In this document: in pieces, positions 1-64,000 of the stretch
Numbering within the stretch: position 1 is the stretch's first letter
Layout: each line of letters starts with the position of its first letter
Assembly (NCBI RefSeq): GCF_000024405.1
Contig: NC_013517.1
Location: 4,123,989-4,187,988 of the forward strand
Length of the DNA: 64,000 nucleotides
Direction of reading: 5' to 3'
Source of the DNA: Sebaldella termitidis ATCC 33386
GTDB taxonomy: Bacteria; Fusobacteriota; Fusobacteriia; Fusobacteriales; Leptotrichiaceae
Notes under the pieces: model-generated
The model's input: only the letters and a program-made list of their open reading frames with translations
What the model was told of the DNA's origin: nothing
Database searches by the model: none
Program-made: the position numbers and the translations under genes

Positions 1-18
1 TTCCATATTTTTATAGTA

Positions 19-55
19 AAAAGTCAAGAGTTTATTAAATCTCCTGACTTTTTTA
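19..55. terminator. Bidirectional hairpin terminator
   Basis: The arms AAGTCAAGAG and CTCCTGACTT pair with one G-U wobble and are flanked by A and T runs. The hairpin can end transcription from either side, and here it follows the lipoprotein gene on the minus strand. Confidence 0.7.
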
Positions 56-541
56 TTAATATTTTATATCATCAGTATAATAAAATGTATTTGAATTATT
101 AAATAGTTCACGTAGCTGACTATTTATCAGCATTTGGACTTCCCCATCAGGATCTACAACTAATTTATTCAACATGAAAACTGTATCATCTATATCTAAA
201 TAATGTCGAAACTCAACTCCATTAAAATTATTAGCACGATTTGACACTATTATTTTTTGTTTGAAAACATCATATATTATTGCTGAGTCTTCTTGAAGTC
301 TTTTTATTACATCTCCATAATTTTCTTTTTTCTGTAACTTATCTACTAATCCTATTTGAAGATACTTACTATCTTTATAATAATAAATCATATACTTATC
401 GTTTCTGTCACAATACAATTTATCTTCTAACTGGGTTTCCCTAGTTGTTTCAAATGCTTTTCTCATATAAAAATCAGGATCATTCAATAATGAGCAAGAA
501 AAATATGAGCTAAAAAGAAGAAAAAAGAAAATACTTTTCAT
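56..541 (-). CDS. Small secreted lipoprotein of unknown function
   Basis: This is a 161-residue protein with a short hydrophobic signal peptide ending in a lipobox (SYFSC, Cys16), so it should be lipidated and anchored to a membrane. The mature part is hydrophilic and has no motif I recognise. An AGGAGG ribosome-binding site sits just upstream of the ATG, and a TATAAT-like box is present near 570. A terminator follows it. It lies beyond the candidate immunity gene of the haemagglutinin locus, in the zone where accessory immunity or orphan genes often collect, but nothing in the sequence proves such a role. Confidence 0.75.
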   Translation of the reverse strand: MKSIFFFLLFSSYFSCSLLNDPDFYMRKAFETTRETQLEDKLYCDRNDKYMIYYYKDSKYLQIGLVDKLQKKENYGDVIKRLQEDSAIIYDVFKQKIIVSNRANNFNGVEFRHYLDIDDTVFMLNKLVVDPDGEVQMLINSQLRELFNNSNTFYYTDDIKY

Positions 542-581
542 AAAACCTCCTCCATTTTTTTTACATTATACCATAAATTAA

Positions 582-821
582 ACTGCATTTCACTCTTCGC
601 GTTATCACTACAAAAGTTTGCAGAATATTTCCTTTAATTTTCACACTGTATCGGATCTTTTTTTATGTACCTCCTATTCAGAAACCTATTTTGGATATGA
701 TCTAAGTAAATTTATGCCTAGGACTACCATTGAAATTATGGAAAAATTTGAAGATGATGTTGAAAATAAGATATTTTTAGAGCTTGAAAATTTTTATTCT
801 TTATTTATTAAAAAATGCTGA
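582..821 (+). pseudogene. Possible gene remnant, open frame without a proper start
   Basis: The plus-strand frame is open from 582 to the TGA at 819-821 and would end in FYSLFIKKC. The only start candidate is a TTG at 618 with no ribosome-binding site, and upstream lies the promoter of the lipoprotein gene on the other strand. It may be the tail of a decayed gene, because its stop falls into a strong terminator hairpin. Chance openness in AT-rich DNA is an equally good explanation. Confidence 0.2.
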
Positions 822-837
822 TATTAAATCAGCATTT
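813..837. terminator. Hairpin terminator
   Basis: A perfect 10-bp stem (AAATGCTGAT / ATCAGCATTT) has a 5-nt loop. It ends the minus-strand haemagglutinin/immunity transcript at 868 and could also stop plus-strand reads. Confidence 0.75.
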
Positions 838-867
838 CTAATATTTATTACATATTAATCCAATCTC

Positions 868-1563
868 TTATATGGAAAATTCTATAAATGGAATTATTTT
901 TTTCAAAAATTCTATTTCCTGATAATTTTCAATATTATAATTTGAGCTTTTTATTTTTAATATATTTTCATATTCTTTAATCGTTAATTTCCCATATACC
1001 TTATCTGGCAAATTAAGTGAATACCATTGATTTAATTTACCGTTTAGAGTTTTAGATATTTCTAGTTCATAATAATAGTCACTTGATATTTTGAGAACCC
1101 ATAATTTCTTTGATTTTCCATGATAAATTATTTCTTTTTCGTTATCTTTCAATGTTATTTTTTTTAGTTTTGTTAAATGCTCAAGTGTAATTTTAGAAAA
1201 TAATTCTAAACATTCATATTTATTTTTTCTGTCATATTCTTTAATTTCACAAAAAATATTATTTTCTATTATTTTCTTTTTATTTTTTAATTTTTTAGAA
1301 GAAATCATAATATTTTCAATTGCCTCATTTTCATATAATAAGTTATTTAATGTGCTTACTTTCTCGTATCCTCCTCTATTTGATATATCAAATAGAGTTG
1401 GTTCGTATTTTAAATAAATTATATAATTATATTCCAAAAAAATTTCTTTAATTTCTTCAACTTTTCTTCTTTCATCCCTATATTTTAAGTTTAATTTTAA
1501 ACATATTATTGTTTGAGTTAAAAATATTGTTAATAACACAAACAAAAGCAAAAACTTTTTCAA
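868..1563 (-). CDS. N-terminally anchored protein, candidate immunity protein of the FHA/CDI locus
   Basis: The 231-residue protein begins with one long hydrophobic segment (residues about 3-22), a signal anchor or signal peptide, followed by a basic, Lys-rich, hydrophilic domain that I do not recognise. It starts 8 nt after the stop of the giant FHA-type gene, with AGGAGGCATT just before the ATG, so both are on one transcript. In contact-dependent inhibition loci the gene directly after cdiA encodes the cognate immunity protein. That position is the reason for this call. An export or anchor signal would suit neutralising a toxin that acts in the periplasm. Function is inferred from position only. 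Confidence 0.5.
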   Translation of the reverse strand: MKKFLLLFVLLTIFLTQTIICLKLNLKYRDERRKVEEIKEIFLEYNYIIYLKYEPTLFDISNRGGYEKVSTLNNLLYENEAIENIMISSKKLKNKKKIIENNIFCEIKEYDRKNKYECLELFSKITLEHLTKLKKITLKDNEKEIIYHGKSKKLWVLKISSDYYYELEISKTLNGKLNQWYSLNLPDKVYGKLTIKEYENILKIKSSNYNIENYQEIEFLKKIIPFIEFSI

Positions 1564-1571
1564 AATGCCTC

Positions 1572-4500
1572 CTATCTTTTTTCTCTAGTATAATTTGTAG
1601 TTGTAACCGGAATTCCATTTTTCATTTCAAAAATCGCAGTAAATTCAACGCTATAATACCCCCTCATCTTAAATTCTTTTGCCCCATAATTTTTTTCCTC
1701 GTACCCTTTCATAAATTTATCTTCAATTTTTATGCCATATTCCTGTATTGATTTCCCATCATGCCAGTCATAGTTATCTCTTATTGTATAGTCTACTTGA
1801 GATTTTAATTCATACTTATTTTCTCCTATTTTTCTTATATTAACACTTCTACTGTAATCAATATTATGAGGACCCATAGAATAAAAGAGATCTCCGTCTA
1901 TTTTTGGATCTGGATAAATTTCTGCTGCTTTTTCACCCCCTGCATAATCAAAAATTGTTGTATTTTGACCTATTTTTAAAGATGAAAGATCATTATAATC
2001 AATTATATCAAAAATTCCCCATTTTATATCAGTAATTGCTTGTTTTCCGACTTTAGAATTTAAATACCAATCCATCGGAACCTCTTTTGTTCCACCTTGA
2101 CCTGATAAATAATATAAAATATTGTCAGTAGCATTTTTATATCCATTTTTTGCAGCATTGGCTCTGAGACCCAGAACAATCAAATCTGATATTGGTTTAG
2201 AAGAATCTCCATCTATAACTAACCAAACTCCGGGCTCTGTCTTTCTCTGAGTACCTGCTATAATTACCCCACTTAAATCTATATCATCTGAACTTAAATT
2301 ATTTTTTGATTTTGAATCACCAAGTCCCTCTGATATTTTTTCTCCAAAGATTTCTCCTATTTGTTGTCCTTTGTTATTCCAATTTTCAAGTCCATTATTT
2401 TGAGCATATATTTCTCCTACTTCTTCTCCTACTACTCTATTTAAATCTTTTAAAGAACCATTTGCTGTACTTTCTGTTATATAAACAATTCCATCTCTTG
2501 AAAATGCCCCATTTACTGAATGCATTTCCCCATCTTCTCCCATCAATAATTCTCCATCTTTTATTATAACAACATCTGTTACTCCATAATCTGCATATTT
2601 ATCTTTTATCGTTTCTTTTAACTTTTCCTTATTTTCTCTATCTGCTTCTGATAACACTAGATTATCTTTGTTTTTCACTACTTCCTCTACCGCTTTTGTT
2701 ATATTTGCTAAAGACTGTTTTTCTAAATCTCCCATTCCAGCATTAGGATCTCCATTTTTATTATTATTCAATTTCGTTCCTATTGAATCTACTATTATTT
2801 CTGAATTTTCTCCAATAGTATTTAAATCATTCAGTAAATCTTTTTGTTTTTCTTTATTCAATAAATCTGTATGAAGAACTGTATCTATCTGCTCAACCAC
2901 ATCATCTTTTGTTATTACCTGTGCCTTATTTATGTCTGTATTTATTCCTCTTTCTTCAAGATTTATCTCCCGTCCATTTTCTACTATCACTGTATTAACA
3001 AAAGTTGCATTTGTATCCTGTTCCTTATCATGACTTCCATATTGTAACTCTGTCTGTGGTACGGTATTTTTTCTGTCTACTCCACTTAGACCTACATTGT
3101 AATTTTCTCCATTATCATGATCTTTTAAATTCTCTACTATTACTTCTTTTGCTTCTATTCTCATACTTTCATTTATACTTCCTATAATAGCTCCTACATT
3201 AGTTAAAGTTTCTCCAACCTTTATATTTCCTCCGTTTTCTGCTATTATACTCGTCTGATTATTTACCCACTTACTATCTCCACTACTTTCTCCATAACTT
3301 GCACTTCCTGATACTGAATTATAACCTTTACCATCGCTTTGTTCTGTATGACCATAATTCAAGCCTCCACTTTTATTACTTCCATCTAATTTGTATTCAT
3401 CCTGTAATGAAATTACATTTAGATTTCCACCTATTTCAAAGTCTATTTTGTCTGCAGTTACATTGGCTCCTTTAAATGTTGCATCTTCTTTTGTTGTTAA
3501 CTGAAATGTTCCTCCTGCATTTATTATTGTATTATCATAATAAACTGATGATGAATTACTGTTTCCTTTACTTCCGTTTATTCCTCCTGTTACCGTCCCT
3601 CCTGTAAAGTCATATCCAGCGGACATTCCCTGTGAACTTGAATCTGTTGTATTATTATAAGTGTTTTTTCCAGCTGATGCTTCAAAGCTTTTGGCATCTA
3701 CTATAATATTTTCTCCAACATTTACTTTTTGATTTACAAGTTTTACATCTCCTTCTGATGATATTACTAGATTTCCTCCTACATTTATATTTCCTGCTAC
3801 TGAATTTGTTCCACTCGTGTTTGATTCATATTTACTTTTATTTGCACTTACTGTTACATTTGCTGTTACTCCATATCCGCCTAATGAACCATAACTTCCT
3901 TTCATTCCGTCTACTACTAACTGAGATAAGTCCGCTCCTGCCTTTACTCCTTCTCTATATAAATCCAGTCCGTCACCATATGTATTTATAAGCTCTGATC
4001 TATTCCCAAATCCATATTTCCCATTATTTTGTGACTTTTCATCTGCTGAACTTATAAAGCTTGTTATTGTTGAACCTAAACTCGCTGTGATTCCTACACT
4101 TTTACTTTCCTGTTTTACTTTTTCATTATATACTTCCTGTGCATCAAGTAATTCTACTCCGTTTACTCCTCTGATAATCATATCTTCCCCAACATTAGCC
4201 TGCATTGCTTCTGTTCTCACTTTATTTCCTGCTGATAGTAATGTACTTCCTTCAGAAACTATACTTGAAGTAGCCACTGTTGTAGTATTTCTTGTATTTT
4301 CAAGACTGTTGCTGCTATAACTCACTCCTGCTGATACTCCGCCACCACTCATTGAAAAACTTGAACTAAACCCACTACTCTTCTCTTTCAGATAATATTC
4401 ATTATTCATATCATCTGTTGTTATGTTTATGTCATTTCCTGCTGTTACTATTATATTACCGCCACTACTCTGAATATTATCATTCTTTACTGCTATTACA

Positions 4501-7500
4501 TTTGATGCTTTTATATTTACATCGTTTCCTGAATCCAGTATTATATTATTTCCTATTATTGTACTTGCTACTGCTTCTTCCTGATAGTTTGTTTCCAGTT
4601 TGTAATAACTTGAAAATGTCCCGTTCTTTTCTCTCTTTGATTCTGTATACATAGTATTTTTATCATTCTCTATATTTATGTTATTTTCTGCTGTTAACTG
4701 AACTGTACCGTCTGATGCTACTGTACTTCCCTTTATGTTTATATCATTTGAAGCATTTATTATTACATTATTTAATCCTGTTACTTCTGAGCCTAACTTC
4801 TCTGTTGTTCTGTATAAATCATATCCATGATTTTCTTCTGTTCTCTCATAATCTTTCAAAGCTATTGTATTTATATTAACATCATTAGCCTCTATATATG
4901 TTGTTCCTCCTGATTCTGTCACTGCTCCTCTTGAAACGTAATTATCTGCTTCAATATATGTAATATTTCCAGAACTTATTACTCCTACATTCTGAATATC
5001 ATCATATATTCTGGTTCTTTCTTTTCCTTCAAGCCTGTCATGTTCTGTTGTTTCTACACCAGTCGTTATATTACTTATAGTTCCCCCTGCTGTTAACATC
5101 AGGTCTTCTTTGGCTGATATTACTGCTCCTATATTCAGTATATCATTTTTTGCATCTATTTGTATATTCATTCCTGTTATCTCTGCTGTTAATGCTCCTA
5201 CACTTTTATTTATCAGATTATCTGTATTTACATATACTGTATTACCACTTAATCTTCCCTGATTCACAAGTGTACTACTGTTTATTGCCAATGTCTCCTG
5301 TGCTGATATTGTTGTCGTTGGACTCTTTATATTCTCCAATGTTGCCTGACTTAAATATACCTGTGGTACCAGTACCTTTTCCCCGTTTACTTCCTGTTCC
5401 ACATACCAGATTATATCACTCTTCAATGCTGCTATCTGGGCTCCTGTTAAAGCCACTCCTATTGTTAATTGTAAATCTCCGCTTGTTGCCACTGCATTAT
5501 CAAGCATCTCTTTCATTAACTCTGTATCTGCTTTTCCGTTTATAAATCTTGTTCCCAGTGTTTCTAAAAGAAGATTATTCATATATTTCGTTTCATAATA
5601 GGCATCCCCTAATCTTCTCGCCATATTCCAGTCTTTTGATTCATTATACCCTATTTTACTTAAAAAATAATCACTCCCAAAAAATCTTGATAAATCTATA
5701 TACTGACTTCTTGTTTCCATTAAATACTTTGATGTTGGGTCTTTACTTTCTGCAAATAACTTACTTTGTGAACTTGTAAATACTCCTGGGTTAAACGGTA
5801 TTGTTCCTGTTGTTATTATATCTATTACTGCTGTTCTGTCTACATGTACTGTTACAGGATCGTAATATAAATCTACATCAACATCTTTTGATGTTATTGT
5901 ACTTGGATCTATTACAATTCCTGTTCCTATTTTACTGTAATCATATCCGTTGTTTATTGTTGGTGTTCCTTCTATTATTACATTATTTCCTTCTATTACT
6001 GATACACTGTCTGCTATATTGTAATCTCTTGATGTACTTTCAAGGTCTCTTCTTACTCCTATTGCATCACCATATATTGTATTTCCACTCCCATTTGTCC
6101 ACATTGTCTGCCATAATGACAGTCTTTCAGTTCCGTCATATACTTTTATTGTGGCTACATCTGTTACATTCTCTATTTTTTCTACTTTATTTGTTATTCT
6201 TAATGTTCCACCTGAACTTATTTTTGAATTTCTATTTTCTATTTCTTTTACATCAAGTGTCAGATTTCCTCCTGATAATATTCTTCCGCCTTCTGTCACA
6301 AGTCTGCTTGTATCTACATAACCTTTTAATACCTGTGTTTCATATGTTGCATTTGAAGCTGTAAGGTTTCCTGACATATATCCATAATATAAATCATAAT
6401 CTGTTGAATCTTTTATTTTTGTAAATTCTTTTTCCCTGTTTATTCCACCATTTATATTAGACTTTGCTATCCCTATTTTCCAATCATCCAGTCCTGTTAT
6501 TAAACTGCTGTTTCCCGTTTGGGCATATGCATCATCAAGTTCTCTCCATACATCATCATAAATATACTGTCCATCCCAAGTTATCCAGTATAATCTATAT
6601 TGTCCTGATACTTCCCCACCGTTTAAAAGTTTATTTCCGCTTAACAGTATATTTCCTCTGCTGTCTATTATCCCCTTTGTATTATCCAGTAAATTAAAGC
6701 CTGTTATATTAAGGGTACTCTGCCCTACTATTTCTCCGCCTGTATTATCTACATCTCCTGTTTTTATATTCATCTCATTATCACTGTATACTGATGCATC
6801 TTTATTTACAAGCTTTGTTCCTTCTATATCAAGCTTATCAAGAAATATTACCAAATCCTTATTTGTTATATTATTTCCTGATAACTTTCCTCTTTCTCCT
6901 TCTATCATGGAATTATTCAGTATATTTCCTGTTGCCAGTAATTCCACAGTACTTGCTGATATTGTTAAGTTATTCGTTATATTATTCCCTGATAATCTTA
7001 ACAACCCTGAGCTTATTATATTTCCATTGTTTGTTATATCAAATCCTGATATTAACAAATTATTTATTCCCTGTATTCTACCTTCAAGAAGTAAATTCCC
7101 TAAAGATGTTAATGTTATGTTATTTCCTCTTATTATTCCTGTATTATTATCATAAGAAAATATATTTTGTAAATTTATTGTTGCTGATTCTATTGAACTT
7201 CTATTTACTATTGATGTATTATTTAAGTTTATACTGCCATTTGATGCCAGCTTTCCTGTATTTGTTAAACTTGTATTATTAGCTGTTATCACTTCTTCTG
7301 CTAATATCTGACCGCTGTTTGTTAATACCGGTGTTGTTATCTCTATATTTTTTGAAGCTATTGTTCCTTGATTATTTATATTGCTGCTTCCTTTTAATTT
7401 TGTTGTCTCTACTACTGTTATTTTATTTGTATTTATAATATTTGTACTATCCACATCTAAATTTACTGTTACTATTTCTCCAGTATTACTAAAACTAAAG

Positions 7501-9200
7501 CCTTTTGACACTATTTTATCTGATACTTTTAATACTCCTGTATTTGTTAAGTCTTTTGTATTTACTAATCCTCCTACATTAATTACATTATAGTTTTCAA
7601 GATTAGAAGATATCACAAAACTACCATTTGTATTTATTTGTCCATGGTTCACTGCATTTCCAACTGTACTTATTCCGTCTACTGCTGATACCTTCCCTGT
7701 ACTTTTATTTGTTAGATTTTTTGTAGTCAATTTTTTATTGGTTACAATTTCCCCATTATTATCTAAATCCTCTACATTAACATTACCTTCTGCAGTTAAC
7801 TTTCCTGTATTGACAGTATCTTTAGCTGTTAAATCTCCTGTTGTTTGAACACTTCCTGTATTTGTTAGATTTTTATCTATTGTAACTCTATCTTTTCCAT
7901 AAAGTGTTCCCGCATTATTTGCATTTCCTTTTATAGTTAAATCCTTATCAGATATAACTTTTCCGGTATTTATTACATTACCCTCTACAGCAATCCCGTT
8001 CTCGCTTTGTAAATCCGATTTATTAGTTAAGTCTTTCCCTACTTTTACAGAATTCTTTCCATACACTAATGAATCTGATTCCAGATTACCTTTTACTTCT
8101 AAATTTCCTTCTGATATTAGCTGACCCTTATTTTGTGTGTCTCCACCTATTGTTACATTGCCCTTTGAATAAAGATTACTTTCATTATTTAAATTACCTG
8201 ATACCTCTATTTCCTGTGCCTGTGTTCCACTTCCTTTTAATGTTGTATTATCTGCTTCTACTGTTAATTTTCCTTCTGTGTAAGTTGAACCTTCCTGTGT
8301 AAAATTCTTTGCCTTTATATCTACACTTTCAGTTCCTTGGATTTTTGATAAGACCAAGCTTCCATCAGCATTGATTTTCAAAACTTTTTGGCTTACCATA
8401 TCGCCCTTAACACCTATATCTGAACCAACTGCCTTTAAATAGATGTTTCGACCATAGATACTACCTACTACTGATGAGGATATTAATACTTCTCCCGGAT
8501 TATCTCCCTGCTTTACTACTTCTTTTGTTCCTGTATTATAGTCATATTGTCCGCCTATTAATGTTAAGTCATTTCCATTCAACTGTCCATTTATCTGAAT
8601 ACTTTTGGCAAGTAAACTTAAATTTTCTGCCGCATTACCATTAAAGCCTGATCCTATTTCTATTCTTCCATCACGAACCATTATTGTCATCAAATCATCA
8701 CTTACATGACCTGTTGTAAATGTTACATTCCCAAATCTTCCTACTAAACCACCATTTAAGTATATTCCATTAGGATTACTGAAAAACATATCTACTTTTC
8801 CCGTACTTGCTGCTTCTATAAAACCGTTTATTACTGACGGATCTTTATGGACTCTTAACAGAATTGCTCTCGCAGGATTTCCTGTGTAATTTTCATTTGG
8901 AGCTATTATTCCTCCAAGTTCACTTCTATATCCAATTCCTTCTTTGGATGATATATTATTTAATATCAGGTTTTTCTCATCTACACTTAGTCTGTCAAAA
9001 TCATTTACTGACACGCCTGAATTTCCCGGATTCGCCAGTTCAATCATTGGTGTCCCGTTAGGTGCTGTTATTACTCTTGTTGAGCCGTTCCTTGTTTTTA
9101 TTAATTCATTTGCAAATGTTAAGTTATTTAAAAACATTCCCAACAATATTCCTACTGATAGATTCCTTCTTACGACCTTCTTCCAGTTCCTTTCTTTCAT
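1572..9200 (-). CDS. Filamentous haemagglutinin / CdiA-type two-partner-secretion exoprotein
   Basis: This is a surface adhesin or polymorphic-toxin carrier of about 2,542 residues. The start is placed at 9200, where AAGGAGGAGAAG precedes ATG; an upstream in-frame TTG at 9236 has no such site. A signal peptide ends near residue 30 (LTFA). A TPS haemagglutination-activity domain follows (about 30-170), with the typical NPNGI motif at 142-146. Next come long tracts of degenerate ~20-residue beta-helix repeats rich in N, G and T, then a charged pre-toxin region (about 2050-2300). The last ~235 residues are different in style and carry a D-N-Y-D-W-H motif at 2475-2480, likely the variable effector tip. 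No TpsB/CdiB transporter gene lies in the window, so it must be outside or elsewhere. A near-perfect promoter lies upstream at 9317-9345. Confidence 0.9.
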   Translation of the reverse strand: MKERNWKKVVRRNLSVGILLGMFLNNLTFANELIKTRNGSTRVITAPNGTPMIELANPGNSGVSVNDFDRLSVDEKNLILNNISSKEGIGYRSELGGIIAPNENYTGNPARAILLRVHKDPSVINGFIEAASTGKVDMFFSNPNGIYLNGGLVGRFGNVTFTTGHVSDDLMTIMVRDGRIEIGSGFNGNAAENLSLLAKSIQINGQLNGNDLTLIGGQYDYNTGTKEVVKQGDNPGEVLISSSVVGSIYGRNIYLKAVGSDIGVKGDMVSQKVLKINADGSLVLSKIQGTESVDIKAKNFTQEGSTYTEGKLTVEADNTTLKGSGTQAQEIEVSGNLNNESNLYSKGNVTIGGDTQNKGQLISEGNLEVKGNLESDSLVYGKNSVKVGKDLTNKSDLQSENGIAVEGNVINTGKVISDKDLTIKGNANNAGTLYGKDRVTIDKNLTNTGSVQTTGDLTAKDTVNTGKLTAEGNVNVEDLDNNGEIVTNKKLTTKNLTNKSTGKVSAVDGISTVGNAVNHGQINTNGSFVISSNLENYNVINVGGLVNTKDLTNTGVLKVSDKIVSKGFSFSNTGEIVTVNLDVDSTNIINTNKITVVETTKLKGSSNINNQGTIASKNIEITTPVLTNSGQILAEEVITANNTSLTNTGKLASNGSINLNNTSIVNRSSIESATINLQNIFSYDNNTGIIRGNNITLTSLGNLLLEGRIQGINNLLISGFDITNNGNIISSGLLRLSGNNITNNLTISASTVELLATGNILNNSMIEGERGKLSGNNITNKDLVIFLDKLDIEGTKLVNKDASVYSDNEMNIKTGDVDNTGGEIVGQSTLNITGFNLLDNTKGIIDSRGNILLSGNKLLNGGEVSGQYRLYWITWDGQYIYDDVWRELDDAYAQTGNSSLITGLDDWKIGIAKSNINGGINREKEFTKIKDSTDYDLYYGYMSGNLTASNATYETQVLKGYVDTSRLVTEGGRILSGGNLTLDVKEIENRNSKISSGGTLRITNKVEKIENVTDVATIKVYDGTERLSLWQTMWTNGSGNTIYGDAIGVRRDLESTSRDYNIADSVSVIEGNNVIIEGTPTINNGYDYSKIGTGIVIDPSTITSKDVDVDLYYDPVTVHVDRTAVIDIITTGTIPFNPGVFTSSQSKLFAESKDPTSKYLMETRSQYIDLSRFFGSDYFLSKIGYNESKDWNMARRLGDAYYETKYMNNLLLETLGTRFINGKADTELMKEMLDNAVATSGDLQLTIGVALTGAQIAALKSDIIWYVEQEVNGEKVLVPQVYLSQATLENIKSPTTTISAQETLAINSSTLVNQGRLSGNTVYVNTDNLINKSVGALTAEITGMNIQIDAKNDILNIGAVISAKEDLMLTAGGTISNITTGVETTEHDRLEGKERTRIYDDIQNVGVISSGNITYIEADNYVSRGAVTESGGTTYIEANDVNINTIALKDYERTEENHGYDLYRTTEKLGSEVTGLNNVIINASNDINIKGSTVASDGTVQLTAENNINIENDKNTMYTESKREKNGTFSSYYKLETNYQEEAVASTIIGNNIILDSGNDVNIKASNVIAVKNDNIQSSGGNIIVTAGNDINITTDDMNNEYYLKEKSSGFSSSFSMSGGGVSAGVSYSSNSLENTRNTTTVATSSIVSEGSTLLSAGNKVRTEAMQANVGEDMIIRGVNGVELLDAQEVYNEKVKQESKSVGITASLGSTITSFISSADEKSQNNGKYGFGNRSELINTYGDGLDLYREGVKAGADLSQLVVDGMKGSYGSLGGYGVTANVTVSANKSKYESNTSGTNSVAGNINVGGNLVISSEGDVKLVNQKVNVGENIIVDAKSFEASAGKNTYNNTTDSSSQGMSAGYDFTGGTVTGGINGSKGNSNSSSVYYDNTIINAGGTFQLTTKEDATFKGANVTADKIDFEIGGNLNVISLQDEYKLDGSNKSGGLNYGHTEQSDGKGYNSVSGSASYGESSGDSKWVNNQTSIIAENGGNIKVGETLTNVGAIIGSINESMRIEAKEVIVENLKDHDNGENYNVGLSGVDRKNTVPQTELQYGSHDKEQDTNATFVNTVIVENGREINLEERGINTDINKAQVITKDDVVEQIDTVLHTDLLNKEKQKDLLNDLNTIGENSEIIVDSIGTKLNNNKNGDPNAGMGDLEKQSLANITKAVEEVVKNKDNLVLSEADRENKEKLKETIKDKYADYGVTDVVIIKDGELLMGEDGEMHSVNGAFSRDGIVYITESTANGSLKDLNRVVGEEVGEIYAQNNGLENWNNKGQQIGEIFGEKISEGLGDSKSKNNLSSDDIDLSGVIIAGTQRKTEPGVWLVIDGDSSKPISDLIVLGLRANAAKNGYKNATDNILYYLSGQGGTKEVPMDWYLNSKVGKQAITDIKWGIFDIIDYNDLSSLKIGQNTTIFDYAGGEKAAEIYPDPKIDGDLFYSMGPHNIDYSRSVNIRKIGENKYELKSQVDYTIRDNYDWHDGKSIQEYGIKIEDKFMKGYEEKNYGAKEFKMRGYYSVEFTAIFEMKNGIPVTTTNYTREKR

Positions 9201-9316
9201 CTTCTCCTCCTTAAGTATAAAAAAAACAATATTCAAAAATACTAATTTAATTACAGTTTTACCTATATTTCTACTACTATTTCAATATTGATTTTCCTTT
9301 TATTTTTCTTTGAATC

Positions 9317-9345
9317 ATTATATAATTTCCTTTGTTTTATGTCAA
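9317..9345 (-). promoter_or_regulatory. Sigma-70-type promoter of the FHA gene
   Basis: On the minus strand TTGACA (9340-9345) and TATAAT (9317-9322) are both perfect and are separated by 17 bp. They lie about 120 bp ahead of the FHA start codon. Confidence 0.8.
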
Positions 9346-9361
9346 TAGTTTATTACATCAA

Positions 9362-9378
9362 TGTGAAATTTATGTGAA
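9362..9378 (-). promoter_or_regulatory. TGTGA direct-repeat site upstream of the FHA promoter
   Basis: The 17-mer TGTGAAATTTATGTGAA has two TGTGA half-sites 11 bp apart, about one helical turn. It lies 16 bp upstream of the -35 box. A 16/17 copy occurs at 10508-10524 ahead of the septoil-knot-like gene. It is a candidate activator site, inferred from sequence only. Confidence 0.35.
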
Positions 9379-9520
9379 TATCAATATATAAAAAAGACAT
9401 ATTTCTGTGCCTCTTTTAATTTATTATAATTTTATAATACAGATTTCTCATCACTTCCAAAACTCCAGAAATTTATAATCTATACTTTTTACCATTTATT
9501 ATTTTCAAATTTTCATATGA

Positions 9521-9588
9521 AATATTTATAATTATTATAGCATAACTTTAATTTATTACAAATAAAAAAAGAGCCTTTACAGCTCTTT
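9521..9588. repeat. Direct repeat copy 1, containing a terminator
   Basis: A segment of about 68 bp ends in the hairpin AAAGAGC-CTTTACA-GCTCTTT (9568-9588). A nearly identical copy lies at 9894-9963. In copy 2 the hairpin follows the 60-aa gene directly; here no intact gene precedes it, which suggests a duplicated and decayed cassette. Confidence 0.6.
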
Positions 9589-9767
9589 AAATTGTACAAT
9601 TATTCACTCTAGTAATAATAGTATACTTAACGATACTTAGAATCCTGTTATTATATTGTTTGAATACTCTTATTCTTGATAACTAAGTACCTATTGACTT
9701 TTTTAATTTATGAGGTAAAATCATAGTGCAGATAGGTAACAAATAAAAAAAATGAGTAAAACCCTTG
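9589..9767. other. Non-coding or decayed stretch between repeat copies
   Basis: The whole interval 9201-9963 upstream of the FHA gene has no intact gene. Apart from the promoter, the TGTGA site, the two repeat copies, a hairpin and the frame remnant listed separately, this part is AT-rich sequence with stops in all frames. I see nothing further in it. Confidence 0.4.
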
Positions 9768-9768
9768 A

Positions 9769-9805
9769 GGACGACCTTTATTTTCCCACATAAGGTCGTT
9801 TTATT
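9769..9805 (+). terminator. Hairpin with T-run
   Basis: The arms ACGACCTT (9771-9778) and AAGGTCGT (9792-9799) are followed on the plus strand by TTTATT, giving a terminator-like structure in the decayed stretch. Confidence 0.5.
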
Positions 9806-9817
9806 ATATCCAAGTTA

Positions 9818-9901
9818 TCAAAACACAACATCTTGTTTTTTATAATTAAATTTTTTCAGATCAGTCGCAGCTCTTTCTTCAACCTCCCTATAAAATATTT
9901 T
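9818..9901 (-). pseudogene. 3' remnant of a lost coding gene
   Basis: The minus-strand frame is open for roughly 33 codons to the TGA at 9818-9820. Its last part reads like real protein (REVEERAATDLKKFNYKK, then QDVVF) but has no start codon with a ribosome-binding site. It lies between the two copies of the terminator repeat, consistent with a broken accessory gene. I do not recognise the family. Confidence 0.3.
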
Positions 9902-9963
9902 ATAAATTATTATAGCATAGGTTTAATTTATTATAAATAAAAAAAGAGCCTTTACAGCTCTTT
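9894..9963. repeat. Direct repeat copy 2, containing the terminator of the 60-aa gene
   Basis: This is the second copy of the segment at 9521-9588, ending in the same AAAGAGC/GCTCTTT hairpin (9943-9963). It abuts the stop codon of the 60-aa secreted-protein gene and can serve as its terminator. Confidence 0.6.
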
Positions 9964-10146
9964 TCAGTTATGATAAACAATGACTACAGAATTTCCAACA
10001 ACAACAATATGATCAATTACATACTTGTATTCTAGTAATCGAGCAAGTTGCTTCCCTGCTTCTGCAGCAGTAACTGTTGCTGAATAATAACCTGAATAGT
10101 TTATTATATTGAAAATTAAAAATAATGAAAAAATGATTTTTTTCAT
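9964..10146 (-). CDS. Small exported protein, 60 aa
   Basis: The N-terminal ~20 residues form a signal peptide (KKIIFSLFLIFNIINYSGYY). About 38 mature residues remain, ending in a hydrophobic beta-like stretch (IVVVGNSVVIVYHN). TTAGGAGGTATT directly precedes the ATG, so translation is likely despite the size. It follows the septoil-knot-like gene by 17 nt with the same ribosome-binding sequence, so the two are probably co-transcribed. I do not recognise a family. Confidence 0.6.
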   Translation of the reverse strand: MKKIIFSLFLIFNIINYSGYYSATVTAAEAGKQLARLLEYKYVIDHIVVVGNSVVIVYHN

Positions 10147-10163
10147 AATACCTCCTAATATTT

Positions 10164-10469
10164 TTATTGAACGCCAGGAAACATATTAACAAATTCAATT
10201 TTAAAGTCAGAATTTACATTTACAAATTCAACTGTAAAATCTGATAACATATCTACAAACTCCCATTTACCGCAAGAATCAGAAAACATTTTTACTTGTT
10301 CAACCTTAAGATCCGCACCACTACTAACTACCTCTACTTTAAAATCTGCCATAGATGATACAACTCTTACTTTTCCATATAATCTTTTTCCATTTAGTGT
10401 GCAATCACTACCAATGTTTCCTGAAAAAATTACTGCTCCAAATAATAAGAATATGAAAACTCTTTTCAT
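10164..10469 (-). CDS. Secreted septoil-knot-like repeat protein
   Basis: The start is set at 10469, where TTAGGAGGTATT precedes ATG; the in-frame upstream start would overlap that site. The product is 101 residues with a signal peptide ending near SGN. After a short Cys-containing segment it consists of ~11-residue units of the form (A/S)DFKVEVV, ADLKVEQV, SDFTVEFV and SDFKIEFV, with an inserted SDSCGKWEFVDM element and a final FPGV. This pattern matches what I recall of the 7(1) septoil knot family of small all-beta proteins; the family match is from memory. Cellular role is unknown. It probably forms a small operon with the next gene. Confidence 0.6.
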   Translation of the reverse strand: MKRVFIFLLFGAVIFSGNIGSDCTLNGKRLYGKVRVVSSMADFKVEVVSSGADLKVEQVKMFSDSCGKWEFVDMLSDFTVEFVNVNSDFKIEFVNMFPGVQ

Positions 10470-10507
10470 AATACCTCCTAACATTTTTTTACATTTTATA
10501 CTATAAT

Positions 10508-10524
10508 TGTGACATTTATGTGAA
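10508..10524 (-). promoter_or_regulatory. TGTGA direct-repeat site / promoter of the septoil-knot gene
   Basis: TGTGACATTTATGTGAA matches the site ahead of the FHA gene in 16 of 17 positions. On the minus strand its TTCACA could act as a -35 box for a TATAAA about 18 bp downstream, so it may be a promoter element rather than an operator. Confidence 0.35.
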
Positions 10525-10544
10525 GATAAAAAAGAAACCTGAAA

Positions 10545-10961
10545 TTAATCAGGTTCCTCATCTTTTTCATTATCCAATCTCTCAAATACTTTTCTCAAAA
10601 ATCCGGGTATCGGTACTCCCATTTCTGATATATTTTCCAGTATTGATATTCCTTCATTTGCTACTATAAACACCAACACCAGTGTTCTAAAGCTCATTCC
10701 TGTATTATCCGGTATCAAACTTGCTTTATCCAGCCAATGACCTATTAATATCATTGATAAAAACATTGTCTTCTTTACCAGACCTTTCCTGCTCTTCGTA
10801 CTGCTCACTTCACCATTATGCCATGCTTTTATCAGTCCAGTTGTAAAATCCAATACAATAAACATAAAAGCTCCCTGTATTAATATATCAAATGTTCCAA
10901 ACAGATATGTGAATATTGCTAATGTTCCTGTTGTTATTATTGTTAAATCCAATTTATTCAT
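10545..10961 (-). CDS. Phage holin (toxin-secretion/lysis holin family)
   Basis: The protein has 138 residues with three or four hydrophobic segments, including the DFTTGLIKAW loop typical of the phage holin 4 family. It would form membrane lesions that release the amidase encoded two genes upstream. A hydrophilic acidic tail (NEKDEEPD) ends it. It is the last gene of the late operon and the leftmost phage gene. Confidence 0.85.
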   Translation of the reverse strand: MNKLDLTIITTGTLAIFTYLFGTFDILIQGAFMFIVLDFTTGLIKAWHNGEVSSTKSRKGLVKKTMFLSMILIGHWLDKASLIPDNTGMSFRTLVLVFIVANEGISILENISEMGVPIPGFLRKVFERLDNEKDEEPD

Positions 10962-10974
10962 CTCCTGCTCCTTC

Positions 10975-11478
10975 CTACCACTTCACTCCTGCTTTTATTC
11001 CTACTCTGGCTTCTTCCAGTTTATTTATTTGCCCTTCCAAATATGCTTCAAGATATCCCCGATCCTTTTCGGTAATTTTCAGGTTTGTACTTGTACTGAA
11101 GGTATTGTCTGTATATTTTGTATTATTCAGTATATTATCAACTGTTTTTGATACTATTATATCTGGTATACTATTTATTACACTGTCCTTATTATTCGTA
11201 ATCATTACTTCTTTTGATACTTCAATAATATCTATTTCCGGCCATAATAATTCCAGAATAAATTTCCAGACTTTATTTTTTGTATTTCCTATTGCCCAGG
11301 CTCTTAATGTATTTAGTAATACTGCCAGTTTTATCTTATTAAGCAGATTCTTACCATAAATGTCCAAGGCTTTTACTAAATATTCTGTGATATCTTTTAA
11401 CTTCTTTTTCTTATACAGAAAATAAATTCCCACTCCTGCTATTATCAGTACTATTGATGATATTATATATATTTTCAT
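10975..11478 (-). CDS. Membrane-anchored lysis-cassette protein, unknown
   Basis: The 167-residue protein has one N-terminal transmembrane helix (about residues 3-21), then KKKK and a mostly helical soluble part. It sits between the amidase and the holin, so a role in lysis (a spanin-like or holin-accessory protein) is possible. I see no lipobox and no clear family motif. Its ATG follows an AGAGGT site, and a long hairpin lies just upstream at 11505-11542. Confidence 0.6.
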   Translation of the reverse strand: MKIYIISSIVLIIAGVGIYFLYKKKKLKDITEYLVKALDIYGKNLLNKIKLAVLLNTLRAWAIGNTKNKVWKFILELLWPEIDIIEVSKEVMITNNKDSVINSIPDIIVSKTVDNILNNTKYTDNTFSTSTNLKITEKDRGYLEAYLEGQINKLEEARVGIKAGVKW

Positions 11479-11504
11479 TTTTTATACCTCTTTCTCTTAG
11501 TTTT

Positions 11505-11542
11505 AAAGGACGGCCTTAATCGTCATTTTAAGGACACCCTTT
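11505..11542 (-). promoter_or_regulatory. Imperfect 15-bp hairpin in the lysis cassette
   Basis: The arms at 11505-11519 and 11528-11542 are inverted copies that pair at 12 of 15 positions plus wobbles, with an 8-nt loop. It lies between the amidase stop and the start of the membrane protein. It could attenuate transcription or shield the mRNA; no T-run is present. Confidence 0.4.
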
Positions 11543-11555
11543 ATTATCAATATTT

Positions 11556-12302
11556 CTAGCCCTTTATATATTCTTTTATTGCTGATACCACAGCTTTTGC
11601 TAACTCTGCCTTTTTTTCATTTCCTCTTTTGAGATCCTCGTCATTTGTAATAAAGAAACTTTCTAACATTACAAACGGAACTTTGGTATCTTTAAACATT
11701 GTCCACCCTCTTTGATTCAATGAATCAGCATTATCTAAAGGTTTTCTTCTTATTTTGATTCCCCTGTCTGGTAACCCTAAAACTCCTACCAATCCTTTTT
11801 GAATTAGTCCTGCAAGCTTTTTGCCTTTTTCACTTGTATGCCAGTACAATGTCTCTGTTCCAGAAGCTTTTATATCACTGTTTAGGTGAAAAGATAGGAT
11901 AATATCATCTTTTCCAGCTTCTTTATTTAGATCAGTAACAAGTTTTGTTATATTTGTGCTTCTTAAAACTACTTTATTTGCTATTCCAGATGCATTTAAT
12001 TCTGGAATTAAATACCTCATAACAAAGTCATGATTCCATGTAAATTCATCTACCTTTGACTTCTCATTTACAGCCCCGTAATCTCTGTATTTTTTGCCAC
12101 TTGATGTAGTTTTGGTTCCACCGTGACCTACATCAATAAGTACTTTTCCATTCCAATTAATTATTTCCTCTTTTACTTTTTCTGTAAACAGTGTCATGAA
12201 TTCCTCTGTTATTTCTCCTATTCCGGTTATTTTATAAGTGTTCCCTAATTCCTCAAATTCTACCCCTATTAATTCTTTCGGGTCTTTATATCTATGTTCC
12301 AT
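11556..12302 (-). CDS. N-acetylmuramoyl-L-alanine amidase endolysin (Amidase_3)
   Basis: The enzyme cleaves the amide bond between MurNAc and the stem peptide to lyse the host. The Amidase_3 fold spans about residues 53-248. The zinc site is visible: H60 in DVGHGG, a Glu in the NEKSKVDE segment (E80 or E85), and H139 in SFHLNS. Catalytic E214 lies in MLESFF. A 50-residue N-terminal extension has no recognised domain. No signal peptide is present, so it depends on the holin. It is 248 residues long, normal for the family. Confidence 0.9.
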   Translation of the reverse strand: MEHRYKDPKELIGVEFEELGNTYKITGIGEITEEFMTLFTEKVKEEIINWNGKVLIDVGHGGTKTTSSGKKYRDYGAVNEKSKVDEFTWNHDFVMRYLIPELNASGIANKVVLRSTNITKLVTDLNKEAGKDDIILSFHLNSDIKASGTETLYWHTSEKGKKLAGLIQKGLVGVLGLPDRGIKIRRKPLDNADSLNQRGWTMFKDTKVPFVMLESFFITNDEDLKRGNEKKAELAKAVVSAIKEYIKG

Positions 12303-12312
12303 GTTTTCCTCC

Positions 12313-13521
12313 TTAATAAAAATAACCTACTGGTTTTATTGATAATGTTACATTTCCTGTTACAAGATTTCCTGTATTTGTTATTCTGTACAAAATGAAA
12401 TTATACGGTGTAAAAAAGCCTGATAACATTATTTCTACCCTGCCATTTTTCAAATAATTTATATATTCATACATATCATAAGTCTCTGGTCTTTTTATTA
12501 TGAACTGTCTGTGTGTAGTTTCTGTAGTTCCTGATACTCCGTTTGTGGCTTTTATCATTATATTCAATACTATTTCTTTAAATACTGAAGGTATTATATC
12601 TGAATCAAAATCTGATGTTTTCAGGTACTTATTTATCATTGAGCCTGATACACTCTCGGTTACCTGTTTCTCGTTAAATCTTACATATCCTCCTGTTATT
12701 TTCCACTGTTGATAATTTAAAAAAGGTATTTTTTCTACTTCGTAGTATTCTTCTGTATCTTCATTCCAATTTAAGAGGTTTACATATCTTACTGCTCCTG
12801 TTGGCATTGTAGGACTTAATTCATCACGTGTATACTCTACTTTTACTGTTTGAAGTTCATCTTCGAAGTGCTCAAACTTTAAAAAGCCATTTCCCATATC
12901 TATATTTGGTGTTGTTGGGAATATAAAGTTATATACTTTTACCTTCTTTTTTGATTTTATTGCTTCCATAAACTTTGTATTTATTTCTTCTGTTGACAGC
13001 TCCTCACAATCTATTACCCAGTTGAGATAATCATTATCTTCTGAATTGCTTGAGTCAGCAGCTTTTTCACTACCCATTAAATAAAATTGGTAGTTATAAT
13101 ATACAAGGTCATATATTTTTCCCGGCTTTATTTCTCCGTCTTCAAATTTCCTATCATAAAGTCCTGCTAAAATGGGGTAGTTCATAGTCATTCCCATATC
13201 ATCGGTAGCATCTATCACTATATTTCCGCCCCGATTTGTTTCATTAAATACTATCTTCAAATTGGCTTCTGTATTTTGAAAATGCCATGCATTTATACCT
13301 AAAGCTTCATAAGCATGAGTGGAACCATCCGATGATCTACTTTCTACTGAAATCACTATAGGAGTTTTATTATATTCTAAATTTACTATTCTTTGTCTCA
13401 GCATGATTATGTCTGTATCTACATTTCCTGTTCCTGTTACTACATTTTTTGCAAGTGTATGTGGATATAGCTGTTCATATCCGCCATCACCCTTCTTCTT
13501 TTTTAATTTCACATTTGCCAT
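12313..13521 (-). CDS. Phage tail appendage protein (distal)
   Basis: The start is placed at 13521 (MANVKL), where AGGGTGG precedes ATG; an in-frame GTG lies 9 nt earlier. The product is about 402 residues. Its N-terminus, Lys-rich and followed by GDGGYEQLYPHT, resembles the start of the preceding gene (KRKNGAGTYDEINLKT). That suggests a shared adaptor that docks on the same tail structure. The remainder is beta-rich and unrecognised, consistent with a receptor-binding or fibre tip. It is immediately upstream of the lysis genes. Confidence 0.6.
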   Translation of the reverse strand: MANVKLKKKKGDGGYEQLYPHTLAKNVVTGTGNVDTDIIMLRQRIVNLEYNKTPIVISVESRSSDGSTHAYEALGINAWHFQNTEANLKIVFNETNRGGNIVIDATDDMGMTMNYPILAGLYDRKFEDGEIKPGKIYDLVYYNYQFYLMGSEKAADSSNSEDNDYLNWVIDCEELSTEEINTKFMEAIKSKKKVKVYNFIFPTTPNIDMGNGFLKFEHFEDELQTVKVEYTRDELSPTMPTGAVRYVNLLNWNEDTEEYYEVEKIPFLNYQQWKITGGYVRFNEKQVTESVSGSMINKYLKTSDFDSDIIPSVFKEIVLNIMIKATNGVSGTTETTHRQFIIKRPETYDMYEYINYLKNGRVEIMLSGFFTPYNFILYRITNTGNLVTGNVTLSIKPVGYFY

Positions 13522-13531
13522 ATCAACCACC

Positions 13532-13969
13532 CTACACAGTTTCTTCTATCCAGATGTCTCCTTCTTTTTGCCCCACAGGCTCTGTTGCCGATACTTTGAT
13601 GTCAACAATATTAGGTTTATTCTGAATATCTGTCCAATCAATTATCATGTCCATACTCTCAAATTCAGATATCTTTATCCAGTTACTTCCGTCATAAATG
13701 TAAGAAGCTCCGCCTGATTTTACCGTGCTATCTCCTGTAGCATCTACTACATAAGCAATTAAACCTTCTGTTGGTGTTAATGCATCCCTTGCTGTAATAT
13801 CTGCTACTACTTTTGCCCCTGCTCCACCACCTGACGGCAGACTGTCAAGAAAAGCCTGTACTGTTGTTCCATCTGTCATTTTTACCTGTTCCGCTGTTGT
13901 CTTTAAATTTATCTCATCATAAGTTCCTGCACCGTTTTTTCTTTTTAAAGTTCCTTTTTTTACTGCCAT
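13532..13969 (-). CDS. Phage tail fibre-like protein
   Basis: The start is likely at 13969 (MAVKKG), with GAGAGG upstream. The product is 145 residues. An N-terminal adaptor-like segment (KRKNGAGTYDEINLKTTAEQ) is followed by a Gly-rich linker (SGGGAGAK), a region with ARDALTPTEG and GASYIYDGSNWIKI, and an SATEPVGQKEGDIWIEE ending. Sequences of this type are common in short tail fibre or collar proteins. It lies between the BppU-like gene and the larger appendage gene. Confidence 0.6.
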   Translation of the reverse strand: MAVKKGTLKRKNGAGTYDEINLKTTAEQVKMTDGTTVQAFLDSLPSGGGAGAKVVADITARDALTPTEGLIAYVVDATGDSTVKSGGASYIYDGSNWIKISEFESMDMIIDWTDIQNKPNIVDIKVSATEPVGQKEGDIWIEETV

Positions 13970-13983
13970 TATAATCATCCTCT

Positions 13984-14445
13984 CTAATCTTCTAATTCTA
14001 TTTTATAGTCTTTCCAATCCCCTATATTCTCTACACTATCAATTAAATCTGTGAGAACATTAAATTCATCTGTTGCCTTTATAGATTCGTTTAAATCCTT
14101 TGTTGATTTTACATGGAATACAAATTCCTGAAAGGTAAGCCTCTTATTTCCCTCATAAACTTGTACTAATACACTTACTTTCCCTCCCTCAGTTATCTCA
14201 TTTCCCTTAAAATTATATACTAATACACCGTCTATATCTTTTATCTCACATTCTCCCACCACCACAGCCCCTGACATCTTTGTTACTGTCAATGTTGCTG
14301 TTTTCCCTGTCAAATCGAACGGCATACCATGCTTTCGCAAATTAATTGTTAATGGATATACTTCACTATCTCCCTGAACATACAAAATATTTGTATGCTT
14401 TATATTGTCAAATAATTCTAAATCAACTGAATATTCTTTTCTCAT
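13984..14445 (-). CDS. BppU-like baseplate upper protein, N-terminal-domain type
   Basis: The 153-residue protein has the layout of the BppU N-terminal domain (DUF2479): a QGDSEVYPLTINLRKHGMPF start, a DLTGKTATLTVTK strand pair, and VYEGNKRLTFQEFVFHV near the end. In lactococcal phages this domain fixes receptor-binding proteins to the baseplate. Here it stands alone without a C-terminal extension. It lies among other tail appendage genes. Confidence 0.65.
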   Translation of the reverse strand: MRKEYSVDLELFDNIKHTNILYVQGDSEVYPLTINLRKHGMPFDLTGKTATLTVTKMSGAVVVGECEIKDIDGVLVYNFKGNEITEGGKVSVLVQVYEGNKRLTFQEFVFHVKSTKDLNESIKATDEFNVLTDLIDSVENIGDWKDYKIELED

Positions 14446-14457
14446 TTCCTCTCCTTC

Positions 14458-15747
14458 CTACTGCAAAGTATTTATTACTGAACCTTTGTAGACATAACTA
14501 TTATTTTTCTTCAATGTTATTGTTTCGCCTTTAGGCACTATTATTGTTAATTCCGAGTATGTCAGTTCTGCTTTTACTGTTTCCGAACCGGATATCAAAA
14601 TTATTTCTTTTTTCCCTTCAATATTTCTGAAATTCAAATTTTTTAATACTTTTATTCTTTTATCTGAGTAACTGTCTGCAGTTATAGTAATATCTTCAAG
14701 TACCATAAACTGAATATTTACCTCATTCACCTGATTACCCACCGAGTTTTTAAAACTCAATAATCGTATCTTGTCAACTTCAATATCTGATAGATAGTAA
14801 TCAAGATTTACAGGTATATATGATAATACTGAATTATGGAATATGATTGTGACATTAAAATCTGTAATTGGTATCAAATATCTAAATGAATATGTCTGCG
14901 AACCTATAAGCTCTGCTTCAACATTCGCTCTAAGAACATAATTCGAACTATAGTCGGCATTACAAACTACTGATATCTCACAATCTCCAGTTTCATTGAA
15001 ATTATATCTGACCATCATGGGACAAGCTGAGGTATTATACATAGGTGTTCTGTTTCCATCTATTCTGCTCCACTTCCCCATAGCCTCACGTTCTGATATT
15101 ATCAATTCTTTATTTTCTCCTATAAATACTGTAAGTTTTGGTAAGAACAATTTGTAGTACTCCATTGTCTCTGTTATATAGCTGCTTTTAAAATCCGTTT
15201 TGTAATATTCTATATTTAAATTTGTAGATAATTCTATACATTCTGAAAACAGCATGCATATATACATTAAATTTTTAGCACCATATCCTGTTGGTTTTCC
15301 TGTAATATATGCTTTTACTTTTTCTAATGTCACAGGTAGTTCAAAACCTAGTTCTTCAAGTGAAGAATCTACGTTAAATTTCTCATAACCTGATAAAGCA
15401 TTATATTTATCCAGTGTTAACAGACATTTTTCATCAATTTCAGATTTTGGTATTACTTTCTTATATAATACATAATATCCCATCTCTTTAGGTGGATAAT
15501 AAGTATACATTCCGCCCCCTGTATTTCCGCCACTACTGTTATCTATTTTTTCTTCCAGTTCCTCTATTTTTATATCTCTTTTAGCAAGCTCTATATCTAC
15601 CTGCCCTGCTAATTCCAGAAGCTTACTTCTCTCAAGCTTATCAAGCTCATAGTATTCTTTTACTTTTATTTTAGCTTCGCTGTCATAGTTAGCTGTTGTT
15701 ACATCTCCTACTGTAAAGCCTTTATTTATGTCATCCTTTATACTCAT
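14458..15747 (-). CDS. Phage tail appendage protein, unknown
   Basis: The 429-residue protein has an N-terminal charged helix predicted as coiled coil (about 15-70) and a SSGGNTGGG linker near residue 70. A long beta-rich body with many Tyr and Asn residues follows. The helix-linker-beta plan fits a trimeric tail fibre or receptor-binding protein. It abuts the next gene upstream with no gap (start 15747, previous stop 15748), so the genes are translationally coupled. I recognise no family. Confidence 0.5.
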   Translation of the reverse strand: MSIKDDINKGFTVGDVTTANYDSEAKIKVKEYYELDKLERSKLLELAGQVDIELAKRDIKIEELEEKIDNSSGGNTGGGMYTYYPPKEMGYYVLYKKVIPKSEIDEKCLLTLDKYNALSGYEKFNVDSSLEELGFELPVTLEKVKAYITGKPTGYGAKNLMYICMLFSECIELSTNLNIEYYKTDFKSSYITETMEYYKLFLPKLTVFIGENKELIISEREAMGKWSRIDGNRTPMYNTSACPMMVRYNFNETGDCEISVVCNADYSSNYVLRANVEAELIGSQTYSFRYLIPITDFNVTIIFHNSVLSYIPVNLDYYLSDIEVDKIRLLSFKNSVGNQVNEVNIQFMVLEDITITADSYSDKRIKVLKNLNFRNIEGKKEIILISGSETVKAELTYSELTIIVPKGETITLKKNNSYVYKGSVINTLQ

Positions 15748-16344
15748 TTAAAAATCTCCTTCCATTGCCACAAAGTTAACTAACAAATCTTTTATTTCTG
15801 CAGGAGTTGTAAAAATTGTTATATTTGAAAGTGTTCCTCCGTAACTTCTCCCAAACTGCTGAATAACTACTGCCCCGTTTTGTTGTGTCGGGTTAAAATA
15901 ACTTGCTGTGTACCCTGCAATCTTTTCCACTCTACTTCCAGCATGCTCTACAAACAAATTACCGTTTGCATAAGCTCTATGTCCTTCTACACCTAAAGTT
16001 CCTGCATTATTATAAGTATAATTAACCCCGTAAAACTGACCTGAATAGATTGTTATCCATTCCGCATTAGGATCCACATTCATATCTGGAAGCCTTATTG
16101 CATTACTGTAATCATATCCTACAAGCCGGCAGATAATCTGATATTTATTATCGCCAAGAGGAATTGCTTCAGCATAATATCGCGTTTTGGTGAAGTCAGG
16201 TAAGTAAGAGTACATATCTAAAAATATCTGTTCATTTTCCCATGGAACTCCTCCCGTAAGACTTCTTAAATCTAAGACTGTTCCACTTTGTATAGTTCCT
16301 TCCACAAACTTTTTCATTTGTCTAAATGCAATCCAATCACCCAT
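15748..16344 (-). CDS. Phage tail appendage protein, paralogue A
   Basis: The 198-residue protein begins MGDWIAFRQMKKFVEGTIQ and contains a LRSLTGGVPWENE motif. The neighbouring gene upstream begins MGNWEKKTVLIKRKM and has a LSDLTDGLAWGDH motif at the same place, so the two look like tandem paralogues. A Gly- and Tyr-rich beta body with GAVVIQQFGRSYGG follows. Function is probably structural, in the tail tip or receptor contact. Confidence 0.55.
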   Translation of the reverse strand: MGDWIAFRQMKKFVEGTIQSGTVLDLRSLTGGVPWENEQIFLDMYSYLPDFTKTRYYAEAIPLGDNKYQIICRLVGYDYSNAIRLPDMNVDPNAEWITIYSGQFYGVNYTYNNAGTLGVEGHRAYANGNLFVEHAGSRVEKIAGYTASYFNPTQQNGAVVIQQFGRSYGGTLSNITIFTTPAEIKDLLVNFVAMEGDF

Positions 16345-16346
16345 AG

Positions 16347-16958
16347 TTACACCTCATAAGCTAAAACATTCGTTGTTCCGGCTATTTCATTTCTGGTTTT
16401 TACAAATTTACTAAAAGATATATCTGCTCTTGTTGTGGTATATATTTGTCCTGTTTGTGGTATTAACTGTACCTTTACATTTCCTGTGACATAATCTGTT
16501 GCAGGAACCTTTAGAGTATTTGATATACTAAAACTTGTATTATTGAATACCTGATTTAGAAGCCAGTATTCATCATTCACCAATACTAATACCTGTAGCG
16601 GTGGAATACAGTCATGCACAGCTATGTAGATCGATATTCCTCCAAAATTTACTTCATTTACAATAGTGTGAATTGCTCCGAATCCTGTATAAGGAATAGA
16701 GTAATTTCGTACTATTCCCTCACTTATTACTCCCTGTCTCCATATTCTCGTATAATAGGTATCATGACCGGTTCTCACTACTTCGCATTCAGTAGAAAAA
16801 GTATCATATCCATGTTCCATATTAGTTATGCCTGCCCTCACAACATGATCTCCCCAAGCTAATCCATCAGTCAAATCTGAAAGTTTAAATTGTATTCCGG
16901 TTGATATTGGAAACATTTTTCTTTTAATTAGTACTGTTTTCTTTTCCCAGTTTCCCAT
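16347..16958 (-). CDS. Phage tail appendage protein, paralogue B
   Basis: The start is set at 16958 (MGNWEKK) because AAGGAGAGAAAC precedes that ATG; the longer reading from 17006 would run into the preceding gene. The product is 203 residues, beta-rich, with the MGxW start and LTDGLAWG motif shared with the next gene. It follows the 97-aa gene by 10 nt. Confidence 0.55.
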   Translation of the reverse strand: MGNWEKKTVLIKRKMFPISTGIQFKLSDLTDGLAWGDHVVRAGITNMEHGYDTFSTECEVVRTGHDTYYTRIWRQGVISEGIVRNYSIPYTGFGAIHTIVNEVNFGGISIYIAVHDCIPPLQVLVLVNDEYWLLNQVFNNTSFSISNTLKVPATDYVTGNVKVQLIPQTGQIYTTTRADISFSKFVKTRNEIAGTTNVLAYEV

Positions 16959-16968
16959 GTTTCTCTCC

Positions 16969-17262
16969 TTAATTATATTCAAATACCTGATAATTGAATT
17001 TTGCATTACAGTTAAGTGGTTTTAGGTCAAATACTACTTTACCGTTTTCAATTCTCTTTGTTGTACTTATTGCTCCCTCTGTCAGTCTTGTTGATTCGAG
17101 CATTATGGGATTTACTATTATATTTGTATTTGAAGCATTTGTTGAATTAGTATAGACGGTTAAAGTTTCAAGATTTTTTAAATATACAGGACTTGTATTT
17201 CTTATTGATATTGTTGTTATTGCTACTCTGTACCAACTACCCGTGCTAGGGAGACCTCTCAT
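16969..17262 (-). CDS. Small tail-tip-associated protein, 97 aa
   Basis: Its ATG lies inside the last codons of the tail-tip gene (17-nt overlap, different frame), pointing to translational coupling. The sequence is Thr/Asn-rich beta-type (STGSWYRVAITTISIRNTSP, then VYLKNLETLTVYTNSTNASN). It may be a detached C-terminal extension of the tail tip or a small fibre protein. No family was recognised. Confidence 0.5.
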   Translation of the reverse strand: MRGLPSTGSWYRVAITTISIRNTSPVYLKNLETLTVYTNSTNASNTNIIVNPIMLESTRLTEGAISTTKRIENGKVVFDLKPLNCNAKFNYQVFEYN

Positions 17263-19534
17263 AGAATATAATCATCCCGCCTTGTATCACAGTCTTTTTA
17301 GTAGAGTTTGCATCTGTAGTATTGTTATATACTGTAAGCCCTGCCTTACTGTACACCTGTAGCATTCCGGATATATCAAGACTATTTCCATTAATTAATT
17401 TTACTTCTATTCCCCCGGAAGCATTTTTCTGAATTGCATCTCCTGCTCCAAAAAGTATTTTATCTGTTGTTATTGTATTTGCCTTAACATGCTTCGCTTC
17501 TATTTGATTCGCTGCTATATGTCTTGCAAGGATATTATCAGCTGATATATTTTTAGCGTAAACTGTTCCCAATATTAATTTTTTACTTCCTGTATCAACA
17601 ACTATTGTATCTCCGTCCACTCCTATCTGTTCCCCAGTTATTTCAAGTGACTTAGCTATTACAGCAGTTGACTGGTCACTTTCCATCCCTGCCATTGTTA
17701 CGCAGGATACTTTTATTTCATAAAATCCCGGGTCCGTATTTGCTAAAAAGTGAGTACTGTTTCCACGGCTAAATTTTAAATTCAGTCCTGTATAATCCCC
17801 ATTTTCAGTTAAGCCTTTCATATACACTATATATTCCTGAATGTCATCCCTGTTTACTTTATCCCATTTTGCTCCCACTCCTAAATGTAGATTCTCTGGA
17901 ACTAAATTAATAGGTGTTGGTGGTTTATCTGCAGGATATTTTATATTTCCCCATTCAACATAACCATTATTTAGATATGATTCATCGAAAAGGTTGGACT
18001 TCTGATTCTCAAAATACTCTGTATTAGGTTTGTATTCCTCATATTCTACAGCTTCTATCTCAAGTTCATTTTGCTTCTGTGTTATCTTTGTTAACTGTAT
18101 ATCTGCGGTTAATTCTTCAAAATCAAGTTTCACAACATCCTGTAATTCCAGAAATGGAATACTGTTAGTCCTCATTTTATGTGTTGTTTTTTCTCTACAA
18201 TTTTTAAAATATAAATATCTTGCAACACTTTGGGCAAGTCGTATATCCTGAATATATTTATTGTCATATGTGTAAAGCTCTATTTCATGATCTGCTAAAT
18301 TCTTCTCTGTATAAGTAACAGTATTTCCCTCGTATACTTTGATCGGCTCTCCATACAGTTTAAACTTCTCTATGAAGATATCCGAAGTAGTATGATTAAA
18401 AAACTTTACTTTTCCTCCGTCATTATCAAGAACCAATTCATAGTCTGTGTATGTTATATATGTCTTTGTTCCGTCTGAATTTGGAATATATGCAACTACC
18501 TCAGGAGTTTTTTCAAGATTATTTACATAATCAGTCAGATACTTTATCTGCCAATATTCGTTATTGGTTAGTGTATTTGCAGGTACTTTTACTTTTGCAT
18601 CGTCAGCTTCATAATTTGCATTCTGTCCTGCAAGAATAAATACAGCCTGTCTTGCTTCTGTCTTATTTTCTGTAAATGACACTTCTACTTTATTACTTTC
18701 CGGTTTTGTTACTGCTGATTCCAGATAATTTAGTATATTTCCATATTTCAATTTGTAATCTACAATATTAGTATCTTTTTGATTCAAAAGACTTGTAATT
18801 TTGAGTTTTCCCTCACGGGTTACCCAGATATCCCCCACTACTGACCGGACTAATTCCGCAAGTTCTTCCATAATACTTTTGTCTTTTTCAAACTTTGCAA
18901 CAGGTATTATTATGTAATCTCCTAAAGTATGCTTCATTTCCTCTATTTCTATATCATTATCTTCAAATCCTAACTCTTTGGCCAGTTTGTACATCAGAGA
19001 TAAATTCTTTGCCCCTGAATGATAAACATAGTGACCCTGATATACATAATCCTTGTCAAATCTTTTCTTAAATCCTATAGATGTTTTATCTTCCAGTTTC
19101 AGCTTTATATATGTTCTCAGATGTTCCCGTCTAACTACAGGCTCTGCTACTATTCCAACAAACAAAAGTAATTCTTCTCCATCAAACAGATCTATTACAT
19201 GGATTTCATCATTTAAATTTATGATATTATTCTCGTGACTATCTTTAAAATCTGTAAATAGCATGTCATATACATCAAAAGTCTTGTCGCTATCTGTAAA
19301 ATATATTACTTCTTTTTCAGCGGATTTATCTGCATCCGGTTTTAAAAAAGTAAGGTCTAAAGTATTAGCTGCTATACTCTGTGTTTCATTTTCAAGAAAT
19401 TTTGATATTTCCAAAGTATCATTATCCAGATATTCCGATATATCTACATTTTTAGTTTTATTGAATATTTTTATCCGGTGTTTTAAATTATTTTCTTCTA
19501 GGTATGTTTTATCTATATAGCTTTGTGTGAACAT
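17246..19534 (-). CDS. Tail tip / baseplate hub protein
   Basis: This 762-residue protein follows the tape-measure gene by 2 nt, the usual place for the tail tip (gpJ- or Tal-like) protein. The N-terminal half resembles a baseplate hub (YIDKTYLEENNLKHRIKIF start, and later TKEARQAVFILA-like mixed folds). A fibronectin-like module lies around residues 540-630 (PPTPINLVPENLHLG to EIKVSCVTMAG). The C-terminus has the Ala/Ile/Asn/Asp-rich repeats AKNISADNILARHIAANQIE that recur at the ends of gpJ-type proteins. It probably contacts the host surface and the appendage proteins encoded after it. Confidence 0.7.
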   Translation of the reverse strand: MFTQSYIDKTYLEENNLKHRIKIFNKTKNVDISEYLDNDTLEISKFLENETQSIAANTLDLTFLKPDADKSAEKEVIYFTDSDKTFDVYDMLFTDFKDSHENNIINLNDEIHVIDLFDGEELLLFVGIVAEPVVRREHLRTYIKLKLEDKTSIGFKKRFDKDYVYQGHYVYHSGAKNLSLMYKLAKELGFEDNDIEIEEMKHTLGDYIIIPVAKFEKDKSIMEELAELVRSVVGDIWVTREGKLKITSLLNQKDTNIVDYKLKYGNILNYLESAVTKPESNKVEVSFTENKTEARQAVFILAGQNANYEADDAKVKVPANTLTNNEYWQIKYLTDYVNNLEKTPEVVAYIPNSDGTKTYITYTDYELVLDNDGGKVKFFNHTTSDIFIEKFKLYGEPIKVYEGNTVTYTEKNLADHEIELYTYDNKYIQDIRLAQSVARYLYFKNCREKTTHKMRTNSIPFLELQDVVKLDFEELTADIQLTKITQKQNELEIEAVEYEEYKPNTEYFENQKSNLFDESYLNNGYVEWGNIKYPADKPPTPINLVPENLHLGVGAKWDKVNRDDIQEYIVYMKGLTENGDYTGLNLKFSRGNSTHFLANTDPGFYEIKVSCVTMAGMESDQSTAVIAKSLEITGEQIGVDGDTIVVDTGSKKLILGTVYAKNISADNILARHIAANQIEAKHVKANTITTDKILFGAGDAIQKNASGGIEVKLINGNSLDISGMLQVYSKAGLTVYNNTTDANSTKKTVIQGGMIIFYERSP

Positions 19535-19536
19535 AT

Positions 19537-22500
19537 TTAGACCTCCTTCTTACTTGATTTGTGTAATTCTTCTTTTACTGTCTTTACCATTTTCTTTAAA
19601 AAGTCTTCTGCTTCTAAAAATCCATAATTATTAAGTGTGTAGTTTATATTTATATCATTAGCCAGAAGTCCTGTGGCTGTTTTATAACTATTTGATAACC
19701 CACCATAATATTCTCCTGTTGATGAGTTTGTCCCTCTGAAATCTAATCCTTCTGCCTGCAATTGAACTTCTGCTTTATCGAGCTGTGCTTTAATAATATC
19801 GTATGCATCCTTAAAGCTTCCTGCTCCTTCCAGTGCTTTTGTATATTCATCATTTAGGAAATACTTTTCTGCCAGACCTTTGAATGTTTCTGATTCATAA
19901 AAGGCTTCTATTAGTCCATCTTTTACTGAACTGTATATGCTGTCTCCGAGTGACATGCTGAACTGACTGAATGAATTAGTATCTAATGCATCTCTCATTG
20001 CTTTTTCTAAAGCACTTCTTATATCCTCTGCCTTATCATCAATTGCTGAATCAGGAAACATTGCATTAATTACATCATCACTCAACCCTGCACCTTTAGC
20101 CTGTGATTTCAAGATATTCAGAACTTCATTCATATCATTTTTTATATTCTCAGTACTTTTCAGCATTGTAAATTCATTCCAAAAATTAAGATTTTCATTT
20201 ACAAAAGCATTTAAGTCTGTATTTCCAGATAGTCTAAAGTCTGCAAGTTTATCTGAGATATTTGCAAATTTATTATTAAAGCTTTCCTCTAAGCCTTGAA
20301 AATTAATATCATAAAATACTTTTGATATATTTGTTCTCAGCTTTGTAAAATAGCTTTCCATTCCTGTGGCTAATGACATAATTGTTTCGTCACCTTCTAT
20401 TATCTTTCCATAAAAAGCCGACTTTACATCATTGAAAGCACTTATTATTGTTTCGCCTTCCTGTATAAGAGCATTTACCTGATTTAAAATTTCTTCTCTA
20501 TAATTCTCAGGATCTTTTCCCATTCCTTTGTAAATACTCTCAAGCTGTTTCTGATACTCATCTCTAAGTTCAAAGACATCAACTACTTCCACACCCTCAA
20601 AACTTTCCAGTATTCCGTTCTTTGGAAGATTTGCAGAGTGTCGTTCCATTGTCTTTATATCATCAATGAACCTTAGGAACTGTCCTTTTACTTCCTCAAT
20701 ATTGTGATTATCAAGGCTTTTTTTCCCTAATTTATTTTTTAAAGAATTAAGGTCAAAATTCTCTAAGTAAGAATCATAAAATTGTTCCAGACTTTTTGAA
20801 TCTCTCGCAGTATATTTCCATGCATCACCAAAATATTCTTCAAAACTTTGATTTAAAGTAGCATATGAATCTGTTGTTTTAGACCCGAATAGTCTTCTTT
20901 TTTTACTCGTACTATGACCTGTAGCTGTAATATTCTCATCAAATAAATTTCCAGTAGTTTTTATCAGGTTATCATAATAATTTTTCTGTTTTGCAATATT
21001 CTTATCTGATGTATCAGAAGCTATATTCTGTATAAGTTTTGTATTTAAATCTACTATAGAACCTGTAAGATCATTTATACTTTTTATCAGGTCTGTATTT
21101 TCTTTGAATTGTTTTTCATACCACTCTGCTGCTTTTTTTCTTTCCTCTTCATTTTTAGCCTTTTGCTTTTTACTACTTCCAAATCCTAGAAGATCTCCTG
21201 CACTTCGGAATAATCCTACCCCTGTACTCACAAGTCCTGTTACCATTCCTATTCCTGATGTTACATTGGAAAGGAAACCTCCTACTCCGCTTAATACACT
21301 CCCAATTTTACTGTTTCCTGTAAGTGATGTGTTTTTAAGACTTTCTGCTAAGGCCGATAAACTCTCCACTGTTGTGGCAAGATTCTTTAAAAAATCATCT
21401 TTTAGTACTTCTCCTGCTGTTGATAAATGCCCTGCCAGTTCATCTAACTGGTTTTTTACTGTATCAAATAAGGTAAGATTTGCTATGCTTCTGACTGCCA
21501 TATCTGAACTTGTAGCCAGTTTTTGCATAGTTTCTATCAGTATTTTTTCTTGTTCTATCTGATCCTTCCGATAATCTCCGCTTGCTGTGTAGCCTTCCAT
21601 TGCTTCTCTGAAAGCATTTCCAAATACTTCACTATACTTTTTATTATATATTCCAGAAATATCTGTTCCCTGTACTGCTTTATCAAACAGGTCTTTTACT
21701 CCGGATATAAGACTTTCCTGTATTCCTTGTGGATTTATATTTAAAAACAGATCTTCTATTCCTTTTTCAAAATCATATACTTGTGAACTTTGTCTTGCTA
21801 TTTCCCTTTGTTCTCTTTCATTTTTCAGAGCTTGGACAAGTTTTTCAGTTTCTTCTGCTTTTAATCTTTCTAATTCTCCTATATTCGTTGTTTTTACTGT
21901 CTTTTGTGTACCTTTATTTACTATTTCCCTGCCCGTATTCGTTTTAAGTATTTCTGATAATGATTGCAGTAAAACTGTATATGTTTCTTTTTTGCTCTTA
22001 TTTACTGCATTATCTTTTTTCCCTGATAATTCCGATAACTGTTTTTGTGTTTCATCATACATGGCTTTTATGTCATCAATAGTACTAAATTCGCTAAAAT
22101 CTATATTTATTCCATGAGTTATATATTTGAGCTGCTCTCCAAGTTTTATATTAAAATCTTCCAGTATTTTCTTGTCTTCTGTTGTTAACAGCCCTGTTAT
22201 TTCTCCATCTTTTTTCGTACTTGCTACTACTGCTGGTGTCCCAAGACTATATTCTAACTGTTCTTTTTTAGCATAGGCGTTATCCAAAAGCTTTTGCCAT
22301 AAGTCTATATTCCTTTTAAACTCTTCTTCCTGTTTACTTCTTAAGTTTTCCGGCAATATAGATAGATGACTATTTAATTCACTTAAAACTTTTTGATTTT
22401 TTACTATTTCTGAATTTATAAAGATTAATTCTTTTTGTAATTCTTCTGTGCTTTTATCAGATTTTGCTATATTTTTTACCGGATTTTCCGTTTTTTCTTC

Positions 22501-25314
22501 TTTTACTTCTGTTGATTGTGGTGTATTTTTCTTTAATTGCTCTATCCTCTTAGTAAGTTCGTATATGGATTTTGCTATTGTTTCTGAACTATTTTTATAT
22601 ACATCTGCTATTTGTTTGTCTACCTCGCTCTGATCTGTTCCCAATAGCTCGCCCATTGCCCTTATTTCTTTTATTTGATCTATTACATTATTTTGGTTTT
22701 TTTCTCTTATTAAGGCTTCCTTTTCCATTACTGCTGCCAGTTTTTTATTGGTTAATCCCAATTTATCAAATGTATCTTCTATTCCCTCTAACAGCTTAAT
22801 CTGTTTATCTAAGTAAATATCATAATCGTCCATTCCTTCTGTATATCTTTTTTCTAAGTCTATACTGGATGCTTCAAAGTATTCTGCCATATTTTTTATT
22901 AATTCATTGTAAACCTGCTTATTATCATCTTTTTTTATGTCATAATTTAGCTCTTCTGTCTTTTTCTTATAGTCCTTCGAAGTATTGGCAAAATACAGCT
23001 GTTCATTCAGTTTCTTTATTTCCTGTGTATATTGCTCTACTGCTCCTTTATCTCCCAGAGTTCTTGCTAAATCCCTTGATGTTTCTTTTATTTTTATGAA
23101 GGATTGTAATACTTCGGCATTTGACCAGTCTAGGGCATCTCTAAAATCTATTATTTTACTTATTTCCAGTTTATCAAGTTCATTTCTGGCATTTTTTATT
23201 TTTCCTGCCAATACTTCACTGTTAATACTAAAATCTTTTATCTGTTTATTTAGACTCTCAAGCATCTGCTCCCATTTATCTTTTTCTGGACTTTTTCCTT
23301 TTCCACCTTTATTTTTACTGCTTCCTCCGCTCGCTTTATTATAATCTCCAAGATTTGGCTTATTTATATTTTTACTTAATCCTCTTATTGCTTTTTCAAG
23401 GTTCTCGGCATTTTTATCAGTTTCATTTACAACTACTCCATTTTGTGCACTTCTCTGGACTATGTTATACATTCCGTTTAGTCCTTTGGATATTGTCGTA
23501 TGAAGTTCACTTCCCATTATTGTGATATGATCATTAGTTTCCAAAAATCCTTGTAACATTTCCATTGACAGAGCTTTTTCACTTCCATCTATTCTTCCTA
23601 CTACTTCTCCTTTGGAATCTCTTACCACTCCGGCTATATATTTATCTGATTCCAGCTGAGCTATTTTTGAATTTGATATTATGTTATTTGCATTATTCTT
23701 TATGTCTTGTTTGACCGAGAAAATTCCTTGTAATATCTGATTATCACCTGCTTCTATTGAACTGGCAAACTTATCAAATATTTCTATTGTATTATCTCTC
23801 TTTTGAGCTATTTTTGTCAGATTATCCTCAAGTTTTACATACCCCTGCTCTTGTTTTTGCATTACTTCTACTTGGTTAGCTGCATAATCTGTTAACATTC
23901 TGGCTATGTATATAGCATTTTTATCATTGACTCCCTGCTGGACCAGCATATCTTCAAACTCTGCTGTCATTTTTCCTGTAGCTGCCATTCGCTCTGCCAT
24001 ACCTTTATCCATTGACTTTTTCAGCTCTTCTATCATTTGAGGAGTTACAAATTTATCTGCATCTATGTTAAAATCTGTTGCTATTTTTACTTTTATATTA
24101 TTTGCTGTTTCCATGGCTTTATTTATTTTATCTGTAAATTTCTTTACTTCTTTGGCCATTTCATCTGAAAAGCCTTCCATTATCTGAAGCTTTATTTTCT
24201 CCTTTAGCCTTTCTATTACATCATCAAGAGCTGTTATTACATCCCTGTATGCACTTTTCTCTCCGCTTATCCCTGATAGTATATCCGGATATTTTGTCTG
24301 TAATTCAGAAAATATCTGTACTCTCCTTGATTCCTCATCATTTGTAAGGCTTGCTTTTTTAGATAATGCTTCATATTCTGCTGCAAGATTCTGGATTTCT
24401 GATGCTTCTCCTAGAAATTCTCCTATATATCCTCCTGCTGTTGGTTTATTCAGCCAGCCATCTATAGTTCCCATTAAACTATTAATTACATGGAGAGTAT
24501 CTTCGCCGGCAGGAATAAATTTTTGTCCAAGAGTTCTGCTTATACTGTCCCAGTATGCATTAAGTACTTTTACCTGATTGGCATAACTGTCTATTGTTCT
24601 TTCAGCATCTCCCTGTACAAACTTTGTTTTTTCCATTAGAAAGTTATATCTTACTATTTGTTTTTGGGCTTCTGACATTTCTCTCCACTTTGTTTTTATT
24701 CCTTGTGATAAAGCATATTCTGCTGCTGTTGTCTCATTTAAAATTATCCCGTAACGTTTTAATGGTTCAGTCTCTCCTGTTAATCCTGATTTTAAGGCTG
24801 TAAATACTTCACTCATATCATTATCGTAAAATGAACTGAAATCTGCTGCTAATTCTGATAAGGCTAGTGACATATCATGAAGATCTTCTGTCTTTATTCC
24901 TGCTCCTTTAAATACTGCTCCAAATATTGCTGCCTGTTGTTGTAATTCAAAACTTGCTCTTCCTACATTCGTACTTATACTGTCGGCCCATTTAACTACT
25001 TCATTACTTCCTCGTTCAAATACCTGCTCCAGTACATTATCAAGTTCTTTTATTTCTGAGGCTGCATCTATACAGCTCATTCCTAGTTTCCCTATTTCCT
25101 TTATTCCTACTGCTATTCCAAGACCGGCCAGAATTCCTTTTATCCCTCCTAAGGAGGCTGCCAGCTTCTGAACTCCTGATGTGGCTCCACCTGATGTATT
25201 TCCCATACTATTTATCTGACGGGTTACAGTATTTAGTTCATTTCTATATCTTTCTATTTCTCTTGTATAGTTATCTACCACACTTAAGACCGTCTCTATT
25301 CTGTCTTGTTCCAC
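19537..25314 (-). CDS. Tail tape measure protein
   Basis: At 1,925 residues this is the longest phage gene, with long helical and coiled-coil tracts. An N-terminal segment typical of tape measures is present (GGIKGILAGLGIAVGIKEIG, then LDNVLEQVFERGSN). Hydrophobic segments such as IGSVLSGVGGFLSNVTSGIG lie in the middle. It sets tail length and is ejected during infection. Using the usual ~0.15 nm per residue, the tail would be roughly 280-290 nm. It lies directly between the tail chaperones and the tail tip, as expected. Confidence 0.9.
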   Translation of the reverse strand: MEQDRIETVLSVVDNYTREIERYRNELNTVTRQINSMGNTSGGATSGVQKLAASLGGIKGILAGLGIAVGIKEIGKLGMSCIDAASEIKELDNVLEQVFERGSNEVVKWADSISTNVGRASFELQQQAAIFGAVFKGAGIKTEDLHDMSLALSELAADFSSFYDNDMSEVFTALKSGLTGETEPLKRYGIILNETTAAEYALSQGIKTKWREMSEAQKQIVRYNFLMEKTKFVQGDAERTIDSYANQVKVLNAYWDSISRTLGQKFIPAGEDTLHVINSLMGTIDGWLNKPTAGGYIGEFLGEASEIQNLAAEYEALSKKASLTNDEESRRVQIFSELQTKYPDILSGISGEKSAYRDVITALDDVIERLKEKIKLQIMEGFSDEMAKEVKKFTDKINKAMETANNIKVKIATDFNIDADKFVTPQMIEELKKSMDKGMAERMAATGKMTAEFEDMLVQQGVNDKNAIYIARMLTDYAANQVEVMQKQEQGYVKLEDNLTKIAQKRDNTIEIFDKFASSIEAGDNQILQGIFSVKQDIKNNANNIISNSKIAQLESDKYIAGVVRDSKGEVVGRIDGSEKALSMEMLQGFLETNDHITIMGSELHTTISKGLNGMYNIVQRSAQNGVVVNETDKNAENLEKAIRGLSKNINKPNLGDYNKASGGSSKNKGGKGKSPEKDKWEQMLESLNKQIKDFSINSEVLAGKIKNARNELDKLEISKIIDFRDALDWSNAEVLQSFIKIKETSRDLARTLGDKGAVEQYTQEIKKLNEQLYFANTSKDYKKKTEELNYDIKKDDNKQVYNELIKNMAEYFEASSIDLEKRYTEGMDDYDIYLDKQIKLLEGIEDTFDKLGLTNKKLAAVMEKEALIREKNQNNVIDQIKEIRAMGELLGTDQSEVDKQIADVYKNSSETIAKSIYELTKRIEQLKKNTPQSTEVKEEKTENPVKNIAKSDKSTEELQKELIFINSEIVKNQKVLSELNSHLSILPENLRSKQEEEFKRNIDLWQKLLDNAYAKKEQLEYSLGTPAVVASTKKDGEITGLLTTEDKKILEDFNIKLGEQLKYITHGINIDFSEFSTIDDIKAMYDETQKQLSELSGKKDNAVNKSKKETYTVLLQSLSEILKTNTGREIVNKGTQKTVKTTNIGELERLKAEETEKLVQALKNEREQREIARQSSQVYDFEKGIEDLFLNINPQGIQESLISGVKDLFDKAVQGTDISGIYNKKYSEVFGNAFREAMEGYTASGDYRKDQIEQEKILIETMQKLATSSDMAVRSIANLTLFDTVKNQLDELAGHLSTAGEVLKDDFLKNLATTVESLSALAESLKNTSLTGNSKIGSVLSGVGGFLSNVTSGIGMVTGLVSTGVGLFRSAGDLLGFGSSKKQKAKNEEERKKAAEWYEKQFKENTDLIKSINDLTGSIVDLNTKLIQNIASDTSDKNIAKQKNYYDNLIKTTGNLFDENITATGHSTSKKRRLFGSKTTDSYATLNQSFEEYFGDAWKYTARDSKSLEQFYDSYLENFDLNSLKNKLGKKSLDNHNIEEVKGQFLRFIDDIKTMERHSANLPKNGILESFEGVEVVDVFELRDEYQKQLESIYKGMGKDPENYREEILNQVNALIQEGETIISAFNDVKSAFYGKIIEGDETIMSLATGMESYFTKLRTNISKVFYDINFQGLEESFNNKFANISDKLADFRLSGNTDLNAFVNENLNFWNEFTMLKSTENIKNDMNEVLNILKSQAKGAGLSDDVINAMFPDSAIDDKAEDIRSALEKAMRDALDTNSFSQFSMSLGDSIYSSVKDGLIEAFYESETFKGLAEKYFLNDEYTKALEGAGSFKDAYDIIKAQLDKAEVQLQAEGLDFRGTNSSTGEYYGGLSNSYKTATGLLANDININYTLNNYGFLEAEDFLKKMVKTVKEELHKSSKKEV

Positions 25315-25326
25315 TTTTTAGCCTCC

Positions 25327-25563
25327 TTACTTCTTCTTGGTTTCTGACAATCCTTTATTTACCATATTTTTTATGTATTCCAATTTATTTATTAGCCAAA
25401 ACGGATGTTCATCATATGATTTAGAATATGGCAAAAACTTTATCTCATACTGACCGCCTGCCATTCCTAAACTGACCATTCCAAGGTAATTCATATACCT
25501 TGAAATGTCAGATATTATTCTATTTAATCGCTCTTCCGGTGTTTTGTGGCCTTTTAGTATCAT
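25327..25563 (-). CDS. Tail assembly chaperone-like protein, second ORF
   Basis: The product is 78 or 79 residues. The ATG at 25563 overlaps the TGA of the preceding gene (TGATG), and a TTG in frame lies one codon earlier. In siphophages this position, between tail tube and tape measure, holds the second chaperone reading frame, often made as a frameshift fusion. Here stop-start overlap favours translational coupling; I see no convincing slippery heptamer at the junction. Sequence: basic and helical, no recognised motif. Confidence 0.6.
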   Translation of the reverse strand: MILKGHKTPEERLNRIISDISRYMNYLGMVSLGMAGGQYEIKFLPYSKSYDEHPFWLINKLEYIKNMVNKGLSETKKK

Positions 25564-26153
25564 CAAAGCACATTTGTAATATTCAGACTCATAGTTTTGG
25601 CTCTCAACTTTCCCAGTTCTTTTATATTCTCCTCTATTAAACCCAGCATTGCTTCTAAAAAATCTGCCCCTTTTTTATCTGCAAATTTCAGTAAGTTTTC
25701 TTGTGTTTTTTCTACTTCTACTCCCTCTATTACTATCTTTATTAATTGAGATTGTAGTAATTCAAATTCCCGGCTTTCTCCCAATTCAAATTCTATTGGG
25801 ACAATCTCTAAGTCTTTAGTATCTTCTTTTATTCTTCGGATATGCATTTTCTTATTTAAGTAGTTCCACATATTTCTAAATGTCCCTACCATTTCCACTA
25901 CTATACAATAATCTGATGAACCAAAAGTCCTTATATCCGTTATTTTCTGTTCCGGTATTACTGGTGATTCATTCTTTTGCATTTCTTCCTTGATATGCTG
26001 ACCTGTATTTCTTAAATCCTTATTATCGGGATTCTTATTATCCACTTTCAGTTTTTCATTATCATATTTCTTTTCAGTATTTACTTTTTTATCAGAGACA
26101 GAAGCAGGTTTATCCTTACTTCTGTCTATTACATTTATATTCTTTTTAGCCAT
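25563..26153 (-). CDS. Tail assembly chaperone
   Basis: The 196-residue protein has a charged, disordered N-terminal third (Lys/Asp/Asn-rich) and a helical C-terminal half. It lies between the tail tube and tape measure genes, the standard place for the chaperone that coats the tape measure during assembly. Identity rests mainly on position. Confidence 0.6.
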   Translation of the reverse strand: MAKKNINVIDRSKDKPASVSDKKVNTEKKYDNEKLKVDNKNPDNKDLRNTGQHIKEEMQKNESPVIPEQKITDIRTFGSSDYCIVVEMVGTFRNMWNYLNKKMHIRRIKEDTKDLEIVPIEFELGESREFELLQSQLIKIVIEGVEVEKTQENLLKFADKKGADFLEAMLGLIEENIKELGKLRAKTMSLNITNVL

Positions 26154-26165
26154 ATCATCACCTTA

Positions 26166-27104
26166 TTACAGAATACTTGCGTAATCTAATATTTCTATTT
26201 TTACAGGTGTTTTTTCTGTTTCATCATAATAGGCTGATACCTCTTTTGTTAGTCCTCCTGCTCCTCCTATATCGGTTCTCTCTGATTTAGTTACTTTACA
26301 ATTTGGGAAAGTCATTCTAAATATTTTGGCAGGATTTCCTCTTTCTGCAAATTCTGTTATTATTTCATAAGATGAATTTGATTTTATGTCACTTAAATCC
26401 TGTATATATGTTGGTTTGTCAAATTCATTGAATGTCATTGATATCCCTACGCTTCCACGTTCTCCCTGTCTTATTGCCTTGTAGTACTCTGAGTTTAATG
26501 ACTGCTTTCCTTCAAGCTTATTATCTATATTGATATCTATACTTTCTACTTTTGAAGTTATATCTACCCCGTTTTGTTTTATTGTTGTTCCCAGACAAAT
26601 CAGTGGTTCTCCTTTAGGTGCTATTTCTGTTCCTGTGTATCCTGTACTGTTTGTTGTAAAGTCCATTCCTATCATACTGGCTGTGGCTGTTACATAGGCT
26701 GCTATTGACGTACTTATGTTTATTGATGATATTAGACAGTCTTTTGAATACTCAAACATATCATTATCTATATCATCCATTCCTACTGTCAGCCAGTTTT
26801 TTGTCGCATTTGACGGGGTTATTATCCATAAATCAGGATCTACTGAATCGGCTACACCATCAAATCCTGCTCCATAAAAAAGCAGCTCTAACTGTTCTCT
26901 TGTCGCCTCTACCGGCAAATCTCCTTCTACTGCTATCTTCGATACAAAACCATCTCTTTCCCATCTTCCTGAGCCTAATGCTTCTGATGTAGTCTTGTCT
27001 ACACTCGGAGCCATTCCAAAATCTGTACTTGCCAGTCTGTACATTGTTGATGTTTCGGCTGTTCCTCTGCCACTTTGGACTCCTACTAATACTCTTACTT
27101 CCAT
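26166..27104 (-). CDS. Major tail tube protein
   Basis: This is a 312-residue protein that resembles phage tail tube proteins, starting VRVLVGVQSGRGTAETSTM and continuing SALGSGRWERDG-like and VEGDLPVEATREQLELLF. It would polymerise into the non-contractile tail tube. The order terminator, tube, chaperones, tape measure agrees. No sheath gene is present. Confidence 0.8.
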   Translation of the reverse strand: MEVRVLVGVQSGRGTAETSTMYRLASTDFGMAPSVDKTTSEALGSGRWERDGFVSKIAVEGDLPVEATREQLELLFYGAGFDGVADSVDPDLWIITPSNATKNWLTVGMDDIDNDMFEYSKDCLISSINISTSIAAYVTATASMIGMDFTTNSTGYTGTEIAPKGEPLICLGTTIKQNGVDITSKVESIDINIDNKLEGKQSLNSEYYKAIRQGERGSVGISMTFNEFDKPTYIQDLSDIKSNSSYEIITEFAERGNPAKIFRMTFPNCKVTKSERTDIGGAGGLTKEVSAYYDETEKTPVKIEILDYASIL

Positions 27105-27107
27105 CTA

Positions 27108-27503
27108 TTATCTCTCCTTTATATCTAAATATATCTGAAATACTACATATCCTGTTTTGTCATTTTCACCGTTTTTTTCAATCCCCACTATATATTGATG
27201 ATCCATATTTATTATGTGGGTTAGAAGTTCCCTGTCCTTTTCAAGATTACTTAAAAATTCTTCTACCCACTCTACTTCTTCCAGTGAACCAGTCTTTAAT
27301 TTATTAAATCTTCCATATATTAGTTTTACTCTTCTTGTTATCTCTTTTCGGTGATTCAGCCCTATTGTCCTGCTTTCCTGACTTTCCGGCTGTATTATTA
27401 TATTATTTCCTGTTAACATCGCATATGGAAAGTCTGCTGCAAATCCGGATATACAGTTTTTTCCACTTACTTCCTCTATTCTTTTTTTTAATATCTCAAG
27501 CAA
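27108..27503 (-). CDS. Tail terminator / tail completion protein
   Basis: The 131-residue protein is encoded directly before the tail tube gene, 3 nt apart, where the tail terminator (gpU-like) protein is normally found. It has a mixed alpha/beta pattern with ILKKRIEEVSG at the N-terminus and VVFQIYLDIKER at the end. No diagnostic motif is visible, so the call is positional. Confidence 0.5.
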   Translation of the reverse strand: MLEILKKRIEEVSGKNCISGFAADFPYAMLTGNNIIIQPESQESRTIGLNHRKEITRRVKLIYGRFNKLKTGSLEEVEWVEEFLSNLEKDRELLTHIINMDHQYIVGIEKNGENDKTGYVVFQIYLDIKER

Positions 27504-27845
27504 TTAAATCACCATTATCCTTCTTGGTTTTTCTTTCTTTTCAAGCTGTAGTCTCAGTTTATTTTTCTTTATGCTGTTTATGAAATCTTTCAAAAATATC
27601 CTTTTATCTTCTACCATTGAATCCATTTCTACATCTGCAAACAGTTTATATTGGATGTAGTTATTCCTTATCAGGCATATTTCTGCTTCCGTCATTTCAA
27701 ATCCCTCAAGCTCTGCTTTCACATATGTACGAGATTCCTCTGAATAATTTTCTATTCTCTTGTCTATTTCTTCTGATGTATACCCGAGCCTTTCCAAGGT
27801 GTCTTTCAGAGCCTGAGGGAGCTCGTAATCTGCTCCCATTCTCAT
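27504..27845 (-). CDS. Head-tail connector / adaptor protein
   Basis: The 113-residue, highly helical protein is encoded between the capsid gene and the tail terminator and abuts the latter. Head-completion adaptors of this size and helical nature sit here in siphophages. The N-terminus reads ELPQALKDTLERLGYTSEEI and the C-terminus is basic (LEKKEKPRRIMVI). Confidence 0.5.
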   Translation of the reverse strand: MRMGADYELPQALKDTLERLGYTSEEIDKRIENYSEESRTYVKAELEGFEMTEAEICLIRNNYIQYKLFADVEMDSMVEDKRIFLKDFINSIKKNKLRLQLEKKEKPRRIMVI

Positions 27846-27850
27846 CTCTC

Positions 27851-28849
27851 CTACTTAGTTACATCTATTCTTACTACCGATTTTGGATTTGATATTATTG
27901 GTGTAAAGCATGATTCACCAACAAATATAGCTGTTGCATTTAATACATCTGAATCATTTCTCATTATGTATTCTGAGGCTATTTTCTTTGGCATTCCCGA
28001 TGAATCCAGTACATCTACTCCTGCAAATGCCGGATGCAGTCTTTTTGTCGCAAGCATCGTCATTCTGTTTCCTTTGGCTATACTTATGTCTGCTCCCTTC
28101 ATATCTACTATCGGGTCTGATTCTATCAGTAAATGGTTGAATACCTTTGCAATAGCTACATACTTGTCATCTACCATTACATTCGCCAAACCTAACTTAT
28201 CTATCTGATTCATGAAAAATTCATCATCTATTAAATCGTTGACTATTTCTTCACCTACTAGGATTCTGTCTGGTGTATCAAAGGATTTTCTTTTATATTC
28301 TGTTATTTTTTCTTTCATTATTCTCAGAAAGCTTTTAAAATCCGATACATCGTTTTTCTTTACTGTCTGCACACTTGGTATGTCGAACTTTATTTCTTCT
28401 CCTGTATCAGCAAAATATTTTCCTTCTGACAACAGTTCTGCTACTATTAAATCCATTCTTGATGTTATGGCATTTTTCAAATAGGTAGCCACATTTTCAT
28501 ACAATGAATCCTCTGCTTTTCTCTCTTTTCCATTGAAATATGCTATGTCTCCTGCTCTTATATATGCTGCATCATCTGCTGTTAACTGGTAATATTCTCT
28601 TATTTTTCCCGGTGTTACCCTGAATTTATTGTAACCTTCTCTTCCTGCATAATTCCCTTTTGTCTTATCATCATTCCCTATTAACTGAGCTCTTACATAC
28701 TTTGACACATATGCATCATAAATTATTGTTGAGGCCGGTGTTGTTATTTTGCTTCCTTTTAACATATCAAGATAAAAGGTCTTTTCTGTTGGTTCTATCC
28801 TGCTTAGTATTCCTACAAAGTACAGTATCTGTTTTATTTTATTATCCAT
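27851..28849 (-). CDS. Major capsid protein (lambda gpE-like)
   Basis: The 332-residue protein has features of the lambda gpE/HK97-fold family: TEKTFYLDMLKGSKITTPAS at the start, DAAYIRAGDIAY in the E-loop region, and a C-terminal FVGESCFTPIISNPKSV. It follows the decoration protein gene by 12 nt, as in lambda (D then E). It would form the procapsid shell around the scaffold encoded upstream. Confidence 0.8.
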   Translation of the reverse strand: MDNKIKQILYFVGILSRIEPTEKTFYLDMLKGSKITTPASTIIYDAYVSKYVRAQLIGNDDKTKGNYAGREGYNKFRVTPGKIREYYQLTADDAAYIRAGDIAYFNGKERKAEDSLYENVATYLKNAITSRMDLIVAELLSEGKYFADTGEEIKFDIPSVQTVKKNDVSDFKSFLRIMKEKITEYKRKSFDTPDRILVGEEIVNDLIDDEFFMNQIDKLGLANVMVDDKYVAIAKVFNHLLIESDPIVDMKGADISIAKGNRMTMLATKRLHPAFAGVDVLDSSGMPKKIASEYIMRNDSDVLNATAIFVGESCFTPIISNPKSVVRIDVTK

Positions 28850-28861
28850 TATTATTTCCTC

Positions 28862-29239
28862 CTAAAATTCTTGTCTTTCTGATAGTTTTTCAACATACAG
28901 ATTTTGATGTTCCAGTAATTCAAATACTTCATAATCCTCAAGACCTGATATATTTGAAGTATCAATTGTTTCTATGTTCAGCTTCCCTCTTTTTACTATT
29001 ACTGAATTTTCTCCGGCAATGGCATTCTCTTTTATTACTCCGGCTATTATATCTCCGGCTGTTCCGTCATACTCTTTTATCTGAGCAATAGCAGGATCAG
29101 AGTTATCTATTGCTACTATTACTAACTTTCCATCAGGAACTGTTATATTGGCTACTGCCTTATATGTTCCCGTTCTTGTTGTTTCTATGATTCTATAATC
29201 AGGTTTTTTCTCTACTGATTCTATTCCCATTTTTGACAT
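28862..29239 (-). CDS. Head decoration protein (lambda gpD-like)
   Basis: The 125-residue protein matches the gpD-type decoration pattern: RTGTYKAVANITVPDGKLVI, then DGTAGDIIAGVIKENAIAGE and a short beta tail. These proteins bind as trimers on the mature capsid to stabilise packaged DNA. It is encoded between the protease-scaffold gene and the capsid gene. Confidence 0.75.
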   Translation of the reverse strand: MSKMGIESVEKKPDYRIIETTRTGTYKAVANITVPDGKLVIVAIDNSDPAIAQIKEYDGTAGDIIAGVIKENAIAGENSVIVKRGKLNIETIDTSNISGLEDYEVFELLEHQNLYVEKLSERQEF

Positions 29240-29240
29240 A

Positions 29241-30113
29241 TTAATTTCCTCCTTCTATTACTTTTTGTCCTTGTGAAAACGGACTGTTTGATAATGTTCC
29301 CTGTTCTTCAAACTCTATGTTTTCTGAATAATTTTTAAATCCTGAGAATTCCGGCATCTTTTTCATAAATTCCTGTAATCCGTCATAAAGTGATGTATCT
29401 TTTTTATTGAATTCCCAGTTTACTTCACTTTTTAAGCTTTCTTCCACTATTTTTTCAAAGAATGGTTTGAAAGCAGGAACTATCTTTTTGTCATGTTCTT
29501 TCATGAACTCCTGTACTTTGGCTTTATCTCCTGCTTCTTTTGTTATTCTTGCTGTTATTTCTTGCTCCAGCTCCTCTGGTGTTTTTGGCTTTAATCTCTC
29601 CGCTACTGTTATATTTAATCTTTCTGCCTGTGCTTCTATTTCTGGTTTTGTTAATGTATCTAATACTTCTTTTCTATCCATTTTTTCATCTTCTCCTTTT
29701 TCTTTTTTGGGTGGATTATCTTCTTTTATTTCCTGAAATTCCATAAATATGGGTGATTCCTGAAACTCTGCCCCCTCTACTGCCGGATTTACTTTATTGG
29801 GTAGTATTGCTATTTTTGTTAACTCATCATTGGGAAGTTCCACTGATACCCCATTTAATACTTTTCCATGGTAAAATTTCTTTCCTGTTTCATTTAGTTC
29901 CAAATCTGCAAATACCTCTACTTCATTTCCTGATTCTTTAAATTCATAGTTACTAAACTTACCAAGATTCAAAGGTGTTTCATCTTTTGCCCATAGAGAT
30001 GTATGCAGAAATATTGCTTCCGTATCTTTGGCTTTGGAGAATATGTTTTTGACTTTCTCCTTGTCATATTCGCCCTGTGGATATTTTCCACTTTTAAATA
30101 CTTTTATTTTCAC
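29241..30113 (-). CDS. Capsid maturation protease / scaffold (Mu gpI-like)
   Basis: The 290-residue protein appears to have two parts. The first ~125 residues are a compact alpha/beta domain containing EAIFLHTSLWAKDETPLNLGK and GKVLNGVSVELPND, consistent with a Mu gpI-type serine protease. The rest is charged and helical (KEVLDTLTKPEIEAQAERLN and later), as in fused scaffolds. It lies immediately before the decoration and capsid genes. Catalytic residues are not assigned with certainty. Confidence 0.6.
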   Translation of the reverse strand: MKIKVFKSGKYPQGEYDKEKVKNIFSKAKDTEAIFLHTSLWAKDETPLNLGKFSNYEFKESGNEVEVFADLELNETGKKFYHGKVLNGVSVELPNDELTKIAILPNKVNPAVEGAEFQESPIFMEFQEIKEDNPPKKEKGEDEKMDRKEVLDTLTKPEIEAQAERLNITVAERLKPKTPEELEQEITARITKEAGDKAKVQEFMKEHDKKIVPAFKPFFEKIVEESLKSEVNWEFNKKDTSLYDGLQEFMKKMPEFSGFKNYSENIEFEEQGTLSNSPFSQGQKVIEGGN

Positions 30114-30129
30114 TATTTCACCTCGTTTC

Positions 30130-30699
30130 TTATCTTAACTGACCTTTCTTCCATTTTATTATCCAGTCTTTATACTTTATTCTCTGACCTCTGTTTAGTC
30201 CCATAAATCGTCTTTGCGGTATCTTTCTTTTGGGACTTCCAAAATTATGCACAGCTGCATATTTCATACTTGTCCCTACTATTGCTTCTGTCTTTGTATG
30301 CCTTGCTTTTATTGATCCTCTTAAATAGCCTTGATCCTGTAATATTTTTGGTCTCGTACTTTGTCTTTTCTTCCCAGCTCGAAACAAACTGGATGCTCCT
30401 CCTTTATCAAGTCCCATCTCTGCTTCTATCTCTTTATATGTTTTGCCTCGGCGTCTTCTTGTCTTTACTTTTCTCTGAGCTCTGGTTAAGCCCTGTCTTC
30501 TATTCAGTGTACTTACTGCTAATCCTTTCCATGGCCTGCCTTCAGGATCTACCTCATTTCTAAACCTTAGCCCTACTTCTTTTTCCATATCTTTTGATAT
30601 TTTTGCTGTAAGGAAAGTTACATCATACATATTCTTTACTGCCTGTACTCTTTTCTCAAGATTCTTCAGTTTTTTCACCACTTTAAATTTAGGCTTCAT
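30130..30699 (-). CDS. Phage virion morphogenesis protein (Mu gpG / tail completion type)
   Basis: The 189-residue, very basic protein has the gpG family signs FRNEVDPEGRPWKGLAVST near residue 50, LQDQGYLRGSIKARHT in the middle and YAAVHNFGSPKRKIPQRRFM near the end. It likely helps join head and tail. Its start overlaps the end of the portal gene by 11 nt, suggesting coupled translation. Confidence 0.8.
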   Translation of the reverse strand: MKPKFKVVKKLKNLEKRVQAVKNMYDVTFLTAKISKDMEKEVGLRFRNEVDPEGRPWKGLAVSTLNRRQGLTRAQRKVKTRRRRGKTYKEIEAEMGLDKGGASSLFRAGKKRQSTRPKILQDQGYLRGSIKARHTKTEAIVGTSMKYAAVHNFGSPKRKIPQRRFMGLNRGQRIKYKDWIIKWKKGQLR

Positions 30700-32875
30700 A
30701 TCCTGTCACCTTTTCATACAATTCATTCACTGCTTTTTCCTTCTGATTTACCTGCTTCTTTATACCTGATATGTAGTTTTCGCCTATGTTTCCTGTAAAG
30801 CCTTTTTGTGGTTCTCCCTCAGGTCTTCCTGTTGTTACTGAATAACCATATGTTTGTAAATCTTCTTCTGATAATGCTATTACTCTGCTTCTGCATTTGA
30901 AATGGTTTGGAGGATAGTAATTCATCCAAAACGGATCATCCAGTCTGTATATCTTCCCGTCCAGTTCTCGACATATCACTGTTTCTCTGCCGTCTATTAT
31001 GGCATCATACAAACCGTAGATGAATCCATACTGCATTCCTTCCTGTAATTGTTCCCAGTGACCTACACTTTGGGCATTTATCATTGTCTGGTCAAATACC
31101 TGCCTTAGATAATATCCGTCTTCTCCAAAGCCTAAACTATCAATGTCTAAGTTATTTTTAAAATCATCGAACGTCTGGCCAAGTTCCAGATTCTTCAGTA
31201 ATTCTGCATACAATATTTTTGTTACTTCTAGGTCCGTACTTCTTTTTATCCAGAAGTAATTAGTCCTGTATCTCTCCATTACTCTTTGAATCTGATCATA
31301 CATTTGAGGTTCTCTTGATAACAGCCAGTTTGTTGCTTCATTAAAAGGCATTCTGAATATATCCTGAAAGTCTTCTGGAGTATATGAAGCAAATTCTTTT
31401 TTCTGTACTTTATCCCTGTCTTTGATTGTTAAATACTGTCCCCATAATTCTGATAAGATTAAGCTGTTTTCATGCTCCTTTATTCCTGTATCTATATTCT
31501 GGATATCTTCTATAGAAGTAATATTTTTTATTTGATTCACTATCTTTTTACTAATATCTGGTACTATTCTTTTCCTGAGTCTTTCCAGATATTCAAGTGT
31601 CTTTTTATTACTATCTTCAGTATTTTTCTTGGAAAATTCTGTAAATGGATTTGTAATCTGCTGTTCTTTCTTTTTAAGTGTCTTATACCCGAATATTTCT
31701 TGTAGCTCTGTATCCTCTATCTCATACCCTGCCTGTGATAGCTTTACTATCAGGTCTGCTTTTTTATTTACTTCGTCCTGCTCCAGATTCTTTATTTCAA
31801 GTTCTTTTTTCCGATCCTGCTGCCTGTTTATTTCTATGTAATACTGATTAGGATCATATCCGTGGATTAAGCCGTCTATATCTATAATTTTATCTAATTC
31901 TTCCCTTACAAAAAGAGCAATCCCGTCTTCTACTTTTTCTTTCTCTTCCTGATGGATTGTTCCAAGTGCCTGTGTTCCTTTTCCACTTGCACTGCCATCA
32001 TTTAAGGTTAAGGTACTTCCCAAGATATTCTGAAAGATCTTTTTTTCCAGTTTTTCCATTAGTAGTGTATGGATTTCTACATTAAGATCAGCAAGCCTCA
32101 GTAATACAAGATTATCTTTTAAATTCCCATCACTTGGCATCCCAACAGAATTTCCATCCATCATTTTTTTTAGTTCCAACGCTGTTTTCATAACTTCGTC
32201 GTCTTCTAATGCTGTATTGTAGCCAAACAAAACTATAGTTCCACCGTACTTTTCTATTATCCCATTCATCTTACCTTTGATATATTTTATTTCTTCATAG
32301 GTCTTTAGTATCGGCTTTAGCAGAGTTTCCCCGTATGGTTTAGTTACATCCTCATTGTAAATTGATACATGCCACTTCATCGGATTATTTAAATATATCT
32401 TCTCTGATAATTTACTCTGTATGTAGAATAGCTTTTTTTCCTTGTCATACCGGATTAATTCTCTTGGGATAAAATCCAGTCTTTCTATTTCAAACTTATC
32501 ATTGTAGATTACTTCATGGACTGTTATTTTGAGGAATGGTGTTTTGGCCAGTTCTCTGATAAAGTTTATTTTCCCCTTTATGTTGTTTATCCGTTTTTGA
32601 CCTTCTTCAATCAGTATATTTTCTTCCGGATTATTTATTTTTCCATTTTCACTGGTAAATATTAGTTCCCTTGATGTTATTCCTCGCACTAGTGTGGATA
32701 CCGCTGTATTTATATCAATATATTCGTATATTTCCTGTAATTCTCGTGCTTCATAGACATTTCTGTATTCAATATCATAGCTGTTTATATCTATCACATT
32801 TCTGGCTATATTTTGGAGCACTCTTTTATCAGTTACGTATGAAGGTTCTCTTGGTTTTTTATTTTTCCAAAACAT
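30689..32875 (-). CDS. Portal protein (DUF935, Mu gp29-like) fused to MuF head-morphogenesis domain
   Basis: The 728-residue protein joins two proteins that are usually separate in Mu-like phages. Residues ~1-430 are a DUF935 portal (YEARELQEIYEYIDINTAVS, then GKGTQALGTIHQEEKEKVED). Residues ~500-700 are a MuF domain ending in VICRELDGKIYRL and YYPPNHFKCRSRVIAL, the typical His/Cys-containing signature. The portal is the DNA channel of the procapsid, and MuF is a minor head protein. It follows terL by 2 nt. The length and the continuous frame support a genuine fusion. Confidence 0.85.
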   Translation of the reverse strand: MFWKNKKPREPSYVTDKRVLQNIARNVIDINSYDIEYRNVYEARELQEIYEYIDINTAVSTLVRGITSRELIFTSENGKINNPEENILIEEGQKRINNIKGKINFIRELAKTPFLKITVHEVIYNDKFEIERLDFIPRELIRYDKEKKLFYIQSKLSEKIYLNNPMKWHVSIYNEDVTKPYGETLLKPILKTYEEIKYIKGKMNGIIEKYGGTIVLFGYNTALEDDEVMKTALELKKMMDGNSVGMPSDGNLKDNLVLLRLADLNVEIHTLLMEKLEKKIFQNILGSTLTLNDGSASGKGTQALGTIHQEEKEKVEDGIALFVREELDKIIDIDGLIHGYDPNQYYIEINRQQDRKKELEIKNLEQDEVNKKADLIVKLSQAGYEIEDTELQEIFGYKTLKKKEQQITNPFTEFSKKNTEDSNKKTLEYLERLRKRIVPDISKKIVNQIKNITSIEDIQNIDTGIKEHENSLILSELWGQYLTIKDRDKVQKKEFASYTPEDFQDIFRMPFNEATNWLLSREPQMYDQIQRVMERYRTNYFWIKRSTDLEVTKILYAELLKNLELGQTFDDFKNNLDIDSLGFGEDGYYLRQVFDQTMINAQSVGHWEQLQEGMQYGFIYGLYDAIIDGRETVICRELDGKIYRLDDPFWMNYYPPNHFKCRSRVIALSEEDLQTYGYSVTTGRPEGEPQKGFTGNIGENYISGIKKQVNQKEKAVNELYEKVTGYEA

Positions 32876-32877
32876 TT

Positions 32878-33739
32878 CTACACTCCTATTATCTTTCTAG
32901 TTAAATCTATTCCTTTTTTAGGCTGTTTATATATTGCGTATCTCATTGCATCTATTATATGGTTAAAAGCATCTACAGGTTTATTTAACACTCTGCTATC
33001 CTTTGTATCCCATATATAACTTGAAAATTCTGTTATAGTATTTACACACTTTGGATGAATGTATATTTTGTATTGCTGTAAAAGCTGTATTCCATGGAGT
33101 ATACTGTCTTTTCCCTTTACTGAGGGCTTTATTCTTCTTATTCCGTACCTTTTTATTTCCTCTATACTCTTCTGTTCGGCTGAATCTCCTATTATTTCCT
33201 CTTTTTCATAACCCATATATTTAATCTGATTTGCTATTTCATCATTCAGCATACCCTTCTTGTAGAATTCATCAAATACATATATTTCTTTATTTTTCTC
33301 ATCTTCAAGATAACCTATGAATGCTGATGGATCATTCGTATATCCGAAGTCAAGTCCGAATCTTGAAACTACTCCTTTTCTTTTAGATACTTCTCTGTAA
33401 TCAAATTCTTTTTCTTCCCAGTTTTCAAATATGAGACCTTCTGCTATTCCCCATTCTGCTTCACCTTCTACTCTGTATCTTTTAGGATTATCCCGTTTCA
33501 TCTTTTCAAAAATTCTTTTATCATCTTCACCCAAGAACTCATTCACTTTGTAAGTTGTAGTTAATGCAAGTATATCCTCGTCTTCTGTATCAAAGAATCT
33601 TGCTTTCAGCCAGTGTCTTTCATTCCATGGATTAAAAGTAAATGTTATTTGTTTCCAGAGATGATCAGGTAATTTTCCCCTTATGGATAAATCCAGTTTA
33701 TTAAAGGCATCCTCATCCATTATTTGATATGCTTCTTCG
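32878..33739 (-). CDS. terL: Terminase large subunit, exon 2 (nuclease part)
   Basis: This is the 3' exon of terL, read after removal of the intron at 33740-34088. The exon starts with the C that completes an Ile codon, giving I-E-E-A-Y-Q-I at the junction; E-E are the catalytic carboxylates after Walker B. It then carries the packaging-motor remainder and the RNase H-like nuclease (FGLDFGYTNDPSAF with catalytic Asp, IGDSAEQKSIEEIKRYG, and VDAFNHIIDAMRYA). An internal ATG at 33720 would allow only a truncated product. With exon 1 the total is 1,248 nt, or 415 residues, the usual size of PBSX-type terminases. Confidence 0.85.
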
Positions 33740-34088
33740 CTTTATGTTACGAATAAACCGTTTCCGTTTATCCTCTGCATGTTTCCATACAGTTCAGACT
33801 ATATCTTCACTCATTTGAGTGCTCCCCGTTTCGAATTCACTTGAATCCTACTCTACTCATCAGAACATTTTCTACTTTCGATAGTCGTTGAACGTTCATA
33901 ATATTTCTACATGTAATATCTACTTTCTTTAAAATACTAGTCTTCAATGTATTTTTGTATATCACATGTATACTTTCCTTGTTTTTTAATCTTATTATGC
34001 TTCGCTGCTGATTGCCCTCTAAATCAATTTAGTTAGGGTGTTCCAGCAATTAGAGGAGTTTATTTTTATGTGCTGAACCGATTTCTTA
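33740..34088 (-). ncRNA. Group I intron (349 nt, no ORF) in terL
   Basis: All core parts are visible on the minus strand. P1 pairs exon GCUGGAU with the intron guide GGUUCAGC and leaves the U-G pair at the 5' splice site. P3 is CUCCUC with GGGGAG, P4 is UGCUG with CAGCA, and P5 is CCCU with AGGG. P7 is GACUA in the R element (GTTCAACGACTA) with UAGUC in the S element (AAGATATAGTC). P8 is CACTC/GAGTG. P9 has a GAAA loop, and a further hairpin near the 3' end follows. The last intron base is G. The 54-nt stretch between P7 and P3' suggests subgroup IA. Precise removal restores the terL frame. No homing endonuclease is encoded. Confidence 0.9.
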
Positions 34089-34474
34089 ATCCAGCACCAA
34101 CACAAATATCCTTCCGATACTGTTATTGATGTTAATTTTAGTGGATCATCAAGCCCTCTGAACAGGATTTTCTGTCCTGTTGGTTTAAATATTAGTTCTA
34201 AAGGACTCTTTGATGATTTCCATAAATGTCTTACTCCAAGTCTGTTTATTGCCCATTCCAGATCTGAATAACAGCTTTGCCTTAAATTATCAAATACTTT
34301 TCTTACAACTAAAGCATTCGCCTCTCTGTATTTCATTATGTGATAGATTAACCATAACGCTGTCGTCCTGCTCTTTTTACTTCCACGGCTTCCCTTCACT
34401 GCTCTGTATCTTTGCCTTGAATTCCAGAATGTGTTGTATCCTTTGCCTATTACTTCACTTAGTCTTATTTCCAT
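34089..34474 (-). CDS. terL: Terminase large subunit, exon 1 (ATPase part)
   Basis: This is the 5' exon of the packaging ATPase, 128 codons plus two bases. Walker A is KGSRGSKKS (residues 27-35), and the Walker B strand is GYLCWCWI at the very end, where the intron begins within the Ile codon. Without splicing translation would run into the intron and stop at 34019, giving a useless 151-residue fragment. The gene starts 3 nt after the terS stop. TerL cuts concatemeric DNA and pumps it into the procapsid through the portal encoded next. Confidence 0.85.
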
Positions 34475-34476
34475 AC

Positions 34477-35406
34477 TTATACATCCTCTACATATTCTAT
34501 TTTTTCTTCTAACTCTATTTCTTTATCTTTTACCTTCTCGTGTTCAAATTTCTCTCTGGCCAGTTTGGAGTTATCTGTATATCCGAATAATTCTGCAAGT
34601 AGTTTCGCTGTCATATTCGCTGCTTTTAAATCTGTATCCCGGATTAAATGTTCTTCGGGAACCTGATAGGAATTCTCATTTATCTTATTTTTCACTACAT
34701 CTTTAAAGCTTCCTTCTTTAAGTTCCCCGTATATTTCAGTACCTTCTACTACCGTTCCGTCCTCAAGTTTTCCCTGGAAGGTTCTTACAGTAATCGGAGT
34801 AGTATCTTTATCAAATTTATCTACCATAAATGTTTTTACCTGTGGTATTTCTCCTGTTGCCTTTTTCAAATTAATAAACAGCTCTTCTATAAGGTCTTCT
34901 TTTGTGAAGTCTAATCCAGCTTTTTCTATTAGTATTTGCTTTATTCTTCTTATTATTTTTTGTATTTTCGGTTTCCTTAATATCCGGTTTCCTTCTCTTT
35001 CATTACTGTATCCTGCTGCTAAACTTGCCGCTTTTATATTGAACTTATACAGGAAGTAGTATGTAATGAACATCTTTTCTTTGCCTGTAAATATTGTATG
35101 CCTTTTCGTAGCCTCCACGTCTTCCAGTACTGGCTCTATTATTTCTTCAGCAAAACTTATTTTTTCCGTTTTTTCTATTTCCCCGACCATGCTGTCTTTT
35201 TCGGTCGGATTCTTTGGTCGGTTTTCTTCCTGGTCGGTCGGCAATTGGTCGGATTTTTCTTTTTTCGCCCATCTATAATCTTGTGACCACTTTATTATAG
35301 TTGCCTTACCTATCCCTTCTTTTTTAGCAAGTTTGTTAAGACTAATATCTGTATTCTCGTATATCTTCTGTATTTTTATTATGTCCTTTTTTTCATATTT
35401 AGCCAT
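34477..35406 (-). CDS. terS: Terminase small subunit (PBSX / Terminase_2 type)
   Basis: The 309-residue protein has an N-terminal helix-turn-helix for DNA recognition (ISLNKLAKKEGIGKATIIKW, residues ~17-36). After a linker comes the Terminase_2 core (FTGKEKMFITYYFLYKFNIKAASLAAGYS and onward), then a long C-terminal extension probably contacting TerL. It recognises phage DNA for packaging. It is the first gene of the late operon and is preceded by a striking terminator-like hairpin at 35441-35498. Confidence 0.85.
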   Translation of the reverse strand: MAKYEKKDIIKIQKIYENTDISLNKLAKKEGIGKATIIKWSQDYRWAKKEKSDQLPTDQEENRPKNPTEKDSMVGEIEKTEKISFAEEIIEPVLEDVEATKRHTIFTGKEKMFITYYFLYKFNIKAASLAAGYSNEREGNRILRKPKIQKIIRRIKQILIEKAGLDFTKEDLIEELFINLKKATGEIPQVKTFMVDKFDKDTTPITVRTFQGKLEDGTVVEGTEIYGELKEGSFKDVVKNKINENSYQVPEEHLIRDTDLKAANMTAKLLAELFGYTDNSKLAREKFEHEKVKDKEIELEEKIEYVEDV

Positions 35407-35427
35407 ATCTCACACATTTCACCTCAT

Positions 35428-35498
35428 TCCAAAAACAAAAAGCGACCATATAACTTAATCTGATTATTTCTAATCAAATCTTTTGTTATATGGTCGCT
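35428..35498 (-). terminator. Strong hairpin terminator/attenuator ahead of terS
   Basis: A perfect 14-bp stem (AGCGACCATATAAC at 35441-35454 with GTTATATGGTCGCT at 35485-35498) is followed on the minus strand by TTTTTGTTTTT. It lies between the small early genes and terS, so it would stop early transcripts from entering the late operon unless read through. The 5' arm is part of a 28-nt direct repeat, so a second copy of that arm is available upstream. Confidence 0.7.
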
Positions 35499-35512
35499 CC
35501 TGCGTACATCAT
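35485..35512 (-). repeat. 28-nt direct repeat, copy proximal to terS
   Basis: This copy differs from the one at 35558-35585 at a single base. Its promoter-distal half is the 5' arm of the terminator stem. Read as codons from 35512 it spells MMYAGATI and stop, but without its own ribosome-binding site. Confidence 0.7.
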
Positions 35513-35557
35513 ATATTTATTCTTTTGTATTTTAATTTTTTATTTTAAAACCTTCCT

Positions 35558-35585
35558 GTTACATGGTCGCTCCTGCGTACATCAT
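35558..35585 (-). repeat. 28-nt direct repeat, distal copy
   Basis: It begins at the ATGATG that overlaps the stop of the 49-codon gene and spells MMYAGATM and stop. The ATGA overlap could allow reinitiation. As RNA it could compete with the proximal copy for the shared 3' arm of the terminator stem. Confidence 0.7.
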
Positions 35586-35731
35586 GTTCTATCTCTGCTG
35601 TTTTTTATTAACTCTTTCAGATTTACATCCAAAGTCAAATCCCCATTAGGCTTTATTTCTATAACAAATGTTCCGGTCTGTTTTTTATCTAAAAACTCTG
35701 ATAATCTCTTTAACAAATAGTCTTTTTTCAT
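35582..35731 (-). CDS. Small phage protein, 49 aa
   Basis: A 49-codon frame with an AGAGG site a few bases before the ATG encodes MKKDYLLKRLSEFLDKKQTG, then TFVIEIKPNGDLTLDVNL and KELIKNSRDRT. The helix-beta-hairpin-helix look and amphipathic pattern are protein-like. It sits between the early genes and terS, and its TGA overlaps the start of the 28-nt repeat. No family was recognised. Confidence 0.55.
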   Translation of the reverse strand: MKKDYLLKRLSEFLDKKQTGTFVIEIKPNGDLTLDVNLKELIKNSRDRT

Positions 35732-35809
35732 GCTATACCTCTATTATATCGTTATTTTTAATTTTTTTCAACTATTTTATTTCTTCTCACATTTTTCTTT
35801 TACATAAGA

Positions 35810-36001
35810 CTATTTCTTAAACATCCCTCTTTTAATCAACTCTTCCCTTACGCTCTTCTTCCTCAAAGTAATTATCTTTATATCCTCCATCATACTTTTT
35901 CTCTCTTTTCGTAATGTTTTTATTAAAGATAAATCATGTTCCCTCAATCTTTTTAACTCCTCATCTGTATAATTTGAAAATCCTTCGTTCTTCACCATCA
36001 C
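35810..36001 (-). CDS. Small helical phage protein, 63 aa
   Basis: The product is almost entirely charged helix (TDEELKRLREHDLSLIKTLR then KERKSMMEDIKIITLRKKS), consistent with a short coiled coil. It follows the 268-aa gene by 14 nt and has a GGTGATGGTG-type site. Function unknown. Confidence 0.55.
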   Translation of the reverse strand: MMVKNEGFSNYTDEELKRLREHDLSLIKTLRKERKSMMEDIKIITLRKKSVREELIKRGMFKK

Positions 36002-36015
36002 CTTTCACTTCCTTT

Positions 36016-36822
36016 TTAATTAATCGTTGGTTCCTCTGTTGTTACTTTTATAAAATCGCCTTCTTTTTCAATTTCCGGTTTCACTCCTATATCCGACTCT
36101 ATTATGTCACTCAAGCAATTTATGGTCATATTATCAAATTTTTCGTTTTGTTCCGGCGTCATATACTCTCTCATCATTTTCATTCTTCTTGAAAGACACT
36201 CTGTATAAAAGACTGTATCTTCATTACTTATTAATATCTCTGCTTCTATTTGAAAACGATCATCTCCATTTAAAACTTCTACCTCAAAACTTTCATGATC
36301 TGCTGTCACATAAAAGAACTCATTGAAGGCTATATCACGTAAAATTTCGCCGTCTAACAATATTCTTATCCCATATTCGACTCTATCTTCGTTTTCTGAA
36401 AACAATAACTCTATTGCCCCATTTTTTAAGATATTTCCTTTTAAATCTTTTATAGTACATTTCTTACCATTCAAATTTCCATGTAATTCCCATAAAACCA
36501 TTTTTTCTAATTCAAACAATTTGTGCATTTCTTCATTTTCATGCCCAAAATCACCAAGTAATGTAATATGCTTATATTCAGGTATTTTGGCTTTACCACG
36601 TTCACTATCACATGCCACAACCCAAGATTTCCTTATACTTTTATCAGGACAGCCTAATATAGTTTTTACATCTTCTGCCATTTTCATTATTTGTGATTCT
36701 CCTTTTTTTGTGAATACACCTTCTGCCATTAGCTTATTTAGCATGTTTAATGTATGTTCCAATCTCTCATCTATTGTTAGTTTCTTCTTTTTTTTATCAC
36801 TTATACTTAATATTTTTGACAT
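36016..36822 (-). CDS. Phage early protein, 268 aa, unknown
   Basis: The N-terminal ~60 residues are helical with a Lys run (KKKKKLTIDERLEHTLNMLN). The middle is a mixed beta domain (YKHITLLGDFGHENEEMHKL, GIRILLDGEILRDIAFNEFF), and the C-terminus is acidic. It is encoded between the replication genes and the late operon. I do not recognise a family and see no metal-binding or NTPase motif. Confidence 0.6.
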   Translation of the reverse strand: MSKILSISDKKKKKLTIDERLEHTLNMLNKLMAEGVFTKKGESQIMKMAEDVKTILGCPDKSIRKSWVVACDSERGKAKIPEYKHITLLGDFGHENEEMHKLFELEKMVLWELHGNLNGKKCTIKDLKGNILKNGAIELLFSENEDRVEYGIRILLDGEILRDIAFNEFFYVTADHESFEVEVLNGDDRFQIEAEILISNEDTVFYTECLSRRMKMMREYMTPEQNEKFDNMTINCLSDIIESDIGVKPEIEKEGDFIKVTTEEPTIN

Positions 36823-36834
36823 CTTCTCATCTCC

Positions 36835-37104
36835 TTATTCTTCTCCAAATTCTTGTAATATTTTATTAAGTCCATTAATGGATTCCATTTTATTTTCTTT
36901 CACAAATTCTTCAAATACATTATTTATTTTTATCCAGCCTGTAAAGAATTTTAAATCTAACTGCTTATTTTTATATGCCTGAATATACCAACCTTTAAAA
37001 TTCTTGCCTTCTACAATTAAATTTTCTTGCACTTTTCCTGTTTCATATTCCTTTATTTTTCTTATTGCTCTTTTCAATACCTTTAATGCTTCGTCTAATT
37101 CCAT
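36835..37104 (-). CDS. Phage early protein, 89 aa
   Basis: The start is put at 37104, because the GGAG site lies inside the TTG reading that begins at 37119. The product has an N-terminal helix (LDEALKVLKRAIRKIKEYET), two beta strands containing WYIQAYKNKQLDLKFFTGWI, and a C-terminal helix. It is translationally linked to the primase-helicase, whose stop is 4 nt upstream of this start. Function unknown. Confidence 0.6.
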   Translation of the reverse strand: MELDEALKVLKRAIRKIKEYETGKVQENLIVEGKNFKGWYIQAYKNKQLDLKFFTGWIKINNVFEEFVKENKMESINGLNKILQEFGEE

Positions 37105-37108
37105 AAAA

Positions 37109-38932
37109 TCACACTCCAAGTAGTTTTTCTATTTCTTCCAGATCTTCATCATTTAGTTTTCTCAGATTTTCTACCCATCTATATTTTTTTCGTATTTCTA
37201 TCTTAGTCTCAGGATTAAAAAATCTTCTTGCCGTATATTGAAATCCAAAGAATGATGTTGTTCCCATTTCACCATATTCCCTATCTTTTAATAAAATTGC
37301 TGCCGTTGTATAGTTATGACCCATTTTATTGTACATTTCTTCTTTTTCTTTTTCATTCAACCTTTTCATAAATAAAATATTATCAGCAAGGTTAGGAATA
37401 TTTGAACTCCCTGCTATATCATAAAATGATAAATCCTGGATCTTTTTATTTTCCGTCTTTTTAGGATGAGCTACCAAAAAAACATGAACATTGTATTCTA
37501 TTGCAAAATCATGTAACTCTGTTAAGAAATTCTTTTGATTTTCATATTTATCATCATTTACTTCATCAAGACCTATTGTCATTAAGTTATCCAAAAAGAA
37601 TAATCTTATCCCGTGTTTTTTATATCCGTATTTCATGATGGTAAATAATTCATTCTGCTTTGCTTCTGTCCCTTTATCATAAATGAAGATTTTATTCTTT
37701 GCCCAGTTATCTATCTGTCTTTCTATTCCGGGTTTCAAAACATATTTATTTCGTCTTTTATGTTTATCGTATTCTTCAGTCAGACTATCAGCTCCGGCGA
37801 AAACTGTATATAACCACCTCTTAGCCTTTGCTTTTGGAAACTCTCCGGAATAATAAAAAACTTTTTCATCCTGATTTACAAAATCACATATGATCTGATT
37901 TAAGATAGTTGACTTTCCTGCTCCGGGTTGTCCTGATACTATTGTCAATTCTCCAAATCTACAGCCTCCAAACTGTTTATCAAGGCTTTCCATTTCAAAA
38001 AATATCGCCTCTGTACTTCCGGTGTCCATTTTCTCATTTGTTATATCCTGTAATCCTTCTATTTCAAATTCCAGCGGATTATTCAGGATATTCAATAGCT
38101 CTACTTTTCCTAGATTTATGAGAATATCGTTTAAATCCTTCTCCCCTTTCATGTCCAAGTATCTGCATTTTGTTATATCCAGTCTTTTCAGCACTTCTTT
38201 TATAGCTTTTTCTCCTGCTGTATCATTATCAAAGGCAAGGATTATTTCTTTTTTGCTCTCTAAAAAATCCCAGTTATATTCTATCCACCCTAAATTATTT
38301 GTACCATTCGGAACTGATACTGCTTTATCTTTCATTCCCACTTCTGCACAGGCCAGCACATCCATTTCTCCTTCACAAATTATTACGCTTTCTCCCGTAA
38401 CTCTGTGAATGTTGAATAAAGGATTTATATCCTCAGATTTTGTAAGTCTAAAATCTTTTTTATTTATATCCCTGTACTTTACTGCCAGAACTCTTTTTTT
38501 ATTCCGGTATATGAAAGTCAACCAACCATCTGATCTTCTTACCCATACATCCATTTCCGCCGCTGTCTCCCATGATATTCCTCGGTTTTCAAGAAACTCT
38601 GCCTGTTTTTTGGATATGATTTTATTTTCTTTCAGTACCCCTATACTTGAATAGTTTTCACGATTTAATTCTATTTTTTCAGTGTTTCTTATTTCTGATT
38701 TCTCAACAGGTTTCTTTTTTACTTTCTGGTTTATCCCCAGATGTTTCATCAGAGTTTCGATAGTTCCTTTTTCTCCACAGCTTCCTGAAAAACAATTATA
38801 CAACCCCGTTTCTATGTTCATATAAAATTTATTTTTATCTCTGCCACAAAACGGACAGATTCTTATTACTGCCTCTTTCCCTTTTATCCTGTATTCGCCT
38901 AAATGTTCTTTTATGAAGTCTTCTATATTCAT
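37109..38932 (-). CDS. Phage primase-helicase (T7 gp4-like)
   Basis: The enzyme primes and unwinds phage DNA. The start at 38932 follows AGGAAAGGAAACT; an in-frame start 21 nt earlier is less likely. The 607 residues show a CHC2-type zinc finger (C26, C29, C47, C52) and a Toprim domain (E187 in ICEGEMD and D235-x-D237 in AFDNDTAG). A DnaB/RecA-like helicase follows, with Walker A GQPGAGKS ending at K340-S341, then LFFLDNLMTIG as Walker B and a VHVFLVAHPKK motif. The gene overlaps none of its neighbours and follows the initiator gene by 17 nt. Confidence 0.9.
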   Translation of the reverse strand: MNIEDFIKEHLGEYRIKGKEAVIRICPFCGRDKNKFYMNIETGLYNCFSGSCGEKGTIETLMKHLGINQKVKKKPVEKSEIRNTEKIELNRENYSSIGVLKENKIISKKQAEFLENRGISWETAAEMDVWVRRSDGWLTFIYRNKKRVLAVKYRDINKKDFRLTKSEDINPLFNIHRVTGESVIICEGEMDVLACAEVGMKDKAVSVPNGTNNLGWIEYNWDFLESKKEIILAFDNDTAGEKAIKEVLKRLDITKCRYLDMKGEKDLNDILINLGKVELLNILNNPLEFEIEGLQDITNEKMDTGSTEAIFFEMESLDKQFGGCRFGELTIVSGQPGAGKSTILNQIICDFVNQDEKVFYYSGEFPKAKAKRWLYTVFAGADSLTEEYDKHKRRNKYVLKPGIERQIDNWAKNKIFIYDKGTEAKQNELFTIMKYGYKKHGIRLFFLDNLMTIGLDEVNDDKYENQKNFLTELHDFAIEYNVHVFLVAHPKKTENKKIQDLSFYDIAGSSNIPNLADNILFMKRLNEKEKEEMYNKMGHNYTTAAILLKDREYGEMGTTSFFGFQYTARRFFNPETKIEIRKKYRWVENLRKLNDEDLEEIEKLLGV

Positions 38933-38949
38933 AGTTTCCTTTCCTAAAA

Positions 38950-39879
38950 TCAATTAATTATTTTTATTCCGTCCAAAAATGAGCCTGTCTTTTCATCTCC
39001 TGTTTTCCCTTGTTTTTCTTCATAAACTATTGAATTATGTCTGCTTGCAATTGCATGTTCCAAAGCTTTTATCCTTATTTCATCACTGCTATATTTATTG
39101 ATAAGCTGGTTTACTACACTTCTGACTTCTTGAATATATATTTTTTCTCCTTTGGAACGCATTTCTAAAAAATCCAATATCCACAATACTAACTCTTCCA
39201 ATATTTTCTTTTCCAGGAATATCCTCAGAATCTGATCACCTTCCACTTGATTTTTATTGATTTGCCTTATTCTGTTAACTACGGATATGTTGTAAATAAC
39301 TTCATCAATATGTGATGCATCCTCATCTTCTGTACTAGAATTTTTATTTTCTAAATTTTGGAATTTTTCCTTATTGTTATTCTTATTATATTTATTATTA
39401 TTAGAGTTATTCTTATTAGCGTCTAAGTTTTCTTGACTACTGCAGTCAAGTTTTGTAGACTCACGGCAGTCTAAGTTTTCTTCACTAGTAAAGTCTTCTT
39501 GACTAGTAAACTTTTCTTGACTATTGTCATTTTCTTTCGAATATATTTTTAAATAAAACGTAGAACTTGAACTGAAATTCTTTTTTTTATCTATTAAATC
39601 TAATTTTTCTAAATCCTGTAGATTATTTGATACAGCTTGTCTTGAACAGTTTAAATCTTCTGTCATTTCATCATAACTATATTTGATATATACATCTCCA
39701 TTTTTATCTATCCATTTATTCCCAGCAGATAATTTCAATCTATCATACATAAGGATATATGTTTTAAATGCTCCCTGTGATATTTTTTTATCTATAAACA
39801 GATCCATTAACCATTTGGGAACCTGATAATAAATCATATTTGATAAGTCATTAGATTTTATATTTCTCAATTCAATCAC
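38950..39879 (-). CDS. Replication initiator, RepA_N-like
   Basis: The 309-residue protein opens with a RepA_N-like winged-helix domain (YYQVPKWLMDLFIDKKISQG, then AFKTYILMYDRLKLSAGNKW and a DLNCSRQAVSNNLQDLEKL recognition part). A low-complexity linker rich in S, Q, E, D and N follows (about 125-190), and a helical C-terminal domain, possibly for helicase loading, ends it. It precedes the primase-helicase, so it probably binds an origin; the repeat-rich linker DNA or the intergenic DNA just upstream could contain it. Confidence 0.75.
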   Translation of the reverse strand: MIELRNIKSNDLSNMIYYQVPKWLMDLFIDKKISQGAFKTYILMYDRLKLSAGNKWIDKNGDVYIKYSYDEMTEDLNCSRQAVSNNLQDLEKLDLIDKKKNFSSSSTFYLKIYSKENDNSQEKFTSQEDFTSEENLDCRESTKLDCSSQENLDANKNNSNNNKYNKNNNKEKFQNLENKNSSTEDEDASHIDEVIYNISVVNRIRQINKNQVEGDQILRIFLEKKILEELVLWILDFLEMRSKGEKIYIQEVRSVVNQLINKYSSDEIRIKALEHAIASRHNSIVYEEKQGKTGDEKTGSFLDGIKIIN

Positions 39880-39917
39880 TCCTATTTTTTATTTTCACTA
39901 TATATTTTTATTAATTT

Positions 39918-39983
39918 TTATGTTATAATTCATTTAGTATCTAACATAAAGTATCCCTCCCTATATTTAGGGAGATTTTTTTC
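39918..39983 (+). ncRNA. Small-RNA-like unit 1 (extended -10 promoter plus terminator)
   Basis: TATGTTATAAT (TATAAT at 39924-39929, with the TG of an extended -10) is followed after ~30 nt by a CTCCCT/AGGGAG hairpin and seven Ts. A transcript of about 45-50 nt on the plus strand, opposite to the flanking genes, is implied. No reading frame with a ribosome-binding site is present. Confidence 0.45.
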
Positions 39984-40000
39984 TTTATTCCACTTATTTT

Positions 40001-40079
40001 CATGCTATAATTTTTAAGATGTTTGCTGGCAAAACGAACATCTCCTTATGTCCCTCTGTTTTAGAGGGCTTTTATTTTA
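40001..40079 (+). ncRNA. Small-RNA-like unit 2 (extended -10 promoter plus terminator)
   Basis: CATGCTATAAT (TATAAT at 40006-40011) is followed by a hairpin GATGTTTG/CGAACATC (40018-40025 with 40035-40042). A terminator CCCTCT-GTTTT-AGAGGG (40052-40068) with T-rich tail comes next. The implied plus-strand RNA is about 60 nt and well structured. Confidence 0.45.
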
Positions 40080-40087
40080 CTTTCATT

Positions 40088-40195
40088 TATGTTATAATTT
40101 AAGAAATAATAACTAGCTTCTTATCCTACGCCAATAGAAGCAAGAAGCTAGTTTTAGGTAATTAGACCTCTGTTTCTTCGGGGGTCTTTTTTTCT
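40088..40195 (+). ncRNA. Small-RNA-like unit 3 (extended -10 promoter plus hairpins)
   Basis: TATGTTATAAT (TATAAT at 40093-40098) is followed by a perfect 12-bp stem AACTAGCTTCTT/AAGAAGCTAGTT (40111-40122 with 40142-40153) with a 19-nt loop. A weak T-run follows. A second hairpin with seven Ts (AGACCTC/GGGGTCT, about 40162-40195) lies inside the 3' end of the next minus-strand gene and may be the real 3' end. Confidence 0.45.
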
Positions 40196-40722
40196 ATCAT
40201 AAAATCTATTTTTTTTATTTTATCGATATTATATAAAAACTCACTTATTTTCAGCATTACTTCGAATTTCAGTTCTAAAATGAAAGCTTCTCTCTCTGTT
40301 TGTAAATCTTCATATTCTTTAAATACTGCACGTTTTTTTTCATTTAATTCAGGACGGAATTTTTCTTTTAATTCTATAAATTCTTTTAGGTTTGATTCAT
40401 AAGTAGGGGCATTGTCTATAAAATCATTTACAATTTTTTCAGAATGATTTTTTAAAGCCGTTATCATTTCAGCCTTATTGTCTTCGTCAAGTCCATATAT
40501 TTCTTTGAATATATTTATGTTTCCCATAAAAAAGCTTTGTAATTTATCTGTAACAAGTCCTTGCAGATTTAAATCAAAGATACTTATTTTAGTTATTTCT
40601 TTACTTTTTAAAATTTCTATTTTTTCTACTATTTTACGTCTTAACATTATAGCCTCTTCTGAATTTGCATATACTATTTCATAAGTTTCATCAAATAAAC
40701 TTTCTAAAAATTCTCTATTCAT
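40162..40722 (-). CDS. Phage early protein, 186 aa, helical
   Basis: The protein is mostly helical and charged, beginning NREFLESLFDETYEIVYANS and ending in KKTPEETEV. It resembles the protein encoded at 41001-41522 in general plan (ESLxxxTYEI start, a short LxGL segment near residue 50, a C-terminal helix and a xEITEV/EETEV end), so the two may be diverged paralogues. Its start lies 2 nt after the stop of a 39-aa gene. Function unknown. Confidence 0.55.
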   Translation of the reverse strand: MNREFLESLFDETYEIVYANSEEAIMLRRKIVEKIEILKSKEITKISIFDLNLQGLVTDKLQSFFMGNINIFKEIYGLDEDNKAEMITALKNHSEKIVNDFIDNAPTYESNLKEFIELKEKFRPELNEKKRAVFKEYEDLQTEREAFILELKFEVMLKISEFLYNIDKIKKIDFMIEKKTPEETEV

Positions 40723-40724
40723 AT

Positions 40725-40844
40725 CTAGATCACAACCTTTTCTGAAATATCCTCAATCACATTTATTATTTTGATATTATCCCCGCTTTTCTCAAATAAT
40801 ATTTCAAAATCTCCTGTTTTTTCCGTAAAAACTTTATTTTTCAT
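40725..40844 (-). CDS. Tiny phage protein, 39 aa
   Basis: A strong AGGTTTAAAAC site with GGAGG precedes the ATG. The peptide reads MKNKVFTEKTGDFEILFEKS, then GDNIKIINVIEDISEKVVI; it alternates strands and looks like a small beta protein. The same GGAGGTTTAAA leader precedes the next small gene upstream. It is probably translated; function unknown. Confidence 0.55.
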   Translation of the reverse strand: MKNKVFTEKTGDFEILFEKSGDNIKIINVIEDISEKVVI

Positions 40845-40865
40845 GTTTTAAACCTCCATATTTTA

Positions 40866-40997
40866 TTAAAACTCTACACTAACCTTTATCCACTCTAGTG
40901 CAACACCTGTTAATTCTCCTTCAATCACTTCTAAATAAGCTGTACGTCCGTTAGTCAGTTTCACTTCAATATATTCAGCTTCTTCTTTAAATCCCAT
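40866..40997 (-). CDS. Tiny phage protein, 43 aa
   Basis: ACGGAGGTTTAAATA precedes the ATG; the site overlaps the end of the preceding gene (GAGGTTTAA). The peptide MGFKEEAEYIEVKLTNGRTA, YLEVIEGELTGVALEWIKVS and VEF looks like a small beta-barrel or beta-meander. Function unknown. Confidence 0.6.
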   Translation of the reverse strand: MGFKEEAEYIEVKLTNGRTAYLEVIEGELTGVALEWIKVSVEF

Positions 40998-41000
40998 TAT

Positions 41001-41522
41001 TTAAACCTCCGTAATTTCTTCTATTTTGTTTAAATATGCTCCCGTTTGAAGCATTGCCTCATAAAACAAAAGATTTTCTTCACTCTGTATATCAACTAAT
41101 AATTCTAAATAAATTTCAAATACTGTATTTTCTTCACCTGAAAATTTTTCTTTCATTTCTTTTTCCAGCTTTTTTGATTCTGTAGAGGATTCGTTATATT
41201 TTAAATTTCCTCTGATACTTTCAGTTTCATCATCACAGTTTCCTGAGATTTTTTTCAAAGCATATTCTTTTATTTCTAAGCTTAGATTATTTACTCCTAT
41301 AAAATCATTAATATGGTTCAAAAAGTAATCCTTTTTTGTTTCCTGCAACGCTGAAACCATTGATCCACTCAAACCTCTCAAAATGAAAAAATTCTCATCA
41401 TTTCCGCTTAAAGTTTCTTCTAACTCGCTTAGTTTCTTTTCACTCTTTTCTATATTTTTATTTTGATCCAAAAGTATTTCATATGTTATGTTCAATAAAC
41501 TCTCTATTTTTTTATTATCCAT
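41001..41522 (-). CDS. Phage early protein, 173 aa, helical
   Basis: This acidic, helix-rich protein (NKKIESLLNITYEILLDQNK start; KIEEITEV end) shares plan and end motifs with the product of 40162-40722. Its last codons contain the ribosome-binding site of the following 43-aa gene. It is encoded between the antirepressor and the small genes. No family was recognised. Confidence 0.55.
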   Translation of the reverse strand: MDNKKIESLLNITYEILLDQNKNIEKSEKKLSELEETLSGNDENFFILRGLSGSMVSALQETKKDYFLNHINDFIGVNNLSLEIKEYALKKISGNCDDETESIRGNLKYNESSTESKKLEKEMKEKFSGEENTVFEIYLELLVDIQSEENLLFYEAMLQTGAYLNKIEEITEV

Positions 41523-41539
41523 GAGTTTCCTCCTGTTTT

Positions 41540-42277
41540 TTATATTTCCTTTAAAATTTCTTCTAACACCGGAATTATATTCTCATAATATCTGAATGTT
41601 TCTACTTGTTTTGGTGAGTAAGGCGATTTATCCCATACAAATTTCCCAAATTCATCAGTTTTCAGGTCGTGAGTATTTGTTAAAGCCCCTACTTTATTTG
41701 CACTTATTCCGAGTTTCTCCCCAATCTCTGTCGCTGTAAATGTTCTTTTTTCTGAACTCGGCAATGGCAATATATCTGTTCCCGAAAGTTCATTCGCTGC
41801 ATAAGTTAACATTACTTGTCTATATTCATTTGGTAACGCCGTATTATTTGCTATTTTCAAATATGCATTTGCCATTCTTGATCTGCTGTTCTTTAATTTT
41901 ATTTCCTGATCCAGTATTTTATTTTTAGGAGCTTTAATTTCATATTTCCCTGTTTTCATAATTTGTGGAATCGCTTCATCAAATATCCAACTTTCAAATT
42001 CTTCTGCTCCTGGTATATGAGATTTTGTTATTAATCTAAAAACATTTCCTTCATCAATATATTTTTTCTTTTGCTTACTATCTCCAAAACCAGTATTTGC
42101 AATGACCTCACGAAACGTTACCCCATGTTCTTTACAATGATCCAGTATAGCTTTATGTGGATTTTTATAACCTAACATCTCAGCTACTTCTGTTGCCGGA
42201 AACCAAACCTTACCTTTTTCATCTACATAAATTTCTAATTGTCCAAATTTTTCATTTTTAACTATTAAATTATTCAT
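41540..42277 (-). CDS. Phage antirepressor (Bro-N plus C-terminal ANT-type domain)
   Basis: The 245-residue protein starts with a Bro-N DNA-binding domain (KVWFPATEVAEMLGYKNPHK, then GNVFRLITKSHIPGAEEFES and WIFDEAIPQIMKTGKYE). A KilAC/ANT-like C-terminal part follows (SEKRTFTATEIGEKLGISANK, VGALTNTHDLKTDEFGKFVW). Such proteins bind DNA or repressors and help switch to lytic growth. The start overlaps the end of the next gene upstream by 8 nt. Confidence 0.85.
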   Translation of the reverse strand: MNNLIVKNEKFGQLEIYVDEKGKVWFPATEVAEMLGYKNPHKAILDHCKEHGVTFREVIANTGFGDSKQKKKYIDEGNVFRLITKSHIPGAEEFESWIFDEAIPQIMKTGKYEIKAPKNKILDQEIKLKNSRSRMANAYLKIANNTALPNEYRQVMLTYAANELSGTDILPLPSSEKRTFTATEIGEKLGISANKVGALTNTHDLKTDEFGKFVWDKSPYSPKQVETFRYYENIIPVLEEILKEI

Positions 42278-42449
42278 ATCTATTCCTCCTAGTTATAACT
42301 CTTCGATTTTTTCCGCTTTTGAAAGCTATTACTCTGCTTTCTGGTGCTTCTAAATACCGTCTCAATTCATCTTCCAAGGCTTTTATATATTTTTCCTGTA
42401 ATTTTATTTCTTCTAACAATTTCTTCCGATTATTAAACCATCTAACCAT
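42270..42449 (-). CDS. Small coiled-coil phage protein, 59 aa
   Basis: I place the start at 42449 (MVRWFNNRKK), after AAGGATGGGC; the longer reading from 42506 would overlap the previous gene by 44 nt. The product is a short, basic amphipathic helix (LEEIKLQEKYIKALEDELRR) and a basic tail. It overlaps the antirepressor start. Function unknown. Confidence 0.45.
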   Translation of the reverse strand: MVRWFNNRKKLLEEIKLQEKYIKALEDELRRYLEAPESRVIAFKSGKNRRVITRRNRYE

Positions 42450-42462
42450 ATCAGCCCATCCT

Positions 42463-42870
42463 TCAATTATATGTATTTTTATCCACCACCACATAATTTT
42501 CCCCAACCTTATCTATTAATTCCAGTCCATTTTCTTCCAATATCTCTTTTCCATACATTTCGGCTTTTAACTTAATCAGATGCCATAATGCTTTATTTTT
42601 CACTTTTATTTTGTCAAATTCCTTATCATTATCCTTAAATGTTGGAAAATCTATTCCGTAAGTCATACAGTGAATAAATTCGACCATTACAATTGAAACT
42701 TCCAAGTAATCCCTTTCAATATATTTTTTTGACATTGAAACCGGTGGTTCTTCTCCTGCAAAAGTAACAAATATAGGTATTATTTTATTATATATATCTT
42801 TGGCATTTATCCCTTTTATTCTTTCGTATAAGATTTCAAAACACTCAGCTTCTGTTCTTTCTTCTGACAT
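42463..42870 (-). CDS. Phage early protein, 135 aa, unknown
   Basis: The protein is soluble and mixed alpha/beta (ECFEILYERIKGINAKDIYN, LEVSIVMVEFIHCMTYGIDF). An AGGAGGTAAA site precedes the ATG. It is packed tightly between two small genes. I recognise no motif. Confidence 0.6.
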   Translation of the reverse strand: MSEERTEAECFEILYERIKGINAKDIYNKIIPIFVTFAGEEPPVSMSKKYIERDYLEVSIVMVEFIHCMTYGIDFPTFKDNDKEFDKIKVKNKALWHLIKLKAEMYGKEILEENGLELIDKVGENYVVVDKNTYN

Positions 42871-42878
42871 TTTACCTC

Positions 42879-43073
42879 CTAATTTTCAGTTATTTTTCTT
42901 GTTACCCTTGCATGACCTGATTCAATTTCGCTCTTCAATTCTTTATTATGAACTATCATTTTTCTGATAGTTTCTTTTTCCTCGTCTGATAAAAACCCGT
43001 TTACCAATACTTTTTCCAACATTTCTAAAGTTTCTTCGATTTCCTTTACTGTTTCTTTCTCAATTTTATTCAT
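42879..43073 (-). CDS. Small helical phage protein, 64 aa
   Basis: The start at 43073 (MNKIEKET) is preferred, because the longer reading from 43127 would overlap the upstream 52-aa gene by 41 nt and GGAAAG lies just before this ATG. The product is a charged double helix (TVKEIEETLEMLEKVLVNGF and DEEKETIRKMIVHNKELKSE). Function unknown. Confidence 0.5.
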   Translation of the reverse strand: MNKIEKETVKEIEETLEMLEKVLVNGFLSDEEKETIRKMIVHNKELKSEIESGHARVTRKITEN

Positions 43074-43086
43074 ACTTTCCACATCC

Positions 43087-43245
43087 TTAATACAATACTT
43101 TGATATTATATTTCTCGCTGAATTCACTATCTGCTTTTAATTTCTGATCCTTTAAGATCCGTTTTCTCTTATTCTTTTTATATTCTCCAAATTTTGCCAC
43201 TCCTGCAAAACCTATAAATACACTCCCTGCTATTATTGCAAACAT
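43087..43245 (-). CDS. Small membrane protein, 52 aa
   Basis: An AGAGGTGA site precedes the ATG. One hydrophobic helix (FAIIAGSVFIGFAGVA) at the N-terminus is followed by a very basic cytoplasmic-type tail (KKNKRKRILKDQKLK). The next gene starts 14 nt after its stop. Function unknown; small early membrane proteins in phages often act on host physiology, but nothing here proves that. Confidence 0.5.
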   Translation of the reverse strand: MFAIIAGSVFIGFAGVAKFGEYKKNKRKRILKDQKLKADSEFSEKYNIKVLY

Positions 43246-43264
43246 TAAAAATCACCTCTCATTT

Positions 43265-43459
43265 TTAATCTATTTCTCCTATATATTCCTCAAATTGTTT
43301 CCGACTTATATGGTATGACCATCTGTCAGGATTAGTTTGTGTTAATACTGCATATCCGAAAGGAAGTGTCCCTCTTTGAAGTCCTTTCCGTACAAACATC
43401 ACATCTTTTTCCATTATTTTTGCCGCTTCTTCAGGTTTCATATTTTTCGATTTTTTCAA
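43265..43459 (-). CDS. Small DNA-binding protein, excisionase/AlpA-like
   Basis: The 64-residue protein has the winged-helix layout MKPEEAAKIMEKDVMFVRKG, LQRGTLPFGYAVLT and WSYHISRKQFEEYIG that resembles excisionase-type HTH proteins (helix, recognition loop, beta wing, KxxFxxYI end). The start is the TTG at 43459 after AGGTGA, or the ATG at 43441. As the first gene of the leftward early operon it may control excision or early transcription. Confidence 0.65.
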   Translation of the reverse strand: MKKSKNMKPEEAAKIMEKDVMFVRKGLQRGTLPFGYAVLTQTNPDRWSYHISRKQFEEYIGEID

Positions 43460-43657
43460 ATTTATTCACCTACCTTAATATTGTTAAATTCATATATAAT
43501 TTATTTAAATTTTAATTTTTCATCTTTTATACTTATAATTTTTTATGGTTAGAAAGCTTTCTTATTTTACTTTTCCTTTTAATTTTGTCTTAAATATGTT
43601 ATTCTATTTATAGTTATTCAGAACATTCACTAATTTTATTTTAAAAGGAGGAATTTC
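43460..43657. promoter_or_regulatory. Divergent promoter region
   Basis: This non-coding gap separates the leftward early operon from a rightward small gene. On the plus strand TATGTTATTCT (around 43590) resembles the phage's TATGTTATAAT extended -10 boxes and precedes an AAAAGGAGGAA site. A short palindrome GAAAGCTTTC lies near 43551. No gene is seen. Confidence 0.4.
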
Positions 43658-43873
43658 ATGGCTAGATATATTGTTAATAAAAATCCGGATGATAACGGTA
43701 CTTATGTAATTCATAAAAAACATGAATGTAACCATCTGCCTAGTCCTGAGAATCAAATTAAGCTTGGGGACTATTCTAGTCCAGCTAATGCTCTTTTTGA
43801 TGCCAGAAGAACTTATGATGATAAAGTTTTTGATAGTTGTAAATATTGCTGTCCTGAATGTCATACGGAATAA
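43658..43873 (+). CDS. Conserved small Cys-containing protein, 71 aa
   Basis: The protein begins ARYIVNKNPDDNGTYVIHKK and ends CKYCCPECHTE. It has one more Cys near residue 25 next to His residues, so a metal-binding or structural Cys cluster is possible. I recall similar small proteins with ARYIVNKN starts and CxYCCxECH ends in many bacteria, without a known function. It has its own ribosome-binding site (AAAGGAGGAATTTC), its own promoter-like box and its own terminator and is opposite to the early operon, so it looks like a moron gene. Confidence 0.75.
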   Translation: MARYIVNKNPDDNGTYVIHKKHECNHLPSPENQIKLGDYSSPANALFDARRTYDDKVFDSCKYCCPECHTE

Positions 43874-43879
43874 TACTAT

Positions 43880-43900
43880 GAGAGCTTCGGCTCTCTTTTT
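43880..43900 (+). terminator. Rho-independent terminator
   Basis: GAGAGC-TTCG-GCTCTC with a stable UUCG tetraloop is followed by TTTTT. It ends the 71-aa gene transcript. Confidence 0.9.
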
Positions 43901-43913
43901 AAATACTTAAATT

Positions 43914-43925
43914 TATGTTATAATC
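43914..43925 (+). promoter_or_regulatory. Extended -10 promoter
   Basis: TTATGTTATAAT lies about 40 bp before the coiled-coil/TM gene. It repeats the TATGTTATAAT box of the small-RNA-like units and lacks an obvious -35 element. Confidence 0.6.
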
Positions 43926-43959
43926 TTCTTATCCTATTTTCGAAAGGGGAATATTTTTT

Positions 43960-44448
43960 ATGGATAAACATCTTGAAGAATTTCTCATTAATCTCAAAGA
44001 TGATAAAACTAAAGAAAAAATTAGACAGTATATGGAGTCAAACCCCGAGGAACGTCTGCTCATAGAATCGGAGTTGGGATTTTATGATTCCCCAATACAT
44101 ACTTTTCCAGAAACTTCTAAATTCGAATTGCCTATTGCAAACGACGAATCTTTAAAGAATATTTATGAAGATCATCAAAGACATTTGAAATCATATGATG
44201 ATATTAATGAGCAACTTCAAATTTCAAAAGAAAGCCGCGAAATTCTAAAAGAACAACTAGCTAAAATGGAAAAACAAATTTTTGAACTCACAGACACTAA
44301 TGCAAAATTAAAAGTACAAATTTTTGAAGTTCGAAAGTCTTCCAATGAAGCTAAAAAGGAATCAAATTTTTCAAAAATTCTAGCTATTCTATCTATAATA
44401 ATTTCAATATTAATAGCAGTAATACCAAGGATACTGAATACACGATAA
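43960..44448 (+). CDS. Coiled-coil protein with C-terminal transmembrane anchor
   Basis: The 162-residue protein has a folded-looking N-terminus (DKHLEEFLINLKDDKTKEKI), a Pro-containing linker, a coiled coil (about 80-130: NEQLQISKESREILKEQLAK) and one C-terminal helix in the membrane (ILAILSIIISILIAVIPRIL). GAAAGGGGAA precedes the ATG. It is lysogen-type cargo on the plus strand with its own promoter. A membrane-anchored sensor or exclusion role is possible but unproven. Confidence 0.65.
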   Translation: MDKHLEEFLINLKDDKTKEKIRQYMESNPEERLLIESELGFYDSPIHTFPETSKFELPIANDESLKNIYEDHQRHLKSYDDINEQLQISKESREILKEQLAKMEKQIFELTDTNAKLKVQIFEVRKSSNEAKKESNFSKILAILSIIISILIAVIPRILNTR

Positions 44449-44626
44449 AATTTACTTTTAGTTTCTTAATGGAGATTTCTAACCTATGCACAGATTTCTC
44501 CATATTTTTTAATTTCAAATTACTATTATCGTTAATTTCTAATTGTAAGGAATTAGCTTTGATCAGCGCTAATATATTTGAGACTACAAGTTTATCCCTT
44601 TCTTCTTTCTCTCTTACGTTTTCCAA
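44393..44626 (-). CDS. Possible coiled-coil/TM protein, convergent overlap
   Basis: The 77-residue frame would encode a helix (NVREKEERDKLVVSNILALI onward) with a C-terminal transmembrane segment (FIVYSVSLVLLLLILKLL), the same plan as the opposing gene whose end it overlaps by 56 nt. The only start is a TTG with a poor ribosome-binding site. It lies after the Cro-like gene. It may be real, but support is weak. Confidence 0.3.
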   Translation of the reverse strand: MENVREKEERDKLVVSNILALIKANSLQLEINDNSNLKLKNMEKSVHRLEISIKKLKVNFIVYSVSLVLLLLILKLL

Positions 44627-44683
44627 CTTAGAACCATCATCCTTTCTTTAATGAAGTTTTTTATATTAATCCCTTCACTTTTT

Positions 44684-44700
44684 GTAGATTATAAATCAAC
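44684..44700. promoter_or_regulatory. Phage operator O1
   Basis: GTAGATTATAAATCAAC is a 17-bp dyad with half-sites GTWGAT. It lies right after the Cro-like stop codon. Confidence 0.5.
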
Positions 44701-44910
44701 TCAATCTTTAAAAAAAATTGATTCTTTTTCTTTTAAATTCTCGATTCCTAATAATTTGCATAATTTCTTTATTTCTTCACTCTTGAATTGGCTTTCATTC
44801 TCAATTTTTAGTTTCAAGCCATAATATGATAAACCTAAAATAGATGCTAAACCTTTTAATTTATATCCTTTTTTATCAATTTTTTCTTTTAGCGCTTCGG
44901 TATCCGTCAT
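44701..44910 (-). CDS. Cro-like small HTH repressor
   Basis: The 69-residue protein has a short HTH (YKLKGLASILGLSYYGLKLK, residues ~16-35) and IKKLCKLLGIE, as in Cro/DUF739-type proteins. TGGGAGGTGA precedes the ATG. It is divergent from the CI-like gene across 157 bp carrying three copies of a 17-bp operator. It probably represses the lysogenic promoter during lytic growth. Confidence 0.75.
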   Translation of the reverse strand: MTDTEALKEKIDKKGYKLKGLASILGLSYYGLKLKIENESQFKSEEIKKLCKLLGIENLKEKESIFFKD

Positions 44911-44927
44911 TTAATCACCTCCCATAA

Positions 44928-44944
44928 GTTGATTTTTTATCTAC
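44928..44944. promoter_or_regulatory. Phage operator O2
   Basis: GTTGATTTTTTATCTAC is a 17-bp dyad with half-sites GTTGAT and ATCTAC, placed just upstream of the Cro-like gene. Confidence 0.65.
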
Positions 44945-44963
44945 AAATCATTTATAACACTTC

Positions 44964-44980
44964 GTAGATTAATTGTCAAC
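44964..44980. promoter_or_regulatory. Phage operator O3
   Basis: GTAGATTAATTGTCAAC is the third 17-bp copy, in inverted orientation relative to O2 and mid-way between the two divergent genes. Confidence 0.65.
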
Positions 44981-45006
44981 TTATTTTTTGTAAAACATTG
45001 AAAAAA

Positions 45007-45023
45007 GTTGATTTTTTATCATC
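45007..45023. promoter_or_regulatory. Phage operator O4
   Basis: GTTGATTTTTTATCATC is a 17-bp copy with a weaker right half. It overlaps the region just before a TATAGTATAAT box (about 45024-45036) that should serve the CI-like gene. Confidence 0.6.
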
Positions 45024-45067
45024 TATATAGTATAATACATTAGATTTAAAATGAGGAGGCTTTATAA

Positions 45068-45451
45068 ATGAGTATAGGTAAAAGAATCAAAAAACGCAGA
45101 GAAGAACTGGGTTATACTCAAGAACAACTAGCAGAAAAAATGGGCTACAAAAGTAAGTCCACTATAAATAAAATAGAAGCTGGGATAAACGATATAACTC
45201 AATCCAAAATAACAGCTTTTGCCAAAATATTAAAAACAACGCCTTCTTATCTTATGGGATGGGAAGATGAGGAATCTGAAATATATAAAGTTGATACTTC
45301 TATACTCACAGATGAAGAATTAGCTGAATTTAACAAAGTAACAGGAGTTAATAAACAGTTATTTTTTGAAGATATAGATGAAGAACATGATATGGCTTTA
45401 TTTAAGCAAGCTGTTATTGATATTTTGATCAAACAAAGAAAAAAGAAATAG
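45068..45451 (+). CDS. CI-like repressor (HTH_3 / XRE family)
   Basis: The 127-residue protein has a classical N-terminal HTH_3 domain (IGKRIKKRREELGYTQEQLA, then EKMGYKSKSTINKIEAGIND) and a short acidic C-terminal part without a peptidase domain. GAGGAGGC precedes the ATG. It would keep lysogeny by binding the 17-bp operators. The adjacent ImmA-like protease gene suggests that derepression is by proteolysis, as in ICEBs1 and related elements. Confidence 0.8.
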   Translation: MSIGKRIKKRREELGYTQEQLAEKMGYKSKSTINKIEAGINDITQSKITAFAKILKTTPSYLMGWEDEESEIYKVDTSILTDEELAEFNKVTGVNKQLFFEDIDEEHDMALFKQAVIDILIKQRKKK

Positions 45452-45472
45452 TTTTTTAAGGAGTATTTCTAT

Positions 45473-45883
45473 ATGAAAGAGGATATTTTTAGAAGAATAG
45501 CAAATAATTTAATTGTTACTTATGGTACAAATGACCCTTTTAAGCTAGCTAAGTATCTAAACATACAAGTACTGTATTTAGATTTTAAATCTTGGTTAGG
45601 TATGTTTTCCAATATTAACGGAGTTAGAACTATTTTCATTAATAATAATTTATCTAAAGTGTCGCAAATTGTAGTATGCGACCATGAACTTGGGCACTCT
45701 TTTCAGCCTTTTAAAGAAAGTGTATTTATGAAGGAAAAATTTTTATTTGAAAACAATAGAATAGAAGCAGAAGCCAATATTTTCGCAGCAACTCTTATAT
45801 TTAGTCGTGATATTGACGAAGCTGAATTGACTGAAACTGATAAAATGTTGCTACGAAACTTAGAAAAATATAAACTGTACTAA
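45473..45883 (+). CDS. ImmA/IrrE-type metallopeptidase
   Basis: The 136-residue protein has the family core with the zinc motif H71-E72-L-G-H75 in VVCDHELGHSFQ and a C-terminal helix containing EANIFAATLIFSRDI. ImmA/IrrE enzymes cleave phage repressors in response to DNA damage or signals. It follows the repressor gene by 21 nt with AAGGAGTATT before the ATG. Confidence 0.85.
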   Translation: MKEDIFRRIANNLIVTYGTNDPFKLAKYLNIQVLYLDFKSWLGMFSNINGVRTIFINNNLSKVSQIVVCDHELGHSFQPFKESVFMKEKFLFENNRIEAEANIFAATLIFSRDIDEAELTETDKMLLRNLEKYKLY

Positions 45884-45916
45884 AAAAGTCTCCTTATTAA
45901 AAAAAGAGACTTTTTT
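45882..45916 (+). terminator. Rho-independent terminator after immA-like gene
   Basis: AAAAAAGTCTC and GAGACTTTTTT form a stem with an A-rich loop and a T-run. It can act on both strands and isolates the immunity operon from the 56-aa gene beyond. Confidence 0.85.
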
Positions 45917-45950
45917 CTATTATTTAATCTCGAAATTACCTTATATATTT

Positions 45951-46121
45951 CTAAACACCTTCCAATATACTCTCTACCTCATCTATCGCTTTCTTTTGAT
46001 TATTTTTTATTGCTCCTCTTAAACCCCATGAAGATTTATAGTTTTTACTTTTTCCAATGATAAAATTCCATGTTATATCCTTATCTATCATCATTTTTCT
46101 GATTTCTTTATATTTATTCAT
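45951..46121 (-). CDS. Small phage protein, 56 aa
   Basis: The GAGGTGAGAAGA site precedes an ATG. The basic helical peptide starts MNKYKEIRKMMIDKDITWNF and contains SWGLRGAIKNNQKKAIDEVE. It is too short for most tracks but has good codon structure. Function unknown. Confidence 0.55.
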   Translation of the reverse strand: MNKYKEIRKMMIDKDITWNFIIGKSKNYKSSWGLRGAIKNNQKKAIDEVESILEGV

Positions 46122-46213
46122 TCTTCTCACCTCAGATTTTTAATATAACATTTTTTTCTGTGGGAATGCAAGGAAGTTTTAAAATTTTTGGAAATTTAAA
46201 CTTAAGATAGCCC

Positions 46214-46768
46214 TTATGGTTTTTCTAACGAAAAAATCAAGTTAAACACTAATAATATTGAAAAAACAAAGTGTATTAAGAAAAAAAATATTATATTTTC
46301 TAGTATTAAATTATATTTGTAAAACCCTATTGTTATTAATGTTAATAAAACAAAAGATACCAACAGTGAGTAATTAATATTATAATAAACATCTTTCGCA
46401 TATGTTTTTTCTGGTCTTTGCTGAACTGAAAGGATTGCGTTAAACAAAAAACCTGAAAATATCGAAACAATTGTACCTATATTTCCAAGGCTTTCGCTTA
46501 TTTCATTATTTTTTAAAACAATACCACCACAGAAGAAATTCAACAGCACAATTATAAGAGGTAACAAATAAAAAAGAAAGATTTCCGTGATATTATACTT
46601 TTCTTCAATAGTTTCAACCTCATGGGTTTCTTCTCGCCTATTAACTTTGACCTTCTTTTTCATAGTTTGAAACTGTTTAATTATTATGTCATGTAGCTGT
46701 ATTCTCGAAAACTTTATATAAGATACTATAATTATTATCACGGTTATCAATATCAAAGTTATTTTCAT
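46214..46768 (-). CDS. Five-helix membrane protein, partner of the 302-aa protein
   Basis: The start is set at 46768 (MKITLIL), after AGGTGATTAAA, one base after the stop of the upstream gene. The 184-residue protein has a first membrane helix, a basic cytosolic loop (about 25-60), then four more helices. The sequence SGFLFNAILSVQQ lies in the third. No enzyme motif is seen. Tight coupling to the 302-aa gene suggests that they work together, for example as a sensor and a membrane effector. I do not recognise the family. Confidence 0.6.
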   Translation of the reverse strand: MKITLILITVIIIIVSYIKFSRIQLHDIIIKQFQTMKKKVKVNRREETHEVETIEEKYNITEIFLFYLLPLIIVLLNFFCGGIVLKNNEISESLGNIGTIVSIFSGFLFNAILSVQQRPEKTYAKDVYYNINYSLLVSFVLLTLITIGFYKYNLILENIIFFFLIHFVFSILLVFNLIFSLEKP

Positions 46769-46769
46769 T

Positions 46770-47678
46770 TTAATCACCTATTATTTCAGAAAAAATCTTC
46801 TCAAAAACTCCATAGATTTTCTCAAAATCTCTATTTGCCCTTTCAACTCTCTCTGTTATATTAGCTCTTGCTTGTACTGTCGCTAAACATTCTTCTTTAC
46901 TCCAAGATAATTTTTGCCGTTTTCCCTGTTGAATTTCAATTTCATAATCTATTTTTTTTACATTTTCAAAATCTAGCTCATTAAAAACTTCAAAGATACT
47001 TTTAAAAGGAGATTTGAAACCACTTATAACAGTTTTGTATTTTAAATCTTTCTTTTTAAGTTTTTGTTCTATTTTTGATTTTGTAGAAAAATTAGCATTT
47101 GCATCATAATATAATTCTACATCAGATACATTTCTATTAGAAAACTTTTCTACAACATTGTCAAAATTATAAATTTTTATATTATAAGAAAAATTATTTT
47201 CCGAAGATTGATTTAGTTTTCTAACAAAACTATCTAATTTAGGCTTATATACACTATTAATTATAGCAGTTTTCAAACCTGATTGTAAAATTAAAAAAAT
47301 ACTTTTTCCAAATTTAAAATGTGCATGCTCTTTTAATAAAAAATAATATACATCTTGGTCATAATCACCTGGACTTAAATTTATTTCTCTTTCATTTTTT
47401 ATAGCAATCTTTTCATTTTCTAATATATTCCCATAAAACATTTGACCAAATAAAGCCCTGCCGTCGTCGTATTCTTGCAAATTTTCATATCTGTACTTTA
47501 CTGTTCCCATTACCTCATGCTGCTCTTTGCCTTTGATTGTCCATTCTTGCAAAAACATTTTTTGGATATTTTGATATAAAGTCAGACTACCTGTTATATT
47601 AGAAATTTCATAATCTGAATTTATAAGTTTTCCATTTTTTAAAAATTCTATTCTGTAAAAAACTACATTAAACCCCAT
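46770..47678 (-). CDS. Soluble protein, 302 aa, first gene of a two-gene accessory module
   Basis: The protein is mixed alpha/beta: an N-terminal strand-helix-strand (GFNVVFYRIEFLKNGKLINS), a middle domain (LSPGDYDQDVYYFLLKEHAH FKFGKSIFLIL, divided here), and a helical C-terminus. No signal peptide or membrane helix is seen. Its stop codon is 1 nt before the start of the membrane-protein gene. Its position between repressor and integrase is where prophages carry lysogen-expressed defence or superinfection-exclusion genes, so that role is a reasonable guess. No named family was recognised. Confidence 0.6.
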   Translation of the reverse strand: MGFNVVFYRIEFLKNGKLINSDYEISNITGSLTLYQNIQKMFLQEWTIKGKEQHEVMGTVKYRYENLQEYDDGRALFGQMFYGNILENEKIAIKNEREINLSPGDYDQDVYYFLLKEHAHFKFGKSIFLILQSGLKTAIINSVYKPKLDSFVRKLNQSSENNFSYNIKIYNFDNVVEKFSNRNVSDVELYYDANANFSTKSKIEQKLKKKDLKYKTVISGFKSPFKSIFEVFNELDFENVKKIDYEIEIQQGKRQKLSWSKEECLATVQARANITERVERANRDFEKIYGVFEKIFSEIIGD

Positions 47679-47707
47679 AGTATTCCTTCCTTGAAACCCA
47701 ATTTTAT

Positions 47708-47941
47708 TTATCTTTCACAAGCTATCCCGTCATTGTCTCTATCTAAATTTTTAGAGTATCCTGGCTCTCCTCTTTTCATATTACTGTATCCTGCTGCTCT
47801 TGCAGCCTTACAACTTCTGAAACTAACTTTAGACTTCGTTGTCTTAGTTCCAGTCTGTTTTTTAGTCTTCGTCGACTTTGCCCCAAATGATAAACTCCCT
47901 ATCAAAAATATTGCTAGTGATAATAATAAAATTCTTTTCAT
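47708..47941 (-). CDS. Secreted Excalibur-domain protein
   Basis: The 77-residue protein has a signal peptide ending near SLSFGA, a Lys/Thr-rich linker and a C-terminal Excalibur calcium-binding domain: CKAARAAGYSNMKRGEPGYS and DRDNDGIACE, with the DxDxDGxxCE motif and two paired Cys. It would act outside the cytoplasm. It lies in the prophage cargo between the two-gene module and the S24-like regulator. Strong ribosome-binding sequence (GGAGGGAAA) precedes it. Confidence 0.85.
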   Translation of the reverse strand: MKRILLLSLAIFLIGSLSFGAKSTKTKKQTGTKTTKSKVSFRSCKAARAAGYSNMKRGEPGYSKNLDRDNDGIACER

Positions 47942-47993
47942 TTTCCCTCCTGCTTATTTTCTATGACCCGATCCCAACCCTCCAGATTTTAAA

Positions 47994-48692
47994 TTAAAAT
48001 TCAATATTACTAAGATCTCTTGTATTAAATTGCTTAACTACTCTACCTATGTATTTAACTTTAGAATCTATTTCAAATTTACCGTACACATCTTTATTAA
48101 AAGCTTCTAAATATCCTTTGCCATCTATAAATAAAACTTTACGTAAATAAAACTTATTATCTAACTTATATAAAATTATTTTCCTATTCAAATCTCCCCA
48201 AACAGTCAATTCTTCTTTTTTTATGAGTATTTTGTCTCCTTCGAAGAAAAACGGCTGCATTAAATTTCCTGAAATATTGACGGAAATATTATTTTTAAAT
48301 TCTTTTACTTCATTGGTATCAACTACTTGAGACACCTCTATGTAATCATTAAAATTTAACAAACCATCTCTACTTGAATCGAAATTATATATCTTTAATA
48401 TAATTTCTTTTCTATTATTTATTATAATTCCTTCATTTTCAGATAATATATTTTTATTATCTAATCCTGCTAAACTGAAGGCTTCTTTTTTATCGATATC
48501 TAATATGTCGCATAGGGCATTCAAAATTTCAATTCTTATATTTTTTATCTTTCCATTTTCAAATCTAGTCAATGAAGATTCGGCGTATTCTATACCTTCT
48601 ATTTTAAGTAATTCCGATACTTTCTCACGTGCTAAATTTTTACTTCTCCTTTTCTTTGAGATCAGTTCTCTCAATTGCTCCATATTTTCCAT
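47994..48692 (-). CDS. S24-like repressor without the catalytic serine
   Basis: The 232-residue regulator has an N-terminal HTH (EKVSELLKIEGIEYAESSLT, then RFENGKI) and a C-terminal S24/LexA-like fold. In active family members GDSM carries the nucleophile; here the equivalent reads GNLMQPFFFEGD (142-153), with Leu144 where Ser is expected, while the lysine position is kept (K185 in LRKVLF). It should therefore fold and dimerise but not self-cleave. It is divergent from the integrase. TGCATAA-type repeats lie in its promoter. Confidence 0.75.
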   Translation of the reverse strand: MENMEQLRELISKKRRSKNLAREKVSELLKIEGIEYAESSLTRFENGKIKNIRIEILNALCDILDIDKKEAFSLAGLDNKNILSENEGIIINNRKEIILKIYNFDSSRDGLLNFNDYIEVSQVVDTNEVKEFKNNISVNISGNLMQPFFFEGDKILIKKEELTVWGDLNRKIILYKLDNKFYLRKVLFIDGKGYLEAFNKDVYGKFEIDSKVKYIGRVVKQFNTRDLSNIEF

Positions 48693-48714
48693 TTTTATTC
48701 CTCCATATTCTCAT

Positions 48715-48857
48715 ATTATAAAGCATTTTCTGCATAAAAGCTAAACTTTTATAAAAATAATCTTTCATAAATGCAGAATTCGTGTTATACTTATTTTGAC
48801 TTATGTACTAGAAGACAAAATAATTTGTTCACAACATTCGATTGCATAAACGCAGAA
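48715..48857. promoter_or_regulatory. Divergent promoter/operator region of the S24-like gene and integrase
   Basis: On the minus strand a TATAAT box (48715-48720) serves the regulator. On the plus strand TTGACT (48796-48801) and AATAAT (48819-48824) can serve the integrase side. Three related sites TTCTGCATAAAAG (48728-48740), CATAAATGCAGAA and CATAAACGCAGAA (48845-48857) are likely operators; the first lies between the -10 and -35 of the regulator. Confidence 0.5.
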
Positions 48858-48962
48858 AAAATAATAAGATATATGACTTCATCATCAAACCATTTCTACC
48901 GATACATTTGAAATGTAACACTAAAAAAAGCCTCTTTCCCTGCTATGAAAGAGACTTAAAAC

Positions 48963-48999
48963 GTGATATAATCACCAATAGATACTGGAATTATATCAC
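48963..48999 (+). promoter_or_regulatory. Stable hairpin before the integrase gene
   Basis: GTGATATAAT and ATTATATCAC form a perfect 10-bp stem with a 17-nt loop, starting 34 nt before the integrase ribosome-binding region. A CTCTTTC/GAAAGAG hairpin precedes it. They may control integrase mRNA; no T-run follows. Confidence 0.4.
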
Positions 49000-49032
49000 A
49001 CTTTTAACTAATTTAAAAGGAGTGATTTTTTT

Positions 49033-50067
49033 ATGAGAAATCCTAACGGATACGGATCCGTTTTTAAATTATCCGGAAATCGTAGAAAACCTTTTGCTGT
49101 CAGAATCACAAAAGGATGGACTGATGAAGGAAAACGGATTTATAAATATTTAAGTTATCATATTACAAGAAAGGAGGCTATGCAAGCACTAGCTTCATAT
49201 AATGCTAATCCATACAATGTAGATGAAAGTAACATTACTTTTGGCGAATTATATGAAAAATGGAGCACTAGACATTATAAGAACCTCAGTAAAAATACTA
49301 TAAAAGGTTATGAGACATGTTCAAAATATTGTAAACCAATTTTTGATATGAAAATAAAAGATATCAAAATTGTTCATTTACAGAATCTTATTGATGGACT
49401 TAATAAAAATCATGGGACATTAAAGATGATGAAGAATATTTTGAAACAAATATTTGGATATGCTATGGAATTAGATATTATTCAAAAGGACTATAGTAGA
49501 TTTCTAAAAATAGGTAAACATGTTACTATTAAGCAAAAATCCATATTCAATGACAAAGAAATTGCCGTTTTATGGAAAAATTTAGATAAATATCAGTACA
49601 TAGACACTATTTTAATTATGATTTATACTGGTATGAGAGTTGGAGAGATGCTTAATTTAAGGAAAGAAGATATTAATTTGATTGAACAAACCATTATTGT
49701 TAGAACTAGCAAAACAGAAGCAGGAACAAACAGAATTATTCCTATACATCCTAGAATAAAAGAATTAATCCAAAATAGGTACAAGAATTCTAATTCTGAT
49801 CACCTCATAACTGGCCTACAAAATAGAAATTCTATATCCTATGTTTATTATGATATAAGATTATTCAATCCTATTATGGATGAACTTAATATAAAACATA
49901 CTCCCCATGATTGTAGACATACCTTTGCAACAAGATTAAATGACGCCGGAGGAAATGCCACTGCAATAAAAAAAATGATAGGACACGAATCTTTTGCTCT
50001 GACTGAGAAAGTATATACTCATAAAAAAGTATCTGAATTGAGAAAAGCCATCGAACTTGTAAATTGA
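49033..50067 (+). CDS. int: Phage tyrosine integrase
   Basis: The 344-residue recombinase has an N-terminal arm-binding segment, a core-binding SAM-like domain (about 70-160) and a catalytic domain with all active-site residues visible: R202 (TGMRVGE), K227, H292 and R295 (PHDCRHTFA), H318 (IGHES) and Y328 (VYTH). AAAGGAGTGA precedes the ATG. It catalyses integration at attP/attB and lies at the prophage's right edge, pointing outward. Confidence 0.95.
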   Translation: MRNPNGYGSVFKLSGNRRKPFAVRITKGWTDEGKRIYKYLSYHITRKEAMQALASYNANPYNVDESNITFGELYEKWSTRHYKNLSKNTIKGYETCSKYCKPIFDMKIKDIKIVHLQNLIDGLNKNHGTLKMMKNILKQIFGYAMELDIIQKDYSRFLKIGKHVTIKQKSIFNDKEIAVLWKNLDKYQYIDTILIMIYTGMRVGEMLNLRKEDINLIEQTIIVRTSKTEAGTNRIIPIHPRIKELIQNRYKNSNSDHLITGLQNRNSISYVYYDIRLFNPIMDELNIKHTPHDCRHTFATRLNDAGGNATAIKKMIGHESFALTEKVYTHKKVSELRKAIELVN

Positions 50068-50069
50068 CA

Positions 50070-50090
50070 AGCGGTTAAAACCGCTACTTT
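50070..50090 (+). terminator. Integrase terminator
   Basis: AGCGGTT and AACCGCT form a 7-bp stem with loop AA just after the integrase stop; ACTTTTT follows. It marks the approximate right end of the phage genes. Confidence 0.65.
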
Positions 50091-50454
50091 TTATAACATA
50101 ATTTTGTATATCGTTTGTATACCACATACTATTTTTTATACAATTTCAATAAATTTTATAGCACTTCAAAGTACTATAAACATTGATTTTATTGATTTAG
50201 AAAATTCAAAAAATATTTTCAAACAAAATATTATCTTTCATCCCCGAGAAAATCTATATTAAACAGAAATTTTAGCATGTAAATACAAATTATTTTTCAT
50301 ATTCCTTTTATAGGATATTTATTTTTAAAAATTCAGACCGTATAATCGGTCTGATTTGTCATAGAATTTATTTATAAATATACCAAGCACATTTATTCCA
50401 GCTTTAAAATATTTATTGCCTTCAATAATAATCCCAAAAAAATTTTTACTAAAA
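50091..50454. other. Intergenic stretch at the prophage/chromosome border
   Basis: There is no gene here. It should contain the right attachment site. A hairpin CAGACCG/CGGTCTG is present at 50334-50353. I found no repeat of att length shared with the left border by eye. Confidence 0.4.
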
Positions 50455-50477
50455 AACAGACGGAAAATCCGTCTGTT
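50455..50477 (-). terminator. Terminator of the OmpA-family gene
   Basis: A perfect 10-bp stem AACAGACGGA/TCCGTCTGTT with a short loop is followed on the minus strand by TTTTTTAG. Confidence 0.85.
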
Positions 50478-50488
50478 TCACTATATAA

Positions 50489-51565
50489 TTAGTTTATAAA
50501 TTTAACATTTGCTTTAGAGAAATCTACTCTGTCGAAGAATAATTCAACTCTTCTGTTTTGGTATCTTCCTTCTACAGTGTTGTTAGTTGCCATTGGTTGA
50601 GTTAACCCTTTACCTGTAATAGTTCCAAATTTAACAGTATTTTTCAATCCGTATTCTCTAAGTAATCTAGCTACGTTTTGAGCTCTTTCTACTGATAACT
50701 TTTGGTTATAAGCTGCTGATCCTGTAGAATCTGTATGTCCTACTACATTGATAGTTCCACCGTCAACTACTGCTGCATTTAAGATATTAGCAATAGTTCT
50801 AAGATCTCTTTGTTCAGCTTCGTTAGGTACTTTTCCATCAACTTTAAATCCGTTGATTATACACATTTTTTGAGCTGCTCTACAGTTAAGATCTATAACT
50901 GTTGTATTTACCGGAACTTGTTTTTCAACATATTTGATTACTTCTACTGGCTTTTCAACAACTACTTGCTGAACTACCACTTTAGGTGATCTGTCATTTA
51001 CAGTATTTCCGATTCTATAACCGATTCTAGCACCGATCATTTCAGTATAGTCGTTATCTCTTGTCCCTGCATAGTCATAAGGAGTTTGTGTTCTTTCATA
51101 AAGAGCTTCAATTGCGAAAGGTCCTATTTCAGTTCCCACTCCTCCTGCTAAATATAATCCATCTTTAAATCTGATTCCTGCATCTTTGTAGTCTCCTGCA
51201 GCGTCATTTAATGAATATCCTACTCTACCTATTAAGTATAATCTGTCTTTTCCAGAATCAGATGTGAATAAGTTTACTTTCCCTGTTGCGTAAATAGGTA
51301 CTTGAGTCATGATTTGGTGTTTGTCACCATCCTCAATTTTTCCTTTTGATTGACCGAATTTATATTCAGCACCAAGACCCCATTCAAATTCACCTTGATT
51401 ATCAAATAAATATTCTAGACCTGCTGTCCAACCACCTTTTAAATCATAGCTTCCATAATCACTTATGTAATTTCTTTTGAAATCATATCCACCTTTGATT
51501 TGTAATTCTGCAGCTGTTGCTGATATAGATGCTACTACAGCTAATAAAGCTACTAATTTTTTCAT
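50489..51565 (-). CDS. OmpA-family outer-membrane protein
   Basis: The 358-residue protein has a signal peptide (KKLVALLAVVASISATAA) and an N-terminal membrane beta-barrel of about 180 residues with alternating aromatic strands. A linker follows (VVVEKPVEVIKYVEKQ). The C-terminal OmpA peptidoglycan-binding domain contains INVVGHTDSTGSAAYNQKLS and ERAQNVARLL and ends in RYQNRRVELFF. It links the outer membrane to the cell wall. It is preceded by GAGGTAGAAGC and has its own terminator. Confidence 0.9.
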   Translation of the reverse strand: MKKLVALLAVVASISATAAELQIKGGYDFKRNYISDYGSYDLKGGWTAGLEYLFDNQGEFEWGLGAEYKFGQSKGKIEDGDKHQIMTQVPIYATGKVNLFTSDSGKDRLYLIGRVGYSLNDAAGDYKDAGIRFKDGLYLAGGVGTEIGPFAIEALYERTQTPYDYAGTRDNDYTEMIGARIGYRIGNTVNDRSPKVVVQQVVVEKPVEVIKYVEKQVPVNTTVIDLNCRAAQKMCIINGFKVDGKVPNEAEQRDLRTIANILNAAVVDGGTINVVGHTDSTGSAAYNQKLSVERAQNVARLLREYGLKNTVKFGTITGKGLTQPMATNNTVEGRYQNRRVELFFDRVDFSKANVKFIN

Positions 51566-51662
51566 TAGCTTCTACCTCCTTATTTTTATCAATATATATC
51601 TAGTTAACATTGATATTATAATCTAAAAAATGATAAATTGCAAGTTTTTTTAACTTTTTTTA

Positions 51663-53705
51663 TTATATAAATATAGTTCTGTCTACTAATTTTTGAAGTT
51701 TTTGAAGCAACTCAAGCCTGTTATTTTTAATCTCGTTTTTTTCTGCAATTACCATTACATTATCAAAAAAATCATTGATTATATGTGCATTTTCGAGAAG
51801 TATATTTACTATTTCGTAAAATCTCTCTTCATTCACTGTTTTTTCCAGCCTTTTTATATAATCAAAAAGCTTTGTTTCCTCTGCTTTTTCAAACAAATCT
51901 TCTTGTACAGGATTTCCCTGCGCTTTATTTTCCCTTAGTATATTTCTTACTCTTTTCAGAAGATTTACAAGTATTTCAAATTTGTCTGTCTTTGAAAGCT
52001 CTTCCAGTATTTTTACCCTGTCCTTTAGAGTTCCTATTTTTGTTTCCAGATTTATTACATAAGTTATCAAATCTTTATCCAGTTCTTCTGATAAAATATA
52101 AAGCAGTCTCTGTTTAAAAAATTCTTTTATCTGTGCGGCAACTTCCTCTTTTTTACCTTTAATTTCCTTATTTTCACTAAATATTTCCAGTGTAGTGTCT
52201 ATCAGTCTGTCATAATCTATATCCAGATTCTGGAAAAGGCATACTGAAACTATTCCCTGTGCTGCTCTTCTAAGTGCATAAGGATCTTTTGAACTCGTAG
52301 GAATCAGTCCTACAGCAAAACATCCTGTAATTGTATCTATTTTATCTGCTATCCCCGCTACTGCGCCTTCTATGGTTTTCGGCAGAATATCCCCAAAATA
52401 TCTCGGAAGATAATGTTCGAATATTCCTTTTGCTACCGATTCCTTCTCACCTTCATGTCTGGCGTATACTTCTCCCATGAATCCCTGCAGCTTTGTAAAC
52501 TCTTTCTCTCCTATTACGTTACTTACAAGATCCGCTTTGGCAAGGTACACTGTACGCTTAATATCTTCTTTTTTATCGTCCAGTTTTAATTCACTTATTA
52601 TATAATCTGCTATTTTTTCAGATCTCTGTATTTTTTCATAAATAGTTCCCATATCTTTCTGGAAAACCACATTTTTTAATTTTTCCACATTTTGATCCAA
52701 TTTTACTTTGAGATCTTCATCGTAGAAAAACTTGGCATCTGCCAGTCTCGGCTCGATTACCTTTTCATTACCTTTTTTTACAGCTTCTGAATAAACAGGA
52801 GCATTTCTTATAAGAACAAATTTATTTGCCAGCTTCCCGTCTTTATCCTTTACCGGGAAATATCTCTGATGTGTCTCCATTGTAATGGTAATAATGTCTT
52901 CCGGAAGTTCAAGATAATTTTTATTGAATTCTCCTTTTATTGCATAAGGATACTCGACAAGATTCAATACTTCCTCCAGAAGATAATCATTAATAATTAC
53001 TTGATCCCCGTCATTTTCACAATTCTCTCTGATACTTTCCAGTATTTTTTCTTTTCTTTTATTATGATCTGCTATTACATAATTTTTTTCAAGAATACTT
53101 TCATATTCAGTAATATTGTTTATTACTACATCCTGAGAAGCAAAATTTCTCATACCTCTTGTTTTACCAGAGGCTTTTATACCCTCAAAGGTAAAGTCAA
53201 GCACCTTGTTATCCAGAAGCGCCAAAATCCATTTTATCGGTCTTGCGAATCTGAACTGCTTATCGGACCATTTCATTGACTTATCAAATGTCAGTCCTTT
53301 TAATGCTTTATTTAATAAGTCAGGCAAAATTTCCGCAGTATCTTTGCCTGCATAAAATTTTTCCACTGAAATATATTTTCCTTTTTCATTTTCTATTATT
53401 TTAATATCTGCCTCGTCAGCATTCTGCCCTTTCAAAAAACCCTCTCCGGCTTTTGTAAGCTTTCCGTCTTTATAAGCAGCTTCCACTGAAGGCCCTGTAC
53501 TCTTTTTATGAAGCTCTTCCTGCTTTTCAGCCATTCCTTCTATTAGCAAGGCCAGTCTTCTGGGAGTGCTGAAAGACTTTACCGAACCAAAGCTTATTCT
53601 TTCCTCCTTAAGACTTTCAGTCATAAGTTTCTTAAGCTCTGCTTCAGAACTGTCCACATATCTCGCAGGTAATTCTTCTACACCTATTTCAAAAAGAAAA
53701 TCCAA
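51663..53705 (-). CDS. glyS: Glycyl-tRNA synthetase beta subunit
   Basis: The 680-residue subunit starts with DFLFEIGVEELPARYVDSSE, the characteristic beginning of bacterial GlyS, from a TTG start preceded by AAGGAGCAGAG. It contains GSVKSFSTPRRLALLIEGMA and GRFD-like SSKDPYALRRAAQGIVS, as in the family. It pairs with GlyQ to form the alpha2beta2 enzyme that charges tRNA-Gly. It is the last gene in the ileS-lspA-glyQ-glyS series. Confidence 0.95.
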   Translation of the reverse strand: MDFLFEIGVEELPARYVDSSEAELKKLMTESLKEERISFGSVKSFSTPRRLALLIEGMAEKQEELHKKSTGPSVEAAYKDGKLTKAGEGFLKGQNADEADIKIIENEKGKYISVEKFYAGKDTAEILPDLLNKALKGLTFDKSMKWSDKQFRFARPIKWILALLDNKVLDFTFEGIKASGKTRGMRNFASQDVVINNITEYESILEKNYVIADHNKRKEKILESIRENCENDGDQVIINDYLLEEVLNLVEYPYAIKGEFNKNYLELPEDIITITMETHQRYFPVKDKDGKLANKFVLIRNAPVYSEAVKKGNEKVIEPRLADAKFFYDEDLKVKLDQNVEKLKNVVFQKDMGTIYEKIQRSEKIADYIISELKLDDKKEDIKRTVYLAKADLVSNVIGEKEFTKLQGFMGEVYARHEGEKESVAKGIFEHYLPRYFGDILPKTIEGAVAGIADKIDTITGCFAVGLIPTSSKDPYALRRAAQGIVSVCLFQNLDIDYDRLIDTTLEIFSENKEIKGKKEEVAAQIKEFFKQRLLYILSEELDKDLITYVINLETKIGTLKDRVKILEELSKTDKFEILVNLLKRVRNILRENKAQGNPVQEDLFEKAEETKLFDYIKRLEKTVNEERFYEIVNILLENAHIINDFFDNVMVIAEKNEIKNNRLELLQKLQKLVDRTIFI

Positions 53706-53779
53706 GTTCTCTGCTCCTTTCTTTTCTCTAAATTAATAATCATTACTGGCAAAACTCCTATGCTCTTTCCTGAAAAATT

Positions 53780-54649
53780 TTACTTTTTCAGCAGCGGGAA
53801 ACCAAGTTTTTTTCTTACTTCTACAAACTGCTCCGCACATATCTTTGCCAGATCTCTTACCCTTAATATATACGACATTCTTTCAGTAGTACTTATAGAT
53901 CCTCTTGCATCTAAATTATTAAATACATGTGAACATTTCAATACATAATCATATCCCGGCAGAACCAGATTATGATCAAGACAGTTTTTAGCCTCTTTTT
54001 CATACATATCAAATAATTTGAAATTCATATCCGAATCTGATACTTCAAAACTGTACTTTGACATCTCATACTCATACTGATATCTTCTTTCACCGTATCT
54101 TACACCTTCGGTCCATTCCAGATCATATACATTATCCTTATTCTGAAGATATAAAGCCAGTCTTTCAAGCCCGTATGTCAGTTCAACAGGGGTGATATCC
54201 AGTTCTATTCCGCCTACCTGCTGAAAATAAGTAAACTGAGTTACTTCCATACCGTCGAGCCATACTTCCCATCCAAGTCCCCATGCTCCGAGAGTAGGGC
54301 TTTCCCAGTTATCCTCTACGAATCTTATATCATGCTCTTTAGGATCTATCCCAAGAGCAGAAAGGCTCTCCAGATACAGCTCCTGAATATTTTCAGGGGA
54401 CGGCTTCATTATTACCTGAAACTGATGATGCTGATACAGTCTGTTTGGATTTTCACCGTAACGTCCGTCTTTTGGTCTTCTTGACGGTTCCACATAAGCT
54501 ATGTTCCATGGTTCAGGTCCCAGTGACATGAGAAAAGTGTCAGGATTAAATGTACCTGCACCTGTCTCCACATCATAGGGATTTCCAATTACACAGCCTT
54601 TATCTCCCCAAAATTTCTGTAATGTAAGTATTATATTTTGAAAAGTCAT
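53780..54649 (-). CDS. glyQ: Glycyl-tRNA synthetase alpha subunit
   Basis: The 289-residue subunit is of normal length and carries the class II core: [39 protein letters not shown] and [20 protein letters not shown]. It forms the glycyl-adenylate with GlyS. The gene begins right after the lspA stop, with AGGAGGGAATAA in the end of lspA as ribosome-binding site. Confidence 0.97.
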
Positions 54650-55114
54650 TTATTCCCTCCTGCTTTTCATTTTTTTTACCAGATAGTCCAAAATAATTAT
54701 TCCTACTCCTACATTAATAAATACATCTGCAAAGTTAAAGACAAAATGCCATATCCCTCTGAAATCCAGCATATCTATTACATAACCCCTCATAATCCTG
54801 TCTGTCATATTTCCTATTGCTCCTGAGGTTATAAATGCTATTCCTATTTTAGTCCATTTAGTATAATTTTTTATATTTTTTCTTTCGGAATATATCAGGT
54901 ACGCTATAACTACAATGCTAAGTATGGTAAACACACTTATTTTCCCCTGAAATATACCAAAGATTCCACCATGATTTTCTACATATGTAAGATGGAAAAA
55001 ATCCCCTATAACAGGGATGGAAAAAGCTTCCACCCCGCCTGCTGCCGATCTCATGTATATTTTCGTAATCTGATCTATCGCAGTCAAGATTACTATTATT
55101 ATTATATAAAGCAA
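54650..55114 (-). CDS. lspA: Prolipoprotein signal peptidase
   Basis: The start at TTG 55114 is chosen because TTAGGAAGTGA precedes it, and the longer frame (55159) overlaps ileS. The ~154-residue aspartic peptidase has four membrane helices and the family motifs IGNMTDRIMRGYVIDMLDF and FNFADVFINVG with the two catalytic Asp residues (DR and AD). It cleaves lipoprotein signal peptides, for example of the lipoprotein encoded at 56-541. Confidence 0.9.
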   Translation of the reverse strand: MLYIIIIVILTAIDQITKIYMRSAAGGVEAFSIPVIGDFFHLTYVENHGGIFGIFQGKISVFTILSIVVIAYLIYSERKNIKNYTKWTKIGIAFITSGAIGNMTDRIMRGYVIDMLDFRGIWHFVFNFADVFINVGVGIIILDYLVKKMKSRRE

Positions 55115-55125
55115 AAAATCACTTC

Positions 55126-57906
55126 CTAACTGTGCAGAACTTTTGCACATCTCGGACAAACATCCGGATATTCAGGATCAGTTCCCAGTTCATCGTACTT
55201 CCAGCATCTTTCACATTTTTCACCGTCAGCTTTTGTTACCTTTACTTTTATTCCGCTGATTTCAGTATCAGCCATTCCGTCAGTTTCCCCGAAATGTATC
55301 TGTGATACTATAAAGTAATCCTGCAGATCATTTATATTTATATCTTTTATAAATTCAAAATCCTTATTATCTATAAATAATTCTACTTTAGCATCCAAAG
55401 ATAATCCTACTGTTTTTTCCTGTCTTACTTTTTCTACTTCCCTGTAAACTTCTTTTCTTAAATCCATTATTTTGCTCCATTTTTCATCCAAAGCATTATC
55501 AAGATATTCCGGCTTTGCAGCGACCCATTGTGCCAAATGAACAGATTCTTCTTCCCTCAAAGTTTCAGGCATTTTTTCCCAGATTTCCTCTGCAGTAAAT
55601 GACAGAACCGGAGCTATAGCTCTTACCAGGAATTCTAATATTTCCACCATTACAGTCTGCGCGCTTCTTCTCAGCTTAGAGTCGGTTTTTTCCACATACA
55701 GTCTGTCCTTTATTATGTCAAGATAGAATGCTGACATTTCTATTCCGCAGAAATACTGGATTTCATTAAACAAATTATAGAATTCATATTTTTCATAATA
55801 TTCTTCTACTTTATTTTTTAATCTCTCAAGCTTGTTCAAGGCCCATTTATCCACCTCATACATATCTTCAAAGCTTACCTTATCATTTTTATAATCAAAA
55901 TCACTTATATTACCAAGAATGAATCTTGCAGTATTTCTTATTCTTCTGTATGAATCGGAAACCTGTTTCAGTATATTATCCGAAATTCTTACATCTTCCC
56001 TGTAATCCACAGATGCTACCCATAATCTCAGTATATCCGCACCGTACTGATTTATGATTTCGCTTGGGAACATTTGATTTCCAAGGGATTTTGACATTTT
56101 TCTTCCCTGTGCGTCATTGGCAAAACCGTGTGTAAGTATACTCTTATAAGGTGCATCCCCTGTACTTGCCACAGATGTCAGAAGTGATGACTGGAACCAT
56201 CCTCTGTGCTGGTCGCTTCCTTCAAGATAGAGATCTGCCGGTCTCTGAAGATTTTTTCTTGTAGATAAAACTGCTCTGTGTGAAGTTCCTGAATCAATCC
56301 AAACGTCCATGATACTTCTTTCTTTTCTCAGCTTTGCACCTTTCAGATTATGTTTTTCAAGAAGCTCATCACCTATAAGCTCTTCTGCTGACATCTTGAA
56401 CCATACATCTGTCCCGTCTTTTTCCACTAATTCCACTATTCTGTCCATGATATCATTTTGGAAAATTATTTCTCCGTCTTTATCATCATTATAGAAAATC
56501 GGAATAGGTACTCCCCAGATTCTCTGTCTTGATATTGTCCAGTCCGGTCTTCCTTCTATCATTGAAGTAATTCTGTTTCTTCCTATTGCAGGAATAAAGT
56601 TTACATCTTTTAGTACAGTCAGTGCTTTTTCTCTCAGATCTCCCTCTTCCACTCTTATGAACCACTGCTCTGTAGCTCTGTAGATAACCGGCTTTTTACT
56701 TCTCCAGTCATGAGGATATGAGTGCTTCAGCTCTTTTTCCATTAATAAATGCCCTGAAGCCTTGATATCTTCAGAAATGAATTTATTTGCTTTTTTATAG
56801 AACATTCCTTCATATTTTCCTCCCGCTTTCGTAAAATGACCTTTGTCATCAATAGGAGAAAGTATTCCGATATTATATTTCTGACCCACAAGATAGTCAT
56901 CAACCCCGTGTCCCGGTGCAGTATGAACTGCTCCTGTTCCTGCTTCAAGGGTTACATGGTCACCAAGCATCACAAGTCCTGTTCTGTCTATGAAAGGATG
57001 CTTATAATGTGTATTATCAAGCTCGGCACCTTTTACTTCCTTTATAAGCTCGTAATTTTCTATTTCCATTTCTTTGAAAGCTGTCTCTGCCAGCTCTTTT
57101 GCCAGTAAAAGATTTCCTTTTTCAGTCTTATATACTCCGTAGTCAAATTCAGCATGCAGACTTATTCCCAGATTGGCAGGAAGAGTCCATGGAGTTGTTG
57201 TCCATATTACAATTGCTGCTTCATCAAGCCCCAGTTTATCTTTAAGATCCTGTTCCCCGTCCATTTTTACATAAATAGAAGGCGATACCACATCCTGATA
57301 TTCTATTTCCGCTTCAGCCAGTGCTGTTTCAGTGGAAGGCGACCAGTAAACAGGTTTCAGTCCTTTATAAATATATCCGTTATTGTATATTTCCTTAAAT
57401 ACTCTCAGCTCCTCGGCTTCATATTCAGGTATCAGAGTAATGTAAGGATTTTCCCATTCACCCATAATACCCAGTCTTATAAATTCCGCTTTCTGTTTTT
57501 CCACCCATTTTAAAGCGTATTTACGGCATTCTTTTCTGATCTCTATCGGAGACATAGTTTTTACTTTATCTCCAAGAGCCTCGGTTACTTTCAGCTCAAT
57601 AGGAAGACCATGTGTATCCCATCCCGGTACATACGGTGCATCATAGCCTCTGAGTCTTTTATATCTCATTATGATATCTTTTAAGATTTTATTTTCAGCA
57701 TGCCCTACGTGTAAATCCCCGTTTGCATAAGGAGGCCCGTCGTGTAATATAAACTTCTTGCCGAATCTTCCCAGTGTTTTTTCATAGATTTTCTTTTTTT
57801 GCCAGTCTCTTAAAAGTAAAGGCTCTTTATTAGGCAGGCTGGCCTTCATTTTGAAACTTGTTTTCAAAAGATTCAGGGTAGCTGCGTAATCTTTCTTTTC
57901 TTCCAT
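55126..57906 (-). CDS. ileS: Isoleucyl-tRNA synthetase
   Basis: The 926-residue class I enzyme has the HIGH-type motif [15 protein letters not shown], the editing domain, the KMSKS motif ([11 protein letters not shown]) and a C-terminal zinc finger with four cysteines (CERCW and CPRC). It charges tRNA-Ile and edits valine. Its length is normal for the bacterial type with a zinc finger. It follows the lactate permease gene by 23 nt; no T-box fits in that gap. Confidence 0.97.
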
Positions 57907-57929
57907 TTTTTTCCTCCAAACATTTATTT

Positions 57930-59477
57930 TTAGCTTTTTATAATTAAACTTATAATATATACATATACTGCCAATACCGCAAGTAAGGACAGCGAGTATT
58001 TTACTGCTTTTTTCAAAACTATATTTTCTTTTCCTTTTAATCCCACTGTTGCCGCAACAATAGAAAGACTCTGAAGTGATATCATTGTCCCGAGTGTTGC
58101 TCCTACTGTATTAGAGGCCACCAGCCAGTACTTATTTATGCCGAGATTATCAGCTGCTACGCTCTGCAAAGATCCGAAAAGCAGATTTGCCGAGGTATTG
58201 CTTCCTGTCATAAATGTACCTATCGCCCCTATAAACGGCGCTATCAAAGGATAGAATCTTCCTGTAATCATCGTAAATCCGTCTGCTACACTTATTATAA
58301 TGCCGCTGTGCTTCATAAAGGAAGCCAGAGAAACTATTCCCATTATGGTAAGAAGGGTTCTTATATTATTTTTTATTACCCAGACAAATGTTCTGCCTAT
58401 AATCTTTACCCTTGTTCCCTGAAGAAGTCCTCCTGCAAGAGTGGCAAGAAGTATAGGAATCACCGGAGAGAGAAATATCCTAAAATATGTAATTTCCCCG
58501 TTTCCTACTTTATAATTATCTCCTGCTGAAAAATTTACACTGATTGTTGTATATTTATCCAAAAATTCATAAAGTACTTTGTTTGCCGGATTTACCATAA
58601 GTATGAATATTACCATAAAAATATAAGGCAAAAAGGCTTTCAAAGCAGTTTTGAATCTTATTTTTTCTTTATTTTCCTCATTTTTATATAAGAGCTTTGA
58701 CATAATTATTACAGCAGCCATAATCAGAACCCCGCCTATTATAGCAGGCATTTCCGGTCCGATAAATACAGCCGTAAGTATTGCCGGTATATAAGCAACA
58801 GTACATGCAATAAGGACACAGATTATTTTTTTATCAAAGGCATCTCTTATTCTTTTGGAATCCCTTCTTCCAGCAAGTATTACAAGTATTACAGGTATTA
58901 TTACTATAAAGGGAAGGAGCTGTACTGCCACATTTACGCCCATTATCCTGTAATCCAGCTTTACCTGGTTAGCAAGCATAATAACCGGAATTCCTACAGA
59001 GCCGAATGAATTGGATCCGCCTATGGATATAAGGCATATAAGTGCCGAATAAAGAGGACCAAAGCCTAAAACCAGAAGTATCCCCGCAGGGATTGCTACT
59101 GATGTCCCGTATCCCGCCACACCTTCCATAAAGCTGCCAAAGCCCCATGCAATAAGCAGAACCTGCATTCTTCTGTCTCCTGATATTCCCTCAAGAGTTT
59201 TCTTTATTATATTTATCTGTCCTGTCTCAAGTGACAGACTGTAACAGAACAATGCTGCTATGACTATGCAGCCTATAGGCCACAATGCCACTAAAAATCC
59301 TTCTATTACTGACAAAACAGTTCCCACTGGAGACATCTGCCAGCCCGGATTTATAAAATTCAGTATTATTGCTGCCAAAAGGCTCATAAATGAAGATATA
59401 AGTGTACTTTTCTTAAATATTACTATCAATGAAAAAAATAATATTATCGGGAGTAATCCTAATATAAAATCTATCAA
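57930..59477 (-). CDS. lldP: L-lactate permease
   Basis: The 515-residue carrier has about 12 membrane helices and the family signature [20 protein letters not shown], with [16 protein letters not shown] after it and [17 protein letters not shown] near the end. It moves lactate with protons across the inner membrane. It lies 23 nt upstream of ileS and 32 nt after tex, so its cotranscription with tex is possible. Confidence 0.9.
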
Positions 59478-59509
59478 TTTAAATACTCCTATCTTTAATT
59501 AAATACTGA

Positions 59510-61675
59510 CTATAATCCTTTTCTTGTTAATGCTACTCTTCCCCTGTTTTTATCTATGGAAAGAATTTTTACCTTTATTATTTCACCTACAGAAAGTACT
59601 TTTGTAGGATCTGAAATAAATTTATTCGATAATTCCGATACGTGTATCAAAGCATCGTTTTTTAGTCCTATATCTACAAATACACCGAATTTCGCCACAT
59701 TTCTGACAGTTCCTTCAAGAATCATCCCGTCGGCAAGATCATTCATATTCAGTATATCAGATCTTAATAACGGCTTTTCAAACTCTTCACGCGGATCTCT
59801 TCTGCCTTTTAGAAGAGCATTGTATATATCTTTTGCTGTTTCCTCACCGAATTCATTTTCCTTTATTATTTTTTCGATATTTAACTTTTCCAGTTTTTCC
59901 TGTGTTCCTTTTATATCTGCCTTCAGGTCTTTCAGGCTGCATCCTGCTTCACCGAGTATTTTTTCAGCTATTTTATATGACTCAGGGTGAATTATCGTAT
60001 TGTCCAAAGGATTCGCACTGTCAGGAATCACTATAAATCCTGCCATCTGTTCAAAGGCTTTGGCTCCGAGACCTTTTACTTTCTTTAGTTCTGCTCTTTT
60101 TTTAAAGTCCCCGTTTTCATGTCTGTAATCTACCAGATTTTTAGCCACATTTTTTTTGATTCCCGAAACATAGCTTAACAGTGCCCATGAAGCTGTATTT
60201 ATATTTACTCCTACATTGTTAACTACATGTTCTATTGTCTGCTCCAGCGATTCATTCAGTGTCTTCTGGTTTACATCATGCTGGTACATTCCTACGCCTA
60301 TTGACTTCGGATCTATTTTTACCAGCTCCGCCATAGGATCCTGAATTCTTCTTGCTATCGAAACAGCTCCTCTTGCTGTTACATCTAAATCGGGAAATTC
60401 CTCTTTTGCAAGCTTTGAAGCAGAATATACAGAAGCTCCCGCTTCATTTACAATAAGATAAAATACCTTCTTTTTAGATTCCTTTATCACTTTGGCAACA
60501 AAGCTTTCCGTTTCTCTTGAAGCAGTTCCGTTTCCTATTGCTATTATATCCACGTCATAATCTTCTATATACTGTAATATTTTCTTTTTAGCTTCGCTTA
60601 CCTGTCTTGGAGAATGCATCTCCTCCACAAGAAACACTACATCATCTTTTTCATAGAAGCCGTCTTTATTAATGACTACAAGCTTACACCCTGTTCTGTA
60701 GCCGGGATCCAGTCCCATTATAGCTTTCTTATACAGTGGAGGCTGTAATAATAATTTTTCCAGATTATCCTTAAATATATCTATTGCTTCTACTTCTGAT
60801 TTTTCTGTATATATATTTCTTACTTCATTTTTTATAGACGGGTAAACCAGTCTGCTGAGTGAATCTTCTATAACCTCTGTAAAAAATTCCGTAAGATTTT
60901 TATTTTGAAATCCTCTTAAAATATTATCTACTATATATTTATGTGTAGTTTCATCTATTTCTATATCTACTTTTAATATTTTCTCGTTTTCACCTCTGTT
61001 TAAGGCAAGAATCCTGTGTGAAGCTGCCCGTGTCAAAGGTTCGGAATATTTATAGTAATCCTGATAGACACCTTTTACATCATTTACTTTGTTTTTTTCT
61101 ATCACCTTTGAAGTCAGCACTCCGTATTTGCTGATTCTGTCACGTATAGATTCTCTGTATTTGGCATTTTCGGAAATATTCTGCGCTATAATCAGCTTTG
61201 CTCCCTCAATAGCTTCATCAATTCCCGGAACCTGTTCATTTATATATTTTTCCGCCTCTTTTTTCAATGCTTCCATATTTACATTTTTATCCATCAAAAA
61301 TAAAGACAGGGGCTCCAGTCCATTTTCTGCAGCTACGTCTGCTTTTGTTTTTTTCTTTTTTTTGTATGGGAGATAGAGATCTTCTACTTCCTGTAACTTC
61401 ACTGCATTTATTATGCTTGTTTTCAGTTCCTCGGTTAGTTTTCCCTGTTCCTCGATTAATCTCAGTACTTCTTCTTTTCTTTTCTCAAGGTTTCTGTAGT
61501 ATGATACTTTTTCTATGAGTTCTCTGATTTTCTCCTCATCAAGATTCCCGGTAACTTCTTTTCTGTAACGTGCAATAAAAGGTACAGTAGCTCCTTCGTC
61601 ATAAAGATTCATTGTGCTTTCTACCTGTACTACTTTCAGGCCCATTTCATTTGCAGCAGCTTTCAAAATATCCAA
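59510..61675 (-). CDS. tex: Transcription accessory protein Tex
   Basis: The start is the TTG at 61675, seven bases after GGAGGA; an earlier in-frame TTG at 61690 overlaps that site. The ~721-residue nucleic-acid-binding protein has the Tex core (TVPFIARYRKEVTGNLDEEK), a YqgF-like RNase H fold (MGLDPGYRTGCKLVVINKDG), helix-hairpin-helix repeats (GVNINTASWALLSYVSGI, then VKGLGAKAFEQMAGFIVI) and a C-terminal S1 RNA-binding domain (LEGTVRNVAKFGVFVDIGL, IHVSELS). It affects transcription and RNA stability. Confidence 0.95.
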   Translation of the reverse strand: MDILKAAANEMGLKVVQVESTMNLYDEGATVPFIARYRKEVTGNLDEEKIRELIEKVSYYRNLEKRKEEVLRLIEEQGKLTEELKTSIINAVKLQEVEDLYLPYKKKKKTKADVAAENGLEPLSLFLMDKNVNMEALKKEAEKYINEQVPGIDEAIEGAKLIIAQNISENAKYRESIRDRISKYGVLTSKVIEKNKVNDVKGVYQDYYKYSEPLTRAASHRILALNRGENEKILKVDIEIDETTHKYIVDNILRGFQNKNLTEFFTEVIEDSLSRLVYPSIKNEVRNIYTEKSEVEAIDIFKDNLEKLLLQPPLYKKAIMGLDPGYRTGCKLVVINKDGFYEKDDVVFLVEEMHSPRQVSEAKKKILQYIEDYDVDIIAIGNGTASRETESFVAKVIKESKKKVFYLIVNEAGASVYSASKLAKEEFPDLDVTARGAVSIARRIQDPMAELVKIDPKSIGVGMYQHDVNQKTLNESLEQTIEHVVNNVGVNINTASWALLSYVSGIKKNVAKNLVDYRHENGDFKKRAELKKVKGLGAKAFEQMAGFIVIPDSANPLDNTIIHPESYKIAEKILGEAGCSLKDLKADIKGTQEKLEKLNIEKIIKENEFGEETAKDIYNALLKGRRDPREEFEKPLLRSDILNMNDLADGMILEGTVRNVAKFGVFVDIGLKNDALIHVSELSNKFISDPTKVLSVGEIIKVKILSIDKNRGRVALTRKGL

Positions 61676-61710
61676 AGTAAATTCCTCCAAATTTCTAAAA
61701 AATATCTTTT

Positions 61711-61734
61711 ATTTTAACATAATAACGTTAAAAT
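61711..61734. promoter_or_regulatory. Palindrome in the tex promoter region
   Basis: ATTTTAAC and GTTAAAAT arms, 8 bp each and separated by 8 bp, lie about 36 bp upstream of the tex start. They could be an operator or overlap the -10 box (GTTAAAAT). Confidence 0.35.
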
Positions 61735-62072
61735 ATCTAGTCTTTTGGCAAATATGACTTTTTTCGGGACATTTTATTGTTAATTACAATTATTTTTAAT
61801 TTCAGCTGTAAATACAGAATATTTTTTAAGTAAGTTCTCCTCAATCCCGAAATAAAAAAACTGTAATAAAGCAGAATTTCTTAAATACTGCCGGTCAGAA
61901 TTTTTCTTCTCCGTCGCAGATTAAATATCCTGTTTTATCACAGTTCTCCTGATTTTAATCTATTATCTTAATCAAAAATTCCTGATATCTTTTCAGGTTA
62001 TCTTTGAAAGCTTACTGTTTTTCAGATAAAATAACCGCTTCCGCAATATTTTTTTATGCTTTGTTTCCGGCT
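61735..62072. other. Intergenic stretch between HAD gene and tex
   Basis: I see no gene with a proper start and ribosome-binding site in this gap. It contains the tex promoter region and short hairpin-forming parts; no repeats or RNA gene were recognised. Confidence 0.4.
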
Positions 62073-62903
62073 TCATTCACTTTTTCTGTTAATCTCCATT
62101 ACTTTATCTGTTGCTTCAGCCACGCTTTTTACCACAAAAGCTGCCTGTTCCTTTATACTTTCTTCTGCATGTGCCATAGCAAAGCTGTATTTACACACTT
62201 TAAAGCCGGGCAGATCATTATATGAATCACCTATGTATGCTGCTTCATCAGGGCTTATATCCAGATATTCAAGAAGCTTTATTACCGCACTTCCCTTGGA
62301 ATTATTTTCAGGCCCTACCTCCACGCTTCTGCTGCCTGTTATAAATATCTCGCTTTCAAAAAATTCCTTCTGCATCTCTTCCAGCAGGCTGTATTTTTTC
62401 TCTTTCCCTGTTCCAATATTTATTTTCAGTACTTTTTCACTATCTGATAATAAAAGTCTCAAATGTCCTCTGGTCAGATATTTTGTATTAAACCTTTTTT
62501 TATACAGGAAATTCACAAATCTGCTCACAAAGGCCGCAGGTCTGAAATAATTATTGGACTTGTCAGTTACCAGTACATAAAAATAAATATCCTTCATATA
62601 TTTCTTTTCCAGTTTTTTTATTATTTCCCGTACTGCACTCTTTTTCAAAAAGCTCTCATGTATTAATTTATTATTTATATCTGATACAACAGCACCATTT
62701 ACACTTATTTTATATAAAGGAATTTTTAGATTTCGTTCTACTTCGTATATGGATTTTTCCAGACGTCCTGTTGCTACTGCAAGTTTGATATTATTATTTT
62801 TCAGTTCATTCAGGGCTTTTTCATTTGCCTGATTCGGCCGCACATGATTTCTTGCCTTATATATTAATGTTCCATCCAGATCAGAGATAAATATTTTTAT
62901 CAT
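62073..62903 (-). CDS. HAD-superfamily phosphatase, Cof type (copy 1)
   Basis: The 276-residue protein has motif I DLDGTL (residues 8-13), motif II with ATGR, a C2 cap domain and motif IV GDSYNDLPGF. Cof-type HADs hydrolyse sugar phosphates, nucleotides or flavin precursors; the substrate cannot be told from sequence. It is a tandem paralogue of the next gene (same ends: SFAMAHAEESIKEQAAFVVK), 23 nt away. Confidence 0.9.
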   Translation of the reverse strand: MIKIFISDLDGTLIYKARNHVRPNQANEKALNELKNNNIKLAVATGRLEKSIYEVERNLKIPLYKISVNGAVVSDINNKLIHESFLKKSAVREIIKKLEKKYMKDIYFYVLVTDKSNNYFRPAAFVSRFVNFLYKKRFNTKYLTRGHLRLLLSDSEKVLKINIGTGKEKKYSLLEEMQKEFFESEIFITGSRSVEVGPENNSKGSAVIKLLEYLDISPDEAAYIGDSYNDLPGFKVCKYSFAMAHAEESIKEQAAFVVKSVAEATDKVMEINRKSE

Positions 62904-62926
62904 TAAAAATCTCCCGTAGTTTTATT

Positions 62927-63763
62927 TTAAAGTCCGTTTTCTCTGTTTATTTTTATTACTGTATCCACTGCATCTGCTACAGTGTCTACTACAAATGCCG
63001 CCCTGCTTTTTATAAAATCGTCTGCGTGAGACATGGCAAAGCTGTATTTGCATGCTTCAAAGCCGGAAATATCATTATAAGAATCTCCTATAAAGGCTAC
63101 TTCGTTTTCTTTCAGTTTTTTTTTCTCCATTACCACTCTCATGGCATTCCCTTTTGTATTGCCTTTGGGTACTATTTCAATACTTACAGGACCTGAAATA
63201 GTAATCTCGGCCTCAGAATGTCTTTCTCTTAGTTTTTCCTGGAGGATATATTTATTTTCAGAATCAGTAGCTATAAGGACTTTCATTATTTTTTCATTTC
63301 TTCCGGCAAGCTCTTTTATCAGATCTCCGGAATAGCTGATTGCATTAAATCGGCGCTGATATCCGTAAAAATTCACTGCTTTTTTCCAAAAATTCGGATA
63401 TTTAATATATCTTTTCGCTTCCACAGTCTGTAAGACCAGATAATTCAGTTCTTTCATATAATTTTTTTCAATATCGTTTTTTAATTTCTCGGCTTCCTCA
63501 TACGTAAAAGCATTTTCCCTTATAAGAGTATTGTCTTTTGCGTATATTGTCCCCCCGTTCAAACCTATTCTGTAGTTTTGTGATTCTATATACCCTTCTA
63601 TTTCCAGAATATGATAGTCAAACCTTCCTGTTGCTACTGCAAATTCAATATCGTTCTCATGTAGGAGTCTTATCGCATTTACATTTCTTTCATTAGGTTC
63701 AATGCCGGTTTTCGGCTCATGGATTAGTGTTCCGTCCAAATCTGATACAAATAATTTTATCAT
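62927..63763 (-). CDS. HAD-superfamily phosphatase, Cof type (copy 2)
   Basis: The 278-residue protein has DLDGTL at 8-13, ATGR, a C2 cap, GDSYNDISGF and SFAMSHADDFIKSRAAFVVD near the end. It is the paralogue of the downstream gene and is first in their operon, with a TGGTATAAT promoter at 63791-63799 and an AAGGGGAAAG ribosome-binding site. Confidence 0.9.
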   Translation of the reverse strand: MIKLFVSDLDGTLIHEPKTGIEPNERNVNAIRLLHENDIEFAVATGRFDYHILEIEGYIESQNYRIGLNGGTIYAKDNTLIRENAFTYEEAEKLKNDIEKNYMKELNYLVLQTVEAKRYIKYPNFWKKAVNFYGYQRRFNAISYSGDLIKELAGRNEKIMKVLIATDSENKYILQEKLRERHSEAEITISGPVSIEIVPKGNTKGNAMRVVMEKKKLKENEVAFIGDSYNDISGFEACKYSFAMSHADDFIKSRAAFVVDTVADAVDTVIKINRENGL

Positions 63764-63790
63764 TTTTCTTTCCCCTTTATTTTTTATTTT

Positions 63791-63799
63791 ATTATACCA
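63791..63799 (-). promoter_or_regulatory. Extended -10 promoter of the HAD operon
   Basis: TGGTATAAT on the minus strand lies about 30 bp upstream of the first HAD start codon. Confidence 0.6.
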
Positions 63800-63865
63800 T
63801 ATAGCAGAAGAAAATTACATTCATGAAAACTTTCGGCATATAATATACTGACAAATAAAGATAGA

Positions 63866-63912
63866 AAACAAAAAAACCTGACTTGTTTTTTTTCGAACAG
63901 ATCAGGTTTTTC
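63866..63912 (-). terminator. Rho-independent terminator
   Basis: AAAACCTGA (63873-63881) and TCAGGTTTT (63902-63910) form the stem, and the minus-strand read continues TTTGTTTTC. It ends the gene that enters from beyond the window's right edge. Confidence 0.75.
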
Positions 63913-63944
63913 ATATAAATTTTTTCAAATATTTTATTAATAAA

Positions 63945-64000
63945 TTAAATTACAAGGCTCATATCCATTTTTTCTCCATTTATCATTGTCGGAAATATAA
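63945..64000 (-). CDS. 3' end of a gene continuing beyond the window
   Basis: A frame entering from the right edge reads IFPTMINGEKMDMSLVI and stops at 63945-63947; the other open frame would stop at 63937. A terminator follows shortly. Too little is visible for a function. Confidence 0.35.
   Translation of the reverse strand, partial: IFPTMINGEKMDMSLVI

Follow-up and report, generated by a model that had tools for sequence, protein, structure and literature searches.

An interrupted terminase gene in a resident prophage

The window, by which we refer to the whole 64,000-nt stretch of DNA that was analysed, carries on its minus strand a gene for the phage terminase large subunit (terL), which lies in a prophage resident in a Fusobacteriota host and is surrounded by terS and by genes for portal/minor-head, capsid, tape measure, holin, primase-helicase, integrase and repressor proteins. 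One ORF of this region (728 aa, minus strand, 30689-32875) combines portal-like and minor-head-like parts in a single protein. As it stands, terL reads as two ORFs of 151 codons (34474-34019) and 280 codons (33720-32878), the former reaching to 34019 and the latter beginning with an ATG at 33720. Removal of 349 nt (34088-33740), by a cut after 34089 and rejoining before 33739, yields one terL frame of 415 codons plus stop, and the coordinates, length and phase of this insert, together with the length of the spliced product, are exactly those that a preceding sequence-only reading of this DNA had claimed (Table 1).

Profile comparisons favor the joined frame. Against PHROG_3717 (terminase large subunit) the joined TerL scores 270.6 bits, versus 130.1 and 114.1 for its parts, and against Pfam Terminase_3 it scores 193.1 bits, versus 96.4 and 70.5; with each profile it exceeds the sum of the parts by about 26 bits, a surplus of the kind expected from a correctly restored junction. 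Both exons are under strong purifying selection in comparison with a same-genus relative designated L094 (dN/dS of 0.11 in the first exon and 0.05 in the second), although this estimate spans all the time since the two diverged and would therefore accommodate a very recent decay of terL. The residues brought together at the junction, W-I-E-E, align with FFDE of a solved TerL (5oea), and W128, E130 and E131 are invariant in 80 of 80 TerL relatives from viral contigs. By this alignment the junction is the region of TerL that holds the Walker B acidic residue together with the catalytic Glu, which is also where the sequence-only reading had placed it. A functional TerL would require splicing, since the 280-codon ORF, read from M136, would lose both E130 and E131, and we infer that such splicing occurs here.

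Table 1. Window positions of the two terL exons and of the predicted intron with its structural elements
Feature	Position	Strand	Evidence or remark
Group I intron of 349 nt, lacking protein-coding ORFs of known kind	33740..34088	-	RF00028; same-site homologues L094, L133, L146, L147; covariation
terL exon 1 (codons 1-128 plus the first two bases of codon 129)	34089..34474	-	PHROG_3717 / Pfam Terminase_3 N-terminal half; purifying selection
terL exon 2 (remaining base of codon 129 to stop)	32878..33739	-	Pfam Terminase_3 C-terminal part and Terminase_3C; intronless paralogue colinear over junction
Exon 1 part of P1 (5' strand), GUGCUGGAU; ends with the U of the splice-site U.G pair	34089..34097	-	
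Internal guide sequence GUUCAGCAC, P1 3' strand	34070..34078	-	9/9 pairs; compensatory changes with exon in G013, L147
P3 5' strand CUCCUC	34053..34058	-	Partner 33822-33827
P4 5' strand UUGCUG	34044..34049	-	Partner CAGCAG 34005-34010; unchanged in 5 introns
P5 hairpin	34014..34038	-	Compensatory change CCC/GGG to UCC/GGA
P6a and long loop, CAUAAUA/UAUUAUG	33897..34000	-	Paired in all five introns, sequences differing
R motif GUUCAACGACUA, P7 5' strand	33882..33893	-	
P7.2 hairpin, IA-type extension	33833..33847	-	Compensatory changes
P3 3' strand GGGGAG	33822..33827	-	Partner 34053-34058
P8 hairpin	33808..33821	-	Compensatory changes
S motif AAGAUAUAGUCU, P7 3' strand	33796..33807	-	
P9 hairpin, GAAA loop (L094: GUAA)	33775..33792	-	Double-sided changes; L094 loop also GNRA
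P9.1 hairpin	33752..33772	-	Double-sided changes
Terminal (omega) G	33740	-	G in 5/5 same-site introns

Predicted fold and same-site relatives of the insert

The Rfam group I model RF00028 matches 33775-34101 over its entire length (model positions 1-253 of 253) with an E value of 2.8e-14 and a score of 58.6 bits, only moderately higher than the gathering cut-off of 50 bits, and this is the sole RF00028 match in the whole 4.49-Mb genome. A scan of the full window at the gathering threshold returned no match whereas a scan of a short stretch did, evidently an effect of the fast filters of Rfam. The intron region is more stable than each of 100 dinucleotide shuffles (z -5.8). Its fold includes P1, in which a U.G pair lies at the splice site, together with P3, P4, P5, P6a, P7 with its R and S motifs, P8, P9 with a GAAA loop, P9.1 and the terminal G; these are, P6a and P9.1 apart, the very elements that the sequence-only reading had listed in proposing a group I intron with these borders. 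P1, formed by GUGCUGGAU and GUUCAGCAC, sets U34089 opposite the guide G and covaries with the exon among relatives, while P10 with the 3' exon is weak, comprising 3 bp only. An insert of the P7.1/P7.2 type lies between P7 and the 3' strand of P3, with covariation in P7.2, and the intron is one which we take to resemble that of T4 td (td-like IA2). It had been described as ORF-less, and indeed all six of its frames are closed, the longest open stretch being 63 codons without a recognised domain; no homing endonuclease gene, in the form of an ORF of known kind, was found in it. An intein is excluded, because stop codons occur in every frame of the intron.

Empty versions of the site were found at close range and more widely. 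A second, intronless TerL, 86% identical, is encoded on the same chromosome, and its DNA aligns without gaps over the junction; likewise, all 80 TerL relatives from viral contigs (55-62% identical) are uninterrupted there, so that the intronless comparison named as a check in the earlier reading bears out the predicted junction, as does the RF00028 match, which that reading had likewise named as a check. The family was scanned with RF00028 (33 genomes), and a further 98 genomes were covered at the peptide level. Four more introns are known to us at the same terL site: L094 in the same genus, L133 (genome G013) in the same family, and L146 and L147 on viral contigs. That of L094 interrupts the same base, is 358 nt long and is ~80% identical to the window's; the cores are nearly identical, and the P6a loop and P9 helix have been rewritten. 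The window P9, CUGUAUG-GAAA-CAUGCAG, is CUGUGCA-GUAA-UGUACAG in L094, a helix rebuilt around a loop that stays GNRA. The L133 intron (862 nt, same codon) houses a NUMOD4-HNH_3 gene (Pfam NUMOD4 and HNH_3) in its P6a loop, as does the 858-nt intron of L146, the HNH of which is 75% identical to that of G013. The L147 intron is again ORF-less (300 nt, RF00028 86.6 bits). All five agree in codon, phase, helices and terminal G, and no published description of these same-site terL introns was found in the open-access literature searched.

Putative signals for expression accompany the two HNH genes. Upstream of each lies a near-consensus sigma-70 promoter, TTGACA-17-TATCAT (L133 1972-2000, minus strand; L146 ~2883-2911), with its -35 box inside the 5' strand of P6a; in L133 it matches at 11 of 12 positions. 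Directly after the L133 HNH gene, in the P7.1 region (1371-1388), lies a terminator-like hairpin (AAGAGCC..GGCTCTT followed by a T-run), which could terminate HNH transcription or impede that of terL.

A scripted count over ten hand-picked helices in the five introns gave standard pairing for 289 of 290 core base pairs and double-sided change for 22 of the 58 pairs; when strands are swapped between different introns, pairing drops to 79%. An unaided RNAalifold run likewise found double-sided changes in 25 of 80 pairs. P4 and P7 are the same in all five introns, and the support for these two helices comes from sequence conservation only. Judged by sequence and covariation, the terL insert is a group I intron, and we hold with high confidence that it is a self-splicing group I intron, probably of the td-like IA class, in a prophage terL and a probable derivative of an HNH homing intron. 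In the late transcript, the intron RNA would fold and bind guanosine at P7; the cut would follow U34089, the partner of G in P1. Exon 1 would then be joined to exon 2 past G33740, which would rebuild codon 129 and with it the W-I-E-E motif (Walker B/catalytic Glu).

Competing explanations and history of the intron

That TerL is instead made as two separate polypeptides, with the 349 nt serving as an ordinary spacer, is scarcely credible: ORFs of 151 and 280 codons do exist, but the latter begins at spliced M136, without E130 and E131 (invariant in 80/80), and the would-be spacer is a scored, covarying ribozyme. We also consider it very improbable that the intron is dead, with a decayed core, terL reduced to a pseudogene and the prophage unable to package. 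Such a reading would suit the fact that terL splicing is deduced here, and that the HNH gene, and hence any self-maintenance by homing, is absent. However, the core is intact and has undergone compensatory changes since the divergence from L094, both exons remain open in frame and evolve under strong purifying selection, and structural, replication and integration genes are recognisable nearby.

Nor is there an appreciable chance that the insert is a fragment of an IStron, a composite of a group I intron and an IS200/IS605 or IS607 element. IStrons carrying IA2 introns occur in Fusobacterium and Leptotrichia (PMC4227781), and RF00028 matches reach 17 per genome in related genomes; yet the window intron has no transposase ORF, follows UGGAU rather than TTGAT, ATTAT or TTTAT, ends in AAAG rather than in the TCAG of the group A IStron 3' end, and is single-copy in its genome. 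Moreover, related introns in the same codon bear HNH rather than IS genes, and blastn similarity to the multi-copy introns of the family extends over only 27-30 nt.

Returning to the reading of the insert as a self-splicing intron, its most likely ancestor would be a homing intron whose P6a loop contained a NUMOD4-HNH endonuclease gene. Genes of the NUMOD4-HNH_3 type are carried by the L133 and L146 introns and not by that of the window, and comparison of the five suggests that the window, L094 and L147 introns are ORF-less derivatives of an HNH-bearing homing intron, the window copy probably having arisen by loss of its HNH gene. Searches of the P6a loops of the window and L094 introns for remains of an HNH gene yielded no significant match; this loss is therefore argued by parsimony from the relatives, and the direction may have been the opposite one, with the HNH gene gained by the L133 and L146 introns instead. 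A search of the whole host genome for a relative of the G013 HNH found none, a negative outcome that carries little weight.

We infer homing as the route by which the intron entered. DNA identity between the window and L094 reaches 97.5% over the 40 nt of exon 1 that adjoin the intron, but falls to ~70% farther upstream and to only ~40% in the end of terS; the sharp step in identity within exon 1 (34089-34474) would fit co-conversion during homing, or phage mosaicism with a breakpoint at this place. An ORF-less intron might also be kept for the benefit of the phage, either because its presence in the codon would render terL immune to HNH endonucleases of rival phages that target this site or through splicing-dependent late packaging, a proposal that we regard as rather unlikely.

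Relation to described introns and significance

Group I introns in terL have been described in several phage groups. They occur in Bastillevirinae, in which those of SIOphi and phiAGATE have been shown to splice (PMC11878797), in Jug phages (PMC12363816) and in phages of S. thermophilus, including Streptococcus phage 2972 (PMC6356513). The hosts of these phages are not Fusobacteria, unlike that of the window prophage, and the intron of phage 2972 occupies another TerL position. The closest precedent for the site is Lactobacillus phage LL-H, for which PMC4299906 cites the terL group I intron of Mikkonen & Alatossava (1995). In the TerL of LL-H (NC_009554; AVWF/EEFANL, the slash marking the intron), the positions as compared here place the intron at the codon homologous to that in W-I-E-E of the window (W-F/E-E). 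The last third of the two introns is 72% identical over 92 nt and their 3' halves are alike in architecture. They differ in that the LL-H intron (~837 nt) contains an HNH gene, ORF168, 37% identical to the G013 HNH, whereas the window intron is ORF-less; in addition, the terminal base of the LL-H intron is not clearly G, and the two TerL proteins are only 32% identical (residues 1-126).

Other positions in the TerL family of the window are also occupied, namely RGL/DDPLK (Lactobacillus phage LBR48, G014 and L221), FNP (Silence and L155) and residue 317 (L174). The LBR48 intron is 83% identical in its 3' part to the window intron over 121 nt; it and that of G014, found in TerL proteins of the same family, lie ~20 codons upstream of the window site and carry GIY-YIG genes rather than HNH genes. 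Elsewhere, three RF00028 introns were observed in a single terL region of Vibrio phage 1.193.O (L082).

Fusobacteria are known to harbor other group I (IA2) introns in the form of the IStrons FnISt1, FnISt2 and LbISt1 (PMC4227781), which differ from the window intron in being mobile via IS200/IS605 transposase genes and in their target motif and 3' end. In family genomes G002, G005, G010-G014, G016 and G017 (L092-L110), we observed up to 17 RF00028 matches of ~349 nt in each genome, mutually similar over ~800 nt, which are most likely putative IStrons; the IStron of Leptotrichia buccalis has been reported as single-copy, and such high copy numbers may be unreported. The suggestion of the sequence-only reading, which knew of no group I introns described in fusobacterial phages, does not hold for Fusobacteria at large in view of the IStrons. 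On introns in prophages of Sebaldella or Leptotrichia, no paper was found in the open-access literature searched. The class of intron is old and its insertion site has a precedent in LL-H, while the host group is, as far as the open-access literature searched shows, new for a phage intron of the homing type.

At the level of annotation, the gene call is corrected to one intact TerL in place of two broken ones. More broadly, a small family of introns, both HNH-bearing and ORF-less, occupies one catalytic codon in Fusobacteriota prophages and viral contigs, and with LL-H included, group I introns are seen to have settled in the terL Walker B codon of phages from two bacterial phyla. The empty, ORF-less and HNH-bearing versions of this site constitute a natural series for the study of intron gain and the loss of homing genes.

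Follow-up and report, generated by a model that had tools for sequence, protein, structure and literature searches.

The window, the whole 64-kb stretch of Sebaldella termitidis DNA that was analysed, contains a prophage whose genes run, after the primase/helicase, in the order 49-aa gene, repeat and terminator, terS, terL and late genes; the leader treated here and its neighbouring genes all lie on the minus strand (Table 1). TerS has two relatives, each of 55% identity: one in the second prophage of the same genome, the other in a different genome of the genus. At the matching place each of them shows promoter, leader and terminator, unrelated in sequence to those of the window, and no terS relative was found in the viral contig, phage or genome contig collections that were searched. 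(None of the 59 other genomes in the set of 60 has a relative of a 268-aa protein.) TerL is split by a group I intron (33775-34101, minus strand; Rfam RF00028, 58.6 bits, above the gathering score of 50), missed by the whole-window scan with Rfam and caught in a separate one; split terL genes are also present in G025:C62, G013:C4 and G014:C1.

Table 1. Features of the prophage leader and its surroundings (window positions, except for the window itself and for the R1 leaders, whose positions are those of locus L125)
Feature	Position	Strand	Remarks
Window	bases 4123989-4187988 of the largest contig (4,418,842 bases)		genome of 4,486,650 bases
Integrase	49033-50064	+	
CI-like S24 repressor	48692-47997	-	
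Replication genes, as far as primase/helicase	38953-37112	-	
Promoter TTGAAA-17-TATAAT	35743..35771	-	11/12 consensus; Shine-Dalgarno and start codon of the small gene directly after
49-aa gene	35582..35731	-	~50-aa family with P-N-G motif
28-nt repeat, copy 1	35557..35584	-	with the preceding base encodes micro-ORF MMYAGATM (ATG at 35585)
Hairpin P1 (copy 1)	35561..35587	-	(ACAUG)au(GU)a(CGC)agga(GCG)(AC)(CAUGU); overlaps the stop codon of the 49-aa gene
28-nt repeat, copy 2	35484..35511	-	with the preceding base encodes micro-ORF MMYAGATI (ATG at 35512)
Hairpin P2 (copy 2), antiterminator candidate	35487..35515	-	(UAUAUG)au(GU)a(CGC)agga(GCG)(AC)(CAUAUA)
Intrinsic terminator	35431..35498	-	14-bp outer stem (arms 35498-35485 and 35454-35441), 10-bp inner helix, U-run
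terS, late operon gene 1	34477..35406	-	Terminase_2 PF03592 (Pfam, 66.2 bits); PHROG 2606, terminase small subunit
Holin, end of late genes	10961-10548	-	
R1 leader RNA	L125 1378-1462; also L124, L181, L185, L192, L179, L180, L319-L339	+ (L125)	

A preliminary description of this DNA had placed a 14-bp hairpin with a U-run just before terS, and it is there: the arms, 14 nt each and 100% complementary, are followed by T5-G-T5, the start codon of terS lies 33 nt past the beginning of this T-run, and the loop holds the further 10-bp helix. The 86-nt terminator piece folds with a minimum free energy of -33.1 kcal/mol (z -8.1), which none of 200 shuffles equals. Compared with Rfam, the leader gives nothing at the gathering score, and a lax threshold brings in chance-level matches only. 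Judging from a census of terS loci, a terminator adjoining terS is common in Fusobacteriota prophages: a T-run hairpin lies within 120 nt upstream in 17 of 25 loci, or in 18 once the window, scored as a miss through a mis-chosen start codon, is corrected, compared with 7 of 43 other genes of the same loci. (A technical note: the energy limit for these counts is -8 kcal/mol, and the 25 loci are those of 27 places found that lie above the search cut-off. At -12 kcal/mol the same census gives 8 of 25, 9 with the window, against 3 of 43 controls; an earlier census with fixed starts, also at -12 kcal/mol, gave 5 of 11 loci plus the window, with controls of 2 in 54 and 1 in 45. The terS loci are related to one another, and Fisher values for the corrected counts are therefore only a guide.)

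The 5' arm of this terminator occurs twice. The 28-nt repeat that the preliminary description had located 73 nt upstream, with a single mismatch, has held up (27 of 28 positions identical, spacing 73), and it is the sole pair in the window with at least 26/28 identity at a distance of 200 nt or less. Its exact 21-nt core occurs twice in the window and not at all in 100 shuffles; an 18-nt core, allowing up to two mismatches, has two occurrences in the whole genome, that is, only the two copies; and the 21-nt core, allowing up to three, is confined to the window's own genome among the 60 searched. (Viral contigs scanned for a 14-nt pattern returned at least 120 stretches; these are chance-like and are excluded from the evidence.) One way to read the repetition is as DNA rather than RNA: three copies of AGCGACCATRTAAC, two of them direct and 73 bp apart and one inverted, could serve as operators or as (cos-type) terminase binding sites. 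The copies sit just before terS, and by our own arithmetic 73 bp is about seven helical turns; on the other hand, the strands make a hairpin with a T-run, and relatives possess just the two hairpin arms, so that we consider this reading very improbable.

The two micro-ORFs are likewise real, and the start of the first and the stop of the 49-aa gene share an ATGA, as had been claimed. An attenuator that senses translation through MMYAGATM/I would build on just these two facts, and it is the least credible of the readings entertained here: there is no clear Shine-Dalgarno sequence ahead of either ATG; four relatives of the cassette (G022, L229, G015 and G013; the micro-ORF listing left out L229, whose leader was read separately) keep promoter, gene and terminator and have neither the 28-nt repeat nor these peptides; and a stem forms at the U-run with either partner of the terminator's 3' arm. 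Micro-ORF attenuation was rejected as the main reading on these three grounds, and the earlier suggestion of ribosome sensing finds no support. More generally, the proposed comparison of leaders in related phages has a divided outcome: the hairpin is kept and the repeat is absent, the duplicated 5' arm being missing from all 10 other leaders examined.

What, then, might the second copy do? The 3' arm does have two possible partners, as noted earlier (copy 2 at -46.4 kcal/mol, copy 1 at -44.0 kcal/mol). An exchange between them does not amount to a switch, since both pairings end at the U-run; the part of the preliminary description that made partner exchange the switch is unsupported for that reason. 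Copy 1 was rejected as an antiterminator strand. A different pairing, which the preliminary description did not mention, comes to light when the leader is folded up to, and without, the terminator's 3' arm: copy 2 then forms a small hairpin, P2, whose 3' strand is the terminator's 5' arm, and copy 1 has its counterpart in P1; with its flank, each copy folds as a unit. The predicted stem of both has two bulges (au and a), each on the 5' side. P1 (-7.7 kcal/mol) is equalled by 2 of 200 dinucleotide shuffles and by 213 of 5000 mononucleotide shuffles (4.3%), P2 (-6.9 kcal/mol) by 6 of 200 and 110 of 5000 (2.2%); without the outer strands the 28-nt unit is unremarkable (54 of 200 and 17 of 200 shuffles are as good). 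The gain from pairing with the arm is matched by 6 of 500 shuffles for P2 and by 5 of 500 for P1. Compared over 30 nt, a stretch that begins one base ahead of the C/T difference and closes with the repeat, the copies show only two differences, and these two positions pair with each other, as C-G in P1 and as U-A in P2; by position alone, 10 of 435 position pairs are partners. The compensatory pair is suggestive rather than proof, since its left-hand partner sits at the repeat's edge, where a chance match is easy.

The consequences for termination were followed by holding one or both hairpins in place. The free leader (-46.4 kcal/mol) has the terminator formed; holding P1 gives -46.0 kcal/mol, holding P2 -44.0 kcal/mol and holding both -31.0 kcal/mol. 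With P2 alone held there is still a stem at the U-run, because copy 1 then takes the 3' arm; with both held, the 14-bp terminator stem is gone. Computation shows, in short, that P2 and the usual pairing of the terminator are mutually exclusive and that only locking both hairpins clears the U-run of its stem.

Upstream of the repeat lies the promoter of the 49-aa gene, absent from the preliminary description and one of nine sites that score at least 11/12 on the two strands of the 64-kb window. Homologues of the gene were found in three genomes, G022 (E 0.003 with a single query), G015 (E 5e-11) and G013 (E 7e-9; a two-row profile served for these two), and in viral contig L229 (IMGVR_UViG_2600254991_000001). 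Ten residues are invariant among the five members. The most suitable pair for comparison, G022 and L229, has dN 0.083 and dS 0.59, and the other pairs also have dN below dS, with dS near or past saturation in several; by this measure the ~50-aa family is evidently under purifying selection. The protein itself has no significant family in Pfam, PHROGs or NCBIfam and no relatives in the phage collection; its AF2 model, a weak one (pLDDT 70), is helix-strand-strand, and Foldseek with this model returned nothing at E 0.001 or better. A search of 60 genomes with the leader DNA returned the window itself and otherwise nothing but short AT-rich matches. (As to the composition of this set: matches in G048, G003, G034 (three), G033, G077 and G006, at E 0.006-0.05, are left out; of the 59 stretches in one search only the two that a second search also found were used; and the profile matches in G024:C27 and G035:C3 were read and contain no cassette.)

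All five phages share one arrangement: TTG(A/C)AA-17-TATAAT, a Shine-Dalgarno sequence and start codon, the ~50-aa gene, a long GACC...GGTC hairpin with a T-run, and late genes. From the predicted transcript start to the hairpin it is 238 nt in the window, 221 in G022, 223 in L229, 216 in G015 and 217 in G013. On the sequence comparison, then, the cassette is conserved and the repeat is not. What follows the hairpin varies: in L229 a small gene, a terS of PHROG 57 and a large terminase that by eye is GpA-like (G015 looks alike); in G013 a ParB-like gene with nucleotide-modification genes and, further on, a terS-like gene; in G022 a ParB/methylase-like gene and then a terS-like gene. Two side observations belong here. 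In the late region of the G013 prophage a queuine tRNA-ribosyltransferase-like gene (L231 2677-3453, minus strand; PHROG 887) lies beside genes that by eye resemble folE, queE and queD, and DNA base modification is possible. And a GC-richer stretch just before terS, seen by eye and common to L229 (~4640-4705, plus strand) and its counterpart in L230, both with terminases that are GpA-like by eye, could be a cos site.

Promoter-like sites scoring at least 9/12 were located in all five leaders; in every one the near-consensus site that precedes the small gene lies upstream of the hairpin, as does an extra 11/12 site within the small gene of G015 and of G013. The window has only a weak site (9/12, spacer 15) that would start inside the hairpin, and G022 has another weak one. 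(Elements resembling -10 pause sequences were seen by eye after the promoters and dropped, since AT-rich DNA yields them readily at random.) In four of the leaders, those of the window, L229, G015 and G013, too little space is left between the T-run and the start of the first late gene for a separate promoter, so that late transcription must cross the terminator. This bears on the view that the cassette is a moron, a term first defined for complete transcription units added to phage genomes (PMC6316719): an autonomous promoter, ~50-aa gene and terminator set between early and late genes, the protein serving the lysogen and the terminator merely ending the unit. The unit does occur in phages with different terminases and late neighbours, and it has its own near-consensus promoter and its terminator around the added gene. 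Against it stand the crossing of the terminator by late transcription and the presence of terminators adjoining terS in most related prophages, also where this gene was not found. It is a serious rival all the same, though we think it unlikely.

Another way to read the same order is as a gate of the lambda type, in which a Q-like factor modifies the polymerase near the promoter and the repeat is a neutral duplication. For lambda, PR' with its downstream terminator tR' and pausing near the promoter are established (PMC4604602). The five leaders resemble that system in running from promoter through a short leader of a few hundred nt and a terminator to the late genes, and absence of the repeat from the relatives agrees with its being neutral. 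The window's leader differs in carrying the 49-aa gene and hairpins that overlap the terminator, and why the repeated unit should be a hairpin overlapping the terminator's arm is left unexplained; moreover, no Q family member was recognised among the window proteins scanned with PHROGs (9 and 10 in two sets, one protein in both; several early proteins are without family). We regard a gate of this kind as possible, if somewhat doubtful.

The relatives have a single copy of the terminator's 5' arm, and in all four the strand just upstream can likewise pair with it. Forcing that upstream pairing costs 11 to 18 kcal/mol, and termination should therefore be their default. As for what arm pairing gains, 34 (G022), 29 (L229), 47 (G015) and 44 (G013) of 500 shuffles do as well. 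With six unrelated terS terminators, 67, 420 and, in four cases, all 500 of 500 shuffles do as well; none of the six is in the best 10%, and four have no such pairing. Combined over three groups, the arm pairing reaches p ~0.005, for chosen windows. GUAC upstream together with GACC in the arm is kept in 6 of 6 aligned units, and the fold of shorter pieces of the relatives is not significant against shuffles. Overlapping upstream pairing in the relatives is, from these comparisons, suggestive.

A parallel comes from the sister prophage of the same genome. The terminator at its equivalent place is an unrelated one, and its leader belongs to an RNA family (model R1) with 21 places in 9 of 98 Fusobacteriota genomes (E 0.001); in the seven loci scanned there was no Rfam match. 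Paired changes on both sides occur at 6 of the 18 pairs of the R1 terminator. A small hairpin, GUCC-CAAGC-GGAC, overlaps the terminator's 5' arm; it has all its pairs intact in 16 of 22 loci and draws on five pair types, a level that none of 2000 strand shuffles reaches. (Taking 4 antisense and 4 duplicate rows out of 30 matches left 22 distinct rows; among the six that fall short is the sister prophage's own leader, with one broken pair; and by energy alone the small hairpin was not significant in any of the four leaders tested.) R1 looks like a new attenuator family. Its model has no match to the window's leader, so that small gene, small hairpin and terminator follow one another here independently of the window's cassette: at 10 of the 14 newly found places, by reading, a ~50-aa gene with two CxxC-like motifs lies at most ~350 nt upstream. 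Such zinc-ribbon genes were noted shortly before the R1 RNA in L324, L325, L329-L331, L333, L336-L338 and L323, in places as tandem units of gene and hairpin. Identification of these genes with Com of phage Mu (Pfam Com, PF10122) was considered and is not supported; in one test the control matched nowhere. Separately, L181 has a 5S rRNA match (1443-1552, plus strand; 47.1 bits, gathering score 38) in a prophage-like region, ~200-250 nt before its R1 leader.

How might the pieces of the window's leader fit together? A late-operon terminator gate under antitermination is most likely, and to this extent the earlier suggestion of an attenuator or antiterminator for late genes survives: the conserved order of promoter, gene and terminator in five leaders, the lack of room for a promoter after the terminator and the sharing of the 5' arm by P2 all favour it, shorn of ribosome sensing and partner swapping. 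The specific version that we prefer, with moderate, computational support and a little short of an even chance, is a gate opened by a factor that grips both P1 and P2. The strong promoter would start a short transcript carrying the 49-aa gene, and that transcript would by default end at the intrinsic terminator just before terS; late genes would be made only when RNA polymerase reads through, and read-through would follow when an RNA-binding factor holds both hairpins. P2 would be the antiterminator, because it uses the terminator's own 5' arm; P1 would have to be held too, since copy 1, if free, can stand in for the lost arm, and it is by this substitution that the repeat would make the gate need both sites. 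That such a factor binds P1 and P2, that it is produced in the lytic phase, and which protein it is, are presumed here; the 49-aa protein is a candidate by position only, and scans of window proteins with Pfam and PHROGs recognised none as an antiterminator. Counting against the two-hairpin gate are the weakness of P1 and P2 (about -7 kcal/mol each) and the absence of the repeat from relatives.

A limited literature search found no account of late-gene activation in temperate Fusobacteriota phages. If the two-hairpin gate is real, it is a compact RNA device with two-site logic, in which the duplicated terminator arm is a back-up and both hairpins must be held. It would also suggest a general pattern, in which phage operons begin with the gene of a small protein and, beside it, the RNA that this protein targets. 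One can go further, into what is frankly speculative and rather unlikely, and imagine portable antitermination cassettes heading the late operons of Fusobacteriota phages: a ~50-aa gene and, directly behind it, a hairpin that its product recognises and that shares a strand with the terminator. The window's duplicate would turn its version into an AND gate, termination being rescued whenever the first copy is free, and a second, unrelated family, the zinc-ribbon genes with their GUCC-CAAGC-GGAC hairpins would use the same logic.

Among known systems, RinA/Ltr of Gram-positive phages control the terS operon by acting at a late promoter (PMC13123087, in whose main text the word terminator is absent), while the gate proposed for the window would act at the terminator. 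In com/mom of phage Mu, the likeness lies in a small regulator that binds an RNA hairpin of a gene from its own operon (PMC6483171); Com differs in exerting translational control and in being a zinc finger, and the 49-aa protein is without cysteines. The RAT of BglG/LicT is a single protein-stabilised hairpin over the terminator's 5' arm (PMC3369936). P2 overlaps the terminator's 5' arm in the same manner, and the window has two copies. A RAT stem carries two asymmetric internal loops; the predicted stem of the window's hairpins has its two 5'-side bulges instead, and the internal loops probably differ. No CAT/PRD protein is present among the 18 window proteins scanned, and the stem is, we presume, not the described RAT sequence. 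The proposed gate resembles the dual hairpins of the ANTAR proteins EutV, NasR and AmiR, with default termination and two small stem-loops, the second of which overlaps the terminator's 5' strand; their targets have hexanucleotide loops with A1 and G4 (PMC3369936, PMC3369931) and a linker of 5-12 nt (PMC3369931). The 18 window proteins scanned with Pfam include no ANTAR-domain protein, and the window's gate would control phage late genes. The window has the two like-looped stem-loops, the second overlapping the terminator's 5' strand, but the loop is AGGA on a CGC/GCG stem (opening the closing pair gives CAGGAG, with C at position 1), and 45 nt, as against 5-12, separate the end of P1 (35561) from the start of P2 (35515). 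Loop and spacing thus set the window's hairpins outside the ANTAR class, though the two would work alike.
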